The position numbers and the translations under genes are program-made. A DNA stretch of 64,000 bases from Histomonas meleagridis (Eukaryota > Parabasalia > Tritrichomonadida > Dientamoebidae): positions 248,001 through 312,000 of the forward strand of contig WSYJ01000151.1 in NCBI GenBank assembly GCA_020186115.1, read 5' to 3'. The notes beneath the pieces were generated by a model. It was not told where the DNA came from and did not search any database. It saw nothing but the letters and a program-made list of their open reading frames with translations. Each line of letters opens with the position of its first letter. Positions within the stretch are counted from its first letter, which is position 1. Below are positions 1-64,000 of the stretch, piece after piece.

Positions 1-591
1 ATATGGAAGACTACCAAGGAGGTCACTTTGATCTTGGAAGTTATGAATTCGACCATGTGGAAAGTCAGATGGAGCTCCATGAGATCCAAGTGTTAAAAGT
101 GGTGTATCAAATTTAATGGGATATGGTGAAGTTAGCGAATAAATATCGTAGCCATAACAAATATCATGGGCAACACAAAGACGAGTTGACCAGTCATTTG
201 ATGTACAATAAAATTTTTGTTCCGAAAGTTCTAGATTTTCTTCATATAATAATTTAGAACCTCTAACAAGTGTAAACTTGACTTTTCCACCAATAATTAA
301 AGGGATTTTACACTTTTTATTTTCACAAAATTTCGATAATTCATAATCAACTGCTGCACCAGAACCATTAAATTGAAAATTAATGTCAGTTGGATCCAAG
401 CGAAGTGTAAATTCTATGGCTTCTTTGTTATCTGTAATTGTTGGAGGGTTTTGAAATGAGACTATATTTGGAAGTTTAAAAAGATCATGGCAAATATATA
501 CTTCTAGCACTATTATGGTGATTGAAATGATTTCAATAATTATAAAAGCCTTAAAATTTACCACCAGGTTTCTGCTTTTATTTTGCTCCAT
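1..591 (-). CDS. Type II membrane protein, GT61-like glycosyltransferase (partial, runs off window)
   Basis: The reverse strand is open from an ATG at 591 to the window edge, so the C-terminal part is missing. The protein begins MEQNKSRNL, then has one hydrophobic segment at about residues 11-32 without a clear cleavage site, as in Golgi type II enzymes. Further on it has a Cys-rich stretch with STRLC followed by DICYGYD, which resembles the RLC-x-NLCY region of GT61-type transferases (POMGNT2/plant XAT family), then GSHGAPSDFPHGR. From family knowledge such proteins transfer sugars in the ER or Golgi lumen. The catalytic part cannot be seen here, so the assignment is a resemblance by eye. 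It could equally be another lumenal protein. Confidence 0.5.
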   Translation of the reverse strand, partial: MEQNKSRNLVVNFKAFIIIEIISITIIVLEVYICHDLFKLPNIVSFQNPPTITDNKEAIEFTLRLDPTDINFQFNGSGAAVDYELSKFCENKKCKIPLIIGGKVKFTLVRGSKLLYEENLELSEQKFYCTSNDWSTRLCVAHDICYGYDIYSLTSPYPIKFDTPLLTLGSHGAPSDFPHGRIHNFQDQSDLLGSLPY

Positions 592-808
592 TTTGGTTGG
601 AGAAAAATTGCCAAAAAAATTTAAGAACATTTAAAATTGTCATTTTTTTTATGAAAGTCTTTTGCAAGAATCTTGAAACCTAAAAATGTTATATCATGAA
701 CAAATCTTGTCTATACCCAATGAGAATTGCAATCTTAAAAATTTTGTTTCTTTAAAAAATCATTAAATTGATTTACGTAATGTGATTAGTTTATTCCATT
801 GAGGTCAT

Positions 809-1483
809 TTATGCATTTTCTTGAATGAACTTGAGTACTTCTGATATATCTTCATGTACCACAGAACATGTAGCAAATTGAACATTATTATTCAATTGAG
901 AAAATTCAAACTCTTTACCTTGCTCTCCAATGAAAATGTTTTCGTTATTTTCGACGAAGTTTGATTGTTGGCGATTTGCACGAATATCATCAATTTCACG
1001 TTCGAGTTCACTTTTGATGATATCAATTGAGCGTGATCCTGGAATATCGTTCTTTGTAGAGAGGATCATGATTGGAATTCTTTTTGTATAGATTTCTGGA
1101 ACACATAAGATATCATAAAGAAAGTTTGCAATATCATTTATAACCCTAAGAACTGTCTCACTATCGATGGTGAAAATGATTGCATCTGCGTTTTTGATGG
1201 CTGCTAACACTTCAGTTCTAATTCTAGGATGACCAGGAAGATCAACAAATTGAACTTTCTTTTTTCCAACATCTAATTGAAATTCATTTTTAACCTGTGA
1301 TGTTATTGTTGGATATGATTTATTTACGCAAACATTATAAAATAATTTTGTTTTACCTGAACCACTTAATCCGACCATGTATATTGTTTTGTTTTTATTC
1401 GATCTACCGAATATCATGTATGCTGTGAATAAAATTCCGATTAATAGAAGTGCTGAAGTCGTGATAATAATCCACAAGTCCAT
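809..1483 (-). CDS. SRPRB: Signal recognition particle receptor subunit beta
   Basis: This is a 224-residue protein with one N-terminal membrane span (residues about 4-25) followed directly by a small GTPase domain. The nucleotide-binding motifs are visible: G1 GLSGSGKT, G3 DLPGHPR, G4 TKND and a G5-like TCSVV near the end. A membrane anchor joined to an Arf-like domain with a DxPGH switch is the signature of SR-beta, which holds the SRP receptor alpha subunit on the ER for co-translational targeting. The start is the ATG at 1483. The frame also runs five codons upstream, but those codons overlap a TCACTT initiator at 1490-1495, so transcription very probably begins there. Length and order match the family. 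Confidence 0.88.
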   Translation of the reverse strand: MDLWIIITTSALLLIGILFTAYMIFGRSNKNKTIYMVGLSGSGKTKLFYNVCVNKSYPTITSQVKNEFQLDVGKKKVQFVDLPGHPRIRTEVLAAIKNADAIIFTIDSETVLRVINDIANFLYDILCVPEIYTKRIPIMILSTKNDIPGSRSIDIIKSELEREIDDIRANRQQSNFVENNENIFIGEQGKEFEFSQLNNNVQFATCSVVHEDISEVLKFIQENA

Positions 1484-1489
1484 ATCTAA

Positions 1490-1495
1490 AAGTGA
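1490..1495 (-). promoter_or_regulatory. Initiator (Inr) of the SRP receptor beta gene
   Basis: TCACTT on the reverse strand, seven bases before the ATG, matches the trichomonad initiator TCA-Y-W. It fixes the start codon by placing upstream in-frame codons in or before the transcription start. Confidence 0.65.
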
Positions 1496-1499
1496 CACA

Positions 1500-2135
1500 T
1501 GACCAAATCTGCATATTTTGAATAAACGGTCTCCAATAAGAAAACTTTAGTGAGATTTCATTGAGAAATTACCAATTATTAAAGAAATTTTTTGGTGTAA
1601 TATTGGAAACAAATTATGATGATTATGTTCGAATTTTTAGATTAAAGCTCAATTTCAAAATTATGATTCAGAATTTATTCACATGTGATAGAAAACTATT
1701 AGTAAAAAAGTAGAATTATGTCAAAACTTGGTGGCGATTTTGGTGGTTGAAGAATGAAACAAATCGAAGGCCTTCTTCCCTCCTAAATTGACCAAAATTG
1801 TAGACAGATTGAATCTAAACTTTAGAATTCCTCTGAAAAAGTTTGGTCGACCAAAAATAAAGGGAAATAATTTCCGGACTAAAGCATATTAAAAAGTATC
1901 TATTTTATCCAAAAGTATGAATTTACATCAAATAATAATATTCATTTTTAAGTAAAATTCGGATTTGCCAAAAATTTGAACTCAAAATTTTTATTTGATT
2001 GTAGCGTTCTAAGCCCTCGCAACTATAGTTAGAAAATTTTCATTCTTTCAAAAGTAGGCCACTTTTATCAGAAACGTGATTTTTCAATATGGGTTATTTT
2101 TTCTGGGTAATTTTATTCCTTTTCTGGGCTCGGGA
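1500..2135. other. Intergenic region, no gene seen
   Basis: AT-rich spacer between the divergent SRP receptor beta and karyopherin genes, so it should hold both promoters. A TCATTC near 2039 could be the karyopherin initiator, which would give a leader of about 95 bases, longer than its neighbours. No other open frame, RNA gene or repeat was recognised. Confidence 0.5.
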
Positions 2136-4883
2136 ATGAACTACACGCAAGAACAAATAGAACTTGCAGAGCAATATATGATCTCCCCTGATCCTACTGT
2201 TGAACAGGCAGCTGCAGATTTTATCGAGCAATGGAGAATTAGTCCTGAATCATATGTTCTCGCATTTAAAATCCTCACAAATTCTACACATGTGTACGCT
2301 CGTTTCTACTCTTTGGTAGTAACGAAAGAAGCAGTTGCTCAAAAATGGGATCAACTTCCAGATACGTTTAAAGATTCATTAAGATACTATCTAACAAACA
2401 ATTTATCAACATTCTACTCAAAATCACATCTTCTTAGTAGCGCTTGTGATATTCTTTCACTGATAGGAGCTTTTGATTTTCCAGAACGTTGGCCAGATTT
2501 TGTAGATAATTTACTTGATCCTAACCTTATTCCGAAAATCCAATTAACCCTTTTAGATCACTTTACTTCGATTGTTACTGATGGTATTTATGTCACACAT
2601 GCCCGCCGTGCCAAATTACTCAACGTTATTCTTCAATTAACACCACAAATCAATAAGGCTATCAACAGAGGTCTTACTCAAGAAGATTCTATGTCTGCAG
2701 CCTTTTCAGTTCTCGATACACAACTTAAAACCGTTGCTTTAGATTATTATCTTCAATTTGGAATCATTGACACCTTACTTCAACTTCTAACACAACCTGT
2801 ATCACATAACAATGCAGTTCAGTGTCTTATTACCATTTTTATTGATCAATATGATTATACAAAATTGGCAAATTACATTCCAACACTTATACACTTTTTT
2901 GCTAACTCAGTTAGTACTATAGATTCATCATCATACCACTTTCTAACGCTCAAAGTATTACACAGATATTCTTCATTTATCATATACCTCATCAGCGGCA
3001 TGGTGCCCGAAATAGACGTTAACCATGACTTCAAAAACGTTTCTGTTGACAAAATCGAAGTTGTTCAAGAGGACATTTTGACAACTTTACGCGTTACGCT
3101 TATGAATTTTCCTGATGAAAAACAAATCGATGTTTTTTTAGATTTATGGAAATGTATATTACCGCATTTGTTTTCACCACCAATTATTAACTTACCAGTG
3201 TTTCAATATATTAAATTACTTCAACCATTAATATATGAATCATTATTTAATGTCTTACCACTTGCAATTGTTGAACATGAAATGATTGATACAGTTGCAC
3301 GTATTTGTTGGAATACATTAGTTTATTTGTTTCCAAATGATGTTGTTGAATTTTTACGTAAAAAGACACCATCAATAGCATTATGTTATGCGATTGGAGT
3401 CGCTGAAGATACATTACCACCTGAATTATTACATAATATTGTTCAAGAACAAATTGGCCCACTTCTTGAATTATATTCGCAAACTAATGATACTGATTAT
3501 ATAATGACATTAAACTTTGTCTTATCACATGGAGGACGTGAACAACTCAGTGACATTAATTATTTCCGAAGTTATTTAGATGTAACAATGAAATGTTTAG
3601 AAAGTGGAGATGAGAATTTACATACAGAAGCGACACGAAGTCTTTATTATGTTGTTCATCGACATACATATTTATTTCTTCAAGGGGATTTAGGATTAAT
3701 TAAAGCTTTATGTGAAAAGATACCAATGTTAATACAGAACTTAGAAGAAAGTTCATTAATTCGAATGTTTCAAATTTGTTGTTTTTTAGCATATCAAAGT
3801 AAGTCAGAAGAATTATTCCAAATCTTGTTGCAACCTATTTCACAAATCTTTAATACATTTATAGGATCAATATTACTTCAAGCGCCAACGCCAACAGATT
3901 ATGGTGAATTTATATTAACATTAATTTCAGAAATTGTATGTTATTTTCCACAAAACGCTTTAATTAACTTCGAAGCGCCATTATTCCAATTATTACGAAC
4001 AGAAAACATTGATAAAATAATTGGAATTAATAAATTCGAATTAGTCGCTAAAGCTATAGCTTCAATTATCTCATGTAAACCTAATGAACAAATTGCTTTA
4101 CCTTTAACACAATTATATGAAATATTATCAAGCAAAGAACCATTTAATTATTTATTGTTTGATTCAATTTCAATCATATGTGAAGCACATGATGATTTAG
4201 ATTATTTATATAAAAGAATAGAAGCAGAATATATATCAACTATATTAAAAAGACCTATAGATATTGAAGGAATTACTTCTTTATTTAGAATGATTTCAAC
4301 ATTTCCATTAAAAGCTTTTGGTGATGTTTCGGTTTTAACAAACTTATTATCATCTGGAATTTGTCATGAATTAAGTATTGTAGCATCAGCTGCAGCTAAT
4401 TGTGCCTGTAATATAATTAAAGATTTAATTGATGTACAATATTTGGATCACTTTATTAATACATTAATCCCTCCTCTAGTACAATCTTTAACAGATGGTG
4501 TACATATCACTGCTATTCCAACTTTAGTCCTCTTGTTATACGACGTCTTCTTGAAACATAGGGAATTCACTGGAAAAGATTTCAATTTGATCGCTAACGT
4601 TCTCTTGAATAGTTTCAGTACTTTATGCCCTGAACCGTGTCAAAACTTTTACGCAGAATTCGTTCAGAGATTGGTGAACTCAATCGATAATGAATGGCAT
4701 TTTTATAATGCAGTGTTCGATGTCCTAGTGAATTTAAGATGCGCTACAGCTGTAGATTTGGCTACTTTTGATGTTAAAGATGGTCCTCCAATGTGGATGC
4801 CAATGGAAGTTGTGGCATCAGTTAATGAAATTGTAGAAAAAGTTGAAAGAATGCATAAGGATGAAGACTTCCAACCATTTTAG
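2136..4883 (+). CDS. Karyopherin-beta family nuclear transport receptor (exportin/importin-like)
   Basis: A 915-residue all-helical protein. The N-terminus (residues 1-60) is importin-beta N-like: a QAAADFIEQW helix, then ARFYSLVVTKEAV. It is followed by an Xpo1-like region with FDFPERWPDFVDNLL, the W-x-x-F motif seen in exportins and transportins, and HEAT-type helices to the end. These proteins carry cargo through nuclear pores under control of RanGTP. The frame is open 20 codons further upstream (from a GTG at 2076) but has no earlier ATG, so the ATG at 2136 is used. Length fits the family (850-1100). The exact member (XPO1, XPOT, transportin-3 type) cannot be decided by eye. The first and last thirds use more mixed codons than the AT-biased middle. 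Confidence 0.75.
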   Translation: MNYTQEQIELAEQYMISPDPTVEQAAADFIEQWRISPESYVLAFKILTNSTHVYARFYSLVVTKEAVAQKWDQLPDTFKDSLRYYLTNNLSTFYSKSHLLSSACDILSLIGAFDFPERWPDFVDNLLDPNLIPKIQLTLLDHFTSIVTDGIYVTHARRAKLLNVILQLTPQINKAINRGLTQEDSMSAAFSVLDTQLKTVALDYYLQFGIIDTLLQLLTQPVSHNNAVQCLITIFIDQYDYTKLANYIPTLIHFFANSVSTIDSSSYHFLTLKVLHRYSSFIIYLISGMVPEIDVNHDFKNVSVDKIEVVQEDILTTLRVTLMNFPDEKQIDVFLDLWKCILPHLFSPPIINLPVFQYIKLLQPLIYESLFNVLPLAIVEHEMIDTVARICWNTLVYLFPNDVVEFLRKKTPSIALCYAIGVAEDTLPPELLHNIVQEQIGPLLELYSQTNDTDYIMTLNFVLSHGGREQLSDINYFRSYLDVTMKCLESGDENLHTEATRSLYYVVHRHTYLFLQGDLGLIKALCEKIPMLIQNLEESSLIRMFQICCFLAYQSKSEELFQILLQPISQIFNTFIGSILLQAPTPTDYGEFILTLISEIVCYFPQNALINFEAPLFQLLRTENIDKIIGINKFELVAKAIASIISCKPNEQIALPLTQLYEILSSKEPFNYLLFDSISIICEAHDDLDYLYKRIEAEYISTILKRPIDIEGITSLFRMISTFPLKAFGDVSVLTNLLSSGICHELSIVASAAANCACNIIKDLIDVQYLDHFINTLIPPLVQSLTDGVHITAIPTLVLLLYDVFLKHREFTGKDFNLIANVLLNSFSTLCPEPCQNFYAEFVQRLVNSIDNEWHFYNAVFDVLVNLRCATAVDLATFDVKDGPPMWMPMEVVASVNEIVEKVERMHKDEDFQPF

Positions 4884-5410
4884 AATAATGTAAATAAATG
4901 TGATCCAAAATTATGTTAACATATTTTATGGGTATTACCATAATAAAAAAGATAATTTATTCGTTAGTTTATAAATTCATAATGATATTACAGCATTGAA
5001 CTTAATTATCATGGAAAACTTTTCTTAACAAATATGAATATGTTGATATTTTTATATTTGTACCATATGAAAAAGTAAGTTTGATTTTGACGCCACCGTA
5101 CACCAGGATCTGCTATAGATGTAACAAGCTCATCAAGTTGATGTAATACACAAGCGTTATTATATGCTTTTTGGAAGTCATATGTCCAAAATGTTATAGC
5201 TATTGAAAAATTTACTGATGATCTATATATATATGAAGCACTTTCAATAGTATGTATTGGTAACACTGCACAAAGAAATATTATTATTGGAATCTTTATA
5301 CATATAACAATGTTTTGATCATTTGATTATTTTTTACTTGTTGTAAAGAATGTGAATTGGAATTTGTATGATAAATTGGCTAATGACGATTTTAAATAGT
5401 TTATTTAAAA
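4884..5410. other. Intergenic region holding an ORF relic
   Basis: Spacer between the karyopherin and the next gene on the same strand. It contains the reverse-strand open frame listed separately (5009-5326) and nothing else that I recognise. Confidence 0.4.
5009..5326 (-). pseudogene. Open frame without a start codon, possible gene relic or orphan exon
   Basis: The reverse strand is open for about 105 codons with fairly balanced composition (SASYIYRSSV, LDELVTSIADPGVRW, Trp- and Gln-containing) and a hydrophobic N-terminal stretch IPIIIFLCAVLP that resembles a signal peptide or anchor. There is no ATG in the frame; it opens just after a stop at 5327. It may be the remainder of a secreted or membrane protein gene, or a second exon of something upstream. 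I do not recognise the family, and chance is not excluded. Confidence 0.25.
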
Positions 5411-6835
5411 GTGATATTTAGGGGAATCACAGAATTTATAAAAAAGTGCGAGTTTTGTGTTTTGCTCTTCAAATCACCAAAAGCAATTAAACCAAATGCA
5501 AAAAGCAAATTCAAGCGGTTCAACAAAGGTGATGAGGTGATTTTTGATGAAAATGCAAAAGCGGAATTTTCTCAAATTTTATTTAATTTGGAAAATAATT
5601 GTACTGAGAATTTTGCTGAATATTTCTTACGTTACTTAAGAGAGATAAATTCTTACTTGGGCAAATTCCAACAAATTCCTTTTGATATATTTTTTGAACA
5701 ATCCAATATTTTTAACATTTGCTTTCATTGTATCCAACGAATTTATACGAATTCGGACTTTGGTATTATTTCAGCAAAAATCATAATTCAATTTCTCCAA
5801 AGTTCACCAATTTTTTGTCAGCATCTTTTAAAGCAATGCATAGAAATATGTTTAAACATATTAAGCCAAAATATATATTTTCCAAAACTTTATTTGTTCA
5901 TAAAAATACTTGTTATCCTCATCCAAAACAAGACTACGCAAGGATTTTTTGTGCAATTTCCAATTGATGTTATTCTTAACGTTCTCCGCAACACATCACT
6001 TCAAAAAATTCAATATCAAATTTTCTCTTTTTTATTAGAATATATCTCACTTTCAAACACTAAAGAGACATGTGATCGAATTATGGATTGTATTTATTCC
6101 ATTTCTGATAAAATCGAAACAGTTAATTCATTCCAATATGTATCAGAAATTTTACAACATTTTTTAAATAACAATTTTCTTGATCCTTTACTTTATATTC
6201 AAAGTAATTTATATAAAGTATTTCAAGAAGTTTTTTTTAATGAAGCAATTTTTATTTATTATTCCACTTTTTTTGTTGATTTACGTAATCAACTTCGTTA
6301 TATGAATACGGAATTGATTATAATTCCAATAAATCCGCTTTTGAGTTGTCTTGAGAGTAAAAATAATTATGTTTTAGCTGATGCTCTTTTATTGTTAAAT
6401 CAACAAATTTACTTTAGTCATTTTATTCCTAATGAAATAGTAAATTTTGTTGAAAAAGCAATTGATTCATTTGATGAAATTGATATGTTATCAAGAACGC
6501 AATTTTTAATTCTTATTTTGATTTTAATTTGTGGAAATCCATCAATGTTTTGTATAGATAAATTCGTTGATAACTTTGTGAATGTGTACTTGTGGGAGTT
6601 TGTTGAGTCGTATTTCTCATATGATGTTGTGTTCTTCGGAATGAAGGCATTGATAACAATTTATAGAAATAATGGAATAGAAAAAATTGAAGATAATAAT
6701 ATGGATAGTATTAGTCAATGGATAGAAAACAATGAAAGTGAAATAACTGATGAGGAATATAAAAGCCAAATTGCAGAGTTCATATTGGTAAGAAATGAAA
6801 TGTTAGAAGTTATTAAGGCCAACGATGAATCATAA
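5411..6835 (+). CDS. Helical-repeat (HEAT/ARM-like) protein of unknown function
   Basis: A 474-codon frame encoding an almost entirely helical, Leu/Ile/Phe-rich protein. The N-terminus has a basic segment SPKAIKPNAKSKFKRF followed by FNKGDEVIF, then stacked helices to an acidic tail. I do not recognise a named family; the fold resembles other ARM/HEAT proteins in this window. The start is unresolved: the frame opens at a GTG and the first in-frame ATG lies about 220 codons in, far too late. An ATG at about 5369 in another frame could be joined through a 22-nt GT...CACAG segment (5411-5432), which would put exon 1 in phase. That is an inference only. Confidence 0.6.
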   Translation: MIFRGITEFIKKCEFCVLLFKSPKAIKPNAKSKFKRFNKGDEVIFDENAKAEFSQILFNLENNCTENFAEYFLRYLREINSYLGKFQQIPFDIFFEQSNIFNICFHCIQRIYTNSDFGIISAKIIIQFLQSSPIFCQHLLKQCIEICLNILSQNIYFPKLYLFIKILVILIQNKTTQGFFVQFPIDVILNVLRNTSLQKIQYQIFSFLLEYISLSNTKETCDRIMDCIYSISDKIETVNSFQYVSEILQHFLNNNFLDPLLYIQSNLYKVFQEVFFNEAIFIYYSTFFVDLRNQLRYMNTELIIIPINPLLSCLESKNNYVLADALLLLNQQIYFSHFIPNEIVNFVEKAIDSFDEIDMLSRTQFLILILILICGNPSMFCIDKFVDNFVNVYLWEFVESYFSYDVVFFGMKALITIYRNNGIEKIEDNNMDSISQWIENNESEITDEEYKSQIAEFILVRNEMLEVIKANDES

Positions 6836-7137
6836 GCGATTAATTTTGAAATAAAATGTAAATTTGTTAACACTTTTTATTAAATACAATTTTTCAAAAC
6901 TGAACATTTTACACATGGATCAAATCATATTAATCAATATAATCTATGGCATAAAATATGAATTGCATCCTAATGAAGATCCACAATGATATGATGATCA
7001 TAAATATTTATATCATTCTCTCTACCAAAAATAGAATTTTAATTCAGTATTCGTTAATAAAAAAGTTTTTTTTAATCAAAAAAATGCATAAAATGATATT
7101 AAAAAAATATAAACAAATATATAACATTTATTCTAAA
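6836..7137. other. Intergenic region between converging genes
   Basis: Very AT-rich. It carries the 3' ends of the helical-repeat gene and the TRRAP-like gene. Short AT-only open frames here look like noise. Confidence 0.5.
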
Positions 7138-10100
7138 TTATATCCATGGAATTAATATAGAAGAAGTACAACTTACAGATCTTTCTATTAATTCCTTAAT
7201 ATTTTCTTCCGCTTCATTATCATTATTTCCCAATTCCGCATAATTTTCCACATTTTCGTATACATTAATTTTCATATCGAAAATTTTTTCCAAATAAAAT
7301 TTAATTTTTGCTGATTTCAATGCGAAAATTTTTGCATTTTCTTTAATACCATCAGCAAAATCACCAAACAACAATACATCATCGATCATTTTTCTAATTT
7401 TACCACATAATCTTAAAATCATTTTCTTTTTCCTTTGTGAATTACTTAATGACTTTACAACAATTTCATTACATTTTTCATCAAAAGTAAAATCGAAAGG
7501 ATTAAAAGTATCATTTTTTACCATAATTTGCAATAATGATAACAATGAATAATTCGAAGCGAATCTTGAAAAATATTCGAAAAATTGTTTTTTATTTTCT
7601 ATTTTATACTTATTTTTCATATTTTTCTCATTATTCTCATCTAAATAATCCTCATAATTAAATAATATCTTAAGTTTCGATGTTTTTATAAAAGGTTCAG
7701 CAGTAGTTTGTGATATATAAAACCCATCATTAATTTCCATTGTTGGGAACGTACATAATTTTGATGGGAATTTATTACAACAACAATTTTTTATTATGTC
7801 ATTAATTAAACTCGAGAACAAAGCCATTCGAATTGATAATGTTTCATTAGAAGTAATTATATAAGGAATAATTTTACCATTACTACCAAGAACATTAACA
7901 GAAACAAATTCACTGTTTTCATATGAAGTAAAAACACATAAAGAAACCATAATACATTCATTACAATTCTGATAAAGTATTGGTATTGATTGATAAAGAT
8001 TTGTAGAATATATATATTGAGGTTCTTGGAATTCATCATTATAAAATTCTTCTGATTTAATAATATAAGATTTCTTAATAGAATTCGATTTAATTTGTTT
8101 AATAATATTTTGTTCATATTCATTTTGAGTTTTAATATGTTTTAATTGTGGAAGTTCAATGATTTTTTGTAACTCATTAAGGAAAAATTGATCAGTAAAT
8201 GTAATTTTATATTTATCCGTACATATAATACTAAAAGCAGGATGAACAATGTTCGAAAATGAATCATAACCAAGTTGCGCAAATAAATGTGAAAATTTAT
8301 ATGGAATCGGTGAATTAACTGAGTAAATATGTTCAAAGATTCCTTTTGCTTCATTTATGATCGAATATCCATATAATATTGAAAAACTACTTTTCGGATT
8401 AATTTCAAGTGACTTCTTTAAGTCATTGATTGATTTGATCGAATTAAGTAATGTTTCAATACGTTTTTGATATTCATTAACATCATTTTCTGTTATAAAA
8501 TGTGTTTGTTTTGATTTTTCATATAATTTGTGATGATTAATTTCACGTTTATTAATTATATCTAAAAATTCTTTATCATCAATTATATGATTTATTATAT
8601 TTATAATGTTTTTACGTATGTTTAAATATGTTTCATGATAAATTGGTTCAATGTTTGGTATTAATTCAAATGAAAAAAGTTTCGATTTAGATTTTTCTTT
8701 ATTAATGTTAATGAAATAATTTAATTGATGAATTATTAAATATGAAAAAATTGTTTCTGATGTAATAAATGATAAACTTTTAATTATTGGCTGAAGTTCT
8801 TTTTGATAATATTCAATATAAGAATTAAAATTATAAAAATTTATGTTTTCAATTATTATATTATTAATTTGATTAAATAGTTTTGTATTAATTATTGATG
8901 AAAATTGGAATTTTTTCATTTCTTTTTCATTATTATTATTCCAATTATTTAATGATTTATTATAAAATGTTTTAAGTCCGAATTTATATTTTATAAAATA
9001 ATTATTCGAAAAATTATTTTCGATTTGTTTATAATCATAAAACAATTTATTAATAGTTTTTATTGGAAGATAACTTACGAATTGTAATATATCGGAAATT
9101 TTATTATAATTTGTAAATTTCGAAATCAAAACAGATAAAAGATAATAATTTTCTTTTGAAACATTAATAATATTTTTCATTGGAATTTCGGATAATTCTT
9201 TAATTATTTCATCTTCGAAATTATATATTAAGAAATTAATATTATTAACTTTAGTTCTTAATGAAAGTAAATCATAAAAATTTTTATCTATTTGAGAACA
9301 TTTTGCTTTTAATAATAATTTTGATATTTCATTATTTTCTAAATAACTAAGTAAACGCTTTTGAAGGAAAACATCTTCTCGCTTCGATTTTAAACCATAA
9401 AACAAAACTTTTAATACGAAATTTAAGTTACCTTTATCATATAAATTATTTTTAGCGTTATCAAAAGAATTTAAAATAAAATGAATTGATGAGTTATATG
9501 GATAATTAAATATAAATACTAATGTTGACTCTGATAATAATGCATCGATTGGAGTCATATTAATTCCTCTTGAATATTCTAATACAAATGGTATTAATGT
9601 TGAGATTCGATATGATTCATCCGAAAATTTCCATAAAATTGGAAACGAATATTTCAAATTTTCATTTTTCTTTAACGATTTTAACTTTTCAAGTGTTTTC
9701 GTTTTATAATTCGGTGATTCGACTAAATAATAAATCGTTTGATAAATTATTGGCCAAATCATTGTATTTATTGTATTATTTGCAGCTTTCATTAACATAT
9801 CAATTAAGTTATCTAAAGCAGGTAAATTAATATTACTATTTGTTATAACTTTTACTAAATTCGGAAGAACATGAATTAACATATCAAACACTAATTGTTC
9901 ATTCATATTATTATTATTATTATTTGTATTAGTATTTGTTTGATTTGACGTCTTTTGATACATTTCACATGTTAAATTTATGAAAATCGATGGAAAATCT
10001 TCTTGTGGACCAAACGTATCGCCAAGTTTTAAAATGGAATTAATTCCATTCATGAAATCACCTTTTAACTTTAGAAGTGTTTCACATTTTTGTGCTTCAT

Positions 10101-13100
10101 TTTCATTAGCAAATTTTAATATTTTATTAATAAATGATATTAAATATTGAGAAAGTGCACTTTTAATTGTTAACTTATTAATTGTAACAATTTTAGCTAA
10201 GAAAACAAATGTCGATTTAAATGTTTGAATAATTGGTTTTTTAATATATCTCTCAATGTCTATAGCTTGTTCTTCTATTACAGACCAAACTTTTAATTTA
10301 ATTGATTCGAAAATTTCTTGATTATTAATATAAATTGTAATGATCGATGCTAAAATTGAACGATAACTAAAATATTGATTTAATAAACTGATTAAAATTT
10401 GTGAAATTTCTTCTTTTTCTGGAACTTCTTTCGGAATTATTAAATTTTCACAAACAATTTGAATTTCATTTGATAAATATACATTAAAATACTTCGAAAA
10501 TTCTTTAAAAATATCATAAAAATGATTTTCTTTAGTAACATAAGACCAATATTGGAAACATTTAACTTTAATTTCATCTGTTTCACAGTTAATAAATATT
10601 TCATAAGGATCATAATTAATTGGATTAGTTAAAATTCTTGTTTCATATAAAGTATTAACAAAATTAAGGAAAACTTGAGCAGGGAAATTATTATAAATGA
10701 AATCAATTAATTGATCCGAATATTCGAAATGTTTTTGAATATATGGAACTAAAAATGTTTCGAAAAATGAAATATTTATAAGAGGATCTTTACTATATTT
10801 TAAATCATAAAAAATATTAATTGGGAAATCATTAATTGTTGAAAACAATTGTATGAATAATGATGTTAAAAGTGGTGATTGAATTTCAAATGAACGAAAA
10901 CTAATTTGGAGAAATATTTGATAATGATTTTTACTAAAATATTCAACAATCTCTTGGAATAACAATGATTTAAATTGGATAAAATCGGAATTATAATTAT
11001 CAATCATTGAATAATATACAGAACGAATAGAATCTATCATTTTAATGTCATCTTTTTTAATTATATAAGTAGATATTACTGCTAAAGAGAATTGTGATTG
11101 AATTGGAATTTCATTTGTTGTTAATATTTCAGGTGTTATATTTAATTTATTTCCAACTTTTCGTATGAATTTTTTCATTTTTTTATGATGTAATAAAGGT
11201 ATAAAAGATGAAATTAAATTCGAGTTTTTAATGTTATTATTAAAAAATATTATAAATTGTTTTGATGAAAATGTGAAAAATAAAATTATATAATAATCAA
11301 TTATAGAATGTCTTAAATAAGAGAATAAATTATTAAGTGATAATAATAAATTTGCTGTTTTCATATATAAATCAATATCAATTAAATATTTTATGACTGA
11401 TTTCGATGATATAAAATTTAATAATGATTTAATACATCTAAAAAATTCAGTTGGATTCGATGATTGAAATTGTGGTTGCAAAATATTGTGTCTAATGTTT
11501 TCTAAATCAGAAATTGCGATAGATATTAATTTATTTGGAAAAATAGGAAAAAAAGTAAATGAATTGTCCATAAAAGATGACCATTTTAATATACCATTTT
11601 TAATTCTTTGTTCAAACATCACTGAAATTTTACTTTGTATTTCTTTAGATCCATTTTTATATAAGCTTTTTAATATTAATTGAGCTTGATATTTTAAAAA
11701 TGAAAGTTGACAATTTAAAAGTTGTTGAATTTCTTCAAATAATACATTTTTATCAATATTAAATTTCAAATTATTTTGTATTATAGGGTTTATAAATACT
11801 AAAAATAAGCCTTTTTCTTTAGTATTCATTTTAGTTAAATTATTATTTAATTGTAAAAATTTACTTATTTTATTGAAATGTTTATCCAAAAGTGACGGAT
11901 ATATTCGAAAAAGTGGTCCAATGATTGGAGGCAAACAAAATTCAAAGTTAATATTCTTTTCATTTAAACATTCAATAACAAATTTATCAATAACTTCAAT
12001 GTTATTATATTCAGATATTAATTCATAAGCAACTAACACTGGAAACAAATAAGAAGAAGATTTAATTATATTTAATATAAGTTGAATATCATTTTCTGTA
12101 TTTTTAATTAATTCTCTACAAAAAGAAATTAATTTTTGATGTTTCCGTGGAATAATATTTAATTCTGATAAGTTCATAATTTGATCATCTCTTTGTTCAT
12201 TTATCCATTCAGAAGAATACATTTCGACAATAGATTTATGTACAATTAAACTTAAATAAACAGGTTCAACACATTCAACTAAAACTTCTTTCGATAAAAC
12301 TTTACATAAATTTAATAAACAATATTTAGTTGGATGTAATTTTAAATCCAAAATTAATAATAAACATTTAATTATTTCTTTATATGTATCTTGATCTTTA
12401 ATAATACTTAAAAAATGTGATAATAAACTTATCGACGGATTTTCAAACCAACAACAAATCGCAAAAATTATATGTGCATTTATTATAATCGAATTTAATG
12501 TTGTTAATTTTATTAAATTTAATTCAACAATTTTTGTTTCTTTCGTATAATATAAAAGCCAATTCATAAAACTATTATGTAAAAATATTTGTGTTTCATG
12601 TGTTAATTCTTTTGAATTATACGATTTAATAATTTCATAATATATTTCCCATAAAAACAAATTATTCGGTTGTTTATTTAAAGCCGAATTTAATGATATC
12701 ATAAATTCGTTGTATTCGAAATTTAAATAATTTTTATTGTTCTTAAAAGTGATGATTTTTCGATTCATTAATGAATCAAATGTTATATTCATATTTTCGA
12801 ATTGTTTTCTTTCGATATGTTTAATGAAATATAAAATGTTTTGTTTAGAAGCTATTGAAGATTTATTCATATTTTGAAGTAATTTTATATATAAATTTGA
12901 TATCGATGGATTTGAAAAAAATAAATTTTTATCTAATTTTGAAGCTATTTTTAATATATTTAATATTTTTTCATTAGAATTCGTATCGAAATTTTTAATT
13001 AACATATCAATTAAACATCTTAACTTTAAAACATTTTTATTCTTTTTCATACAAAATAAAATAAAATCTAAAAATTCATCAAAAGAATTTTTTGCTAAAT

Positions 13101-15105
13101 TAATACATATATAATTTATAAATCGATCAGTAATGATATAATTTGAAAAATTAATTTTAGGACAAATGATATCAACGAAATTACAAAATGTAGAAATTAA
13201 TTTTAAAATATCTTTACAATATTTTGTTGAATAAATTAATTCTTTACAAGCAGTTAAAAATCTTAAACATTGTTTAGATATACCATCTATACCATCAAAG
13301 TCAATTATTTTATTATTAGCGTCAGTTATTTCGAATAATGATTGTAAACATAAAATTAAATGTGACAAATCAAAACCTTTTTGAAATTTTATTATAGCAA
13401 ATTGTAATAACGAAGCAATAAAACATGAAAACATTTTAGAATTAGACAAAACATTTTTAAAAGTACAAGGATCAAATAAAATTTTCTCAGGCAACTCAAA
13501 AAAATTCTCAAAAAAATCGTCCCAAATAATCAAAACAAAAGAAGATGGAACACTTATTATACAATTAATTAATTCTTGTGTAAAATGTATTTGATATTGA
13601 CGAACTCTTTCAGATGTTTTCATTATTTTCATTTGTTGTAAACATAATCTATAATGTTGTGAGATTTTATCAATTGGATTTAGTTTCATTATTTTATAAG
13701 CTTTTTGAAGTATATCTCTATATTTCATAATAATAATTAAAGCGTTTCGAAACAGATTTAAAAGCAAGTTAAAATCAAGGATATCAAGTGGTGCAGCAAA
13801 TGAACCTAATAAAGGTTTACCTATATAACCTAAATTATGTATAATTGTCTTTAAAAGTTGTGAGAAAATTTTTATTAATCGATAATAACTTTCTCCAATA
13901 AATAATAAAGCTCCAAATATATTAACAACTTCGTTTTGATCATTAGCTTTTAGTTTTATTCGAGAAATTTGTTGTTCAACTTCTAAAAACCCAATGTTAA
14001 AAGCAAAAATAAATAATGAAACAATTGAATTCCTAAGTGGTGATTGAATGTTTGATATTTTTATTATGGAAAATAATGAGTTAATTCGTGTTGAACACTG
14101 ATTAAATGTTGATTTCCTAAAATGAAGTAAACTCGTAACAAATTTACAAAATTTGATTATAATATCATTGTTATTCTTTTGCTTTAATTCGATTTGTTGG
14201 TAAACTAATTGAATAAATAAAGTAAACGATTGAAGATTAGATTTCGTCAAATATTTAAAATCTAAAAAATCAGAAAAAACTTTTATTACAGGATCAAGGC
14301 GAGTATCTATATCTTGTTTGACAAATGAAAACAACGTAGAAACTGAATTTACAATGAAATTTGAATTAGATTGTGGGGTTTGAAATATGATTCGGATTAA
14401 ACATTGAATTATTTCATTGTCAGGATCAATTTTGGACAAAACAAATATGGCTTTGCTTTGTAATATAAATAATGATATTAAATTTGGTAATGGAATTGAA
14501 TCTGGAATGTATTTAATGATGCTTAAAAATTGGGGTTTAAGCATTAAGAGAAGTTGTTGAGAAGCAGAAAGAATGGTCGAAAGGGATAATAATGGAACTA
14601 ACTTTTCTGGAGTAATTTGATCTAGATTTTTTAGATAATTTTCAAAACGTTTTCGAAAGTTAGGAATAAGCTGTTGGATTAATTGGTCCTTATCTTCTAA
14701 TGCGTTGCGTGCCATTTTAAGATAAAACGATAATTCTGAATCTGAAGATTCATTAATTTCCTTTTGAACAAGTTCAAATATTTCTTTTGTATTTTTTGAA
14801 TTGAAAATTCGAAAAGATATAAAAGAATAAAATGAAAGAAAATCCATTCTTGTGGTTGAAGAATCAATTTGCATTTTCAAAAAATTAATAAAACTATTGG
14901 AAAGCTCATTACGAAGGCGGTCAACGTCATTTGATGAAGGATAATAAAATAATATATCGCGAATTTCATATATTGTTGCAACTAGATTATCGGGGTCAGA
15001 TGATGTATTCATTTTTTCGATTAAATCTCTTAAGCGAGGTTCTTCTGGTGGCCTAGGCCTAGGGGACTTTAATAAATTAATTTTTTTGCTTTGGTTTGAA
15101 ATCAT
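7138..15105 (-). CDS. TRRAP: Tra1/TRRAP-type PIKK pseudokinase (SAGA/NuA4 scaffold)
   Basis: A 2655-residue protein. Most of the length is HEAT-type helices. A FAT-like region follows (about residues 1750-2250), then a PI3K-like domain (about 2330-2600) with NVLGSNGKIIPYII, NETLSIRMA and FFEYFSRFASNYSLLSLLQ. It ends in a FATC motif, LIERSVSCTSSILIPWI, at the extreme C-terminus. Where a kinase has DxHxxN and DFG this one has NDTFNPFDFTF, so the catalytic residues are absent, as in Tra1/TRRAP, which scaffolds histone acetyltransferase complexes and binds activators. It is much shorter than human or yeast homologues (about 3700-3850), mainly in the HEAT part. The start is the ATG at 15105, just after an initiator. 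Codons are strongly AT-biased with Asn runs (around 9900-9930). Confidence 0.8.
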   Translation of the reverse strand: MISNQSKKINLLKSPRPRPPEEPRLRDLIEKMNTSSDPDNLVATIYEIRDILFYYPSSNDVDRLRNELSNSFINFLKMQIDSSTTRMDFLSFYSFISFRIFNSKNTKEIFELVQKEINESSDSELSFYLKMARNALEDKDQLIQQLIPNFRKRFENYLKNLDQITPEKLVPLLSLSTILSASQQLLLMLKPQFLSIIKYIPDSIPLPNLISLFILQSKAIFVLSKIDPDNEIIQCLIRIIFQTPQSNSNFIVNSVSTLFSFVKQDIDTRLDPVIKVFSDFLDFKYLTKSNLQSFTLFIQLVYQQIELKQKNNNDIIIKFCKFVTSLLHFRKSTFNQCSTRINSLFSIIKISNIQSPLRNSIVSLFIFAFNIGFLEVEQQISRIKLKANDQNEVVNIFGALLFIGESYYRLIKIFSQLLKTIIHNLGYIGKPLLGSFAAPLDILDFNLLLNLFRNALIIIMKYRDILQKAYKIMKLNPIDKISQHYRLCLQQMKIMKTSERVRQYQIHFTQELINCIISVPSSFVLIIWDDFFENFFELPEKILFDPCTFKNVLSNSKMFSCFIASLLQFAIIKFQKGFDLSHLILCLQSLFEITDANNKIIDFDGIDGISKQCLRFLTACKELIYSTKYCKDILKLISTFCNFVDIICPKINFSNYIITDRFINYICINLAKNSFDEFLDFILFCMKKNKNVLKLRCLIDMLIKNFDTNSNEKILNILKIASKLDKNLFFSNPSISNLYIKLLQNMNKSSIASKQNILYFIKHIERKQFENMNITFDSLMNRKIITFKNNKNYLNFEYNEFMISLNSALNKQPNNLFLWEIYYEIIKSYNSKELTHETQIFLHNSFMNWLLYYTKETKIVELNLIKLTTLNSIIINAHIIFAICCWFENPSISLLSHFLSIIKDQDTYKEIIKCLLLILDLKLHPTKYCLLNLCKVLSKEVLVECVEPVYLSLIVHKSIVEMYSSEWINEQRDDQIMNLSELNIIPRKHQKLISFCRELIKNTENDIQLILNIIKSSSYLFPVLVAYELISEYNNIEVIDKFVIECLNEKNINFEFCLPPIIGPLFRIYPSLLDKHFNKISKFLQLNNNLTKMNTKEKGLFLVFINPIIQNNLKFNIDKNVLFEEIQQLLNCQLSFLKYQAQLILKSLYKNGSKEIQSKISVMFEQRIKNGILKWSSFMDNSFTFFPIFPNKLISIAISDLENIRHNILQPQFQSSNPTEFFRCIKSLLNFISSKSVIKYLIDIDLYMKTANLLLSLNNLFSYLRHSIIDYYIILFFTFSSKQFIIFFNNNIKNSNLISSFIPLLHHKKMKKFIRKVGNKLNITPEILTTNEIPIQSQFSLAVISTYIIKKDDIKMIDSIRSVYYSMIDNYNSDFIQFKSLLFQEIVEYFSKNHYQIFLQISFRSFEIQSPLLTSLFIQLFSTINDFPINIFYDLKYSKDPLINISFFETFLVPYIQKHFEYSDQLIDFIYNNFPAQVFLNFVNTLYETRILTNPINYDPYEIFINCETDEIKVKCFQYWSYVTKENHFYDIFKEFSKYFNVYLSNEIQIVCENLIIPKEVPEKEEISQILISLLNQYFSYRSILASIITIYINNQEIFESIKLKVWSVIEEQAIDIERYIKKPIIQTFKSTFVFLAKIVTINKLTIKSALSQYLISFINKILKFANENEAQKCETLLKLKGDFMNGINSILKLGDTFGPQEDFPSIFINLTCEMYQKTSNQTNTNTNNNNNNMNEQLVFDMLIHVLPNLVKVITNSNINLPALDNLIDMLMKAANNTINTMIWPIIYQTIYYLVESPNYKTKTLEKLKSLKKNENLKYSFPILWKFSDESYRISTLIPFVLEYSRGINMTPIDALLSESTLVFIFNYPYNSSIHFILNSFDNAKNNLYDKGNLNFVLKVLFYGLKSKREDVFLQKRLLSYLENNEISKLLLKAKCSQIDKNFYDLLSLRTKVNNINFLIYNFEDEIIKELSEIPMKNIINVSKENYYLLSVLISKFTNYNKISDILQFVSYLPIKTINKLFYDYKQIENNFSNNYFIKYKFGLKTFYNKSLNNWNNNNEKEMKKFQFSSIINTKLFNQINNIIIENINFYNFNSYIEYYQKELQPIIKSLSFITSETIFSYLIIHQLNYFININKEKSKSKLFSFELIPNIEPIYHETYLNIRKNIINIINHIIDDKEFLDIINKREINHHKLYEKSKQTHFITENDVNEYQKRIETLLNSIKSINDLKKSLEINPKSSFSILYGYSIINEAKGIFEHIYSVNSPIPYKFSHLFAQLGYDSFSNIVHPAFSIICTDKYKITFTDQFFLNELQKIIELPQLKHIKTQNEYEQNIIKQIKSNSIKKSYIIKSEEFYNDEFQEPQYIYSTNLYQSIPILYQNCNECIMVSLCVFTSYENSEFVSVNVLGSNGKIIPYIITSNETLSIRMALFSSLINDIIKNCCCNKFPSKLCTFPTMEINDGFYISQTTAEPFIKTSKLKILFNYEDYLDENNEKNMKNKYKIENKKQFFEYFSRFASNYSLLSLLQIMVKNDTFNPFDFTFDEKCNEIVVKSLSNSQRKKKMILRLCGKIRKMIDDVLLFGDFADGIKENAKIFALKSAKIKFYLEKIFDMKINVYENVENYAELGNNDNEAEENIKELIERSVSCTSSILIPWI

Positions 15106-15117
15106 CTCCCCCAATCC

Positions 15118-15123
15118 CAATGA
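15118..15123 (-). promoter_or_regulatory. Initiator (Inr) of the TRRAP-like gene
   Basis: TCATTG on the reverse strand, 13 bases before the ATG, fits TCA-Y-W. It overlaps an ATG on the opposite strand at 15120, the only upstream ATG available to the divergent ARM gene. Confidence 0.55.
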
Positions 15124-15125
15124 AC

Positions 15126-15215
15126 GTTAGTTGAACGATACGAGATAAACAAAAGTACGATAGTAGGAACAAGCTGAAAACAAATTATAAGCAAACAACA
15201 ACTAAGAAAACAAAG
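15126..15215 (+). other. Candidate 5'-proximal intron of the ARM-repeat gene
   Basis: The ARM gene has no in-frame ATG at its start. ATG AAC at 15120-15125 is followed by GTTAGT and, 90 nt later, by ACTAAGAAAACAAAG, reminiscent of the trichomonad ACTAAC...ACACAG branch/3' site. Removing 15126-15215 joins phase 0 to an open frame reading QLTHLIAAEEEE. It is only a pattern match, with non-consensus bases. Confidence 0.25.
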
Positions 15216-15341
15216 CAACTTACTCATTTAATTGCTGCAGAAGAGGAAGAAATCAAGGAAAATTGCAAAGACAACGAAGAAAAATCATTTTATTTAATAC
15301 AACATTTATGTCAAATATGGGAAGAAAAAGATTTCTCTTCT

Positions 15342-16541
15342 TTGACTGGTGTTATTAATAGAATTGCTAATATTTCAAGTTTACCTGGTTGTAATCTATC
15401 AATTTTTTTCAACGATTTTCAAGCATTTCCACAAATTTTACTTTCAATAGTTACATCCCCCCCTCAAACAGAAGGGCTAACTAATGTATTAGCCAGTACA
15501 TTTTGTATAATTGCAAATATTTTGAATTATGATAATCCAGATTTCCAATCATTTTTAATTAATAATAACTTTATTCGAATATGCTATGACTGTTTGCAAT
15601 CAGACACTTCCAGTCAATTTGTTATTTCTTGTGTTTCAAGGCTTTCAGATATGGAATCTTGTATAATCATATCACAAGTATTTCCTCTTGATTATCTTAT
15701 GCGACTCATTATAAATATAAGTGATTGTGATCCTCCAATTATTTTTTTAAATTTAGTTCGCAATAAAGTATATGAAAGACAAGTTATATTATCATGTTTT
15801 GATTATATTTTACCATTATCAAATCCTCTCCATTATGAATATTTTTTAGATGCTATTAGAGAAATCATTGATGACCCGGAATGTTTTGAAAATTTATTGA
15901 AGATGCCTTCTATTGGAGGATTCCTCAACAAATGTTTGAACGATAACAACCCCAATTCAAATAGAAGAGCGATAAACCTACTTTCAATATTTTACACCAG
16001 TTCAAATTGTGAATTTGGCTTCGATCTACAGAAAATCATTGAATTTGCAGCGACAAGTAAGTGGGATACTGCCAAACATTGTTTATTATTATTATTAAAT
16101 TATGGTGATGATGAAATTAAAATTGAAAGCCTGATAAGATGTAACATTATAGATTTAATTAACAGTATATTTGAAAAAGGCACATATCAATATAAAGTAT
16201 TAACTTCAAAAATTTTAGTTAATATTGCATTACTTGGAGAACAATCATTAATAAAACAAATGTTGTTTCAAGATGGCTTAGTCGAAAATTTACTTAGCAC
16301 ATTAGGTTTTTATAAAGATGATAACGAAATTTCTTATTTGTTGGATGCTTTGATAAGGTTATCCGACATTATATCTTTCGATTTAGAAGGAAAAAATTCG
16401 TTTATTCAATTGTTTGAGCAATCGGAGTTTCAAGAGTTTGTGATCGGATTACAAGAAAATGAGCACATTCCAGAAATACACGAAAGTGTTGAAAAGTTAC
16501 AAGGTTTTCTAAGCAGTGAAGAGCAAAAGAGTTGGTCATAG
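15342..16541 (+). CDS. ARM-repeat protein, importin-alpha-like
   Basis: A frame of at least 399 codons with about eight to nine ARM-like helical repeats (for example YKVLTSKILVNIALLGEQSLIKQML) and an acidic C-terminus. The overall look is of an importin-alpha or a related armadillo protein that would carry cargo to the nucleus. The open frame in fact begins at 15135 and includes a Lys/Thr-rich stretch (TKKTKQ) and an Glu run before the repeats, but contains no ATG; the first in-frame Met is about 100 codons inside. A spliced start at 15120 is one solution. It is divergent from the TRRAP-like gene with almost no spacer. The importin-alpha label is tentative because no clear IBB domain was recognised. 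Confidence 0.55.
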   Translation: MTGVINRIANISSLPGCNLSIFFNDFQAFPQILLSIVTSPPQTEGLTNVLASTFCIIANILNYDNPDFQSFLINNNFIRICYDCLQSDTSSQFVISCVSRLSDMESCIIISQVFPLDYLMRLIINISDCDPPIIFLNLVRNKVYERQVILSCFDYILPLSNPLHYEYFLDAIREIIDDPECFENLLKMPSIGGFLNKCLNDNNPNSNRRAINLLSIFYTSSNCEFGFDLQKIIEFAATSKWDTAKHCLLLLLNYGDDEIKIESLIRCNIIDLINSIFEKGTYQYKVLTSKILVNIALLGEQSLIKQMLFQDGLVENLLSTLGFYKDDNEISYLLDALIRLSDIISFDLEGKNSFIQLFEQSEFQEFVIGLQENEHIPEIHESVEKLQGFLSSEEQKSWS

Positions 16542-16976
16542 GAAATGCAAAATGATTCACATTAATGTTAAGTAAAAATAAGTTTATATTGAACTATTTA
16601 TAATTTTTCATAATTTCATGAAATTATCACAATTATTCGCTTTAAAAATCAATATTTATAAAATAATTTCATTTAAAATCTAAATTAGAAAAGTTTATCG
16701 ATTTGGTTAATAATTTTTCCAAAGAATATCTTCATTAAAATTCAATTACAATTGTGAATATTTTAGTATCATAACAACTAAAAGTTTATTATTTTAATGT
16801 CTTTACAACTTTATTTTAAAGACTGATGTATACTAGAAATAATAAAACCAAAACATTAGAGATCGCAATCACAAGAATTAAATGATTAAGTTATAACATA
16901 TCGTCTATGAAGTGAATTGTAATAATAAACTTCTGAAAATAAAAACTTGTTCCAAAATTCATTTGTGCCCACTTAC
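16542..16976. other. Intergenic region, no gene seen
   Basis: AT-rich spacer; it ends with the initiator of the DUF3447 gene. No open frame or repeat of note. Confidence 0.5.
16959..16964 (+). promoter_or_regulatory. Initiator (Inr) of the first DUF3447 gene
   Basis: TCATTT 13-18 bases before the ATG at 16977 matches TCA-Y-W and rules out the upstream in-frame TTG as start. Confidence 0.55.
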
Positions 16977-18147
16977 ATGCAAAAGACGAATCAAAAGTTT
17001 GACCACTGGGAAATGCTAACATCATTTAAGCAAATAATTTTTAATTTAAACAAAGAAAATATTACACAATCGGTTAAATCAATAATTAAAAATTTTGATG
17101 AAAATTATCCAATATCTTTTAATATAATTATCTGCCGAATGATATATATAGCGCTTGGAATAAAAATGAATGATTTTGAATTATTTTTGAATTTTATGCA
17201 AGAAATTGAAACATTTGAAGATGATAACAAAACAAATTCCAGAATTTTAGATGTTTTCGCATGCTTTCTAAACAAATTAGTTCCCACTCCAAAATCATAT
17301 TATCTTAATTGTTTGATTGAGCAGAAAATCATTGATCCAAAAATCGTCAAAAGCACACATAACTTATTTTTTTTACATTATATGTCTAATGACCAAAGAA
17401 ATCGATTTATAAATGATGAAAATCCAAAGCGACTAAATTATGAAGAACTTTCAAAGAATGATTGGGAACTTCATAAGAAATATATTAAAGAAGGACATAA
17501 TCCAAATGAAATTGCAAAAATAATTCGAAATGATGAAATAGAAAAACTTCAAGAAGTGTCATCACAAACAAAATTTGATTTTAAGCAGATCATTGAACCA
17601 GCAAGTTATGAGAGATGTTCATTTGTTAATGGCTGGAATGTTACATTAATTGATTATGCAGCATTTTTTTTCTTCTGTTAAATGTTTTAAATATTTACTT
17701 ATGAATGGAGCAAATGTAGAAAACACAGGTAAATATGCTGTTGGAAGTGGGAATGAAGAAATTATTCATTTATGTGAACAAAATCATTCAACATTTGAAG
17801 GTGCATTTGAAGCAGCAATTAAATTTCATCGAAATAATATCTTTAAATATCTTTATGAAAATAAAATTAGTGAAATTGAGAAATTAGAAGAATTAGGAAT
17901 TAAATGTATTTCACATCATAATTATGAAATTTTTGAATTTTTGCAAAAGGAAGGTATGAAGATTGATGATGATATTATTAATGAATCAGCAATAATTGGA
18001 AATATATATCTCATTGAAGATTTTCTTCGAGAAAACAAAATTCCTAAAAAAATTTTAGCATTTTCTGCAATATCAGGAAATGTCGAACTTGTTAAATATA
18101 TTATAGAAAAAGATGAAATTAATATTAATACTAAAGTTATTTATTAA
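16977..18147 (+). pseudogene. DUF3447/ankyrin gene 1, one-base frameshift in a T run
   Basis: The reading starts at the ATG at 16977 with the N-terminal helical domain shared by this family (FKQIIFNLNKENI and following). From about 17440 comes the DUF3447 core: ELSKNDWELHKKYIKEG, NPNEIAKIIRNDEIEKL, ERCSF, LIDYAAFF, CFKYLLMNGA, GNEEIIHLCEQNHS, then ankyrin-like units to KIPKKILAFSAISGN. At 17664-17671 a run of eight T replaces the seven found in the copy at 20180, which breaks the frame; the second part (from about 17660) is intact in another frame. Because the only lesion is a homopolymer length, a sequencing error is as likely as a real mutation. The function of DUF3447 proteins is unknown; they are presumed protein-binding. 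The split ankyrin array follows directly. Confidence 0.7.
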
Positions 18148-19290
18148 TCACATTTTATATTAATTTTAATAATTTTGGGATATTTTAAAATAATTTTTAA
18201 AAATTATTTAAAATATTTAAAACACCACTTATGTTAGCATCAGAAAAAGGTAATTTTGAAGTAGTTAAATTACTTCTCGAGCAAAAAGGAATTGATATTA
18301 ATGCTAAAGGTATTTTTTTGTTTTATTTAATATTTATTTTAATAATTTTTTATTTCAAAATAATATTTGGAAATTTTATATTTTATTTGATACAGCACTC
18401 ATTAAAGCATCTGAACATGGTTATACAGAAATAGTCAAATTACTTCTTGAACAAGAAGGAATTGATATTAATGCTCAAAATATTTATTTGTATCATTCAA
18501 TTTTTGTGATAAAGATTTTATGTTATATTAAAATCATTGGAATTTTTACAAACTATTTTTAACAGCACTAATTTGTGCATCTTTAGAAAGCTATAAAGAA
18601 ATAGTTAAATTACTTCTTGAGCAAGAAGGAATTGATATTAATATCACAGATATTTATTTATAAGATTTTGTATATATTTTAAAATTTTGATATTTTAAAA
18701 TGATATTTGGAATTTATTTAATTTATTTAATACAGCACTTATGTTAGCATCTAGATTTGGTTACATAGAAATAGTTAAAATACTTCTTAAACAAGAAGGA
18801 ATTAATGTTAATAATAAAGATGATTAAATATTTAGTTTCATATTTGTTTTGATAATTTTATGAAATTTTAGGATATTATTTGGAAATTACTTAAAGAATT
18901 TAAATCAGCACTTATTTGGGCAACTAGAAATCGTAATACAGAAATAGTTAAATTACTTCTTGAGCAAGAAGGAATTGATATTAATATCACAGATATTTAT
19001 TTATAAGATTTTGTATATATTTTAAAATTTTGATATTTTAAAATGATATTTGGAATTTATTTAATTTATTTAATACAGCACTTATGTTGGCATCTAAAAA
19101 TGGTTACAAAGAAATAGCTGAACTACTTCTTGAACAAAAATGAAGTTAGTGCGTAAAATATATATTTGAATAATTTGATGTTTCAAAATCATATCTGAAT
19201 TTTTTTCATTATTTCGAAATTTACTTGCAGAATTAATAAACAGAAATAGTTAAATTACTTATTAGAAAGGATACGTTCCTTGATACCAAT
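18139..19290 (+). repeat. Split ankyrin array A1 (170-bp units)
   Basis: Ankyrin repeats starting at 18222, 18392, 18562, 18732, 18905 and 19075, that is spacings of 170, 170, 170, 173 and 170. Each holds an open 30-codon core (T-x-L-x-x-A-S to I-N-x-K-D) followed by an 80-83-nt AT-rich spacer with frequent stops, for example at 18662 and 18826. The spacer 3' end reads like TTTGGAAATTATTTAA before ACAGCACTT. About 147 bp (18598-18744) recur without visible change 343 bp downstream, so core and spacer are copied together. The last unit breaks off with a stop at about 19141 and then decays to a fragment near 19240. It continues the DUF3447 gene 1 upstream. Confidence 0.8.
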
Positions 19291-19456
19291 TCTAATAATA
19301 TCCCCCTTAAATAATTTAATAACAGTTAAAACTCATTATTATGGGATAAAAACATATACAAAATTTAATAATAAAACAATACAGTGTATATTTTTTTTTC
19401 TTAATAACCACTTTTTGGTGTCTGTTTGTCAACTTTCTCAATATTAAACGTAAATA

Positions 19457-20652
19457 ATGAGGAAAGGTGAAGAAAATATGAAAAATAAACAATTTTACTG
19501 TGAATGGGAAATACTTTTATCCATTAAACAAATAATTTTTGATTTAAATAAAGGAAATATATTACAAGCATCAAAATTGGTTATTCGTAAAATTAGTGAA
19601 AAATGCTCATTAACTTTTAGTGTAGTGGTTGCTCATATGTTAAGCTCATTATTTATTGCAATAAATATTCTGATATAATTTTCAATTTTATTATAGAAAT
19701 TGAAACATTAGAGAAGGAGGATAATATTAAATTAAATATTCTAAATATATTTACCCAACATCTTCTTCACTATGAAATTGATGAATCATATTATCTTATA
19801 ATGAAACGATTTCACATCAATATTTATAACTAAAAATTACTAATATAAAAAATAATCCTCATTTTACATTCTACACATATGAAATAACACAAGATATGTT
19901 TTTATACAGTGGTGTCAAGCATTTTAAATATATAAAGCAAATTAAAAATAATTATGAAGAACTTTCAAAGAATGATTGGGAACTTCATAAGAAATATATT
20001 AAAGAAGGACATAATCCAAATGAAATTGCAAAAATAATTCGAAATGATGAAATAGAAAAACTTCAAGAAGTGTCATCACAAACAAAATTTGATTTTAATC
20101 AGATCATTGAACCATCAATTTATGAGAGATGTTCATTTGTTAATGGCTGGAATGTTACATTAATTGATTATGCAGCATTTTTTTCTTCTGTTAAATGTTT
20201 TAAATATTTACTTATGAATGGAGCAAATGTAGAAAACACAGGTAAATATGCTGTTGGAAGTGGGAATGAAGAAATTATTCATTTATGTGAACAAAATCAT
20301 TCAACATTTGAAGGTGCATTTGAAGCAGCAATTAAATTTCATCGAAATAATATCTTTATGAAAATAAAATTTGAGAATTTAGAAAAATTATTTAAAATGT
20401 TTGACACAGTAATCATTAAAGCATCTGAATGTGGTTATATAACGAAATAGCTAAATTACTTCTTGAACAAAAAGGAATTGATGTTAATGTTCAGGATATT
20501 TATTTGCTTTGTTTATATTTAATTTTAATAATTTAATATTTCTAAATAATATTTGGAAAATATTTAAAATATTTAAAACAGCACTTATTTACTCATCTCA
20601 AAATGGCCGTACAGAAATAGTTAAATTACTAAATGAAAAAGGGGCTAATTAA
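19457..20652 (+). pseudogene. DUF3447/ankyrin gene 2, decayed copy
   Basis: The N-terminal domain survives as a 73-codon frame (19457-19678) that ends in a stop. A degraded stretch follows, then a DUF3447 core (about 19950-20360) almost identical in bases to gene 1, with only a few differences seen over about 400 bp. After HRNNIF the sequence jumps straight into the end of a spacer (FENLEKLFKMFDT), so the C-terminal part of the domain was deleted. Two split ankyrin units follow at 20406 and 20578. The first has a two-base insertion near 20436 that causes a stop; the second runs in frame to LLNEKGAN and a natural-looking stop at 20650-20652. It is probably not functional, although its core looks recently converted or copied. 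Confidence 0.7.
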
Positions 20653-20970
20653 AATTTTTAATATTAATCGGTTCCAATGATACATCATAAATTGCAGAAA
20701 TGCTCTTTCAAATACCTTATCTTTTCGCATGTTGAAGTTAGATTCTTTGCTTTATTGGTTCGAGTTCTTTTTTCTTTTTCTTTTCCAACTTTTGGATCTC
20801 ATCATCGAACTCTAAAAATCAAACCCAACATTTTTGCTCTAAAATGTTATAAATTACCAAGTTTATTCATGATGAAATACTTTATAATTATAAAACATAA
20901 TTATTTTTGGGTTTAAAAAAAATTAACAAAGTTTGTTTTACTTGAAATGTGACATTTTATCGTCTGTCAG
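20653..20970. other. Intergenic region, no gene seen
   Basis: Spacer before the DENND10-like gene. A 79-codon frame here (20677-20916) has no recognisable features and was not accepted. Confidence 0.4.
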
Positions 20971-21957
20971 ATGAAGACAACAGGGTTCTGCCTTTTCGAA
21001 TATGATGACAATCAAGAAACATTAATAACCTTTATATACCCAAGCGTAGATAATGATTTGAGAACAGTTATTCTTGAAACTGCCAACTTTCTTATTTCTT
21101 CCAATTCACTATCCTTATTCTCATCATATAAATCGAAGTATCTATATTTTGAGGCGCTAAAAAACACTAACAAAACAAATGATGTACGCCTTTATGGAAT
21201 TTGTGTTATAACTGATGATCTTCATCCAACAATGTATTCAACATTTGCACAAATCTTATGCAAAATGTACGTAGACACGGAAAATTCACCAAAGATTCTT
21301 CGTGCTTTTTTATCAGCCCAAACAGATGGAGTTTTGGAATATCAAAAATTATCATTTTCAGATGACAATTATGAGGATTGCTTCCATGAGTGCTCGTTTG
21401 ACGTTCTTCTGGATCGTGTATTACAATACATCCCAATTATTTGGCAAGCAGTTGTAACCGGAAAATCTATTGCTGTCTATTCCCCTGAAGTTGCCATCCT
21501 TCAGTCATGCGCTGTTCCTATCCTTTCCCTTTGTATCCCAGGAAATCGTCCATTACTTCCACTTGTCATCGAAAATTCAAGTCTTCAAACAGAAGCAGCA
21601 GAAGACCTCAAATACCCGATTTGGTGCTCCTGTGATCCCTCAGTTCTTTCCAATCGCTTTGATTTGGTTATTGATTTGTCTTCAAGAAATGTGAAGTTAT
21701 CTCCATCATTTGCTAAGGAAGCAGGAAAATCAAACCTTTTGGAAAGCTTAATGAATTCTATCAATGAGACAACAGCATCTGATGCGAGTGTTGCTGATAC
21801 TCTTGAACAATTCAATCAACAAATCATTAATATGTTAAGAATGGTTAAAACAAGGCTTGGTGACCTATCACCTCAGTCTATTTCATCAGTTAATCTACCA
21901 GCAAGCACAAAGCTGGTCTTAACAGCAATTGCCTCTTGTGGCATATTGAACATTTAA
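20971..21957 (+). CDS. DENND10: DENN-domain protein, DENND10/FAM45-like
   Basis: A 328-residue protein starting with MKTTGFCLFEYD and a TLITFIYPS strand, then RLYGICVITDD, MYSTFAQILCKMY, ILRAFLSAQTDGV and, in the second half, IPIIWQAVVTGKSIAVYSP, RFDLVIDLSSRNVKLSPSFAKEA. The order and spacing follow the compact DENN protein DENND10 (FAM45), including the ILCR-x-Y and LAKEA-type segments and total length near 350. DENN proteins act on Rab GTPases, and DENND10 has been linked to late endosome handling, so this gene belongs with the AP-3 and BEACH genes nearby as part of endolysosomal traffic. Codons are balanced. The start is the first ATG. The family call is by eye but rests on several collinear motifs. 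Confidence 0.72.
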   Translation: MKTTGFCLFEYDDNQETLITFIYPSVDNDLRTVILETANFLISSNSLSLFSSYKSKYLYFEALKNTNKTNDVRLYGICVITDDLHPTMYSTFAQILCKMYVDTENSPKILRAFLSAQTDGVLEYQKLSFSDDNYEDCFHECSFDVLLDRVLQYIPIIWQAVVTGKSIAVYSPEVAILQSCAVPILSLCIPGNRPLLPLVIENSSLQTEAAEDLKYPIWCSCDPSVLSNRFDLVIDLSSRNVKLSPSFAKEAGKSNLLESLMNSINETTASDASVADTLEQFNQQIINMLRMVKTRLGDLSPQSISSVNLPASTKLVLTAIASCGILNI

Positions 21958-22098
21958 AAATCTTTTTACATAACATTTGTTTTTCACATAACATGTCATG
22001 AGGACAAGGCGTTTCCGTATCGTTATTATTTTTGAATGAGCGAAAATAATTATTCAATACTTTATAAAACGGTTTGATGTGTACAGGTTCAAGGCAAA

Positions 22099-25000
22099 GT
22101 GACTTCAATCACACCATATTTTGAATCAAATCAGCTTTGTTATGAGATTCTTTCTTTACAGTTAACTCAAAGTGCTCCAATGCTAAATGATATTCCTTCA
22201 TTTGGTATAAAAACATTTTATCAAAATTATTCACAAGCTGAACTTAAATTAATCAAAAAGGAATTGGAGAAAACAGATTTCATTAATATCTTGCTTGCAC
22301 ATAAATTTCCGTTTACATTTAATATTGATTTTTTACAATCAATAAATGATTTTTTCCAAAAAATTATCCCACATATCAACAACGTTAGTTTATTAACATT
22401 ATATTTTTATCTTGCATGGCAAATTTTATCGAGCGAAAACGAAATTGTAGGATTTGATCAATTGTTTAATACATTAATTAAACTATCATCTAATACAAGT
22501 GGGAAAATTCAAGCTCTTCTTATTTCTGCCTCGTATCATTCACTTTGCAAATATTTTGACTGCACAGTTCAAAGTGAATCAACAAATCCTTTACCATATT
22601 TCAAGCAATTTTTCTCATTAAATGTAAAATTTGATAAACGATACTTTAATATTTTGCCGTCCGTTATTAATTATATTCTCAATCTTAACGATTCTAATTT
22701 AGAAATTGAATTTTTGGAATTTATTGGAATTCTAATTGAAGAAGAGTCCAAAACAATTTCCAAAAAAGTTTCTAATGATATTTTATCTATCATAATAAAT
22801 CAACTTTCTAATCAATTCATTATTATCTTACAATTTTATTTACATTTATCGAAATGTCTTCCAGAAGAAGATAACATAAGTGTCATATCAATGTTTATAA
22901 GTTCAATTTCACATAGTATTACACAAGGCGAATCTTTTTTAAAAATTAATTGGACAAATGAATCAACAAAACATATTCTTCCAAAAATCACTAAATATGA
23001 AATCTTATTAGAATTTAATGAAAAAGAAACATTTAAAAATGGAATCGATTTAAAGTCAGTAATTATCTTTCCTGAAATTATTGATTTTAAACATTTGATT
23101 CGTAATGATATACTTCATCGTTTATCATTAATATTATTCGCAACTTCTAATAATGAAAATGTTTTTCATTCTTTGTTGGATCATATTAAAATCATAATAA
23201 AAAGTTTGAAAAATGATAAATATAAATTAGATTTTTATTGTTTGTTTTTATATCTTTGTTATAATTCTAATGATTTATTACGTGAAAATGATATAAATGA
23301 TGTTCTTTTAGAACCTCCTTTTTTTGACCCGAATTATACTGTTTTTAATAAAGATGAAAATTATAAAATTATTAATTCGTTACGATTTTATGTTTTTAAT
23401 ATTTTAACTTCATTAAATCAAAAATATTTACATTTGATCTTATTAAAATGGAATCAAGAGCCATATTTATTTGCTGAAATTTGTCATCGAATTATTCAAC
23501 ATGTACAAAATTTCCAATTTGATCGAATAACAATTAAATCTTTAAGTAAATCCTTAATGAAATCATCGATATATTATCAACATTTAAATTATGAAATGAA
23601 TAATAACACAATTGAAATTGCTCGTGGTGCACTCTTGTTATTAATATCAAATTTATTATTAAATCAAGAAAATTTGATATTATTTTTTAATGAATATTAT
23701 TTCATATCTTTTTTCTTATCTTTTTTGTTTGAGAAATCACTTTGTCAATTTGTTTTAACAAATTTATATAAATATTTCACTAATAATAAAACTGGTATAT
23801 CAGAAAATGTAATAAATTTTCTTCAAAAGATTATTCAAGTTTGTTTACCATTATTTCCTGAAGAAAATTATGTTAAATTAGTCACAGAAATTATTAATGT
23901 CATGAATAATACATTTATAATATTAAAAACTTTTCAAGATTCTTATGATTCATTTTGTTTTTTATTATTAAAATCAAATATTAATACAAATAATTCGGAA
24001 TCAATGAAAAATTTCGTTTTGCAATTCTTACAATTTTGTGATTATATTTTTTCATTTAAAGTTTTAAATGAATCTCAATTAAATTTCTTATTTAATTTGA
24101 TTCAAAATACTTTTGGTAATAAAATACCAAAAAAATTATTACAAAAAATAATACAATTACTTGCTGGCGAATGTATAACTTCATTTGAACCAATTTTTAC
24201 TATACGTCAACCGAACATATTAAAATATTTAATAAAAATAGTATTAAATAATTCGAAATTAATAAAAATCATAAAATTTATTAATGATTTAGTTCTATTT
24301 AGTAAGAAAAATGCAATTCAATGTAATAATTCTAAATTTGATTTATATTTAATTGATTTAATAAAATCCCAAAATAACGAAGAAGTAATTAAAAGTTTAT
24401 TAAATTTATTCCAAAATATAACAATTTTAGTTTCATCAGTAGATGTAGTTCAACATTATATTACATTATTTTCACCAATTAATAATGAACATATCTCCGA
24501 ATTTTATGATCTTTATTTACAAACAATGAATTCGATTATTATGTCATCAACAAATTATCCAACTGCTTCAATCCCAATGATATATAATCAAGCAGCAATC
24601 GAAATAAATGGAATAACAGGTGTTGAATTAGATGAAGGCTTTACATTTACGTTTTGGATATATTTAGAATCATCGATATCACAATATACTCCATATATAT
24701 TTTTCGTGCAAGATAAAACTATTAAAGATAAATCAATTTTAGCGTTTATATCTGAAGGACATTTATTTATTAAATTCCAAACTTATCAAGATGATTCTAC
24801 TGGAAAAGTTGATTTAGATATACCAACTGAAAAATGGGTATTTATAGCACTTAGATTTTATTCTAATGAGAATTTCTTATGTTTAGTTCCATACATAGGT
24901 TGTAATCAAGGCCGACCTTTAGAATTCGAATTATTTCCATTCCAACTTGATAATATTTCGTTTCATATTGCTGGCTCTTGTATAAATTCTACAACGCCTT

Positions 25001-28000
25001 TAATTCCATCAAGATTTGGTACATTTGGAATATTCCCTGAATTAAATAATGAGACAATTACATTAATTTGGTTATTAGGACCACATGGTAAAGGTAAATT
25101 ACCAATAAATCCATATGTATTTGTAACAATGGAAGAAGAAAATGGATTTGTTAAGTTAAATCCTTTGATTAATAATAATAAAATTGATGTTAAACTTAAA
25201 CAAAATGATATTAAATCCGAAATTAATTTCTTTACTTCATTAATATATTTATGTAAAATTGAAATTTTATTACCATTATTTGAACAAGTTAATAAAATTA
25301 CAATGAAAAAGAATTATTTCCCTTTATTATTAAATATAATTGTTGAATTATTTGGAAATATTTTTTCTCTTTCGACATATGCACAAAATTCATTTTATAA
25401 TTCACATGGATTTCAAATTATTTCATATTTATTATTAATATTACCTGATAAATTTATTAATTATTCATTGTTTATACAATTTAATAAGTTAATGTTAATA
25501 TTAACAAATGAAAAACTTCAATTAGATTTATTATATTATATAATACTTGAACCTGAAATTTGGTTAAAAACAGACGCCGAAAGTCATTTAAAAATACTTA
25601 GATATTGGGATAGAACGATCTTTCCTTCGATGTTAAATATTTTGTCGAAACAATTCCAACAAATTCTTTATTTCATGAGAGTTTATTATTGGTATAATAT
25701 TTCGAATGAAGAAAAAGAATTTATTAAATGTGAAAAACGTGTTCGAGGCGAAGTATTAAATGTTTTGGAATGTCGACAATTATTATCACATATAGCGATA
25801 CTTTTAGCTAATGAAAGTTTTACTAATTTGGATTATCAATGTTTAATGAGTCATTGTTTAACATGTTCTGATAGTCGACAAGTGAATGATCTTTTAATCA
25901 TTATAAAAGGAATTTGTGAAATAAATTATCAAATTTTAATTTCGGATGAAATTGATATTGTTTCATTTCTTTATATGTTATTACCTCGACGTAATCATGA
26001 AATGATTTGTTTAATAATAGAAATAATTATTTTGTTCTATCATAATAATATATTATTTGACCCTCCGTTAAATTATCATTTAGAAAACATTATAAGTCAA
26101 TTGTCTCCTTCGATTATTAATAAAGAATTCTTTTATAGAGTTGGTGAATCAATACAAAATAATTATTTCGAAATGTTCCAAATACTTTGTTGGATTGGAA
26201 TTAATAAAAAAATCGATGACGATGATATATTATTAATGATACAACAATTAAAACCAAATGAAAAATTTGTTACTTCATTTAATTGGTGTTTTTGGCCAAT
26301 TGTTTTATGTATTTATAGAAATTCGTTTAATATACAATATAATGTTTTAATGTTTTTGAATTTATGTTCCAATTCTCAATGGGAAAATATTTATTTGTTT
26401 ATTCATATAATATCTTTAGCTTTAAATATTAATTCATATAATATCGAAAATTTGTTTTTAAATTGTATTGTTGAAATAATCGAAAATAATTCGAAAGATA
26501 AATTTAAAGAAATTTCAATTTTTTCTTCGATTTTATGTACATTTTTATTTAGTAATAATAATAATTTTGTTTGTAATGAAAAACTAATTAATGATTATAA
26601 AGAAAGTCCATTTTTTTCCCAATATACACTTCAATCACTTAATAAAACTAATTTAAATCAAATTAATAAACAAAAAACAAGGAAAAACGTTCATAAAAAA
26701 GCATTTTCATATATACAAAGAAGTCACCATGACTTAATTGATGATATACTTATAAAAATTGAAAGTAATAATAAACATAATGTTAATAATAATGATAAAA
26801 CACCAAATGAAATAAAAGATATAATTTTAAATTATCAATATAATTATCATAATTCATTTCATATTAGAATTGATTCAAATGGGAAATTAAATGATTCAGA
26901 ACTTATCGAATCAGCAATTAATTTATATATAAAATATCCTAATAAACAATATTTAAAATTCTATTTATATATATTATCAATTTTAATACATGAAAAACCC
27001 GAATTTTCGATTAAATCGATAAAAACAATTTTATTGAATTTAACAAAAGAAGATATCCAATTAAACATAAATTATTTTTATTTCTTTCATAAACATTGTA
27101 AAAAAATCGGAATAAAATTTGATTTATTTAATGAAAATGTAATATTTAAAAAGAAAGAGTTTAAATCATTTCAAAAAGAATTAAAAAATTTACCAAACTT
27201 AAATAAATTCGCATCACAAATTCTAATTACATTACAAGAAATATTTAATTCAACAATTGATTTAATTCATTCTTTAAATTATTTTCAAGATGATTTAGTT
27301 TCGATTTCATTAACTAATTTAACATTAAAAAATGAAGAAATTTTATTAAAACGAAATCAAAGTCAACATTTTTGGTTAAAGTTATGGAGAATGTATTCAT
27401 ATAATCCGACATCTTGGAGTAAAAACTTTTATAAAAACTCGAATTTAAAGCGTGACAATACATTATGTAATGATTTATTACCAATTAAACTTAAAATTAA
27501 TTGGAAAGAAAAATTAAAATTTAAAGAAATTGAAGAAGACGAATTAAATCTACAATTAAATTATATTACAAATGAAGAAAATAATGGACTTTTATATTCG
27601 AATTTACAATGTAATTTAATAAAAACTTTTAGTACTAAAAAAATTTCATTTGATTTATATCTTGATCGAATAGAAATTAAATTTTCTTCTTCTTCTTCAT
27701 TCGAAGATAAAATTAATAAAATATATTTCCGTGAAATTAAATATTTATTTTGTCGTTCTATAAATAATATACAACAAAATTCCATTGAAATATTTACTTA
27801 TAATGGGAAAACTTATTTAATACAATTCGATGATGCACAACAAGCATTTTTAATATTAAGAAGAATATCATTTATGCATGTAACTAATATAAAATTGATA
27901 CAAATAAATCCATTTTTACAAAACTTTCATCAATATACTTTAACACCTTTATGGGTACGAAATAAAATTTCTAATTTTTCTTACATTATACATTTAAACT

Positions 28001-29562
28001 TAATGAGTGGTCGAACATTTAATGATTTATCACAATACCCAATATTTCCATGGGTATTAAATGATTATAATTCATTAACATTAGATTTAACTGATAAAAA
28101 AATTTATCGAAAATTCTCTGATTCTATAAATAAAGAAAATGTTTTAAGTAAAGAAATTGTGTTAAAATATTTATCTAATTTAGAACCATTTAAATCAAAA
28201 ACTAATGAAAGAATTGATACAATTAATAATTTGTTCTTAAGTAAATCATTCGAATTAATTCCCGAGTTTTATTATGATTTCGATTTCCTTAAAATCGAAA
28301 ATTTACCAAAATGGTCAAATGATTCGATTTTCGAATTCATATATATCATGAGAAAAGCACTTGAAAGTGATATTGTATCAGAGAATTTATGTTTTTGGTT
28401 TGATTTAATATGGGGAATTAATAATAATAATAAAATTCCAAAATTATTTACATCTGTTCATCCATATAAACATTTAAATCAAATCGAACCATTAATCATT
28501 AATAAAAACTTTGTTATGTTTCCGAATGAACAAAATTTAAATATTTTATTTGTAAAAATCGAACGCATTAAAAAACTTACGTATAAAATCTTCTTAATTA
28601 ATAACAATGGACAAATTGTTATACATTTATTTGATTTTATTAATAATAAACGAAATAGAAATATACAACGAAATAATTCACAAAATATTATTCCAATTGT
28701 TAAATCATCGAATTCATTACATTTTTCTGGATCTGATTCATCATTAAAAATTAATACACAAAATGAAGAAGAAATTGAAAATAAAATTAATGTAACTTCT
28801 TCAACTAAAGAAATAAATGATTTAACAAAAATATTAAAAAATATTAATGTTATTACACATATTAATAACTCATTAATCGGTATAATATCATCAAAACAAT
28901 TATATGTTATCGATTTAAACAAATTTATATTCGAAAAAATTAATAAAAATATTATCGGAATATGTTCACAAGGAAATTATATAGTAACAATTAATATAAA
29001 TTATACTATTGATATTTATAAATATGATTTTAATCATTTGTTATGTAATATTCCTTATTGTGGTTCTATTTCTTGTTATTATATTAGTTCAAATTATTTT
29101 GCATTTGTGTTTGGTACTAACGAAAGTAATTTAATAATTTCTTCTTTGACTAAAAATGAAATTATTAATGTAATAAACTTAAAAAATAAAAATTTGAAAC
29201 TTATAACCATTACTAATGGTTGGGGTTTCATTGTTGTTTTCGCTACAAAAATTAATGAATTAGAACATAAAAATTATTTGTACGTGTTTTCGATTAATGG
29301 AAAATTTATACGGAAAAAGAAAACCGATTTCGAAATCGTTTCGTGGTGTAATTGGACATCGAAAAAAGGTTTCGATTACTTTGTGGTGTCTGACGAAGAT
29401 GGTAATATATATTCGTTTGAGGCTTTTTATTGCGATATTGATAAGGAAATATATCGATGCAGAACAAAAGTAAATGCATTAAATTATTTGGAAGAAATTA
29501 AATGCGTTGTGGCATCTACAAGTGATGGGAAAGTTTTGTTTTTACCACATGACGAAAAATAA
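22099..29562 (+). CDS. BEACH-domain WD40 protein (neurobeachin/LYST class)
   Basis: A frame of 2487 codons. Helical repeats fill the first third. A concanavalin-like lectin module lies near residue 830-970 (GVELDEGFTFTFWIYLESS). A PH-like module lies at about 1840-1930. The BEACH domain (about 1950-2120) shows WVRNKISNFSYIIHLNLMSGR, FNDLSQYPIFPWVL, VLKYLSNLEPF, ELIPEFYYDFDFL, and ALESDIVSENLCFWFDLIWG. WD40-type strands run to the end. Such proteins act in vesicle trafficking and lysosome-related organelles. The start is uncertain: the frame is open from 22078 without an ATG, and the first in-frame ATG is at 22180, so the N-terminus may begin there or come from a small upstream exon. The middle is extremely AT-rich, with long runs of Asn, Ile and Lys. 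Confidence 0.85.
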   Translation: MTSITPYFESNQLCYEILSLQLTQSAPMLNDIPSFGIKTFYQNYSQAELKLIKKELEKTDFINILLAHKFPFTFNIDFLQSINDFFQKIIPHINNVSLLTLYFYLAWQILSSENEIVGFDQLFNTLIKLSSNTSGKIQALLISASYHSLCKYFDCTVQSESTNPLPYFKQFFSLNVKFDKRYFNILPSVINYILNLNDSNLEIEFLEFIGILIEEESKTISKKVSNDILSIIINQLSNQFIIILQFYLHLSKCLPEEDNISVISMFISSISHSITQGESFLKINWTNESTKHILPKITKYEILLEFNEKETFKNGIDLKSVIIFPEIIDFKHLIRNDILHRLSLILFATSNNENVFHSLLDHIKIIIKSLKNDKYKLDFYCLFLYLCYNSNDLLRENDINDVLLEPPFFDPNYTVFNKDENYKIINSLRFYVFNILTSLNQKYLHLILLKWNQEPYLFAEICHRIIQHVQNFQFDRITIKSLSKSLMKSSIYYQHLNYEMNNNTIEIARGALLLLISNLLLNQENLILFFNEYYFISFFLSFLFEKSLCQFVLTNLYKYFTNNKTGISENVINFLQKIIQVCLPLFPEENYVKLVTEIINVMNNTFIILKTFQDSYDSFCFLLLKSNINTNNSESMKNFVLQFLQFCDYIFSFKVLNESQLNFLFNLIQNTFGNKIPKKLLQKIIQLLAGECITSFEPIFTIRQPNILKYLIKIVLNNSKLIKIIKFINDLVLFSKKNAIQCNNSKFDLYLIDLIKSQNNEEVIKSLLNLFQNITILVSSVDVVQHYITLFSPINNEHISEFYDLYLQTMNSIIMSSTNYPTASIPMIYNQAAIEINGITGVELDEGFTFTFWIYLESSISQYTPYIFFVQDKTIKDKSILAFISEGHLFIKFQTYQDDSTGKVDLDIPTEKWVFIALRFYSNENFLCLVPYIGCNQGRPLEFELFPFQLDNISFHIAGSCINSTTPLIPSRFGTFGIFPELNNETITLIWLLGPHGKGKLPINPYVFVTMEEENGFVKLNPLINNNKIDVKLKQNDIKSEINFFTSLIYLCKIEILLPLFEQVNKITMKKNYFPLLLNIIVELFGNIFSLSTYAQNSFYNSHGFQIISYLLLILPDKFINYSLFIQFNKLMLILTNEKLQLDLLYYIILEPEIWLKTDAESHLKILRYWDRTIFPSMLNILSKQFQQILYFMRVYYWYNISNEEKEFIKCEKRVRGEVLNVLECRQLLSHIAILLANESFTNLDYQCLMSHCLTCSDSRQVNDLLIIIKGICEINYQILISDEIDIVSFLYMLLPRRNHEMICLIIEIIILFYHNNILFDPPLNYHLENIISQLSPSIINKEFFYRVGESIQNNYFEMFQILCWIGINKKIDDDDILLMIQQLKPNEKFVTSFNWCFWPIVLCIYRNSFNIQYNVLMFLNLCSNSQWENIYLFIHIISLALNINSYNIENLFLNCIVEIIENNSKDKFKEISIFSSILCTFLFSNNNNFVCNEKLINDYKESPFFSQYTLQSLNKTNLNQINKQKTRKNVHKKAFSYIQRSHHDLIDDILIKIESNNKHNVNNNDKTPNEIKDIILNYQYNYHNSFHIRIDSNGKLNDSELIESAINLYIKYPNKQYLKFYLYILSILIHEKPEFSIKSIKTILLNLTKEDIQLNINYFYFFHKHCKKIGIKFDLFNENVIFKKKEFKSFQKELKNLPNLNKFASQILITLQEIFNSTIDLIHSLNYFQDDLVSISLTNLTLKNEEILLKRNQSQHFWLKLWRMYSYNPTSWSKNFYKNSNLKRDNTLCNDLLPIKLKINWKEKLKFKEIEEDELNLQLNYITNEENNGLLYSNLQCNLIKTFSTKKISFDLYLDRIEIKFSSSSSFEDKINKIYFREIKYLFCRSINNIQQNSIEIFTYNGKTYLIQFDDAQQAFLILRRISFMHVTNIKLIQINPFLQNFHQYTLTPLWVRNKISNFSYIIHLNLMSGRTFNDLSQYPIFPWVLNDYNSLTLDLTDKKIYRKFSDSINKENVLSKEIVLKYLSNLEPFKSKTNERIDTINNLFLSKSFELIPEFYYDFDFLKIENLPKWSNDSIFEFIYIMRKALESDIVSENLCFWFDLIWGINNNNKIPKLFTSVHPYKHLNQIEPLIINKNFVMFPNEQNLNILFVKIERIKKLTYKIFLINNNGQIVIHLFDFINNKRNRNIQRNNSQNIIPIVKSSNSLHFSGSDSSLKINTQNEEEIENKINVTSSTKEINDLTKILKNINVITHINNSLIGIISSKQLYVIDLNKFIFEKINKNIIGICSQGNYIVTININYTIDIYKYDFNHLLCNIPYCGSISCYYISSNYFAFVFGTNESNLIISSLTKNEIINVINLKNKNLKLITITNGWGFIVVFATKINELEHKNYLYVFSINGKFIRKKKTDFEIVSWCNWTSKKGFDYFVVSDEDGNIYSFEAFYCDIDKEIYRCRTKVNALNYLEEIKCVVASTSDGKVLFLPHDEK

Positions 29563-30204
29563 TAAACATTATGTATAATTTATATATTTTGTTGTTATTA
29601 TTATTTATGTGAAATACCAAAGATGAGCACAATGAGTTGAACTCAGGCGATCTCGAGCAAAAGTACATGGACAAGATCGAGAAGTCGGAAGAGTCCAACC
29701 AAATATTGGTGGAGACGAAGAACAATAACAACAATTCTGATATAGCTCAAAGTTCAAACAATACGACTGCAAATGAAGTGGGCATGTGTGTGCCTGTTAT
29801 CATTGATATGGTTAAAGAAATATACCAATGTCAGTAGAGATAAAGATGATGAAGTGCATACTGAACTTCTTACGTTGAAATAAGTTAAAAAATATTTCAT
29901 TGTGATGAAGTAGAACTATATCAAATAACTTTTAAGTATTACTAAAAATCAATTTAAATACCCTTGCTCATTCTTTATGAAGAATTTCCTTTTATTTTCA
30001 AAGTAACGGGTAGAATAATATTTCAGAAGTTACATAAATTAAATGCAACATTTATTTGAGGATCAATATTCTTATGGTGTATATCAGTTTAAAATGTTTT
30101 ATTGCATCTATATATCGTGAAATTATCAAATAATTTTTACATATTTAATGTTTAGAATTACATAACATTTATTTACATATGATAACATATGAAAGTTTAT
30201 TATA
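29563..30204. other. Intergenic region with an ORF relic
   Basis: Between the 3' ends of the BEACH gene and the thioredoxin-like gene. It holds the startless open frame at 29613-29837; from 29840 to 30204 I see only AT-rich sequence. Confidence 0.4.
29613..29837 (+). pseudogene. Short open frame of coding-like composition, possible relic
   Basis: Seventy-four codons open after a TGA, with balanced codons and hydrophilic, Glu/Asn-rich content (DLEQKYMDKIEKSEESNQ, then an Asn run and MCVPVIIDMVKE). The frame lacks an ATG until the tenth codon of the hydrophilic stretch. It differs clearly in composition from the surrounding AT-rich spacer. It may be a fragment of a displaced gene or a very small gene. 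No family recognised. Confidence 0.25.
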
Positions 30205-31359
30205 TTAATCAATTTTTGGGTTTCTGTTTTTTAATGTTTGCACAATTCCTAATGACATTACGATCACAAACACAAATGCAATCATTGCATACAAAATGAC
30301 TCCATATATTCCACCTCCACTTTCGACGATATCGAATATGTTTCCCATAAATCCTATAAATCCTGCTCCAGGGCCTGCAGCTCGTGCATTACCATCTAAA
30401 ACTCTATTTACCCATTTAATAATTTTATTCTCAGTTTTTTTCTTTCTATAATACCAAACAAGTTTTAATGAAGGATTATACATTAAAAGTTGTGATCCTT
30501 TATCAGTTGGAATTGCTAAGTTTAGACAAATTTTTGGGTTATCGCCACAATGAACGATAGCGATTCTTAACGGTTCCGGAAGTTTTGATGCGATTTTAGT
30601 TAATTCAGGTTCATAATATGGGTATTCATCAGAAAGAATCAGAACCGTACTGTTAATAGTAATACAATAATTAATGAAAAGCTGTGAAATTGAAGAAATC
30701 GGAGGAAAAACACGTTTAGAAATAAATGATTGTAAATTAAATTTGGTAAAATGATCTTGAAAAGAAACAGTAAGATTAAATGGTCTATAATGATATTTTA
30801 GAATTGGTTCATCACCAGTGAAATATACAAAATTAAGATTAAAGAAATAACATGGATAAATCTCATATTGAATTGAAAGGTTTTCTATAATAGAATATAT
30901 GTATGTAGAATGAAGACCTTGGAAAAGGAAAATTGATGATGTATTATGTTTTTCAATTTCTTGATTAAGTTGAGATTCATTTTTAATATTTATAAATGTA
31001 GGTGATAGTTGTTTCTCAACAAATGTAATAAGATCATCTAATTCAATAGCACCTGTGTATTGTTCAGCTTCATCAGGTGTAGTTTTTACTAAATAAAAAC
31101 CTGGTGTTAAAAAATCTGGAAATTGTTTACAAAGTTGATTATCATAATCACAAGTAATTGTTGAAATCAAGACATTTGTATTATTTTTAAAATGATCTTC
31201 AAGCATTTTCCATGTTGGAAGCATTTCATGACAATATGGACAATATTGCGAAATTAAAGCCACAAAAACAGGACAATGTTTATAGCTACCAATAAATATC
31301 GAAGAGTTTTCTCTAGTAATCGGTACTGAATATGATAATTGTATAAAAATTAGAATCAT
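30205..31359 (-). CDS. Membrane-anchored thioredoxin-fold (PDI-like) protein
   Basis: A 384-residue protein. It starts with a short hydrophobic signal peptide (MILIFIQLSYSV). The first thioredoxin-like domain has the redox motif CPYC in LISQYCPYCHEMLPTW at about residue 45. A second, less clear domain follows, then one membrane span near the C-terminus (GVILYAMIAFVFVIVMSLGI) and a short basic tail. This is the layout of TMX-type protein disulfide isomerases, which shuffle disulfides in the ER lumen. The ATG at 31359 is chosen because the frame upstream (39 codons more) crosses the initiator at 31388-31393. It is divergent from the kinase gene, with only 49 bp between start codons. Confidence 0.75.
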   Translation of the reverse strand: MILIFIQLSYSVPITRENSSIFIGSYKHCPVFVALISQYCPYCHEMLPTWKMLEDHFKNNTNVLISTITCDYDNQLCKQFPDFLTPGFYLVKTTPDEAEQYTGAIELDDLITFVEKQLSPTFINIKNESQLNQEIEKHNTSSIFLFQGLHSTYIYSIIENLSIQYEIYPCYFFNLNFVYFTGDEPILKYHYRPFNLTVSFQDHFTKFNLQSFISKRVFPPISSISQLFINYCITINSTVLILSDEYPYYEPELTKIASKLPEPLRIAIVHCGDNPKICLNLAIPTDKGSQLLMYNPSLKLVWYYRKKKTENKIIKWVNRVLDGNARAAGPGAGFIGFMGNIFDIVESGGGIYGVILYAMIAFVFVIVMSLGIVQTLKNRNPKID

Positions 31360-31387
31360 TTGATTTGATACAGATTTTACATAAGAA

Positions 31388-31393
31388 AAGTGA
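31388..31393 (-). promoter_or_regulatory. Initiator (Inr) of the thioredoxin-like gene
   Basis: TCACTT on the reverse strand about 30 bases before the ATG at 31359. It matches TCA-Y-W and lies inside the 49-bp divergent promoter shared with the kinase gene. Confidence 0.6.
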
Positions 31394-31408
31394 CAACAGT
31401 AAAGCAGA

Positions 31409-34300
31409 ATGACACAACTTAGTTCTTTACCAACAACAGCATCAAGTTGGGCACAAACATTTAATGAAAGTTTCAAATATGTTGATGAAGCATTAAGCTA
31501 TGTTGTATTTAATCGAAGTAAATGTACTTTAATAGCACATGAAATGAATGAATTTTTAAACGAACTTGAACGTAAAAGCGACAACGATTTAACACGAGCA
31601 GAGGTAACTTCTTTATTTGAATTTTTAAAAGCAACAGCAGCCTTTATCGGAATAATATATTCTTATACCCCAGAAAATTGGTTAAATTTTTTCCTTACAA
31701 AAGAACTCAATCAAAGTTATAATGATCTTTCAATTCTTTGGGATGCCTGGTCTGATTGTTCCACAGTATTATGCTTTAATTCTTTTGAAAGTCTAGATCA
31801 ATTAGCGTTTTGTCATTCCCAAGATTTAATATCCATATACACAGTCATTACGCAAGGTTTCAGTCAGTTTCCGCATCAAGCCCAAGCAGTTGTCCGTGAA
31901 AAACTTGAAGAAATTGTATCAATAATTCAATCACCACAATTTGTCAGTAACGACGAATCGAACAAAAGCATTTTATTACAATCTGATTGGGAGATCATCA
32001 AGCCTAACATTGGTCGAGGTGGTTATGCGACTGTGCATTTAGCCAAATTATTATCAACCGGCGAAGAGATCGCAGTTAAAGAGCTTCATGCCACACAACT
32101 CAACAGCCGCCGAATCAACTACTTAAAACGCGAAATTAACTCCATGACACATTTGCATCATCCCAATTTGCTTACACTTATTGGTGTCACAGTTACGCCT
32201 CCTTTTTGCATTGCGACGCAGTTCATACCGAATGGCTCATTACAATCGTTGATATATCAATCGGATGACTTGAAGCCATTATTAGCCAGTGAAATAGCGT
32301 TAGATGTTGCACGCGCAATGGAATATTTACATGCGCAAGGAATGATACATCGAGATCTTAAGCCATCGAACATCTTAATGAGCAAAGATTATCGAGCTAT
32401 TGTCTGTGACTTTGGGTTAACACGAATGATAGCACCTATTATGTCCAGTGAGTTAGGTACATTACAATGGATGGCACCTGAGATCCTTATTCCTGGCGGC
32501 GAATATGACACGTCAGTGGATGTATATGCATATGGAATTATTCTATATGAAATGTGCTCGCGGAAATTCCCTTATGAAGGATGTAAACAAGTACAAATCG
32601 CAGCAAAAGTATTACAAGGAGAACGGCCTGAAATACCGGAAGGAACTCCATATCAATTAAAGGACTTGATCACGAGATGTTGGTCACAACAAATCGAGAA
32701 AAGGCCAACGATGCATCAAATTGTGGAAGAATTATCAAATGGACAAACATTATTTCCGGGCACGAATTCAAATGAGTTTAGACAATGGGTTAAGAAGACA
32801 TCGCCTGCACATGTTGACGCAATCGAAGCATTATTAAAGCAACAAAATGATTCAAATACTTTAATTGCAAGATTAAGTAACTTAAGTCCTTTGGACCCAT
32901 TAACATTACCAACGTTAAAGAATATATATGAATCGAAACTTGAAAACCCATTGATGATTAATGATATTATTAACTTGGCATTACAAAACGTATCAGAGCC
33001 AGTACAAAACTTGTCGTTTAAGATAATCGAACGAATATTAACATCGAATTCTTTGGATTCAAACGTATTAATACAATCAATATTAAAGATATGGACAATT
33101 AATCCAAATTTTATCATTAATAATATAAATAAATTCGTTAATAAACTTGAAGATAAAAGTTTGTTAATAAAAGGAATATTAACAAATGGTAATCAAAATG
33201 ATCAAACTATTGACGTCATTGAACAAATAACTGATATTAATAACTTTCAAATTGTGTTTGAACATTTGAAAGATGAAAACTTATTAAACAAATTATTAAT
33301 AAAATGGATTCGTAACTTCGGCGTCAAAATAGAAATGGCGCCTGCTGCAGTATCATCGATATCTTCTTTGATTACCTTCATCCAAAGTGTTGAACAAACT
33401 TCAAAATTCGATGCGTTATGTTTAAATGAAAGAGATAAAAAACGAATTCAACAAATTTTGACCAAGTTGAAATCGGAAAAATATAAAAATTCAATTGAAG
33501 ATATGAACTTGATCATTAATACTTTGTTGCCTTTCTTTATTAAAGGTGGTCCTGGTGTTGGTACATTGCAAATATTAAATTATGGAGCAAAACTTCCACA
33601 AATTGCTGAGCTAATATCGAAATTAGACTTCTGGGATTTGTTTTCGCAATGTTTAAATAATAATAACAAAGAAATAGAGAACTTAACTATAAAAATTTTG
33701 CTCAAATTGGACATAATTCCATTGGACAAAATCAAGAAGATTTGGAAGCCGTTAATTCTGATGTTTTTACATCAGCAAAATTTGAATACATTGAAATTGA
33801 TCAAAAAGTTGATGAAAATTAAATCAAAATTGGATATAACGATATACATTTTGGCTTTGATTAAAGGTTTACAAACGGAGAATTCTTCGGTTTATACGAA
33901 AGTGCTCTTTAAGTTAAAACTTAAAAAATTCGAAGTACATTTAGATAAAAGAATTTGGAGAAATATAGCACAGGAAATTAAGGATAATTACGTGGTTAAC
34001 GCTACAATTGCTTTGTTTTATATTAAGGTATATAATGAAATTGAAAATACAACAGTATCATACGAATTGATAACCGCGTTGTTAAACTCATTGTATGGAA
34101 ATTCTCCCCCATTTAACTTGATTGTGCCGATTTTACAGATGATAGTTTTGATGATTAGTGATCCAAATATGATAATATTTTTGGTACATAATAATTTCAT
34201 ACAATACTTGCATCAACTACCTGAAAGATATCCTAACGAGGACAGAATCACAGCGGTGTTACAAAATTTTGCTGTTGTATTTAGAGGAAAATCTGAATAA
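31409..34300 (+). CDS. TKL-type protein kinase with HEAT-like C-terminal region
   Basis: A 963-residue protein. Residues 1-185 are helical and unrecognised. The kinase domain spans about 190-455: glycine loop GRGGYATVHLA, lysine in IAVKEL, catalytic HRDLKPSN, DFG in VCDFGLTRM, activation segment end GTLQWMAPEIL, then DVYAYGIILYEM and RCW...RPTM. All catalytic residues are present, so it should be active. GTLQWMAPE and the RCW...RP pattern place it in the tyrosine-kinase-like group, which is greatly expanded in trichomonads. Residues from about 480 to the end form helical repeats, probably a protein-binding scaffold. The substrate is unknown. The ATG lies 49 bp from the start of the divergent thioredoxin-like gene. 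Confidence 0.88.
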   Translation: MTQLSSLPTTASSWAQTFNESFKYVDEALSYVVFNRSKCTLIAHEMNEFLNELERKSDNDLTRAEVTSLFEFLKATAAFIGIIYSYTPENWLNFFLTKELNQSYNDLSILWDAWSDCSTVLCFNSFESLDQLAFCHSQDLISIYTVITQGFSQFPHQAQAVVREKLEEIVSIIQSPQFVSNDESNKSILLQSDWEIIKPNIGRGGYATVHLAKLLSTGEEIAVKELHATQLNSRRINYLKREINSMTHLHHPNLLTLIGVTVTPPFCIATQFIPNGSLQSLIYQSDDLKPLLASEIALDVARAMEYLHAQGMIHRDLKPSNILMSKDYRAIVCDFGLTRMIAPIMSSELGTLQWMAPEILIPGGEYDTSVDVYAYGIILYEMCSRKFPYEGCKQVQIAAKVLQGERPEIPEGTPYQLKDLITRCWSQQIEKRPTMHQIVEELSNGQTLFPGTNSNEFRQWVKKTSPAHVDAIEALLKQQNDSNTLIARLSNLSPLDPLTLPTLKNIYESKLENPLMINDIINLALQNVSEPVQNLSFKIIERILTSNSLDSNVLIQSILKIWTINPNFIINNINKFVNKLEDKSLLIKGILTNGNQNDQTIDVIEQITDINNFQIVFEHLKDENLLNKLLIKWIRNFGVKIEMAPAAVSSISSLITFIQSVEQTSKFDALCLNERDKKRIQQILTKLKSEKYKNSIEDMNLIINTLLPFFIKGGPGVGTLQILNYGAKLPQIAELISKLDFWDLFSQCLNNNNKEIENLTIKILLKLDIIPLDKIKKIWKPLILMFLHQQNLNTLKLIKKLMKIKSKLDITIYILALIKGLQTENSSVYTKVLFKLKLKKFEVHLDKRIWRNIAQEIKDNYVVNATIALFYIKVYNEIENTTVSYELITALLNSLYGNSPPFNLIVPILQMIVLMISDPNMIIFLVHNNFIQYLHQLPERYPNEDRITAVLQNFAVVFRGKSE

Positions 34301-34494
34301 AATCGTTTTAATTTGTGTTTTTGGTTTTATAAAATAATATTAATGAAATGAATTTACTTCATAACGCTTAATTATAGAAGTATTTGGAAAAAAAAATTTG
34401 GCAGAAAGGTTTCACAAATACATCTGAAGAAAAATGTTTTACTTAAAAGATAGTTCTTATGACAAGTGAACTCATGGGAAATAGGGTTTACATT

Positions 34495-36474
34495 TTATTT
34501 TGTCATATTTAGACGCCAAAAGAAGTGGTGCAGAACATTATTTTCAGTTATTTTAATAAGTGTTGTTGCAAATGATTCGAATAATTTTCAAATTTTATAT
34601 AAAAATATCAAAAAATTTATATAAAAACGAAATTGAATAAATAAATATTTTTAAACTTATCATCAATTCCTTCTTGTTCAAGAAGTAATTTAACTGTTTT
34701 TGAATTACCATATTTAGATGCTATAATAAGTGCGCTATCAAATATTTTAAATAATTTCCGAATACTATATAGAAATATCAAAATATTAAAATAAGTTTTA
34801 AATAAAACATATAAATATTTTTAGCATTAATATCGATTCCTTCTTGTTCAAGAAGTAATTGAACTATTTCTATATGACCTTTAAATGATGCAAACATAAG
34901 TGCTGTTTCAAATATTTTAAATAATTTCCAAATATTATATTGAAATATTAAATTATTAAAACAAAATTTAAATAAAAAATATAAATGTTTCTTTCATTAA
35001 CATCAATTCTTTTTTGCTCTAGAAGTGATTGGACTGTTTTTATATCATTATTTACGATTAAAACCATAAATGCTGTATTAAACAATTTAAATAATTTCCA
35101 AATATTATCTTGAAATAAGAAGTTATTAAAAAAATTTTTAAACAAAATAAATAAATATTTTTAGCATTAATATCAATTCCTTCTTGTTCAAGAAGTAATT
35201 TAACTGTTCCTATTTTACCATTTCTAGATGCTAAAATAAGTGCTGTCTCAAATAATTTAAATAATTTTCAAATATTATTTTGAAATTTCAAATTGTTAAA
35301 ATAAATTTTAATTAAAACAAATAAATACCTTTCGTATTTATATCAATTCCTTCTTGTTCAAGAAGTAATTGAACAATTTTTATATAACCATTTATAGATG
35401 CATACATTAGCGCTGTATAAAATAATTTAAATAATTTCCAAATATTATTTTGAAACTTCAAAATATTAAAGTAAATTTTAAATAAAACAAATAAATATCT
35501 TTAGCATTAATATCAATTCCTTTACGCTCAAGAAGTAATTTAACGATTTCTCTTCGATCAAATGAAGATGCCCACAAAAATGCTGTTCGATACATTTTTA
35601 ATATTTTCCAAATATTATTTTGAAATCACAAATCATTAAAATAAATATTAATTAAAACAAATAAATATCTTTAGCATTAATATCAATTCCTTCTTGTTCA
35701 AGAAGTAATTTAACTATTTCTGTATAACCATTTATAGTTGCATACATTAGCGCTGTATAAAATAATTTAAATAATTTCCAAATATTATTTTGAAATATCA
35801 AATAATTAAAACAAAATTTATATAAAACAAATACATATCTTTCGTATTTATATCAATTTCATCTTGTTCAAGAAGTAATTTAACTGTTTTTATATGACCT
35901 TCTCTAGATGCTAACATAAGTGCTGTATAAAATAATTTAAATAATTTCCAAATATTATTTTGAAATATCAAATAATTAAAACAAAATTTAAATATAACAA
36001 ATAAATAACTTTCGTATATATATCAATTTCATCTTGTTCAAGAAGTAATTTAACTATTTCTGTTTTGCCACTTGAAGATGCTAAGTATAATGGAGTTTGA
36101 ATTTATTCAAACAATTACCAAATATTGCTTTAATATAATATTTTATTGAAATATACATAAAATAAACAAAAATGATATTTTTACTATTAATATTTCCCAC
36201 CTTATTAAGAAAGAATTTAAACACTTCAACATTATCACTTTGTGATGCTAATAAAAGTGCTGAATTAAAAATATTAATTAAATTCCAAATATTATTTTAA
36301 AATCCAATATCAGTATAATGAAAATTGAAAACTATAAACAAATATCTTTGGCATTAATATTAATTCCTTCTTGTTCGAGAAGAAGTTGGATAATTTTCAT
36401 ATATCCTTTTAATGATGCTATTAATAATGGTGTTCTAAATATTTGAAATGATTTTTAAATATTATTAATATATA
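34495..36474 (-). repeat. Split ankyrin array A3 (170-bp units, largest)
   Basis: Reading leftwards on the reverse strand, repeat starts (threonine or serine codon) fall at 36431, 36261, 36094, 35924, 35754, 35584, 35414, 35244, 35074, 34904, 34735 and 34564: spacings are 170 except 167, 169 and 171. The first eleven cores are free of stops; ten have 30 codons, and the one at 36261 has 29, which accounts for the spacing of 167. The 169 spacing arises inside a spacer. The last unit is diverged and ends with a stop at 34495. Spacers share a 5' part like ATTTATTTGTTTTATTTAA and a 3' part like TTTGGAAATTATTTAA. The array follows the DUF3447 gene at 36475-37779 with no other promoter visible, so it is probably the 3' part of that gene. 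Confidence 0.85.
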
Positions 36475-37779
36475 TCATAATATTATAACAAACTCGAAAA
36501 CATTATAATAATCATCTCTTTCATTAATATCAATTCCTTTTTGTTGTAATACAAATTGAACAAGTTCGATATTTCCTGATTCTGTTGCATATAATAAAAT
36601 TTTTTTAGGAATTTCATAATTTTGAAGAAAATATTCAACAAGATATAAATTACCAATTTTTGCTGATACATTAATTATATATTCATCAAACTGAATTTCT
36701 TTTTCTAATAATGAAAAAATTTCATAATTACCTTTGTTAATGCAATAATAAATTAATTCTTGTAACTTTACTTCATATAGTGTTTGCGTATTGTTTACAT
36801 AATACCCAAATTTTTGGAATGGAATTTGTTTTGTATTTACATATGTTGTTGCTTGTTGATTTTTATCTAATTTTTCGATTTTATTTTCAAAAAGATATTT
36901 AAAGATATCATTTCGATGAAATTCAATTGCTGTTTCATATGCATCTTCAAATGTTGAATGATTTTGTTCACATAAATGAATAATTTCTTCATTTCCACCT
37001 GCAACTGCATATTTACCTGTGTTTTCTACACTTGCTCCATTCATAAGTAAATATTTAAAACATTTAACAGAAGAAAAAAATGCTGCATAATCAATTAATG
37101 AAACATTTTCTTTATTAATGAATGAACATCTTTCATAAAGTGATGGTTCAATTTTCTGGTTAAAATCAAAATTTTCTTGTGATGAAACTTCTTGAAGTTT
37201 TTCTATTTCATCATTTCGAATTATTTTTGCAAGTTCATTTGGATTTACTCCTTCTACAATTAATTTTTTGTGAAGCTCCCAATCATTCTTAGAAAGTTCA
37301 TTATAATTTTTTAAAAATGTATCTTCAATTATATCATTTTTATATTTTATTTTGTTTTCTAATTTTGTTTTATAGTGTGCAAAATATTTAGTTGTAAATT
37401 TTTTTGTAATATTTGAATCAACTAAATTTTTTTCGATCATTTTCTCAATAACATAATATGTTTCTTGTGTATCAAATTCTGATATATAATTAATTAAAAT
37501 TTCATTAATTGTTGTTTTGTTATTATTATTAATTTCATCTTCTTTTGCTTGAATTGTGTGTAAGTAATTAAAATATGTTTCTATTGTTTCTCTTCGAGTT
37601 AAAAATGCAGAATAAACCAGTATGATTAAACAATTATTAAATGTATAACGAAAATTTTTATCAAATAAAAGAATTGTTTGTGCAACAGTGAAATCAAAAT
37701 TATTATCGCTTAAACTAAAAACCAGTTGTTCAAGAGAATTTGGTTTTAAATAACAAACCGATTGATTGTTTTCATTCAT
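36475..37779 (-). CDS. DUF3447/ankyrin gene 3
   Basis: A 434-residue reading from the ATG at 37779 (MNENNQSVCYL). The N-terminal helical domain (LEQLVFSLSDNNFDFTVAQ and following) is about 165 residues. The DUF3447 core follows (ELSKNDWELHKKLIVEG, NPNELAKIIRNDEIEKL, ERCSFINKENVSLIDYAAFF, CFKYLLMNGA, GNEEIIHLCEQNHS), and then ankyrin-like units ending GIDINERDD. The frame stops inside the first spacer of array A3, so the stop is a stop only if the spacer stays in the mRNA. The frame upstream of the ATG crosses the initiator at 37814-37819, which is why the longer start is rejected. The molecular role is unknown; ankyrin arrays normally bind proteins. Confidence 0.75.
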   Translation of the reverse strand: MNENNQSVCYLKPNSLEQLVFSLSDNNFDFTVAQTILLFDKNFRYTFNNCLIILVYSAFLTRRETIETYFNYLHTIQAKEDEINNNNKTTINEILINYISEFDTQETYYVIEKMIEKNLVDSNITKKFTTKYFAHYKTKLENKIKYKNDIIEDTFLKNYNELSKNDWELHKKLIVEGVNPNELAKIIRNDEIEKLQEVSSQENFDFNQKIEPSLYERCSFINKENVSLIDYAAFFSSVKCFKYLLMNGASVENTGKYAVAGGNEEIIHLCEQNHSTFEDAYETAIEFHRNDIFKYLFENKIEKLDKNQQATTYVNTKQIPFQKFGYYVNNTQTLYEVKLQELIYYCINKGNYEIFSLLEKEIQFDEYIINVSAKIGNLYLVEYFLQNYEIPKKILLYATESGNIELVQFVLQQKGIDINERDDYYNVFEFVIIL

Positions 37780-37813
37780 ATCCTTTTTATGTATTTTGAA
37801 TGTTTTACATGCA

Positions 37814-37819
37814 AAGTGA
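37814..37819 (-). promoter_or_regulatory. Initiator of DUF3447 gene 3, followed by a start-stop uORF
   Basis: TCACTT on the reverse strand matches TCA-Y-W. Four bases later comes ATGTAA (37805-37810), a start codon followed at once by a stop; the proposed real start lies about 25 bases further on. The first ATG may be too near the cap to be used. Confidence 0.5.
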
Positions 37820-37848
37820 GCACTTTTTGCTGAGTCTTTTTCTTTCAA

Positions 37849-38230
37849 TTATTGTGTCTGAGATAAGTGATAAATTATATTATTTCATGTTCTGAACAAA
37901 AAAAATTCACTCATTTATGAATAAGCCAAAATCTTTACTCAGTAATTTACGATGGATCTCACATTTTTTTTTTAACAAATTAAAAATAATTATCCTTAGA
38001 TATATTAAGAAGGATAATTTATTGTATAATGTATTATATTTCTTCTTTATTTCTAAATGAAAAAATGTTAATTGAAGGATTACCTTGCAAATGATTTGAT
38101 TAGAAAATTTCAGTACTTACAGAAACTCTTATCGTTATTCATTTTTTTGATGCCAAACAAACCGTCCAAAGGAATTCGTTGCACTTTTTGTTTTTGAAAA
38201 CAATAACCGTATAATTAAAAACATTTCTCA
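37849..38230. other. Intergenic region, divergent promoters
   Basis: AT-rich spacer between DUF3447 gene 3 and the four-span membrane protein gene. No gene seen. Confidence 0.45.
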
Positions 38231-38881
38231 ATGTTCGAAAAAGATATTACTTACAAGTGTACTAAAGCAAATCTCATCATTATACTTCTTGCTCTTCTTT
38301 ATTTTGGTGGATTATTGTGGTCAATCTTTATAACAGCTAAATGGGTTGCCACAGAACCTTATTTTTATATTTCTTATCATGAAAAGTCTGACTATTACAA
38401 TTATGAACTATACTTAGATGCTTACGCTATTTCTTTGATTTGTCTGGTCTCGGTAGAACTTTTCTTTGCAATAACCACTTTAATGATTTTCTTATGCTGT
38501 TCTCATAAAAAGGTTTTCAAAATATTTGTTTACATTACTACTTTTTTCAGCATTCCTGTTATTGTTCTACATGCTGTTTCTATCATTAAAACCAATCCTA
38601 CTGATTGTTCTGCATTTTACAATTATTCAGATTATTACAAGATAAAGAGTGTGCCAGGTTGCTTTGAAGCTCATTCAAATAATGCTACCATATTGCCTTA
38701 TTTAATATTTACTCATGCGATGCTATTAGTTTACTTAATACTTACAGACTATGGTTTCCCACCAGATGAAACGGAACAAGTTTCTTCACAACCAATGACA
38801 TCAAATGTTAATACAAATAATTATCAAACCAATGAACAAAGACCATCTACACAAGTAACAAATTATAGTCAATTCTACTAA
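38231..38881 (+). CDS. Four-span membrane protein, function unknown
   Basis: A 216-residue protein with four hydrophobic segments: about residues 16-36, 66-90, 97-118 and 151-170. The loop between spans 3 and 4 holds two cysteines (TDC...PGC) and several Asn-x-Ser/Thr sites, and the C-terminal tail is polar and Gln/Asn/Thr-rich (TSNVNTNNYQTNEQRPS). The plan resembles small tetraspan proteins, but the CCG motif of true tetraspanins is not present. It would sit in the plasma or an internal membrane. The ATG at 38231 is the first in the frame. It lies between two DUF3447/ankyrin loci that point away from it. Confidence 0.6.
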   Translation: MFEKDITYKCTKANLIIILLALLYFGGLLWSIFITAKWVATEPYFYISYHEKSDYYNYELYLDAYAISLICLVSVELFFAITTLMIFLCCSHKKVFKIFVYITTFFSIPVIVLHAVSIIKTNPTDCSAFYNYSDYYKIKSVPGCFEAHSNNATILPYLIFTHAMLLVYLILTDYGFPPDETEQVSSQPMTSNVNTNNYQTNEQRPSTQVTNYSQFY

Positions 38882-39135
38882 GTGATTTGACTTTTTTGGG
38901 AATAGTAAAAAAATCAATATACATACTCAAATTTAATTTGGTTGAATAAAATTAACATCATATGACTGTTGTGATTTTCATTCTGAGTTGCATTTCTTTA
39001 TTAATAACTGTGATAGTAACCTTGGAAGTTTAAAGCACTGCATAAAGTTTTGTTTCCATTTTTTAATAATCACTTTTTTGTAATATAAATAATTTTTAAG
39101 TTGAAAACGATCGTTAAAGAACTAAGTTTTGCAAT

Positions 39136-40485
39136 ATGAATAGCAGCAATCCCGATGGCGCTAATTCCAAATGTTATTCCATAGAGATAATGTCCAAACT
39201 TGAACGCACGATTTTTAATTTAACCCAAGATAATCTTGAAAATGCAATCGACATAGTAATAGAACTATTTGATATAAATTTCCCATATACATACAATTTA
39301 TTCATTAGCAATTTAATTTATTTCGCATTTTATTCAAAAATAGAAGTGAGTGATTTGTATTTAAGTTATTTAGAAAGAATACAAAAGAAAGAAGAAGAAA
39401 TTGACTCAAAAAATTTAAATATCATTAAAATTTTTTGTGAGTATATAAGTAGAATCAATTCACAAGAATCAAATTATTTAATTGAACAAATGATTGAACG
39501 AAATTTAATCAATGCAAGTTTTACCAAAAACATTTCCACCCCGTATTTTTATCATTATAAAACAGAAAATGAAATTTTTGCAAAATCTGCTCATATAATG
39601 AGTCAAAATCTTAATTTTTTTAAAAATTATAAAGTTTTATCAAAGAATGATTTTGAGCTTCATAAGAAATATATTAAAGAAGGACATAATCCAAATGAAA
39701 TTGCAAAAATAATTCGAAATGATGAAATCGAAAAACTTCAAGAAGTGTCATCACAAGAAAATTTTGATTTTAATCAAATATTTGAACCGTCAATTTATGA
39801 GAGATGTTCATTTGTTAATGACTGGGGTGTTTCATTAATTGATTATGCAGCATTTTTTGGATCAGTTCAATGTTTTAAATATTTACTTATGAATGGAGCA
39901 AAAGGAAGTAATACAGGAAAATATGCAGTTGCAGGTGGAAATGAAGAAATTATTCATTTATGTGAACAAAATCATTCATCATTTGAAGGTGCATATGAAG
40001 CAGCAATTAAATTTCATCGAAATGATATCTTTAAATATATATATGAAAATAATTTAGAAACCATGTATCAATATCCACCAAGGTTTGGAGATCAATATCC
40101 ACTAAAGTTTGAAGATCAATATCCACAAACGCCTGAATCATCCGAATCTTTAAGCAGTTTTTCATATTTATTTAGAAAAATGAAACAAAAGGATATTAAT
40201 GATTTGGGAGACATATGTATCAATAACGGAAATTCTGAAATTTTTTTATATTTACTTGGAAAAGGATTAAAAATTAAAGAATCCACAATCAATGAAGCAG
40301 CAAAAATTGGTAATTTATATCTTGTTAAACATTTTCTCCTAAATAATTCAATTCCAAATAACATTTTAAAATTTGCTTTGAAATCAGGAAATATTGAACT
40401 TGTTAAATATGTTTTGGAACAAGGAGTTGATCTTAATACTAGAAATATTTGGTCATTTTATTTAAAGTTTATTTCTATTATTTAA
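39136..40485 (+). CDS. DUF3447/ankyrin gene 4
   Basis: A 449-residue reading from ATG 39136. The N-terminal helical domain (LERTIFNLTQDNLENAIDIVIELFD) is followed by the DUF3447 core with the family motifs (ELHKKYIKEG, NPNEIAKIIRNDEIEKL, ERCSFVNDWGVSLIDYAAFF, CFKYLLMNGA, GNEEIIHLCEQNHS). A small in-frame tandem of QYPPRFGD, QYPLKFED and QYPQTPES interrupts it at about 40066-40140, and ankyrin-like units run to LEQGVDLNTRN. The frame then ends inside the first spacer of array A4. This copy has no visible frameshift. Its core bases remain very close to genes 1-3 while both ends have diverged. Confidence 0.78.
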   Translation: MNSSNPDGANSKCYSIEIMSKLERTIFNLTQDNLENAIDIVIELFDINFPYTYNLFISNLIYFAFYSKIEVSDLYLSYLERIQKKEEEIDSKNLNIIKIFCEYISRINSQESNYLIEQMIERNLINASFTKNISTPYFYHYKTENEIFAKSAHIMSQNLNFFKNYKVLSKNDFELHKKYIKEGHNPNEIAKIIRNDEIEKLQEVSSQENFDFNQIFEPSIYERCSFVNDWGVSLIDYAAFFGSVQCFKYLLMNGAKGSNTGKYAVAGGNEEIIHLCEQNHSSFEGAYEAAIKFHRNDIFKYIYENNLETMYQYPPRFGDQYPLKFEDQYPQTPESSESLSSFSYLFRKMKQKDINDLGDICINNGNSEIFLYLLGKGLKIKESTINEAAKIGNLYLVKHFLLNNSIPNNILKFALKSGNIELVKYVLEQGVDLNTRNIWSFYLKFISII

Positions 40486-41296
40486 AGTTTCAATATAATA
40501 TATGGAAATTATTTAAAATATTTAATACATTTCTTATGTGTGCATCTAAAAATGGTTATGAGGATATTGTTAAATTACTACTTGATCTAAAAATATTTAA
40601 TATTAATGATCAAAATATTAATTTGTTTTATTTAAAACATGTTTTATTAATTTTATGTTTCAAAATAAGATTTGGAAATTATTTAAATTATTTAAAACAG
40701 CACTTATTTTAGCATCTGAATATGGTCATACAGAAATAGTTAAATTACTTCTTGAACAAAAAGGAATTGATATTAATGCTAAAGATATTTATTTATTTGA
40801 TATTATGTTTGTTTTAATGACCTCGTGTTTCGATATAAAATTTGGAAATTATTTAAATTATTTTGGACAGCACTTATATGTGCATCTGAAAATGGTCATA
40901 CAGAAATAGTTAAACTACTTCTTGAACAAGAAGGAATTGATATTAATGCTAAAGATATTTATTTGTTTTATTTGATATTTATTTTAATAATTTTATATTT
41001 CAAAATAATATTTGGAAATTATTTAAATTATTTAATACAGCACTTATGATTGCATCTTTAAAAGGTGATATAAAAATAGTTAAATTACTTCTTGAACACA
41101 AAGAAATTGATATTAATGCAAAAGATATTTGTTTGTTTTATTTAATATTTATTTTAATAATATAAAATTTCAAAATAATATTTGGAATTTATTTCAAACA
41201 TTTCAAACAATACTTTCGCGTGTAGAGCAAATTTTACATTCAAAATGTTTTAAAAAAATATTCAACATGCTTCACGAAAAAGGTGCAAAATTGTAA
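40486..41296 (+). repeat. Split ankyrin array A4 (exact 170-bp units, intact end)
   Basis: Repeat starts at 40531, 40701, 40871, 41041 and 41211, exactly 170 bp apart each time. The four full cores are open. Spacers are 80 nt from the codon after INAK to the next threonine codon. The final unit (41211) has no spacer after it and reads in frame to MLHEKGAKL and a stop at 41294-41296, a typical ankyrin-protein C-terminus. This makes it the cleanest example of the split layout and it directly follows DUF3447 gene 4. Confidence 0.85.
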
Positions 41297-41798
41297 TGTA
41301 GCAATACTCTTTACAAATAAAACAATATTAATATATATTATGAAATGATTTTATCGGAATATATTTTTATTATTATTATTATTAAAAACTGCTTCAAAAA
41401 AGGTGCTAATAATAAAATTTTTGATTCATTATAGATTTTTTTTGTATTTAATTAAAAACAAAATTTAGGGAAATTATCTACAAAATACAAAGTAATTAAA
41501 ATTCATAGCAACATTAATGTCAAAAAAAATTATTTTACTCATAACACCGGCCAATTTCCCGAATGAAGGCCAAGGATATAATTTCATTATGCCAGTAGAA
41601 CAAATCTTCTGTATGGCATTGTAATGAACTTATTACTAATTAACTTTACAAAGATATTATGTCACTATCAGCATACAACAACTTATGAGTCACATATAAC
41701 TGGATTAAATTTTGTAAAATTTGTACTGCCCAAAAATTCTTATTCCATGATAAGGCATATATTTTTCATAAAGCTCGAAACATAAAATCTCTTAATTC
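41297..41798. other. Intergenic region, no gene seen
   Basis: AT-rich spacer with short ATT runs near 41369. No open frame of note. Confidence 0.45.
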
Positions 41799-43805
41799 AT
41801 GTGGACTGATGAAAAAATGGCTGGAAAGGAAAATTATTATAAACGGCCTCTTGATATGAACCAATGGATTTTATTTCTTTCAAACGGCAATGAAATATAT
41901 ATTGAACATCCAGAAGACTTAGAAGGCGATGAAATAGTATCTGTAACCTCGGGGAAAACATGTAGACCAAACATAGAAACATTTTATTTTGCTACGTTAT
42001 CATTTTCAGGAAAAGTTCACCTCTTCTCGAACACCGGTGATGGCAGTCCACTGTTTTCTAACTCAGAACTTATTCAAACAGATGTAAATATAATCAAATC
42101 CTCATACGAATTTTTATACACTGTAAGTGATAAGACATTATTTCGTTGGCAAATCATGCCTAGTGGCGCACACATGATGCCTACTTCATACAAATTTTCT
42201 TCATCGATTCTTAAAATTTCACATTTATATGATTTGGGGAAGCGTAATGAAGACGAAAAATACCAAAAAGTTTGTATTGTTCAAACAGTGGATTATAACC
42301 TTTATATCACCAGTGATAAAGTATATCATTTATTAAGTAATGTTTTAACCTTTGATACATCAGGAACTGAAATTGTTTATCTTACAATCAGTGACAACAA
42401 ATATCATTATGCTAAAATCAGTGATCATAATCTCATTACATGTCCTATTCCACGAGATTTACCAAAGGAATTTGAACACTGTCCTGATAACATTTATCTT
42501 CATGACTATGATATCTTTATTGAGAATCGACTTGGTTCACTTCAAATTATAAATCGGAAAAGTATTGATATTTATAAATTTCAAAGTGAATCAAATTTGA
42601 TATACATTTCTAGTGATCGAAATAAATTATTATTTCTTCGTCCACTTGACTTTGAAGATGATATTATATTCCAAACACAACATCAAATCATTGATTTCGA
42701 TGAACTTAAAATGAATGAGCCATCTTTCATTATTATTATGAATGATTTATACATTGAATTTGATATTGAAAACATTGCATCTATAAATATAGATAATTTA
42801 TATGATTCTCATTTCCTTTGTAATATTGTATTTATTGATTTATATAGATCACTTTTTCATTATCAAATGAATGAAAATATTTATCAAATTGTTGAATTGA
42901 TTGCGAAATTGATTCTTTATATTAATTTCCAAATTCCTTTAATTAGAATTTTAAATTATGATTTCTTTGAATATGTTTTAACGAATATAAATCTTGATGA
43001 TAATAATAACATACCAATAATCGCTTATTTACTTATACTCATTTCTTATTCTTATTCACATTCACCATATAACTTTAATAATAAACAAAAAATTCAATAC
43101 TTAAAGAGCCAAAATAGAATTCGGCCTTATTTCTTCCCACCAAGTCAAATGCAAATAAAAAGTGTTACGCAACTTTTATATCGAAATATTAATTTTTTTA
43201 ATAATGACGAACGTTTAATTTATCATTCTTTAACTTCGTTAATGATATTAATACGTTTCACTCAAATTAATATAAATTTCTTGTTAACAAACCTTATAAA
43301 ATATGATTTTATGTTCGATAAAGTCGAAACTGAAGATGTTTCTCTTCTTCTTGAGATTTTACTTTCAAGAAAAATTAATGATCGAAATATCTTCATCGAA
43401 CATAATAAAAAAATTGCAAAGTTATCTTTGAGGTTTTATAAAGATTTACAATTAAACCCAAATTGTCAAAAAATACTTCCGAAAATTGATGACTTTTGGG
43501 AAAGAGCAATGAAAGGAAATTGGTTACAATTCAAACAAATTTACGAAGATTTTGTGAATTCATTAAAAGATGACGTCTTCGAATTGATAAACTCAATAAC
43601 ATTTATGGCGGAACCTGATATGAAATCGAAAATAAGTGACTTTTTGGATTTATATTTCCCAAAGCCTTTGATGGTTAAAAGGAATTTCTCTTTTCAAAAG
43701 GAAATAACACAAATGATTAAAGTGCAAGAGAAAATTTATGAACAGATAAAGATAATACAAATATTTCAAATAACTCAAAAATGTATTGATATGCTTAGAG
43801 AATAA
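41799..43805 (+). CDS. Large protein with beta-propeller-like N-terminus, function unknown
   Basis: A 668-residue protein. The first 270 residues alternate short strand-like segments (YFATLSFSGKVHLFS, FLYTVSDKTLFRWQI, VCIVQTVDYNLYITSDKVYHLL), suggesting WD40 or RCC1-like propeller blades. The rest is helical (for example PIIAYLLILISYSYS and FQKEITQMIKVQEKIYEQI). A beta-propeller followed by helical solenoid is the plan of many coat and nuclear-pore proteins, but I do not recognise a specific family. Two Met codons (residues 1 and 7) could start it; the first is listed. Confidence 0.6.
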   Translation: MWTDEKMAGKENYYKRPLDMNQWILFLSNGNEIYIEHPEDLEGDEIVSVTSGKTCRPNIETFYFATLSFSGKVHLFSNTGDGSPLFSNSELIQTDVNIIKSSYEFLYTVSDKTLFRWQIMPSGAHMMPTSYKFSSSILKISHLYDLGKRNEDEKYQKVCIVQTVDYNLYITSDKVYHLLSNVLTFDTSGTEIVYLTISDNKYHYAKISDHNLITCPIPRDLPKEFEHCPDNIYLHDYDIFIENRLGSLQIINRKSIDIYKFQSESNLIYISSDRNKLLFLRPLDFEDDIIFQTQHQIIDFDELKMNEPSFIIIMNDLYIEFDIENIASINIDNLYDSHFLCNIVFIDLYRSLFHYQMNENIYQIVELIAKLILYINFQIPLIRILNYDFFEYVLTNINLDDNNNIPIIAYLLILISYSYSHSPYNFNNKQKIQYLKSQNRIRPYFFPPSQMQIKSVTQLLYRNINFFNNDERLIYHSLTSLMILIRFTQININFLLTNLIKYDFMFDKVETEDVSLLLEILLSRKINDRNIFIEHNKKIAKLSLRFYKDLQLNPNCQKILPKIDDFWERAMKGNWLQFKQIYEDFVNSLKDDVFELINSITFMAEPDMKSKISDFLDLYFPKPLMVKRNFSFQKEITQMIKVQEKIYEQIKIIQIFQITQKCIDMLRE

Positions 43806-44283
43806 AAAATTATTATATATATTTTAGTTGTGATTTTAATAATAGAATTTTTTGGATTTTTTGGTCATTATAAATTATTATAGAGTATACCGTTCCTTCA
43901 TATGTCTGTAAATTTTTGAAAACACTTAATTTTCAACATTACTCCCATCAATTAAAATTTATGATTCTATTATTTTCTTCAAGAAAGTATATATAAAAAG
44001 CATTATTTACATATTTTTGAATTTCATAAATTCGATTTTTTTTTCATCAAACATATGATTTTGATTATTTTTATAATATTAATTTGCTAATTATATATTA
44101 TTTTAGTATTTTTGAAATTGATTTACAACAACTTCAATAATAAACGTTCAAAAACAAGTGCTAAACGTTTTTCACAAGAAAAATTCTGAGGATTTCCTTC
44201 TTTCAAATAATTCTATATGATCATAGAATAAAAATTTTTTACTGAATGTAATTTTAAACGTTCTTTGGGTGAAGTCACCCAAA
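43806..44283. other. Intergenic region, no gene seen
   Basis: Very AT-rich. It carries the 3' end of the preceding gene and the promoter of the FANCD2-like gene. TCACCC at 44275, nine bases before the start ATG, resembles but does not fully match the initiator. Confidence 0.4.
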
Positions 44284-47200
44284 ATGCACACCATCAATGA
44301 AGAATTCGAAACCGTAGTACCAAAAGGACTTGAGTGGCTTTGCGAACTTGGTGTAGGCTTTACTAAAGGAGGTGATGTATTTTTTACAATACCTACATAT
44401 CTTATTACCGAAAATTTAGAAAAATGGGTGAACCAAACTCCATCTAATGAATTAGATGAGGCCAAAGAATCCATTGAAAAATATCTTGTTGAAAAAGACA
44501 GTCTTTATCAATGGCTTAAATCTGAAAGTAATTCATTACCATCACTTGTTCATATTTTAATTCGTAATACAACATTTCAAAACGAGATTATTAAGCTTCT
44601 TTGTCAATTTCTCTCAATGACAGGTTTAGAAGGTATTCCCACAGAAAAAACAAAACACATAGTTAATCAAATCATTTCAGTTTTTTCATTTCTTCCCAAA
44701 GTTGTTGATCAAGACTATTTTGAAAGTACGATTTTTGATAGTTTAAGTACCACAGAAGAATGTTTTTGTCAATTATTAATTCAAAATTTCCATCATTTTT
44801 TTGATAATTCTGATACTATCATTAATCGTTTAATTGACTTAATGGATCAAATGCCGAAATATGCCAAAGAAGCTCTTTCTTCATTAGAATGTTTTAATCT
44901 TACACAAGAAAAAAAAGATGAAGTTCGTGATAAAGTCCGTAATGACATGCTTTCATCAGTAAGTTCTAATGACTTGCCGACATTCATAAGGTTTCTAATT
45001 AACTCGACTGATTCAAATAATGCTGCGTCTACGGTGAGTGCGATTCGTAATCAAATCATTATTGTTGACAACAGCATCAAAATTCAAATTGACACTCTAT
45101 CGTTGGACGATACAAACGTCTTCCTCCTAATTCAACTTAAATCTGCTTTACAATTTAATCATGATTTTTGTAATGAATTTATACGTGTATTAGATACGTG
45201 TAATGATTTATGTATATTAGACGTATGGATATTATTTTGTTTATTTTCTATTCCATCAAAAAGGATTAAAGCAGAACAATTATTAACCAAATTATCTGAA
45301 AATGGACTTTTCATAACTAAATTAACAAATTCAATTGTTGGTTATATAAATGTATTAGAAACACTTATAACTACACTTACAGAAATAATCCCATGGGCAT
45401 TAAATCATACTTCTAATAAAGTTGTTGAAGTTGGATCAACATTAGCAATCATATTATTTAAAGAAATTGATAAACCGGAAATCCAACAAGATATATTAGC
45501 GTCATTAATACGACAAATTAATATCGGCATTGATAGTAATAAAGAAAATGCATCGAATGTCCTTATACAATTATCGAAAGAAGCGTTACCAAAGTTAAGT
45601 TATCATTTACCATTACTTCAAGGCATATTATATTCATATGATTCTATTCCAGTATATATATTTAAGAATGTAATTAATGTAATAGTTTTAGCAACATTTA
45701 AAGAAGAAGGCGATTATAAAAATGGATCACAATTATCAATATTTTATGAGAAATTAATACAATCTAATAAACGAGAAACAAAAGATATCGGAATTATTAC
45801 TGCGTCATCAGTCATTAATCGATTATCATCAATTAACATTGAAAACATTGATATCATATTACAATATTTTAATAGTATTTTATCAAGTTTAAAAGATGAT
45901 ATTTTAGGAATTAATTTATTTTTAACTCAAATTAAATTAAATAATGATCGAAATAATTTATTTAATGAATATTTAATTAAAATATTAACAGAAAGTTTAA
46001 AGTCAATTAAAATCGAACGTAAAAATGATATAACTGAATGGTTTTCATTATCTGAAGAAACAGATTATGCTATCGATTGTATAACAGATGTAATTAATGG
46101 AAGTTTTTATCAAAATCAAAAGAAATCGATTTTGTTAGTCGATCAAGTTCGACAATTACAACAAGGATTAAATAGTTCATTTGTTATCATGAATTCAGGA
46201 ATCCAATTATTATTTGATTGTCATATTAAATTAAACCATAATATCATTGAAGTAATGGATGATTATATTCATATGCCATTACATTTATTTGCACGTGAAG
46301 AAGATAAAGATGAAAACAATTTAACACATAATCAAAAAATTCAATGTTTATTATTAGCACATAGTTGGATATGTTCATTAATTAATTATATTTATGATTA
46401 TAATGATATCTTTGATATAATTATTGAGAAATTTAATAATCGAATTGAAATAGAAAATGAAATCTTAAATTATATGAATCAAATAAAAACTTTTACACAT
46501 CCTTTATATGGACAAATGTTTCCACGTTCTAAAGCTTATATTAAAAAGATTTCATCATCAATAGATCGATCATCAATGTTTATTAGTAAATTTAGAGGAT
46601 CATTTATAGCACCACGTTATGAATCATTATATATCATTAAGAACATTGATTTCCAATATGAACCAATTATCCTTCGATTATTAGATGATTATATTTATAT
46701 ATTAAATCCACCTAAAGATCCATTATTTAATGTCATAAAACCGGACGAATTTGATTTAGATTTATTACAATATATATCAAATGATTTATTAAATCATTTT
46801 TGTTCAACAGAAACAAAATATTCACAAATGATTATTGAACGAATTTTAACAATTATTAATATACAAATCCAATTACCGATTTATAAAGATAAAAATATAT
46901 TTTCATTGTTCTTAAGTAGTATTAGTTTCCAACTTACACGAAAAGATTGTTTTTTACATTTCTCTCAAATGATATGTAATTCGATGCCATTAAATAATAA
47001 GTTATTAATGATCACATTATTAAAGAACATTATTCATTGTGGACCTGTTCAACGGAATATAATGGAAATAATGAACAATGAGTTTAATATCTTATGTAAA
47101 CATTGTTATGAATTACTTTCTTCACGCCAAACAATATTAAACAAAAATGGCGTGAAACAAATTCTTCCGATTTATTTTGAACATCATCAAAATTGTTTAA

Positions 47201-47829
47201 ATGTAATAAAAGATTTAGTTAAAAATATACTGAAACCAAATATATTCTCAAATGAACAAAGTGAAGAATGGACTTCTTTAACAGAAGATACATATGAATT
47301 TTATTTAAATAATTGTTTTAACATTATAAATAAAAAAGTTAACGAGTTTAATAAAAGAATTAAAAAAGATGACATTACATTAGATGAACAAAACATTTTG
47401 GTGATGATGGAAAGGTTAATATTATTATCCGATTTAATAAAAGAAATAACTAAAAACGCATTGGACCCAAAAATCCCAGATAAAACTTTAAGAATCGTAA
47501 TGAGCTCAGGTTCAACGTGGATGGAATATTGTTCTGCGTTGTTGGAGTTCCTAAAAGACGCGTATCAAGTCGACAATAGGAAAGTACATAAGTTCTTGAA
47601 TAATATGACAATGATACAAAAGAATTTGCAGAAATTATCAAATTACGTAAGAAAAGACGTGCCGCAATTACAGAAATATTTGCCGAAGCTGAGTAAGGCG
47701 CTGTCGCAGTTTAACTACGATTTGAAATGCGCATTCTCAACAGTGTTCGGTGATGAGGACGTAAAAATTGGTATATACTCTCAGGGGAACTCACAGATAA
47801 GCAATGTACAGGATGAAGATGACGAATGA
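44284..47829 (+). CDS. FANCD2: FANCD2 homologue (Fanconi anaemia D2 protein)
   Basis: A 1181-residue helical-repeat protein. Collinear matches to FANCD2 can be recognised: near residue 220, VRDKVRNDMLSSVSSNDLP followed by TFIRFLINSTDSNNAASTVS, corresponding to the [20 protein letters not shown] region; and at the C-terminus WMEYCSALLEFLKDAYQVD followed by RKVHKFLNNM and VPQLQKYLPKLSKALSQF, corresponding to the FLKQCMPLLDFSFRKH and VPLLKKTLELLVCRVKA region. It ends in a short acidic tail, as the animal protein does. FANCD2 pairs with FANCI, is mono-ubiquitinated and clamps DNA at interstrand crosslinks. I could not locate the equivalent of the modified lysine. The ATG at 44284 is chosen over an upstream in-frame GTG. 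Shorter than the human protein (about 1450). Confidence 0.75.
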   Translation: MHTINEEFETVVPKGLEWLCELGVGFTKGGDVFFTIPTYLITENLEKWVNQTPSNELDEAKESIEKYLVEKDSLYQWLKSESNSLPSLVHILIRNTTFQNEIIKLLCQFLSMTGLEGIPTEKTKHIVNQIISVFSFLPKVVDQDYFESTIFDSLSTTEECFCQLLIQNFHHFFDNSDTIINRLIDLMDQMPKYAKEALSSLECFNLTQEKKDEVRDKVRNDMLSSVSSNDLPTFIRFLINSTDSNNAASTVSAIRNQIIIVDNSIKIQIDTLSLDDTNVFLLIQLKSALQFNHDFCNEFIRVLDTCNDLCILDVWILFCLFSIPSKRIKAEQLLTKLSENGLFITKLTNSIVGYINVLETLITTLTEIIPWALNHTSNKVVEVGSTLAIILFKEIDKPEIQQDILASLIRQINIGIDSNKENASNVLIQLSKEALPKLSYHLPLLQGILYSYDSIPVYIFKNVINVIVLATFKEEGDYKNGSQLSIFYEKLIQSNKRETKDIGIITASSVINRLSSINIENIDIILQYFNSILSSLKDDILGINLFLTQIKLNNDRNNLFNEYLIKILTESLKSIKIERKNDITEWFSLSEETDYAIDCITDVINGSFYQNQKKSILLVDQVRQLQQGLNSSFVIMNSGIQLLFDCHIKLNHNIIEVMDDYIHMPLHLFAREEDKDENNLTHNQKIQCLLLAHSWICSLINYIYDYNDIFDIIIEKFNNRIEIENEILNYMNQIKTFTHPLYGQMFPRSKAYIKKISSSIDRSSMFISKFRGSFIAPRYESLYIIKNIDFQYEPIILRLLDDYIYILNPPKDPLFNVIKPDEFDLDLLQYISNDLLNHFCSTETKYSQMIIERILTIINIQIQLPIYKDKNIFSLFLSSISFQLTRKDCFLHFSQMICNSMPLNNKLLMITLLKNIIHCGPVQRNIMEIMNNEFNILCKHCYELLSSRQTILNKNGVKQILPIYFEHHQNCLNVIKDLVKNILKPNIFSNEQSEEWTSLTEDTYEFYLNNCFNIINKKVNEFNKRIKKDDITLDEQNILVMMERLILLSDLIKEITKNALDPKIPDKTLRIVMSSGSTWMEYCSALLEFLKDAYQVDNRKVHKFLNNMTMIQKNLQKLSNYVRKDVPQLQKYLPKLSKALSQFNYDLKCAFSTVFGDEDVKIGIYSQGNSQISNVQDEDDE

Positions 47830-47899
47830 ATTGTTAAATAATAATAAAATGTTATTATGTTTTGATTTATGTTGAAATAATAATATTCTTTACGAAATA

Positions 47900-48190
47900 T
47901 TTTATGTTGCGAAAAGACATAAATTCCTTCAATGCAATTGTAGTTTCGGAATTTTATTAACAAAAAAACAATTTTTCTAGCAAATGATGAAAATGGGAAT
48001 AAAATTTTATGTTGAGAAAAGACATAAATTCCTTCAATGCAATTGTAGTTTTGGAATTTTATTAATAAAAAAACAATTTTTCTAGCAAATGATGAAAATG
48101 GGAATAAAATTTTATGTTGAGAAAAGATATAAATTCCTTCAGTGCAATTGTAGTTTTGGAATTTTATAAACAAAAAAACAATTTTTCTAA
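47900..48190. repeat. 105-bp minisatellite, about 2.7 copies
   Basis: Units start at 47906, 48011 and 48116 (GTTGAGAAAAGACATAAATT and similar), 105 bp apart, and differ at only a few bases. The period is a multiple of three, so a reverse-strand frame stays open through it (35-residue repeat), but nothing suggests that it is translated. It lies just past the FANCD2-like stop codon. Confidence 0.85.
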
Positions 48191-48420
48191 CTATTAATAG
48201 AATAAAATCTTATGTTAATAATAGAAATGTGTTTAAAATGAAAAAATATAAACTGTGTATTTTTGATTTCATCTTAAAAAAGCATTTCTCAAAAATAGAA
48301 TTATCGCTTCCATTCAAAACATTTGGACGATAAAAAATATATAGAAATAACCGATAATTGATTTGAATTTTATGCTTTGAATCCCTCAAACGTTTAAGCT
48401 TTTGACGGCTAAACGATAAC

Positions 48421-48426
48421 TCATTT
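48421..48426 (+). promoter_or_regulatory. Initiator (Inr) of the AP-3 mu gene
   Basis: TCATTT 22-27 bases before the ATG at 48448, matching TCA-Y-W. Confidence 0.55.
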
Positions 48427-48447
48427 GTAGCGGTTATAACAGTTCAA

Positions 48448-49659
48448 ATGATATCAGCTGTATTCCTGGTCAACAACGAAGGAGTCATTCTAATCGAAAA
48501 GCAATATCGCGAAAAAATAAAAAGAAGTGACATAGATTCTGCCCTAATTGCAATTAAAGATCATACAAAGGTTACTCCAGGAATCATCCAAAATGATGAC
48601 TTATCAATATTACTTCTCCCTAGAGAAGATATATGGATTGTTGGGGTATGTGAAGGAGATGAATTTGCTTTATTTGGCGTTTCTGTCCTTCAATACATTG
48701 GAAGACTTCTTCAAACCCAACTAAAGAATGGCGTTTCAGAATTTTCCATCAAAGATGAATACCACGTAGTTTACAGAATCCTTGACTATGCTGTTGATTT
48801 TGGTTATCCACTTTTCGATGAATGCAATTTAGTTAATACTTTATTGAACCGCCAAACATCAGATTATTCCAAAGGAGAAAGGCTACAGCTTGATCTCGAA
48901 AAGCCATGGCGTTCATGTGGCTTTAAACGAACACCAAATGAAATCTTACTTGATGTCATCGAAACTATCGACGTTTCTGTCTCTGAACATGGACGTATGG
49001 ACTTCTGTCATATCCGTGGGAGTATTGAAGCCACAAGTAGACTTTCTGGAACGCCAACATGCAAACTTGTATTAAAGCCAACAACTCATTATGAAGACGC
49101 ATCCTACCACCGTTGTGTCGACAACACTTACACAGGCAAAACAATCACATTCATTCCACCAAATGGCCAATTTACTCTCATGAGATATCGAGTCACGGCC
49201 GCCCAAGTTAATTTACCTGTTTGGATCATACCAAAGTTCACTTGGGATCGCAGTAGTGTTTCATTTGAGATAATTCTTAAGCCCGATCCAAATCTTCCGA
49301 AATTTATTAATAATCTATCGGTAAGTTTTGATCTTCCTGACGGCGTTACAATGCCTTCCTTCGCCCCTCAGACCGGAAGAGCAACATATGACTCCGCTAC
49401 GAGGGAGGCGACATGGACGATCGGAATCTTCTCCGGTAAAGACCCGATCACACTTAAGGGAAGTGCGTCAACGCCTCCTGGCTTTGAGTTGGGCGGAAGG
49501 TTCCCCATTGTTTCTGCTAAGTTCTCTACGGTTGGTGTTGCACCATCCGGTTTTGCTGTTGAAAGATTAGATGTTGAAGGAGAAAACTATAAATCTTTCA
49601 AAGGGATGAAATATGTTACTGCATCTGGAAATTATGAGTTTAGAACTGGTTTATGCTAA
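48448..49659 (+). CDS. AP3M1: AP-3 adaptor complex subunit mu
   Basis: A 403-residue medium adaptin. The N-terminal longin-like domain (MISAVFLVNNEGVILIEKQ to about residue 140) ends with ECNLVNTLL. The mu-homology domain follows: PWRSCGF, NEILLDVIETIDV, GSIEATSRLSGTP, YHRCVDN, ITFIPPNGQFTLMRYRV and, at the end, VERLDVEGENYKSFKGMKYVT. The DVSFHPC-like YHRCVD and the LDxxGExYKxFKGxKY ending fit AP-3 better than AP-1, AP-2 or AP-4. AP-3 sorts cargo to lysosome-type compartments by binding tyrosine signals through this subunit. Bases 49325-49505 are clearly richer in G and C than the surroundings. Confidence 0.88.
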   Translation: MISAVFLVNNEGVILIEKQYREKIKRSDIDSALIAIKDHTKVTPGIIQNDDLSILLLPREDIWIVGVCEGDEFALFGVSVLQYIGRLLQTQLKNGVSEFSIKDEYHVVYRILDYAVDFGYPLFDECNLVNTLLNRQTSDYSKGERLQLDLEKPWRSCGFKRTPNEILLDVIETIDVSVSEHGRMDFCHIRGSIEATSRLSGTPTCKLVLKPTTHYEDASYHRCVDNTYTGKTITFIPPNGQFTLMRYRVTAAQVNLPVWIIPKFTWDRSSVSFEIILKPDPNLPKFINNLSVSFDLPDGVTMPSFAPQTGRATYDSATREATWTIGIFSGKDPITLKGSASTPPGFELGGRFPIVSAKFSTVGVAPSGFAVERLDVEGENYKSFKGMKYVTASGNYEFRTGLC

Positions 49660-49730
49660 ATAAACAAAGCAAGTAAATGCTAGAAATATGTAATAGATTT
49701 TATATCTTTGTTAAAGTAAATTTCATTTAT

Positions 49731-50336
49731 TTAATATGTTTCACATTTGGATTTTTTCGTTTTCTTTTTCGTTTCCTTTTGATCCTTTTGTAATAAAATA
49801 TGTGCAATTCCTTCAAAGAGTTCTTTAATGTTCTTATATTCTCGATATGATACTTCTAACACTGGACATCCAAGTTCTTTACCAAGTGCTTGACCAACTT
49901 CAATCGGAACTGAATCGGGAGTTCGTCGTTCACAATTGTTTGCTGCAATAATGCATGGAATCGTGACAACTCCTTTAGCTTGAAGTGCAGTTTTATATAA
50001 ATCTTTTACACTTTCAACAGAGGTTGGATCTAAAATTGAATAAACAAAAATAAATCCATTAACAATTTTCATTTCCCTATTCCTTGATTCCATAAAACCA
50101 TCTTGTCCAGCTGTATCCAATATTTCAATAGTGACTGATTTCCCATCAACTTTGATAGTTTTTGTGAATTCATCTTCTATTGTCAGCATATAAAGTGGTT
50201 CATATTGTTCTATAATATATGCTTTTGTGATTTCAGTCTTATCAGAGCCACCTCCGCCAAAAACACCAATCTTATAATAATATTTTTCTTCTGATTGCGT
50301 TTCATTTCCAGGTTTCTCATCTTGTTTTTGACTCAT
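49731..50336 (-). CDS. Degenerate Ras-like small GTPase
   Basis: A 201-residue protein with a Ras fold: KIGVFGGGGSDKTEIT as the G1 loop, a switch I region around YEPLYMLTIEDEF, DTAGQDGF as G3, NGFIFVYSI and SVESVKDLY. Two nucleotide-binding motifs are altered. The G1 glycine before the lysine is aspartate (SDKT for VGKS), and the NKxD motif reads NNCE. The G5 SAK is replaced by SYR. It ends with a Lys-rich stretch and KCETY, so a cysteine sits four residues from the end as in CaaX boxes, although the residues between are unusual. It may be a pseudo-GTPase or have altered nucleotide use. The ATG at 50336 is preferred over an upstream TTG because an initiator lies at 50354-50359. Confidence 0.75.
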   Translation of the reverse strand: MSQKQDEKPGNETQSEEKYYYKIGVFGGGGSDKTEITKAYIIEQYEPLYMLTIEDEFTKTIKVDGKSVTIEILDTAGQDGFMESRNREMKIVNGFIFVYSILDPTSVESVKDLYKTALQAKGVVTIPCIIAANNCERRTPDSVPIEVGQALGKELGCPVLEVSYREYKNIKELFEGIAHILLQKDQKETKKKTKKSKCETY

Positions 50337-50353
50337 TTGGAAAGATAATAATT

Positions 50354-50359
50354 TTGTGA
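50354..50359 (-). promoter_or_regulatory. Initiator (Inr) of the Ras-like gene
   Basis: TCACAA on the reverse strand, about 18 bases before the ATG at 50336, matches TCA-Y-W. Confidence 0.5.
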
Positions 50360-50567
50360 TATCAACATATTGAAAACTTTTCAAAGAAAATTCAAAGAAA
50401 TAATAGAATGAAGTGGGCAGAAAAACATTTAAATACTTATCTTTATTACTGCATTTAACTTCATAATATATCGAAATATTAAATTTTTTGTTGTGACAAA
50501 TGATTAAACAAAAAAAAAAATATATTTCAATACTTCTATTTATTAATTTATATTTTACATTTCATGT

Positions 50568-51349
50568 TCATAATAATACTGGTGGTGTCGATGCTCCATA
50601 TAATTTGTTTTCAACGTCCATGTTTTGAATATTTTTATGGAAAACTTGCGTTTGTAATTCAATAAATACTTTGTACGTCACAAATGAGTCTGAGCCTGCT
50701 TGATGTTCTTTGCCAACACGTTCAACTGAATATTGATCCGCAATGCCTTGTAAACCATTCGCAATATTAGGAAAACATGACGTATAATATTTAATATCAT
50801 AAAAATGTGGAAAGTAAATGTGAAGCATTTTGAAAAAACTTTGAGTTGTCGCTCGGGAGTGGTGAACTTGTAAGTGCTTTAAGAAGATATCCAAAATCTG
50901 AAATACTATGAAATGTAATCCACGTGATTTCATTGTTCATAACAAGACCACTCGTAAGAACAAAACGTCCAAAATCATAAACATCAATACCTTCTTCATT
51001 AAATTTGGAAAAATCAATACCTGATTGTTGTAATAATGTAATGGCACGTCCAAAATGTGGATCTTTTTCAATATTAAATTTAAAGTTAAATTGCCACGTA
51101 CAAACTGGACTTGGAACTTCTCCTTTAGAATTACCTAACGTGATCCCAATTTGAATGATTTTTTAAGATATCAACATTACATCGCATTGATTGATACTCA
51201 AGTTCTTCGGTGAATTTAAAACAACCTGATGGTTTAGCTACAACACCTGGAAATTCGGTATCCATCCCAATAAATGGATAATCTTGAATTAAATCACTGA
51301 TAATTTTCATTTCTTCTTCTAAATTATTTGCCCATACTTCTCGAATCAT
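50568..51349 (-). pseudogene. CNOT7: CAF1/POP2 deadenylase, frameshifted copy
   Basis: This is the left-arm copy of the gene at 57131-57910. It starts [15 protein letters not shown] and keeps GMDTEFPG, but an extra A in a run near 51162 shifts the frame after NVDILK, and an extra T near 50846 shifts it again before FFKML. The three pieces together cover the whole protein. There is also a Ser to Phe change after GCFK. Both lesions are one-base insertions, one of them in a homopolymer, so it may be a damaged copy or an assembly artefact. Confidence 0.75.
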
Positions 51350-51388
51350 TTTTTTGTGTAAATAAAAGTGGAGGACGTTAAAATTCAA

Positions 51389-51701
51389 CTCAAAGCAGTT
51401 CTTTTGTTTACCCCGATAAATTCTTAAAAGAATACTATTAATTATCTAAGAAAAATTTTATTTGTTAATTTAAAGATAATTTTTTCAGATTTACTCAGCA
51501 AATTTATAAAATTAGTTCATATATTTATTATCTTAAAATTATTAATTAATTATCAGCTGCCAATTTTTATTAATATGAAAGCAAATAAAAAATAAATTTA
51601 AATGTAATGTTGACATTTCGAAATGATGAATATTTAGACAATTATATTTTAGAACATAATTTTTGATTATGTAGGATAATAATTAATTTTAGATAATGAA
51701 A
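51389..51701. other. Spacer between CAF1 and tRNA-Pro in the left arm
   Basis: AT-rich and repeated in reverse complement at 56779-57130. It should hold the CAF1 promoter. No gene seen. Confidence 0.4.
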
Positions 51702-51773
51702 GGGTGATTGGTCTAGGGGAATGATTCTCGCTTTGGGTGCGAGAGGTCTCGGGTTCGATTCCCGAATCGCCCC
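51702..51773 (+). tRNA. tRNA-Pro (UGG anticodon)
   Basis: A 72-nt cloverleaf without intron. The acceptor stem is GGGTGAT with ATCGCCC, then a D-arm with box A-like TGGTCTAGGGG, an anticodon stem CTCGC/GCGAG around the loop TTTGGGT (anticodon TGG), and a T-arm with GGTTCGATTCC. The discriminator base is C. It differs from the other two copies by G for T in the D-loop. It lies about 40 bp before the ATG of the ARM gene. Confidence 0.93.
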
Positions 51774-51815
51774 TAAATTTTTGTTTTTTTTCACCTTCAG
51801 CCAAAGGAAGTTCAA

Positions 51816-53088
51816 ATGGACATTCGAAACAATGAAAGAACAAAAAATCGTAAAAAAGATCAAAAACTTATTCCAATGTATTAAACTACACAGTGTTGCT
51901 ACCAATAGCTCTAGCAGATCAAAAAGATTCTTTAGAATCTCTTAAGAGAATTTATCATATTTACAAACATCTCAGGAATCCGAATTTAACCAATTTTGTT
52001 TTCATTTTCCATATATGGATTTTTTTTTTTTTTTCATTTCTCACATAAATTCAGAATTGGGTCAAATTGCTTTTGGGTGTTTTTCATGTGCACTTTACTC
52101 CAGTGTTAAAAAGCCCAATTTTTCCACTCCGGAGAACATCCAGTTTTTTATTTCTTTGTTTCAAAGCAATAATTCTTCGTTGATATCGTCTTCTCTTTCT
52201 GTATTATACAATATTTGTGCTATCAATGAAGGAAGCCGCAAAAGAAATCCCATTTATTATCTTATTGACAATGGAATAATATCAATTCTCAAAACTCTTC
52301 CACAATCTGTTCAAATGATACAATTCATTGAACTCTTAAGCACCATCCAAAGTCCATTTATACCCGATTTATGTTTACTCATCATTAATTATTTGAATTC
52401 TGATGATGTTGAATTTCTTTATCACGCAATGATTGCTGTTTATAACATCTTCAAAACATGCGTCACGAATGTGAAAGAAATCAAAGAAATATTTTGGCCA
52501 ATTTTTACGAATAATATTATACGTTATTTTTACGTTAAAAAAAACAGATTTTATATTAAATTCTTTCGAGCATTAAATTGTTTTGATGGACTTCCTTATG
52601 AATATGGATCAACAATTCTTGAAATCATTTTTGCTTCTAAACCAAAACGTAACACTAAAAGAGATAAATTGGTTGGCGTCGCAATGTCATTATTTTTATT
52701 TAATAATGAAAATTGGGCACCATTTTTATCCGAAAAATTTGTTTTTACTTTCTTTGCTCCGAATGAAAAGAAATCGATATACGAAAAATCGTCGTTTAAA
52801 GTACAAAATTTTATCATTGAGGGTTTGGTTCATTATTTTAAGTTTGAGGATGGTAAAGATGTGTGTTATGGTATAGTCGGCGTGCTAATAGATGCTTTAG
52901 AACGTGATGGATTAGAATTACTTTGTTTAAGTAAATTGATTTCGATTTTGGTAATGAATGAGAAAAACACAATTTTGCTGAATTTGTTCACAGAAAAAAT
53001 TCAAATTTTTAATGATTTATGTTTAAGTGAAAATGATAAAATACAAGAAATGGCTTTAAAAATAATAGAATGGATTGAACAAAGTTAA
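51816..53088 (+). CDS. ARM-repeat protein, importin-alpha-like, frame broken near the start
   Basis: The product begins [16 protein letters not shown] (basic, as in an importin-beta-binding segment) judging from the matching copy at 56126-56665, and continues through ARM-type helical repeats to [14 protein letters not shown]. In this copy two A runs are one base longer (near 51842 and 51855) and one T is lost near 51957, so the first 66 codons are out of frame with the rest. The uninterrupted frame starts at 52015 (357 codons). The right-arm copy has an intact 5' part but is cut at the repeat boundary, so this is the only full-length copy. The lesions may be sequence errors. Confidence 0.65.
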
Positions 53089-53607
53089 AATTATTAAAAT
53101 ATATTATTGCATTTGTTTTATTTTTAAATTTTTTGGAATTTTAAATTATGAAAATTGTAAAATTTCTTCGATGATATAGCTAAAAAATGTTTAGATTATT
53201 TTTGAAACAAAATGTGAAGTTTGTTCTTTTATTTAATCAGAAAACTTTAATATTAAATTATTTTTATGTGATATTAATACAAATTATTGAAAATGACTTA
53301 TTTAAGCTATAACTTCATTTCTTTTTAATTAATTCAATTATTTTTTGATGATTATACAAAGATGCATAAGTGATGTATTAGATGTTTAACTATTTTGGGG
53401 CCTGGCTAAGCACCCCTACGGTTTTAATGGGACCAACTCTATTTATATGTTGCTAGATTGCGTGAAAAATTATTATTTTATGTTACATTTTCGGGAATTT
53501 TAGATGATTGAACAATTTTTAGAAGATATTGATGTAAATTTCTTTTTGAGATTGATTATTTTTAAAATCAGTTCGAAAAAAATTTGACTAAAGAAAAAAA
53601 ACAAAAT
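53089..53607. other. Intergenic region with a short GC-rich island
   Basis: AT-rich except 53396-53436, where GGGGCCTGGCTAAGCACCCC could form a short stem and is followed by TACGG and GGGACC. I do not recognise it as an RNA gene. Nothing else seen. Confidence 0.35.
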
Positions 53608-53792
53608 AATACATTGGAATAAGTTTTTGATCTTTTTACGATTTTTGTTCTTTCATTGTTTCGAATGTCCATTTAAACTTCCTTTGGGTGAAGGTGAAAA
53701 AAACAAAAATTTAGGGGCGATTCGGGAATCGAACCCGAGACCTCTCGCACCCAAAGCGAGAATCATTCCACTAGACCAATCACCCTTTCGTT
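53608..53792 (-). repeat. Third copy of the tRNA-Pro/ARM 5' segment
   Basis: About 185 bp match 56602-56786 in the same orientation. They cover the first 50-60 bases of the ARM gene coding region, the 40-bp spacer and tRNA-Pro. The ARM part is only a fragment here. Confidence 0.8.
53714..53785 (-). tRNA. tRNA-Pro (UGG anticodon), second copy
   Basis: Same 72-nt cloverleaf as at 51702-51773, on the reverse strand, with GTGG in the D-loop (box A TGGTCTAGTGG). It lies 110 bp before the start of DUF3447 gene 5. Confidence 0.92.
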
Positions 53793-53897
53793 ATTTGAAA
53801 AAATACATTATTTTTTATTATAATAATTTTTATCATCTGTTTTTTTGGTTATTTTTCATATTATTATTTAACATTTGTCTATCAATCTTTTGAAAAT

Positions 53898-55052
53898 ATG
53901 GAATTAAAACATGTTGCCAAGAATCAATGTATAGAGAATAAACAAATAAATGATGATATTATAAATTTGATCAAACTAAAAAAAATTATTTTCGATTTAA
54001 CAAATGAAAATTTTGATACATCAGTTAGACAAACATTAAAACTATTGGATTTAAATTTTCCAAATTCTATTAATTTTATCATTGCTAATTTAATTTATTA
54101 TGCGTTTTATTCACAAAAGAAAGATGTTTATCTTTATTTAAATTATTTAAAAACAATTCAAATCAAAGAAGAAGAAATAAATAGTAATAATAAAATTACG
54201 TTAAAGATAGTTGAAATTTTTATTAATAAATTACAAATTGGATCACAGGAGTCATATTATTTTATTGACAAAATGATTAAATTAAAACTGATAAGCGAAG
54301 ATATTGTTAATAGTATTCAATCTAATTATTTTATACATTATCAAACAAAAGAAAATAAAAAGATTAAATATAATGCATTTGAAAATAACATTGAAAAAAA
54401 ATTCAGAGAAAATTATTTAGAATTATCAAAGAATAATTGGGAACTTCATAAAAAATTAATTGAAGAAGGAGTAAATCCAAATAAAATTGCAAAAATAATT
54501 CGAAATGATGAAATAGAAAAACTTCAAGAAATATCATCACAAACAAACTTTGATTATAACCAAACAATTGAACCATCATTTTATGAAAGATGTTCATTCA
54601 TTAATAAAGAAAATGTTTCATTAATTGATTATGCAGCATTTTTTGGATCAGTTAAATGTTTTAAATATTTACTTACGAATGGTGCAAATGTAAAAAACAC
54701 AGGCAAATATGCTGTTGCAAGTGGAAATCTTGAAATTATTCATTTATGCGAACAAAATCATTCATCATTTGTAGATGCATATGAAACAGCAATTGAATTT
54801 CATCGAAATGATATTTTTTATTATCTTTATGAAAATAAATATCAAAATATATATAAACATAGTCAAAAGTCACCTCCAAGATCAGAAGATATTAATCCAC
54901 TTTTCTTTATAGATTGTGGCACTGAAACATTAACAGAATCTGAAAAAAGGCAAAAGAGCATTACTAATTTTGTATACTTTTGTATTATGAGTGGGAATTT
55001 TGAAATTTTATTATTTTTAGAGAAAGAAGGAATGAATATCTTATTAATATAG
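53898..55052 (+). CDS. DUF3447/ankyrin gene 5 (frameshift near its end)
   Basis: A 384-residue frame from ATG 53898. The N-terminal helical domain (LKKIIFDLTNENFDTSVRQTLKLLD) is followed by the DUF3447 core (ELSKNNWELHKKLIEEG, NPNKIAKIIRNDEIEKL, ERCSFINKENVSLIDYAAFF, CFKYLLTNGA, HLCEQNHS) and a poorly conserved linker. Near 55043 a small deletion shifts the frame. The next frame continues directly with LINIAAKIGNLYLVKYFLQ to INEKDIC and a stop at 55216 inside the first spacer of array A5. The gene lies between the arms of the inverted repeat and is preceded by a tRNA-Pro. Whether the break is real needs resequencing. Confidence 0.7.
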   Translation: MELKHVAKNQCIENKQINDDIINLIKLKKIIFDLTNENFDTSVRQTLKLLDLNFPNSINFIIANLIYYAFYSQKKDVYLYLNYLKTIQIKEEEINSNNKITLKIVEIFINKLQIGSQESYYFIDKMIKLKLISEDIVNSIQSNYFIHYQTKENKKIKYNAFENNIEKKFRENYLELSKNNWELHKKLIEEGVNPNKIAKIIRNDEIEKLQEISSQTNFDYNQTIEPSFYERCSFINKENVSLIDYAAFFGSVKCFKYLLTNGANVKNTGKYAVASGNLEIIHLCEQNHSSFVDAYETAIEFHRNDIFYYLYENKYQNIYKHSQKSPPRSEDINPLFFIDCGTETLTESEKRQKSITNFVYFCIMSGNFEILLFLEKEGMNILLI

Positions 55053-56029
55053 CAGCAAAAATTGGTAATTTATATCTTGTCAAATATTTTCTTCAAAATT
55101 ATCAAATTTCAAATAAAGTTTTGGTTTTTTCATCTGAATCAGGAAATATCGAACTTGTGAAATATATTCTTGAGCAAGAAGGAACAAATATTAATGAAAA
55201 AGATATTTGTTTTTAAGAAATTATGTCTATATTAATAATTTATTATATTAAAATAATATTTGGAAAATGCTAAAAATATTTAAAACAGCACTTATAAAGG
55301 CATCAGAAAATGGATATATAGAAATAGTGGAATTACTTCTTAAACAAAAGGGAATTGATATTAATGCTCATGATATTAATATTTTATAATAATATTCAAA
55401 AATTATTCAATTAATTTAATACCGCACTTAAGTCAGCAGTTGAAAATGGTCACATAGAAATAGTTAAATTACTTCTTGGGCAAAATGAAATTGATGTTAA
55501 TACAAAAAATATGTATTTATCTTATTCAAAATATATTTTATTAATTTTATATTTCAAAATGATATTTGGAAACTATTTAAAATATTTAATACTTTACTCA
55601 TTGAAGCAGCTAAAAAAGGGAACATAGAAATATCAAAATTACTTCTTACACAAGGAAAAATTGATATAAATGCCAAAAATATTTAATTGTTTTATTTCAA
55701 ATCTATTTGAATAATTTCTTGTTTCAAAGAAATAAATGGGAAATATTTGAATTGTTTTGGACAGCACTTATGTATGCAAGTGAAAAAGGTCATACAGAAT
55801 TAGTTAAATTTCTTCTTGAACAAGAAGGAATCAATATTAATGCTAAAAATTTATATATTTTATATTTAATATTTGTCTTGATAATTTGATATTTTAAAAT
55901 ATTATATGGAAATAATTTAAAATATTTGAAACAGCACTCATAATTGCATTTAAGAATGCTCAGGCACAAATAATTAAATTAATTCATGACTTCATCCAAA
56001 AGTCAAAAGATATAGATGATATCATCTAA
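55053..56029 (+). repeat. Split ankyrin array A5 (170-bp units, one short spacer)
   Basis: After the end of the DUF3447 domain, repeat starts fall at 55285, 55421, 55591, 55761 and 55931. The spacings are 136, 170, 170 and 170. In the 136-bp case the ankyrin core is complete and only the spacer has shrunk, from 80 to 46 nt, keeping both ends. The last unit has no spacer and reads in frame to DIDDII and a stop at 56027-56029. One spacer (55681) has a stop six bases after the INAK codons, which limits where a junction could lie. Confidence 0.82.
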
Positions 56030-56125
56030 AAATATTTTTTCGAATGTATTTTTTTTTTAAATGATTTGTCTAGACTATTCTCCCACGTAACAAACTTTAA
56101 AATACCAAAAAACGTTTTTTGTTTG

Positions 56126-56665
56126 TGGACTTTGGATGGTGCTTAAGAGTTCAATGAATTGTATCATTTGAACAGATTGTGGAAGAGTTTTGAGAATTGA
56201 TATTATTCCATTGTCAATAAGATAATAAATGGGATTTCTTTTGCGGCTTCCTTCATTGATAGCACAAATATTGTATAATACAGAAAGAGAAGACGATATC
56301 AACGAAGAATTATTGCTTTGAAACAAAGAAATAAAAAACTGGATGTTCTCCGGAGTGGAAAAATTGGGCTTTTTAACACTGGAGTAAAGTGCACATGAAA
56401 AACACCCAAAAGCAATTTGACCCAATTCTGAATTTATGTGAGAAATGGAATATTGGAAAAAATCCATATATGGAAAATGAAAACAAAATTGGTTAAATTC
56501 GGATTCCTGAGATGTTTGTAAATAATGATAAATTCTCTTAAGAGATTCTAAAGAATCTTTTTGATCTGCTAGAGCTATTGGTAGCAACACTGTGTAGTTT
56601 AATACATTGGAATAAGTTTTTGATCTTTTTACGATTTTTGTTCTTTCATTGTTTCGAATGTCCAT
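56126..56665 (-). pseudogene. ARM-repeat gene, 3'-truncated copy
   Basis: An intact 5' part from ATG 56665 ([16 protein letters not shown]) through ELLSTIQSP. At 56126 the repeat boundary cuts the gene, and the frame runs 17 more codons into unrelated sequence to a stop at 56075. It shows the probable correct reading of the frameshifted copy at 51816. Confidence 0.8.
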
Positions 56666-56706
56666 TTGAACTTCCTTTGGGTGAAGGTGAAAAAAACAAA
56701 AATTTA

Positions 56707-56778
56707 GGGGCGATTCGGGAATCGAACCCGAGACCTCTCGCACCCAAAGCGAGAATCATTCCACTAGACCAATCACCC
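56707..56778 (-). tRNA. tRNA-Pro (UGG anticodon), third copy
   Basis: Same cloverleaf as the other two, with the GTGG D-loop version. It sits 41 bp before the ATG of the truncated ARM copy, on the same strand. Confidence 0.92.
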
Positions 56779-57130
56779 TTTCATTATCTAAAATTAATTA
56801 TTATCCTACATAATCAAAATTATTTTCTAAAATATAATTGTCTAAATATTCATCATTTCGAAATGTCAACATTACATTTAAATTTATTTTTTATTTGCTT
56901 TCATATTAATAAAAATTGGCAGCTGATAATTAATTAATAATTTTAAGATAATAAATATATGAACTAATTTTATAAATTTGCTGAGTAAATCTGAAAAAAT
57001 TATCTTTAAATTAACAAATAAAATTTTTCTTAGATAATTAATAGTATTCTTTTAAGAATTTATCGGGGGTAAACAAAAGAACTGCTTTGAGTTGAATTTT
57101 AACGTCCTCCACTTTTATTTACACAAAAAA
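56779..57130. other. Spacer between tRNA-Pro and CAF1 in the right arm
   Basis: Mirror image of 51389-51701. AT-rich, and includes the CAF1 promoter. No gene seen. Confidence 0.4.
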
Positions 57131-57910
57131 ATGATTCGAGAAGTATGGGCAAATAATTTAGAAGAAGAAATGAAAATTATCAGTGATTTAATTCAAGATT
57201 ATCCATTTATTGGGATGGATACCGAATTTCCAGGTGTTGTAGCTAAACCATCAGGTTGTTTTAAATCTACCGAAGAACTTGAGTATCAATCAATGCGATG
57301 TAATGTTGATATCTTAAAAATCATTCAAATTGGGATCACGTTAGGTAATTCTAAAGGAGAAGTTCCAAGTCCAGTTTGTACGTGGCAATTTAACTTTAAA
57401 TTTAATATTGAAAAAGATCCACATTTTGGACGTGCCATTACATTATTACAACAATCAGGTATTGATTTTTCCAAATTTAATGAAGAAGGTATTGATGTTT
57501 ATGATTTTGGACGTTTTGTTCTTACGAGTGGTCTTGTTATGAACAATGAAATCACGTGGATTACATTTCATAGTATTTCAGATTTTGGATATCTTCTTAA
57601 AGCACTTACAAGTTCACCACTCCCGAGCGACAACCAAAGTTTTTTCAAAATGCTTCACATTTACTTTCCACATTTTTATGATATTAAATATTATACGTCA
57701 TGTTTTCCTAATATTGCGAATGGTTTACAAGGCATTGCGGATCAATATTCAGTTGAACGTGTTGGCAAAGAACATCAAGCAGGCTCAGACTCATTTGTGA
57801 CGTACAAAGTATTTATTGAATTACAAACGCAAGTTTTCCATAAAAATATTCAAAACATGGACGTTGAAAACAAATTATATGGAGCATCGACACCACCAGT
57901 ATTATTATGA
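57131..57910 (+). CDS. CNOT7: CAF1/POP2 deadenylase of the CCR4-NOT complex
   Basis: A 259-residue protein of the DEDD nuclease family, intact in this arm. Motifs: GMDTEFPG (first Asp and Glu), [28 protein letters not shown] (Asp), YDIKYY and AGSDSFVT (last Asp). The ISDFGYLLK segment stands for the SGYDFGYL of animal CAF1. The enzyme shortens poly(A) tails in the cytoplasm as the catalytic partner of NOT1. The start is the ATG at 57131; the frame is open 13 codons upstream but lacks an earlier ATG. A frameshifted copy lies at 50568-51349. Confidence 0.9.
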   Translation: MIREVWANNLEEEMKIISDLIQDYPFIGMDTEFPGVVAKPSGCFKSTEELEYQSMRCNVDILKIIQIGITLGNSKGEVPSPVCTWQFNFKFNIEKDPHFGRAITLLQQSGIDFSKFNEEGIDVYDFGRFVLTSGLVMNNEITWITFHSISDFGYLLKALTSSPLPSDNQSFFKMLHIYFPHFYDIKYYTSCFPNIANGLQGIADQYSVERVGKEHQAGSDSFVTYKVFIELQTQVFHKNIQNMDVENKLYGASTPPVLL

Positions 57911-58094
57911 ACATGAAATGTAAAATATAAATTAATAAATAGAAGTATTGAAATATATTTTTTTTTGTTTAATCATTTGTCACAACAAAAAATTTAATAT
58001 TTCGATATATTATGAAGTTAAATGCAGTAATAAAGATAAGTATTTAAATGTTTTTCTGCCCGCTTTGATATTAAAAAATAAATCAAAAAAATTC

Positions 58095-58166
58095 TTCCGA
58101 TACGGGGAGTCGAACCCCGCTCCCGTGGATGAAAACCACATATCCTAACCGATGAACGATATCGGA
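58095..58166 (-). tRNA. tRNA-Glu (UUC anticodon)
   Basis: A 72-nt cloverleaf on the reverse strand. The acceptor stem is TCCGATA with TATCGGA, the anticodon loop TTTTCAT gives TTC, and the T-arm has GGGGTTCGACTCCCC. The discriminator base is A. No intron. Confidence 0.93.
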
Positions 58167-58544
58167 ATTTCGAATTTAGGAAATATTTTAAATATAAAAA
58201 CTTATCAAATACTATTTAAACAGAAGATTCAAAATTGCTTCATAAGTTTTTCCATATTAATTGTTGAATCAGCTCAAGTTATTTCACACGAAAGTGTACA
58301 TCTACCAACGAAATGCAATCGAACAAAAATTTTTGTTTGAATTGAACCATTTGGAAATGGTGTTGAGACATAACAAAAGAGCTTGAAATTGTCTTTGATG
58401 TTTGGCTGGATACATGTGAATCATTTTAGCTTCTAGAGAAATGAATATAGCAAAAGGGGGTTGTGCGTGGTTTCATGTCCAAAATTTTATTTCCCCATAC
58501 TAAAATGACCGTTTAAAAATCCTTATTGGTTGGAAATTTAAAAC
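58167..58544. other. Intergenic region, no gene seen
   Basis: Between tRNA-Glu and the coiled-coil gene. No repeat or open frame of note. Confidence 0.4.
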
Positions 58545-60695
58545 ATGGATAACTCACTCACAATGGAACAAATTGGCGAACATGTTCTTTCACAAGCAAT
58601 AAATGGTGCATTGCTTTCAGAAAATTATGATCAAAGTCATATAATTTCCACCATCATCAATCAGATTATTTTACTCGGGAATTCAACTACTGACCAATCA
58701 ATTAAAGAAGATTTACTATCACTCGAATCTGAATACAAAAACAAAGACTTACAATATTTCGGATTTAAATGTTTTGAAGTTATCAAAAAATCACTTATTT
58801 TTCTTAATAAACACATTAATGCTAAATCTCAAAATGAAGACAATTCAAGCAAGTTGCAGAACTTAATAGCTGAAAATTCAGAATTGAAAAAACAATTGTA
58901 TGAATATCAAAAAACCATATCAAAGCAAGAATTATCGCAACAAAGACACTCTCTTGACAATGCCATTTTTTCTCGTCAAAAAAGTAACAACAATAAATCA
59001 GTAAAATCTGATAAAGCGAGCTCAGATTATTCCAAACTAAAGCAATACAAGAATAAACTCAAACTCCTCAAGCAAGAAAATTCCAAGCTTAAGCAAGTTG
59101 AGCAAGATAACCTAACACTTCACATTGAAAATGAAAAATTACAAATCGAAAATCAACAACTTCAACTACAAACTAATGACTCCCATTTCCTGAGCAGCTC
59201 CCATGATGATCATACCATCACAGTACTGCATTCTACCATTGATCTTCTACAAGATCAAATATCTCGACAGCATGACGAAATATCACGTCTTAACTCCGAC
59301 AGAAACATTCTTATCAAGCAAGCGAATTCACTTTTGTCCCTTAGCCATAAATATGATACGATTATTAATGATCAAATAATCAAATTCAAAACACAAGAAG
59401 ACAATCTCCAACTTCAACTTAACCTTGCCAAAGACAAAATCTCCACGTATGAAGAGCAACGAGCTCATCTTTTCAACAATTTGAAATCATTCATTAAAAC
59501 CAAATACAATGACAATTCACAATTTTTCATCACTTTACTCGATGAGAACAACGTTAATTCTATCATTGATTTTATAAAAGAACTTTCCAACTATGAAAAT
59601 GAACATGAAACAAATGAAAAATTTGAACTTATTAAAGAAAATGAACATTTAAATAATTATATTAAATCTCAAAATTTACAATTAATTACATCATTAAACA
59701 TTAACAATTTAAATAATTATATCAAAGAAAACATTGATAAATCACAACAATATATATTTAATGAATTAATATCAACAAAAACAAATTTAAATATTACAGA
59801 AACACTTCGAAATATAACGAAATTTACTTCGAACGAATTATTTGAAATTATAAAATTTTCATTTGTTTCGAATTTAATGTTAAAAACAATTAATGAGAAC
59901 AAAGAAATGGAATATAACAAAACAATAAACGAATTAAAAGTTGAGATAAAACAATTAAATGATAACGAATTAAAAAATCAAATCAAAATGAAAAATATTA
60001 AAAACAAAAAAGTTCAAATCTTTCAACAATTAAAAGAAATTTCGATGAAATATAATATTCTTAAAGCTCAATTTATGCAATTAAATGAGAACAATAAAAA
60101 GAAAAAAGAAATTGACTCAAAACAAATAAAAAATCTTCAAAATATTAATGAGAAAATGAAAATGAAATATAATAATCAAAAAGAACAAATAAAAAATTTG
60201 ATACAAGAAAAACAAATATTAAATAATGAAATTAATTCATTACAAAATGAAATTAAAGATAAAAATGAAAACGAAAATACAAATTCAAATGTTGAAATTG
60301 AAAATGTTCAAATTAATAAAGAATTAGAAAATGAAAATAAAACACTTATAAATCGAAATAATAATTTGGCGGAAATACATAAGAATTTGATGATAAAATT
60401 CGAAGAAGAAAAAATTATTAAAAATAAAATGAATAAAGAATTAAAGAAAAAGAATAAAAAACTTCAAAAAATTGAAAATGAATTAGAAAATCAAATTAAA
60501 TGTAACGAAAATAATAAAAAACAATTCGACGAAATTAATAAATTGTTGAAACAAAAATTAGAAGAAACAAGAAATAATTTGTTGGAAAGTAGAAAAGAAT
60601 TAATGAATAAAAATAATGAAATTAGTGCACTGCAATCGAATTTGGTGACTTTGAAATACGAAAAGAAATTATTGGAAGATAAATGTGCAAAATAA
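58545..60695 (+). CDS. Long coiled-coil protein, function unknown
   Basis: A 716-residue protein. Residues 1-100 are a helical, partly hydrophobic N-terminal domain (TMEQIGEHVLSQAINGALL). From about residue 110 to the end it is almost continuous coiled coil, rich in Lys, Glu, Asn and Gln with heptad-spaced Leu/Ile (KLKLLKQENSKLKQVEQDN, ELENQIKCNENNKKQFDEI), with one less regular stretch around 330-460. Such proteins are usually cytoskeletal or centrosome-associated, but there is no diagnostic motif. Composition changes from balanced to strongly AT-rich from about 59600 on. Confidence 0.65.
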   Translation: MDNSLTMEQIGEHVLSQAINGALLSENYDQSHIISTIINQIILLGNSTTDQSIKEDLLSLESEYKNKDLQYFGFKCFEVIKKSLIFLNKHINAKSQNEDNSSKLQNLIAENSELKKQLYEYQKTISKQELSQQRHSLDNAIFSRQKSNNNKSVKSDKASSDYSKLKQYKNKLKLLKQENSKLKQVEQDNLTLHIENEKLQIENQQLQLQTNDSHFLSSSHDDHTITVLHSTIDLLQDQISRQHDEISRLNSDRNILIKQANSLLSLSHKYDTIINDQIIKFKTQEDNLQLQLNLAKDKISTYEEQRAHLFNNLKSFIKTKYNDNSQFFITLLDENNVNSIIDFIKELSNYENEHETNEKFELIKENEHLNNYIKSQNLQLITSLNINNLNNYIKENIDKSQQYIFNELISTKTNLNITETLRNITKFTSNELFEIIKFSFVSNLMLKTINENKEMEYNKTINELKVEIKQLNDNELKNQIKMKNIKNKKVQIFQQLKEISMKYNILKAQFMQLNENNKKKKEIDSKQIKNLQNINEKMKMKYNNQKEQIKNLIQEKQILNNEINSLQNEIKDKNENENTNSNVEIENVQINKELENENKTLINRNNNLAEIHKNLMIKFEEEKIIKNKMNKELKKKNKKLQKIENELENQIKCNENNKKQFDEINKLLKQKLEETRNNLLESRKELMNKNNEISALQSNLVTLKYEKKLLEDKCAK

Positions 60696-60939
60696 AAATA
60701 TAATAAAATAAAAATCCTGTTAACAAAATATATTTTTAAATGTTGTGAATTATAATATTTATTCATATTAAAGAATTTTCCTTTAGTAACAACTTTACAA
60801 TATTTCTTCTGTTATTGTTTCACATTTTTTCTCTTACAACAAATATTCTACTTCAGAAATTTAGGAATACGGGAAAAAATCTTTTGTGTAAAGTTCTTTT
60901 TATGTAATCGTGTGAAATTTGATATGAACATGTGAAAGC

Positions 60940-61341
60940 TTATTCTTCCTTCTTCTTTGTTTGCCCGAGAAGAACTTTATGAATGTGTGGAACAACACCT
61001 GCAGATGCAATTGTAATGTTGGAAAGAAGTTGGTTCAATTCTTCATCATTACGAATTGCAAGCATGATATGACGCGGTGAAATTCTTGTCTTCTTGTTAT
61101 CACGAGCTGCATTTCCCGCAAGTTCCAAAACTTCAACTGTAAGATATTCAAGAACTGCTGCCATAAATACTGGAGCACCTGCACCAACACGATCTCCATA
61201 ACGACCTTCACGAAGGAAACGATGCAAACGACCAACTGGAAATTGAAGTCCTGCACGACTTGATCTTGTCTTTGGATGAGCGCGTTCTCCATCAACTGCT
61301 GTCTTTGTAGCTGTTTTCTTAACACCTTTCTTGGCTGGCAT
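60940..61341 (-). CDS. H2A: Histone H2A
   Basis: A 133-residue histone. Core motifs are clear: [65 protein letters not shown] and [11 protein letters not shown]. The C-terminal tail is QTKKKEE and has no SQ-E/D motif, so it is not the DNA-damage H2AX form by itself. The longer N-terminus ([20 protein letters not shown]) carries many lysines. It packages DNA in the nucleosome as a dimer with H2B, which is encoded divergently 150 bp away, as usual in trichomonads. Confidence 0.98.
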
Positions 61342-61347
61342 TTAAAA

Positions 61348-61353
61348 TAATGA
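61348..61353 (-). promoter_or_regulatory. Initiator (Inr) of H2A
   Basis: TCATTA on the reverse strand, seven bases before the ATG, matches TCA-Y-W. Confidence 0.65.
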
Positions 61354-61384
61354 AGTAATCTTTAGTTGTTTCTTGCTCGTTAAA

Positions 61385-61473
61385 CCCCGCGGTCTCTATT
61401 CAAAATTACATTCAAATATTTTGGGATTAAAATGACATCATCAAAAGAGCGCGCAAATAATCGCGGGAAAAAA
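61385..61473. promoter_or_regulatory. Shared H2A/H2B promoter with E2F-like GC elements
   Basis: The 149-bp gap between the histone genes is AT-rich except for three GC elements: CCCCGCGG at 61385, GAGCGCGCAAA at 61448 and TCGCGGGAAAA at 61461. The last reads TTTTCCCGCGA on the reverse strand, a good fit to the E2F/DP site TTTSSCGC that drives S-phase genes in other eukaryotes. The first and third face each other as CCCGCG. The regulatory role is inferred. Confidence 0.45.
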
Positions 61474-61478
61474 GTAAA

Positions 61479-61484
61479 TCATTT
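61479..61484 (+). promoter_or_regulatory. Initiator (Inr) of H2B
   Basis: TCATTT 7-12 bases before the ATG at 61491 matches TCA-Y-W. Confidence 0.65.
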
Positions 61485-61490
61485 TTTCAT

Positions 61491-61877
61491 ATGTCAACCA
61501 AGAAACCAGCTTCAAAAACACCAACAGAAAAGAAGCCAGCTGTAGAGGGAGAAGCTCCAGCAGAAACTGAAAAGGAAAAGAAACAACGTCATAAGAAGAG
61601 GAACGAATCTTTCTCATCTTACATTTTCAAAGTTCTTAAACAAGTTCACCCAGATATTGGTATTTCCAACAAGGCAATGCTGGTTATGAACAACTTTGTT
61701 ACTGACATATTTGAACGTATTGCACGTGAAGGTGCTAGACTTGTTGATATGAACGATCGTAATACATTAGGATCCCGCGAAATCCAAACAGCAGTTCGTC
61801 TTGTTCTTCCAGGAGATCTTGCTAAGCATGCCGTATCCGAAGGTGGTAAAGCAGTTGCTAAGTTCAATGCAGAGTAA
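61491..61877 (+). CDS. H2B: Histone H2B
   Basis: A 128-residue histone with a basic, Ala/Pro/Lys-rich tail (about residues 1-38), then the core: [59 protein letters not shown] and [14 protein letters not shown]. The lysine in EGGKAV corresponds to the mono-ubiquitination site of other H2Bs. The C-terminus is NAE instead of the usual YTS-type ending. Partner of the adjacent divergent H2A. Confidence 0.98.
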
Positions 61878-62439
61878 ATGCCTTATTAATATACATGAAA
61901 AAGAATATTTTTTCTCACAATCATTATTGTTAAACTGATTTGTTTATTACATGCAAGAAGAGACTTAACGTCTTCCTTAATATGGTGTGTATTCCTCCTT
62001 TGCATAAAAAATAGAATTCTCATAATATGTATATATTATATTTGTTTTGTTATATATTTCCTTTATAAGTTATTGCACTGTATTTATTCGAATGATTTCT
62101 TGATTACCTCCATAAATATTTTCAAATCTAAATAAATTCAAAGAATTTTATCAAAAAAACTCAAAAAATTAAACTAAATAATACTAAGTATTATATTTTT
62201 ATATAAAACATGTATTTATTAACAGTCCTATCTATGTGGTCATCTAGTTTTCAATTTATAAATTTATAAAATCTTCTTAATCGTTGGCAAATGGATCTTC
62301 TTCAGCATGTGAACAGAGAATATCCTTTACATTGTTACAACAACAGGGGAATTCTCTTATTTAAAATGATGATTCTAAAGTAAAATAAATTAACAGAAAT
62401 TAATATTTACAAACAATTAATTCTATATAAGTACACATT
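61878..62439. other. Intergenic region between converging genes, with a small coding-like patch
   Basis: Mostly AT-rich. On the reverse strand 62279-62356 has mixed composition and reads REFPCCCNNVKDILCSH then AEEDPFAND and a stop. It is open for only about 27 codons, so it could be a terminal exon, a relic or chance. Confidence 0.3.
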
Positions 62440-63771
62440 TTATCTATCGCTTAAATACAATTTGTGCCTATTTATTTGAAGCTCTTTTTCTAATCTTGCG
62501 TTATCTTCTTCTTCTTTTTCCAAGTTATTTTGTAATTTTCTATTTAAATCCTTTAAATTCTCGTTTTGACTTTGCAACTCTTTAATTGTTATTAAATGTT
62601 GTTTTTCGATATTTTCTTTTTCATTTAACTTCGCTCTAAAAGAATTTTGTATTTTTTCACATAATTTTATTTTGTTTATTTTAAATTCTTTTTTAATTTG
62701 CGCCACTTCGTTTTGATGATTTGCTGTAACTTCATCAATTTGTTTCTGTAATTCGATCATTTGTTTAAATATTTTCTTCGTCTTCTTCTTATATGATGCC
62801 AATGCTTTATTTAATTCATTTTCTTTTTCTTGATAAGAAACAATTTGTATTTTTAGTTGTTCGATTTCTTTGTTACTCTCTTTAATAACATTTTCTTTCA
62901 TTTCGATGGTTTTGTTTATTTCAAGTATTTCGGAGTCATATAAACTCTGCGTTTTATCTTTCTCGTTTTGAAGAATATTTATATCTTTTTGATATTGCAA
63001 AATATTTTGTTTCGCATTTTGTAGTTCAATTTGTTTTTTGGACTTAAAATCTTCAAATTCTTTTTGAAGTTTTGCGATTTGCTTTAGAAGACGATTTCGT
63101 AAATTGTTTGTTTGCGATGTTTCTTCATTCAAATTTTGTAATTCGTTTTCTTTTTCATGAAGTGATTGTTTATAATTATGATTTTGGGTAGAAAGCTCGT
63201 TGATTTTTTTCTCTTGTGACTTAACAAGTTTTTCTAGCATGATATTCTTTTGAGAAATTTCATTGATTTGTGATTCTTGATTTGAAAATTTGGTATGTAT
63301 CGAATCTATATGATTTGTAAGGTCTTGATTTTCTTGTTGTGTAGATTTAATTTGTGCATTTGCTTTTTTCAATTTGTGTTGTTGTAGTTGACATTGATCA
63401 GCAATTTTTTTGTTCGTTTCATTCTGATCTATGATAAGTGTAAAAACAGAATTTAAAGTGTTTATATTTGCGTAACCAGCTTGATGTAATTTTTGGAAAA
63501 AATTGGTAAGTTGTTCTGATTTTTGTCTGGATTGAAGTAATGATTTTCTTAATGTTATATTAATTGAAAGCTCTGATTTAAACAGATCGAACAATGATTT
63601 CAGGAAAGTTAAAGAAGCTGAATCTTCTGCTTGATTTGAATTTCTAATAAAATATTCAATATTTTCGGATTCTTTCAAAATCTCATCTTGGAGCTTGGAT
63701 ATTTCAGTGTCAGACATCGAAAAAGTATCTCCAGAAGAAATGAATTGGGATAAAGTTGAGCTTGTTTTCAT
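62440..63771 (-). CDS. Coiled-coil protein, function unknown
   Basis: A 443-residue protein. A short Ser/Thr-rich N-terminus (MKTSSTLSQFISSGDTFSMS) is followed by coiled coil over nearly the full length from about residue 20, with heptads of Leu/Ile and many Lys, Glu, Gln and Asn (KLHQAGYANINTLNSVF is the least regular part, then LKKANAQIKSTQQENQDL and so on). No domain was recognised. It resembles the other coiled-coil gene here in plan but not in N-terminal sequence. The start is the first ATG. Confidence 0.65.
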   Translation of the reverse strand: MKTSSTLSQFISSGDTFSMSDTEISKLQDEILKESENIEYFIRNSNQAEDSASLTFLKSLFDLFKSELSINITLRKSLLQSRQKSEQLTNFFQKLHQAGYANINTLNSVFTLIIDQNETNKKIADQCQLQQHKLKKANAQIKSTQQENQDLTNHIDSIHTKFSNQESQINEISQKNIMLEKLVKSQEKKINELSTQNHNYKQSLHEKENELQNLNEETSQTNNLRNRLLKQIAKLQKEFEDFKSKKQIELQNAKQNILQYQKDINILQNEKDKTQSLYDSEILEINKTIEMKENVIKESNKEIEQLKIQIVSYQEKENELNKALASYKKKTKKIFKQMIELQKQIDEVTANHQNEVAQIKKEFKINKIKLCEKIQNSFRAKLNEKENIEKQHLITIKELQSQNENLKDLNRKLQNNLEKEEEDNARLEKELQINRHKLYLSDR

Positions 63772-64000
63772 GCAACTTTTTACCGCCTTTTCATAAAGGT
63801 GGCCGTTAACAGATCGGTTAACTAGTGTGGGGTGCCCCCAACAAGGTCATTAATTCTTTGTGTTTCTTTATTAAGTAACAAAATATACCACCAATATGAA
63901 AATGATAAATATATCATTTATTTTAATTATCAATTAAAAAAAATATTGTAAAATATCATCCGATCCCATATGAAAGAAATATAACACTCAATCAAATTCA

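What the first reader, a model, noticed from the sequence alone, without database searches (positions are those of the whole stretch)
34495..36474. Ankyrin repeats each interrupted by a 68-nt intervening sequence at a fixed place (split ankyrin genes)
Seen directly: in the reverse-strand array the repeat starts are spaced 170 bp almost without exception. That equals 102 nt (one 34-residue ankyrin repeat, as written in this family) plus 68 nt. All eleven complete cores here, about 330 codons, are free of stops and stay in frame, while the spacers carry stops. Because 170 is not a multiple of three, the unspliced frame is lost at every unit. Inference: the cores are under protein-level selection and the spacers are removed or skipped, giving a normal ankyrin solenoid attached to DUF3447. 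Expected trichomonad intron signals (GTATGT, ACTAACACACAG) are not there. It could be a new intron class, excision by another route, or translational bypassing.
Basis: partly seen in the sequence, partly recalled or inferred. Interest (0 to 1): 0.92.

Follow-up and report, generated by a model that had tools for sequence, protein, structure and literature searches.

The report
Ankyrin genes laddered by 17-letter inserts
In a poultry parasite, the loops of many ankyrin repeats are written as single codons parted by inserts of 17 letters, so the genes make sense only if every insert is skipped, by a route that the sequence does not reveal.

Summary
The 170-bp array is real, but the spacer is not one 68-nt piece. 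In each ankyrin hairpin the loop codons D1, x2, x3 and G4 are each followed by a 17-nt insert: D|17|x|17|x|17|G|17|x-T (34 codons + 4x17 = 170). All 12 junctions of this array fit: 0 stops in 60 loop codons, Gly at G4 in 9. In 168 distinct junctions from the window and 20 loci, G4 is Gly in 147 and no loop codon is a stop. In 29 other junctions, picked by eye, Gly lies exactly 17 nt before x5 in 19; at 22 other distances in 0-2. Cores show protein-level selection, spacers do not, though the very closest pairs are uninformative. The genome is Histomonas meleagridis (contig-length match); one exact junction form occurs 1,092 times, control 0. Inserts lack GT-AG, CTAAC, a shared fold and matched hop codons, although U2 and Prp8 look canonical. 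Removal is inferred; no RNA was seen. Most likely they are ultra-short non-GT-AG introns; ribosomal skipping or loss of expression remain possible.

The parts
36475..37779 (-). Uninterrupted N-terminal ORF (DUF3447 + ankyrin) of the gene that carries the array; its 3' end runs into the first insert
34495..36603 (-). Laddered ankyrin array: 12 junctions, each D1|17|x2|17|x3|17|G4|17|x5, then a last exon ending in TAA (34497-34495) in the core frame
   Evidence: 12 of 12 junctions fit the fixed ladder; end read
35667..35756 (-). Example unit: 30 contiguous codons from T6 to D1 (D1 = GAT, 35669-35667)
35650..35666 (-). 17-nt insert 1 of the example unit (then codon x2 AAT, 35649-35647)
35630..35646 (-). 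17-nt insert 2 (then codon x3 GTG, 35629-35627)
35610..35626 (-). 17-nt insert 3 (then codon G4 GGA, 35609-35607)
35590..35606 (-). 17-nt insert 4 (then codon x5 CGA, 35589-35587, and T6 of the next unit at 35586)
18049..19244 (+). Second laddered array; the junctions before 18222 and 18905 have one extra loop codon; the unit at 19075 runs into stops
20406..20650 (+). Short array; the junction before 20578 fits the ladder, then a stop after KLLNEKGAN; 20406 does not fit
40360..41209 (+). Laddered array behind the DUF3447 ORF 39136-40485; junctions before 40527, 40697, 40867 and 41037 fit
55115..56069 (+). Laddered array behind the DUF3447 ORF 53898-55052; junction before 55421 has two inserts, those before 55285, 55591, 55761 and 55931 have four

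Best explanation
Shown from sequence: in a large ankyrin gene family of H. meleagridis (often with DUF3447), the hairpin between repeats is encoded as single codons, one to four of which (rarely more) are followed by an insert of 17 nt. With the inserts left out, most junctions read the canonical ankyrin D-x-x-G-x-T. Inferred: the inserts are ultra-short introns removed at the RNA level, one by one, leaving exons as short as one codon. They are recognised mostly by length and A/T-rich make-up with weak end preferences (purine first, ATTT last), by a modified spliceosome or an unknown nuclease-ligase. Inferred origin: a 17-nt insert after the hairpin Gly, then copying of codon-plus-insert (20-nt) steps.
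For: 12 of 12 junctions of the array fit a fixed ladder. 168 distinct junctions: D1 = D116 N39 G9, x2 = K74 N39 E17 D17, x3 = Y57 D53 G16 N10, G4 = G147 E14 K6 V1, 0 stops in each. 29 other junctions, picked by eye and partly related: Gly at 17 nt in 19, at 22 other distances 0-2. Excess lengths measured without the parser cluster at 68, 51, 48 and 0, with 17 twice and 34 once. Parsed: 188 of 212 loops have all inserts at 17 nt; 780 of 804 inserts (the parser prefers 17). Insert-free hairpins in the same genome read D-K-D-G, D-N-D-G, D-K-Y-G and the like in 8 of 10 places (the pattern itself asked for D1, G4 and the last T of x3). Conserved core codons: nonsynonymous 0.20, synonymous 1.30 of expectation, stop gains 1.0 against 43.8. 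Insert number differs between neighbouring units (3 or 4, once 6) while the cores stay intact.
Against: No transcript or peptide was examined. Ends are GT..AG in 1 of 112 divergent inserts; CTAAC in 0 of 200 spacers although U2 carries GUAGUA. Exons of 3 nt between introns have no precedent that I know. Among the 27 closest unit pairs the conserved core codons show 15 nonsynonymous and 1 synonymous change, no purifying signal by that ratio. Some units carry core stops (6 of 220) or core indels (15 of 248), so part of the family may be dead. One insert of 12 nt and, by eye, one shortened insert in L037 (excess 60).
Confidence: 0.5

Rival explanations
1. Translational skipping: inserts stay in the mRNA and the ribosome passes over 17 nt after each loop codon, a nuclear counterpart of T4 gene 60 or Magnusiomyces mitochondrial bypassing.
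For: Near-constant length with free sequence suits a fixed step; inserts lie between whole codons; no conserved splice sites.
Against: Take-off codon equals the last triplet of the insert in 9 of 780; two-of-three matches 131 against 116.9 in shuffles. The triplet after take-off is a stop in 1 of 780. No consensus fold. Four hops in a row would be needed.
Confidence: 0.12
2. Nothing is removed now: the arrays are unexpressed or decaying, and the coding pattern is inherited from a time when they worked.
For: Core stops in 6 of 220 units, core indels in 15 of 248. In the 27 closest pairs (at most 2 differences) conserved core codons have 15 nonsynonymous and 1 synonymous change against 127.0 and 14.9 expected, so no excess of synonymous change. 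A frame-shifted DUF3447 ORF at 17.66 kb. No transcript seen.
Against: Over 142 pairs core stop gains are 3 against 49; with at most 6 differences (70 pairs) 0 against 24.7, nonsynonymous 0.10, synonymous 0.34. Even if dead now, the inserts must once have been skipped.
Confidence: 0.22
3. Conventional spliceosomal introns (GT..CTAAC..AG), one per unit.
For: Prp8 and U2 over their cut-offs, U6 0.3 bits below it.
Against: CTAAC 0 of 200, GTATGT 0 of 200; any frame-restoring GT..AG in 65 of 262 junctions, 14 ending before x5. T. vaginalis 3' motif 3 times in the genome, control 2.
Confidence: 0.03
4. The spacer is translated, with a -1 frameshift per unit, as a linker between ankyrin repeats.
For: Next-core frame open in 118 of 176 distinct spacers, shuffles 18.7; stop gains in that frame 24 against 73.7.
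Against: Spacer lengths of all three residues modulo 3 occur, mixed within arrays; TAA TAA stands before the core in L064, L065 and L067; spacer omega near 1 in all frames. Most of the missing stops fall in columns 135-149 (15 against 51.2), which reach into the Gly codon.
Confidence: 0.03
5. DNA-level elimination of 17-bp elements (as ciliate IESs) in some nucleus or stage.
For: Uniform short AT-rich elements.
Against: End dinucleotides of the inserts vary; the sequenced DNA keeps them; the organism is not known (recalled) to eliminate DNA.
Confidence: 0.03

Closest known systems
Mikrocytid spliceosomal introns (16-17 nt, PMC10245619, passages)
   Same: Nearly the same, almost invariant length; compared there with transcript data
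   Different: There all introns share highly conserved sequences, 224 introns in 179 genes of M. mackini. Here sequences are diverse and inserts were seen only in ankyrin hairpins, up to four or more in a row with single codons between
Stentor coeruleus tiny introns (15-16 nt, PMC9505925, passages)
   Same: Length, A/U richness, conserved U2 and U6 boxes
   Different: Most Stentor introns start GU and end AG, branch A mostly at position 10; here GT..AG in 1 of 112
Trichomonas vaginalis introns (PMC12316389, introduction and passages)
   Same: Related parabasalid; type B introns are 23-25 nt and T-rich
   Different: The 63 introns there are GT/AG with a branch site fused to the 3' site; those motifs are absent or at control level here
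Non-canonical introns of diplonemids (PMC12621601, abstract) and euglenids (PMC4770533, search listing)
   Same: No GT-AG although the spliceosome is conserved
   Different: Those pair end to end; no consensus pairing here
Translational bypass elements (T4 gene 60; Magnusiomyces mtDNA; PMC5009743, passages)
   Same: Frame-breaking blocks inside coding sequence
   Different: [quoted passage not shown] nuclear, eukaryotic, 17 nt

Membership tests
Ankyrin repeat | D-x-x-G-x-T hairpin and two-helix repeat of about 33 residues | tested here: met
   Loop codons and cores; Pfam Ank hits on DUF3447 ORFs in front of arrays.
U2-type spliceosomal intron | GT..AG ends | tested here: not met
   1 of 112 divergent 17-nt inserts; frame-restoring GT..AG in 65 of 262 junctions
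U2-type spliceosomal intron | branch site matching U2 GUAGUA (CTAAC) | tested here: not met
   0 of 200 spacers; U2 GUAGUA seen
U2-type spliceosomal intron | absent from mature mRNA, released as a lariat | not testable with these tools
   no RNA data
Euglenozoan non-canonical intron | base pairing that brings the ends together | tested here: not met
   alifold of 168 distinct junctions, consensus energy -0.14 kcal/mol
Translational bypass element | matching take-off and landing codons | tested here: not met
   9 of 780 exact; 131 against 116.9 expected for two of three. The rule is relaxed in the mitochondrial case (PMC5009743)
Translational bypass element | insert kept in the mRNA, absent from protein | not testable with these tools
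   no RNA or peptide data
Ciliate-type IES | constant TA at both ends | tested here: inconclusive
   insert ends vary; insert-flank pairs were only read by eye, not counted

The most novel reading that the evidence does not exclude
H. meleagridis has a gene-reading step that removes or skips thousands of 17-nt elements by length rather than by splice-site sequence, joining exons of a single codon: a class of intervening sequence outside the known ones, possibly acting on the ribosome.
Probability: 0.38. Interest if true: 0.97.

Novelty: categorically new. Interest (0 to 1): 0.93.

Why it matters
The anatomy (single codons parted by 17-nt inserts, about a thousand hairpins of one exact form alone) is readable from DNA and demands an explanation. 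If RNA-level, it would press exon size down to one codon and break the GT-AG rule in an organism with a canonical U2. If ribosomal, it would to my knowledge be the first nuclear bypass system. Gene finders that expect ordinary introns would miss these genes or cut them into fragments (inference). Existing RNA data could decide it at once.

Tried and rejected
Single 68-nt intron with canonical ends: a frame-restoring GT..AG exists in only 65 of 262 junctions. AG of ACAG as 3' site: absent where the codon is TCA or CCA (12 of 233), and it breaks the frame. Element CAAAATAATATTTG as a branch site: it is the end of insert 3 plus the first G of the Gly codon. Translated linker or frameshift. TGA as sense codon: TGA ends 2 of 20 window ORFs. 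Structured excision: no fold. Lengths as multiples of 17 or as 8 + 20n: both follow from codon + 17. Inserts outside ankyrins: the frame-break scan of held loci showed none that I recognised, but it used no homology and proves nothing. U1 by Rfam: none (the model rings below cut-off in 9 of 14 control genomes, so this is weak). Protein database: off, so that query could not be made and no homologues from other species were seen.

Dropped rows: 193 distinct units out of 316 nhmmer hits entered (nearly full length, no core indel); 163 entered (no spacer indel either). In one search junctions with a stop or an odd residue at the end of the core, duplicates and the L068 junction were left out (212 distinct rows kept). 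L066-1 was not found by its anchor. L001-L030 overlap L031-L050 and were not counted. The 29 junctions were chosen by eye, the L073 anchors are approximate, and several share ancestry with the 170 class. Some parses differ from the fixed ladder (36433, 35926), so the logo is approximate. The parser favours 17 nt; searches do not use it.

Full report
WHERE IT IS. The window is contig C86, 248001-312000, of a 43.28-Mb genome in 121 contigs. Contig C120 of that genome is 3,384,422 bases long. The genome paper of Histomonas meleagridis gives exactly that figure as the largest contig of its virulent strain, with 43.4 Mb in 187 contigs and 28.66% GC (PMC8529796, passages). The contig numbers differ, but the exact length match leaves little doubt. 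That assembly combines Nanopore and Illumina reads, so one-base differences in homopolymer runs inside repeats may be errors.

THE OBSERVATION. The 170-bp array is there. It follows an uninterrupted ORF with DUF3447 and ankyrin matches (36475-37779 minus) and closes with an in-frame TAA at 34497-34495. Cores read as ankyrin repeats without stops. Related arrays are spread over the genome: 165 matches, a lower bound. I fetched 20 of about 40 arrays with flanks and measured 262 unit-to-unit junctions in these and the window. The spacing is 170 in 220 steps, but 171, 153, 150, 167, 172, 173 and others occur, and values that differ modulo 3 stand side by side in one array.

SELECTION. I compared each of 193 distinct units with its nearest neighbour (142 pairs) and took substitution rates from the spacers as the yardstick. 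In the core frame, outside six hypervariable codons, nonsynonymous changes run at 0.26 of expectation, synonymous at 0.99, and stop gains are 3 against 49. The other two frames of the core show no such pattern. The six variable codons (4, 5, 8, 9, 11, 12) change at about twice the rate with omega near 1. The spacer has omega 0.99 to 1.03 in all frames. With insert columns alone as yardstick (163 units, 123 pairs) the conserved core codons give 0.20, 1.30 and 1.0 against 43.8. Against this: among the 27 closest pairs (at most 2 differences) those codons have 15 nonsynonymous and 1 synonymous change, which shows no purifying selection by ratio; the signal appears as distance grows (at most 6 differences: 0.10 and 0.34, stop gains 0 against 24.7). 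Also 6 of 220 cores hold a stop and 15 of 248 units have a core indel.

FROM ONE SPACER TO FOUR INSERTS. The per-column map of the spacer was odd: changes pile up at columns 108, 110 and 128-130, and column 148 is nearly frozen (1 change against 23.8 expected). Columns 118 and 162 are also high (10 against 3.2, 16 against 3.9), which the ladder does not explain. Divergent ankyrin genes gave the key. In L056 a canonical KDENG|NTPLH hairpin is split by exactly 17 nt, another hairpin of that gene by 17 nt, and a third by three 17-nt pieces with codons between. Applied to the 170-bp units, the same rule places a codon every 20 nt: D1 at columns 88-90, x2 at 108-110, x3 at 128-130, G4 at 148-150, x5 at 168-170. 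With the inserts left out, a unit is a canonical repeat of 34 codons, ending ...INAK-D-x-x-G-x-TAL.

TESTS OF THE LADDER. (a) The array of the finding: 12 of 12 junctions fit a fixed ladder counted back from the next repeat. Loops read DRDKR, DNWGN, NYIGQ, VKDGY, DKDGY, DNVGR, DKEGY, GKEEE, NKLGN, NKNGE, NKDGD, NRDEA. There are 0 stops in 60 codons, Lys or Arg before D1 in 12, Thr or Ser after x5 in 12, Gly at G4 in 9. (b) 168 distinct 170-class junctions from the window and the 20 loci: 0 stops at any of the five loop codons; D1 is D, N or G in 164; G4 is G in 147, else E, K or V. Of 20 phases, five have no stops (0, 3, 13, 16, 17); of these only phase 0 shows two highly variable codons followed by a fixed one. 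(c) 29 junctions outside the 170 class, picked by eye: Gly exactly 17 nt before x5 in 19; for 22 other distances from 8 to 30 the count is 0, 1 or 2. (d) Lengths measured from anchor to anchor without the parser: 198 at 68, 25 at 51, 9 at 48, 2 at 17, 1 at 34, 10 at 0, and 13, 5 and 3 at 69, 70 and 71, among 294 rows that include some false anchors. (e) A parser that prefers 17 nt places 780 of 804 inserts at 17; 188 of 212 distinct loops have nothing else, and 195 of 212 have the canonical seven residues between Asn and Thr. Of the 24 exceptions, 17 hold a run of four or more equal letters in the odd insert, which is weak evidence because such runs are common; one odd insert is 12 nt. (f) In the other arrays of the window, 13 of 18 repeat starts fit the four-insert ladder directly, three fit with an extra codon or fewer inserts (18222, 18905, 55421), two do not (20406, 55115). 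(g) Insert-free hairpins in the same genome carry similar residues: AKDKNG, AKDNDG, AKDKYG, AKDKDG and the like in 8 of 10 places; the other two are KDLRG and AKNFAG. That pattern asked for D1, G4 and the last T of x3, and left x2 and the rest of x3 free.

GAIN, LOSS AND NUMBER. Neighbouring units differ by whole inserts. 153-bp units lack the insert after D1 (L066, L069, L070) or between x2 and x3 (L047); in L064, L065 and L067 hairpins have three, four or, in one case, six inserts (L047, L066 and the six-insert case read by eye). Within a loop, inserts 1, 2 and 4 are 69-75% identical to one another and insert 3 is 52-58% identical to the rest; shuffled pairs give 45%. Copying of codon-plus-insert steps of 20 nt is the simplest origin. 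One exact form, last insert plus ACAGCACTT, occurs 1,092 times in the genome and 0 times reversed. With three or four inserts per hairpin that means several thousand inserts (inference).

WHAT REMOVES THEM. Not shown. Sequence says this much. Ends are weakly patterned: purine first in 86%, A at position 14 in 75%, T last in 96% of 112 inserts from divergent genes (approximate because a few parses are ambiguous). They are GT..AG in 1 of 112. No CTAAC in 200 spacers and no frame-restoring GT..AG in 197 of 262 junctions, yet U2 has GUAGUA, the U6 candidate has ACAGAGA (0.3 bits under its cut-off), and Prp8 domain IV lies in an open frame of 2,333 aa. There is no common fold. Take-off and landing codons match at about chance level. 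Insert columns evolve at about three quarters of the synonymous rate of the core, while length stays near 17. Near-constant length is known from the tiny introns of Stentor (15-16 nt, PMC9505925, passages) and mikrocytids (16-17 nt, PMC10245619, passages), which are however mostly GU-AG or highly conserved in sequence. I therefore hold RNA-level removal as ultra-short introns most likely, with ribosomal skipping and loss of expression as live rivals.

NOVELTY. Paper searches (open-licence PMC papers only; I saw listings, and passages of some) showed no report of such inserts. The H. meleagridis genome paper reports 573 introns in the virulent strain, at most one per gene, from AUGUSTUS, and its main text does not contain the word ankyrin. 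Calling it categorically new rests on the anatomy; the mechanism may yet prove to be an extreme form of tiny intron.

LIMITS. No RNA or peptide was available. No homologues from other species could be searched. About half of the arrays and most other ankyrin genes were not read. Substitution tests use related units, so counts are not independent.

Noticed in passing
unit codons 4, 5, 8, 9, 11, 12 and loop codons x2, x3, x5 in the arrays read: Hypervariable positions (the six core codons: omega near 1 at about twice the expected rate) amid strongly conserved residues: looks like a diversifying binding surface.
   Followed up: partly
whole genome: The T. vaginalis 3' intron motif ACTAACACACAG occurs 3 times in 43 Mb, reversed control 2, although U2 and Prp8 are canonical. 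What the usual introns of this species look like is unknown to me.
   Followed up: partly
window 50568-53088 and 56075-58166: Apparent inverted duplication with pieces of two genes repeated (ORFs 57131-57910 and 50568-50933; 52015-53088 and 56075-56665) and tRNA genes at 51702, 53714, 56707 and 58095.
   Followed up: no
window 16977-18147: DUF3447 gene split into two overlapping ORFs at a poly-T run; either a pseudogene or a homopolymer error in the assembly.
   Followed up: no
window 47899-48189: 105-bp tandem repeat, 2.8 copies, 96% matches, just after a 1,181-aa ORF.
   Followed up: no
L043 (C72:128500-138400): Array of about 40 units with many one-base A-run differences in cores and inserts; possibly uncorrected long-read errors.
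   Followed up: partly
unit columns 118 and 162: Two insert columns change 3-4 times more often than expected; the codon ladder does not account for them.
   Followed up: no
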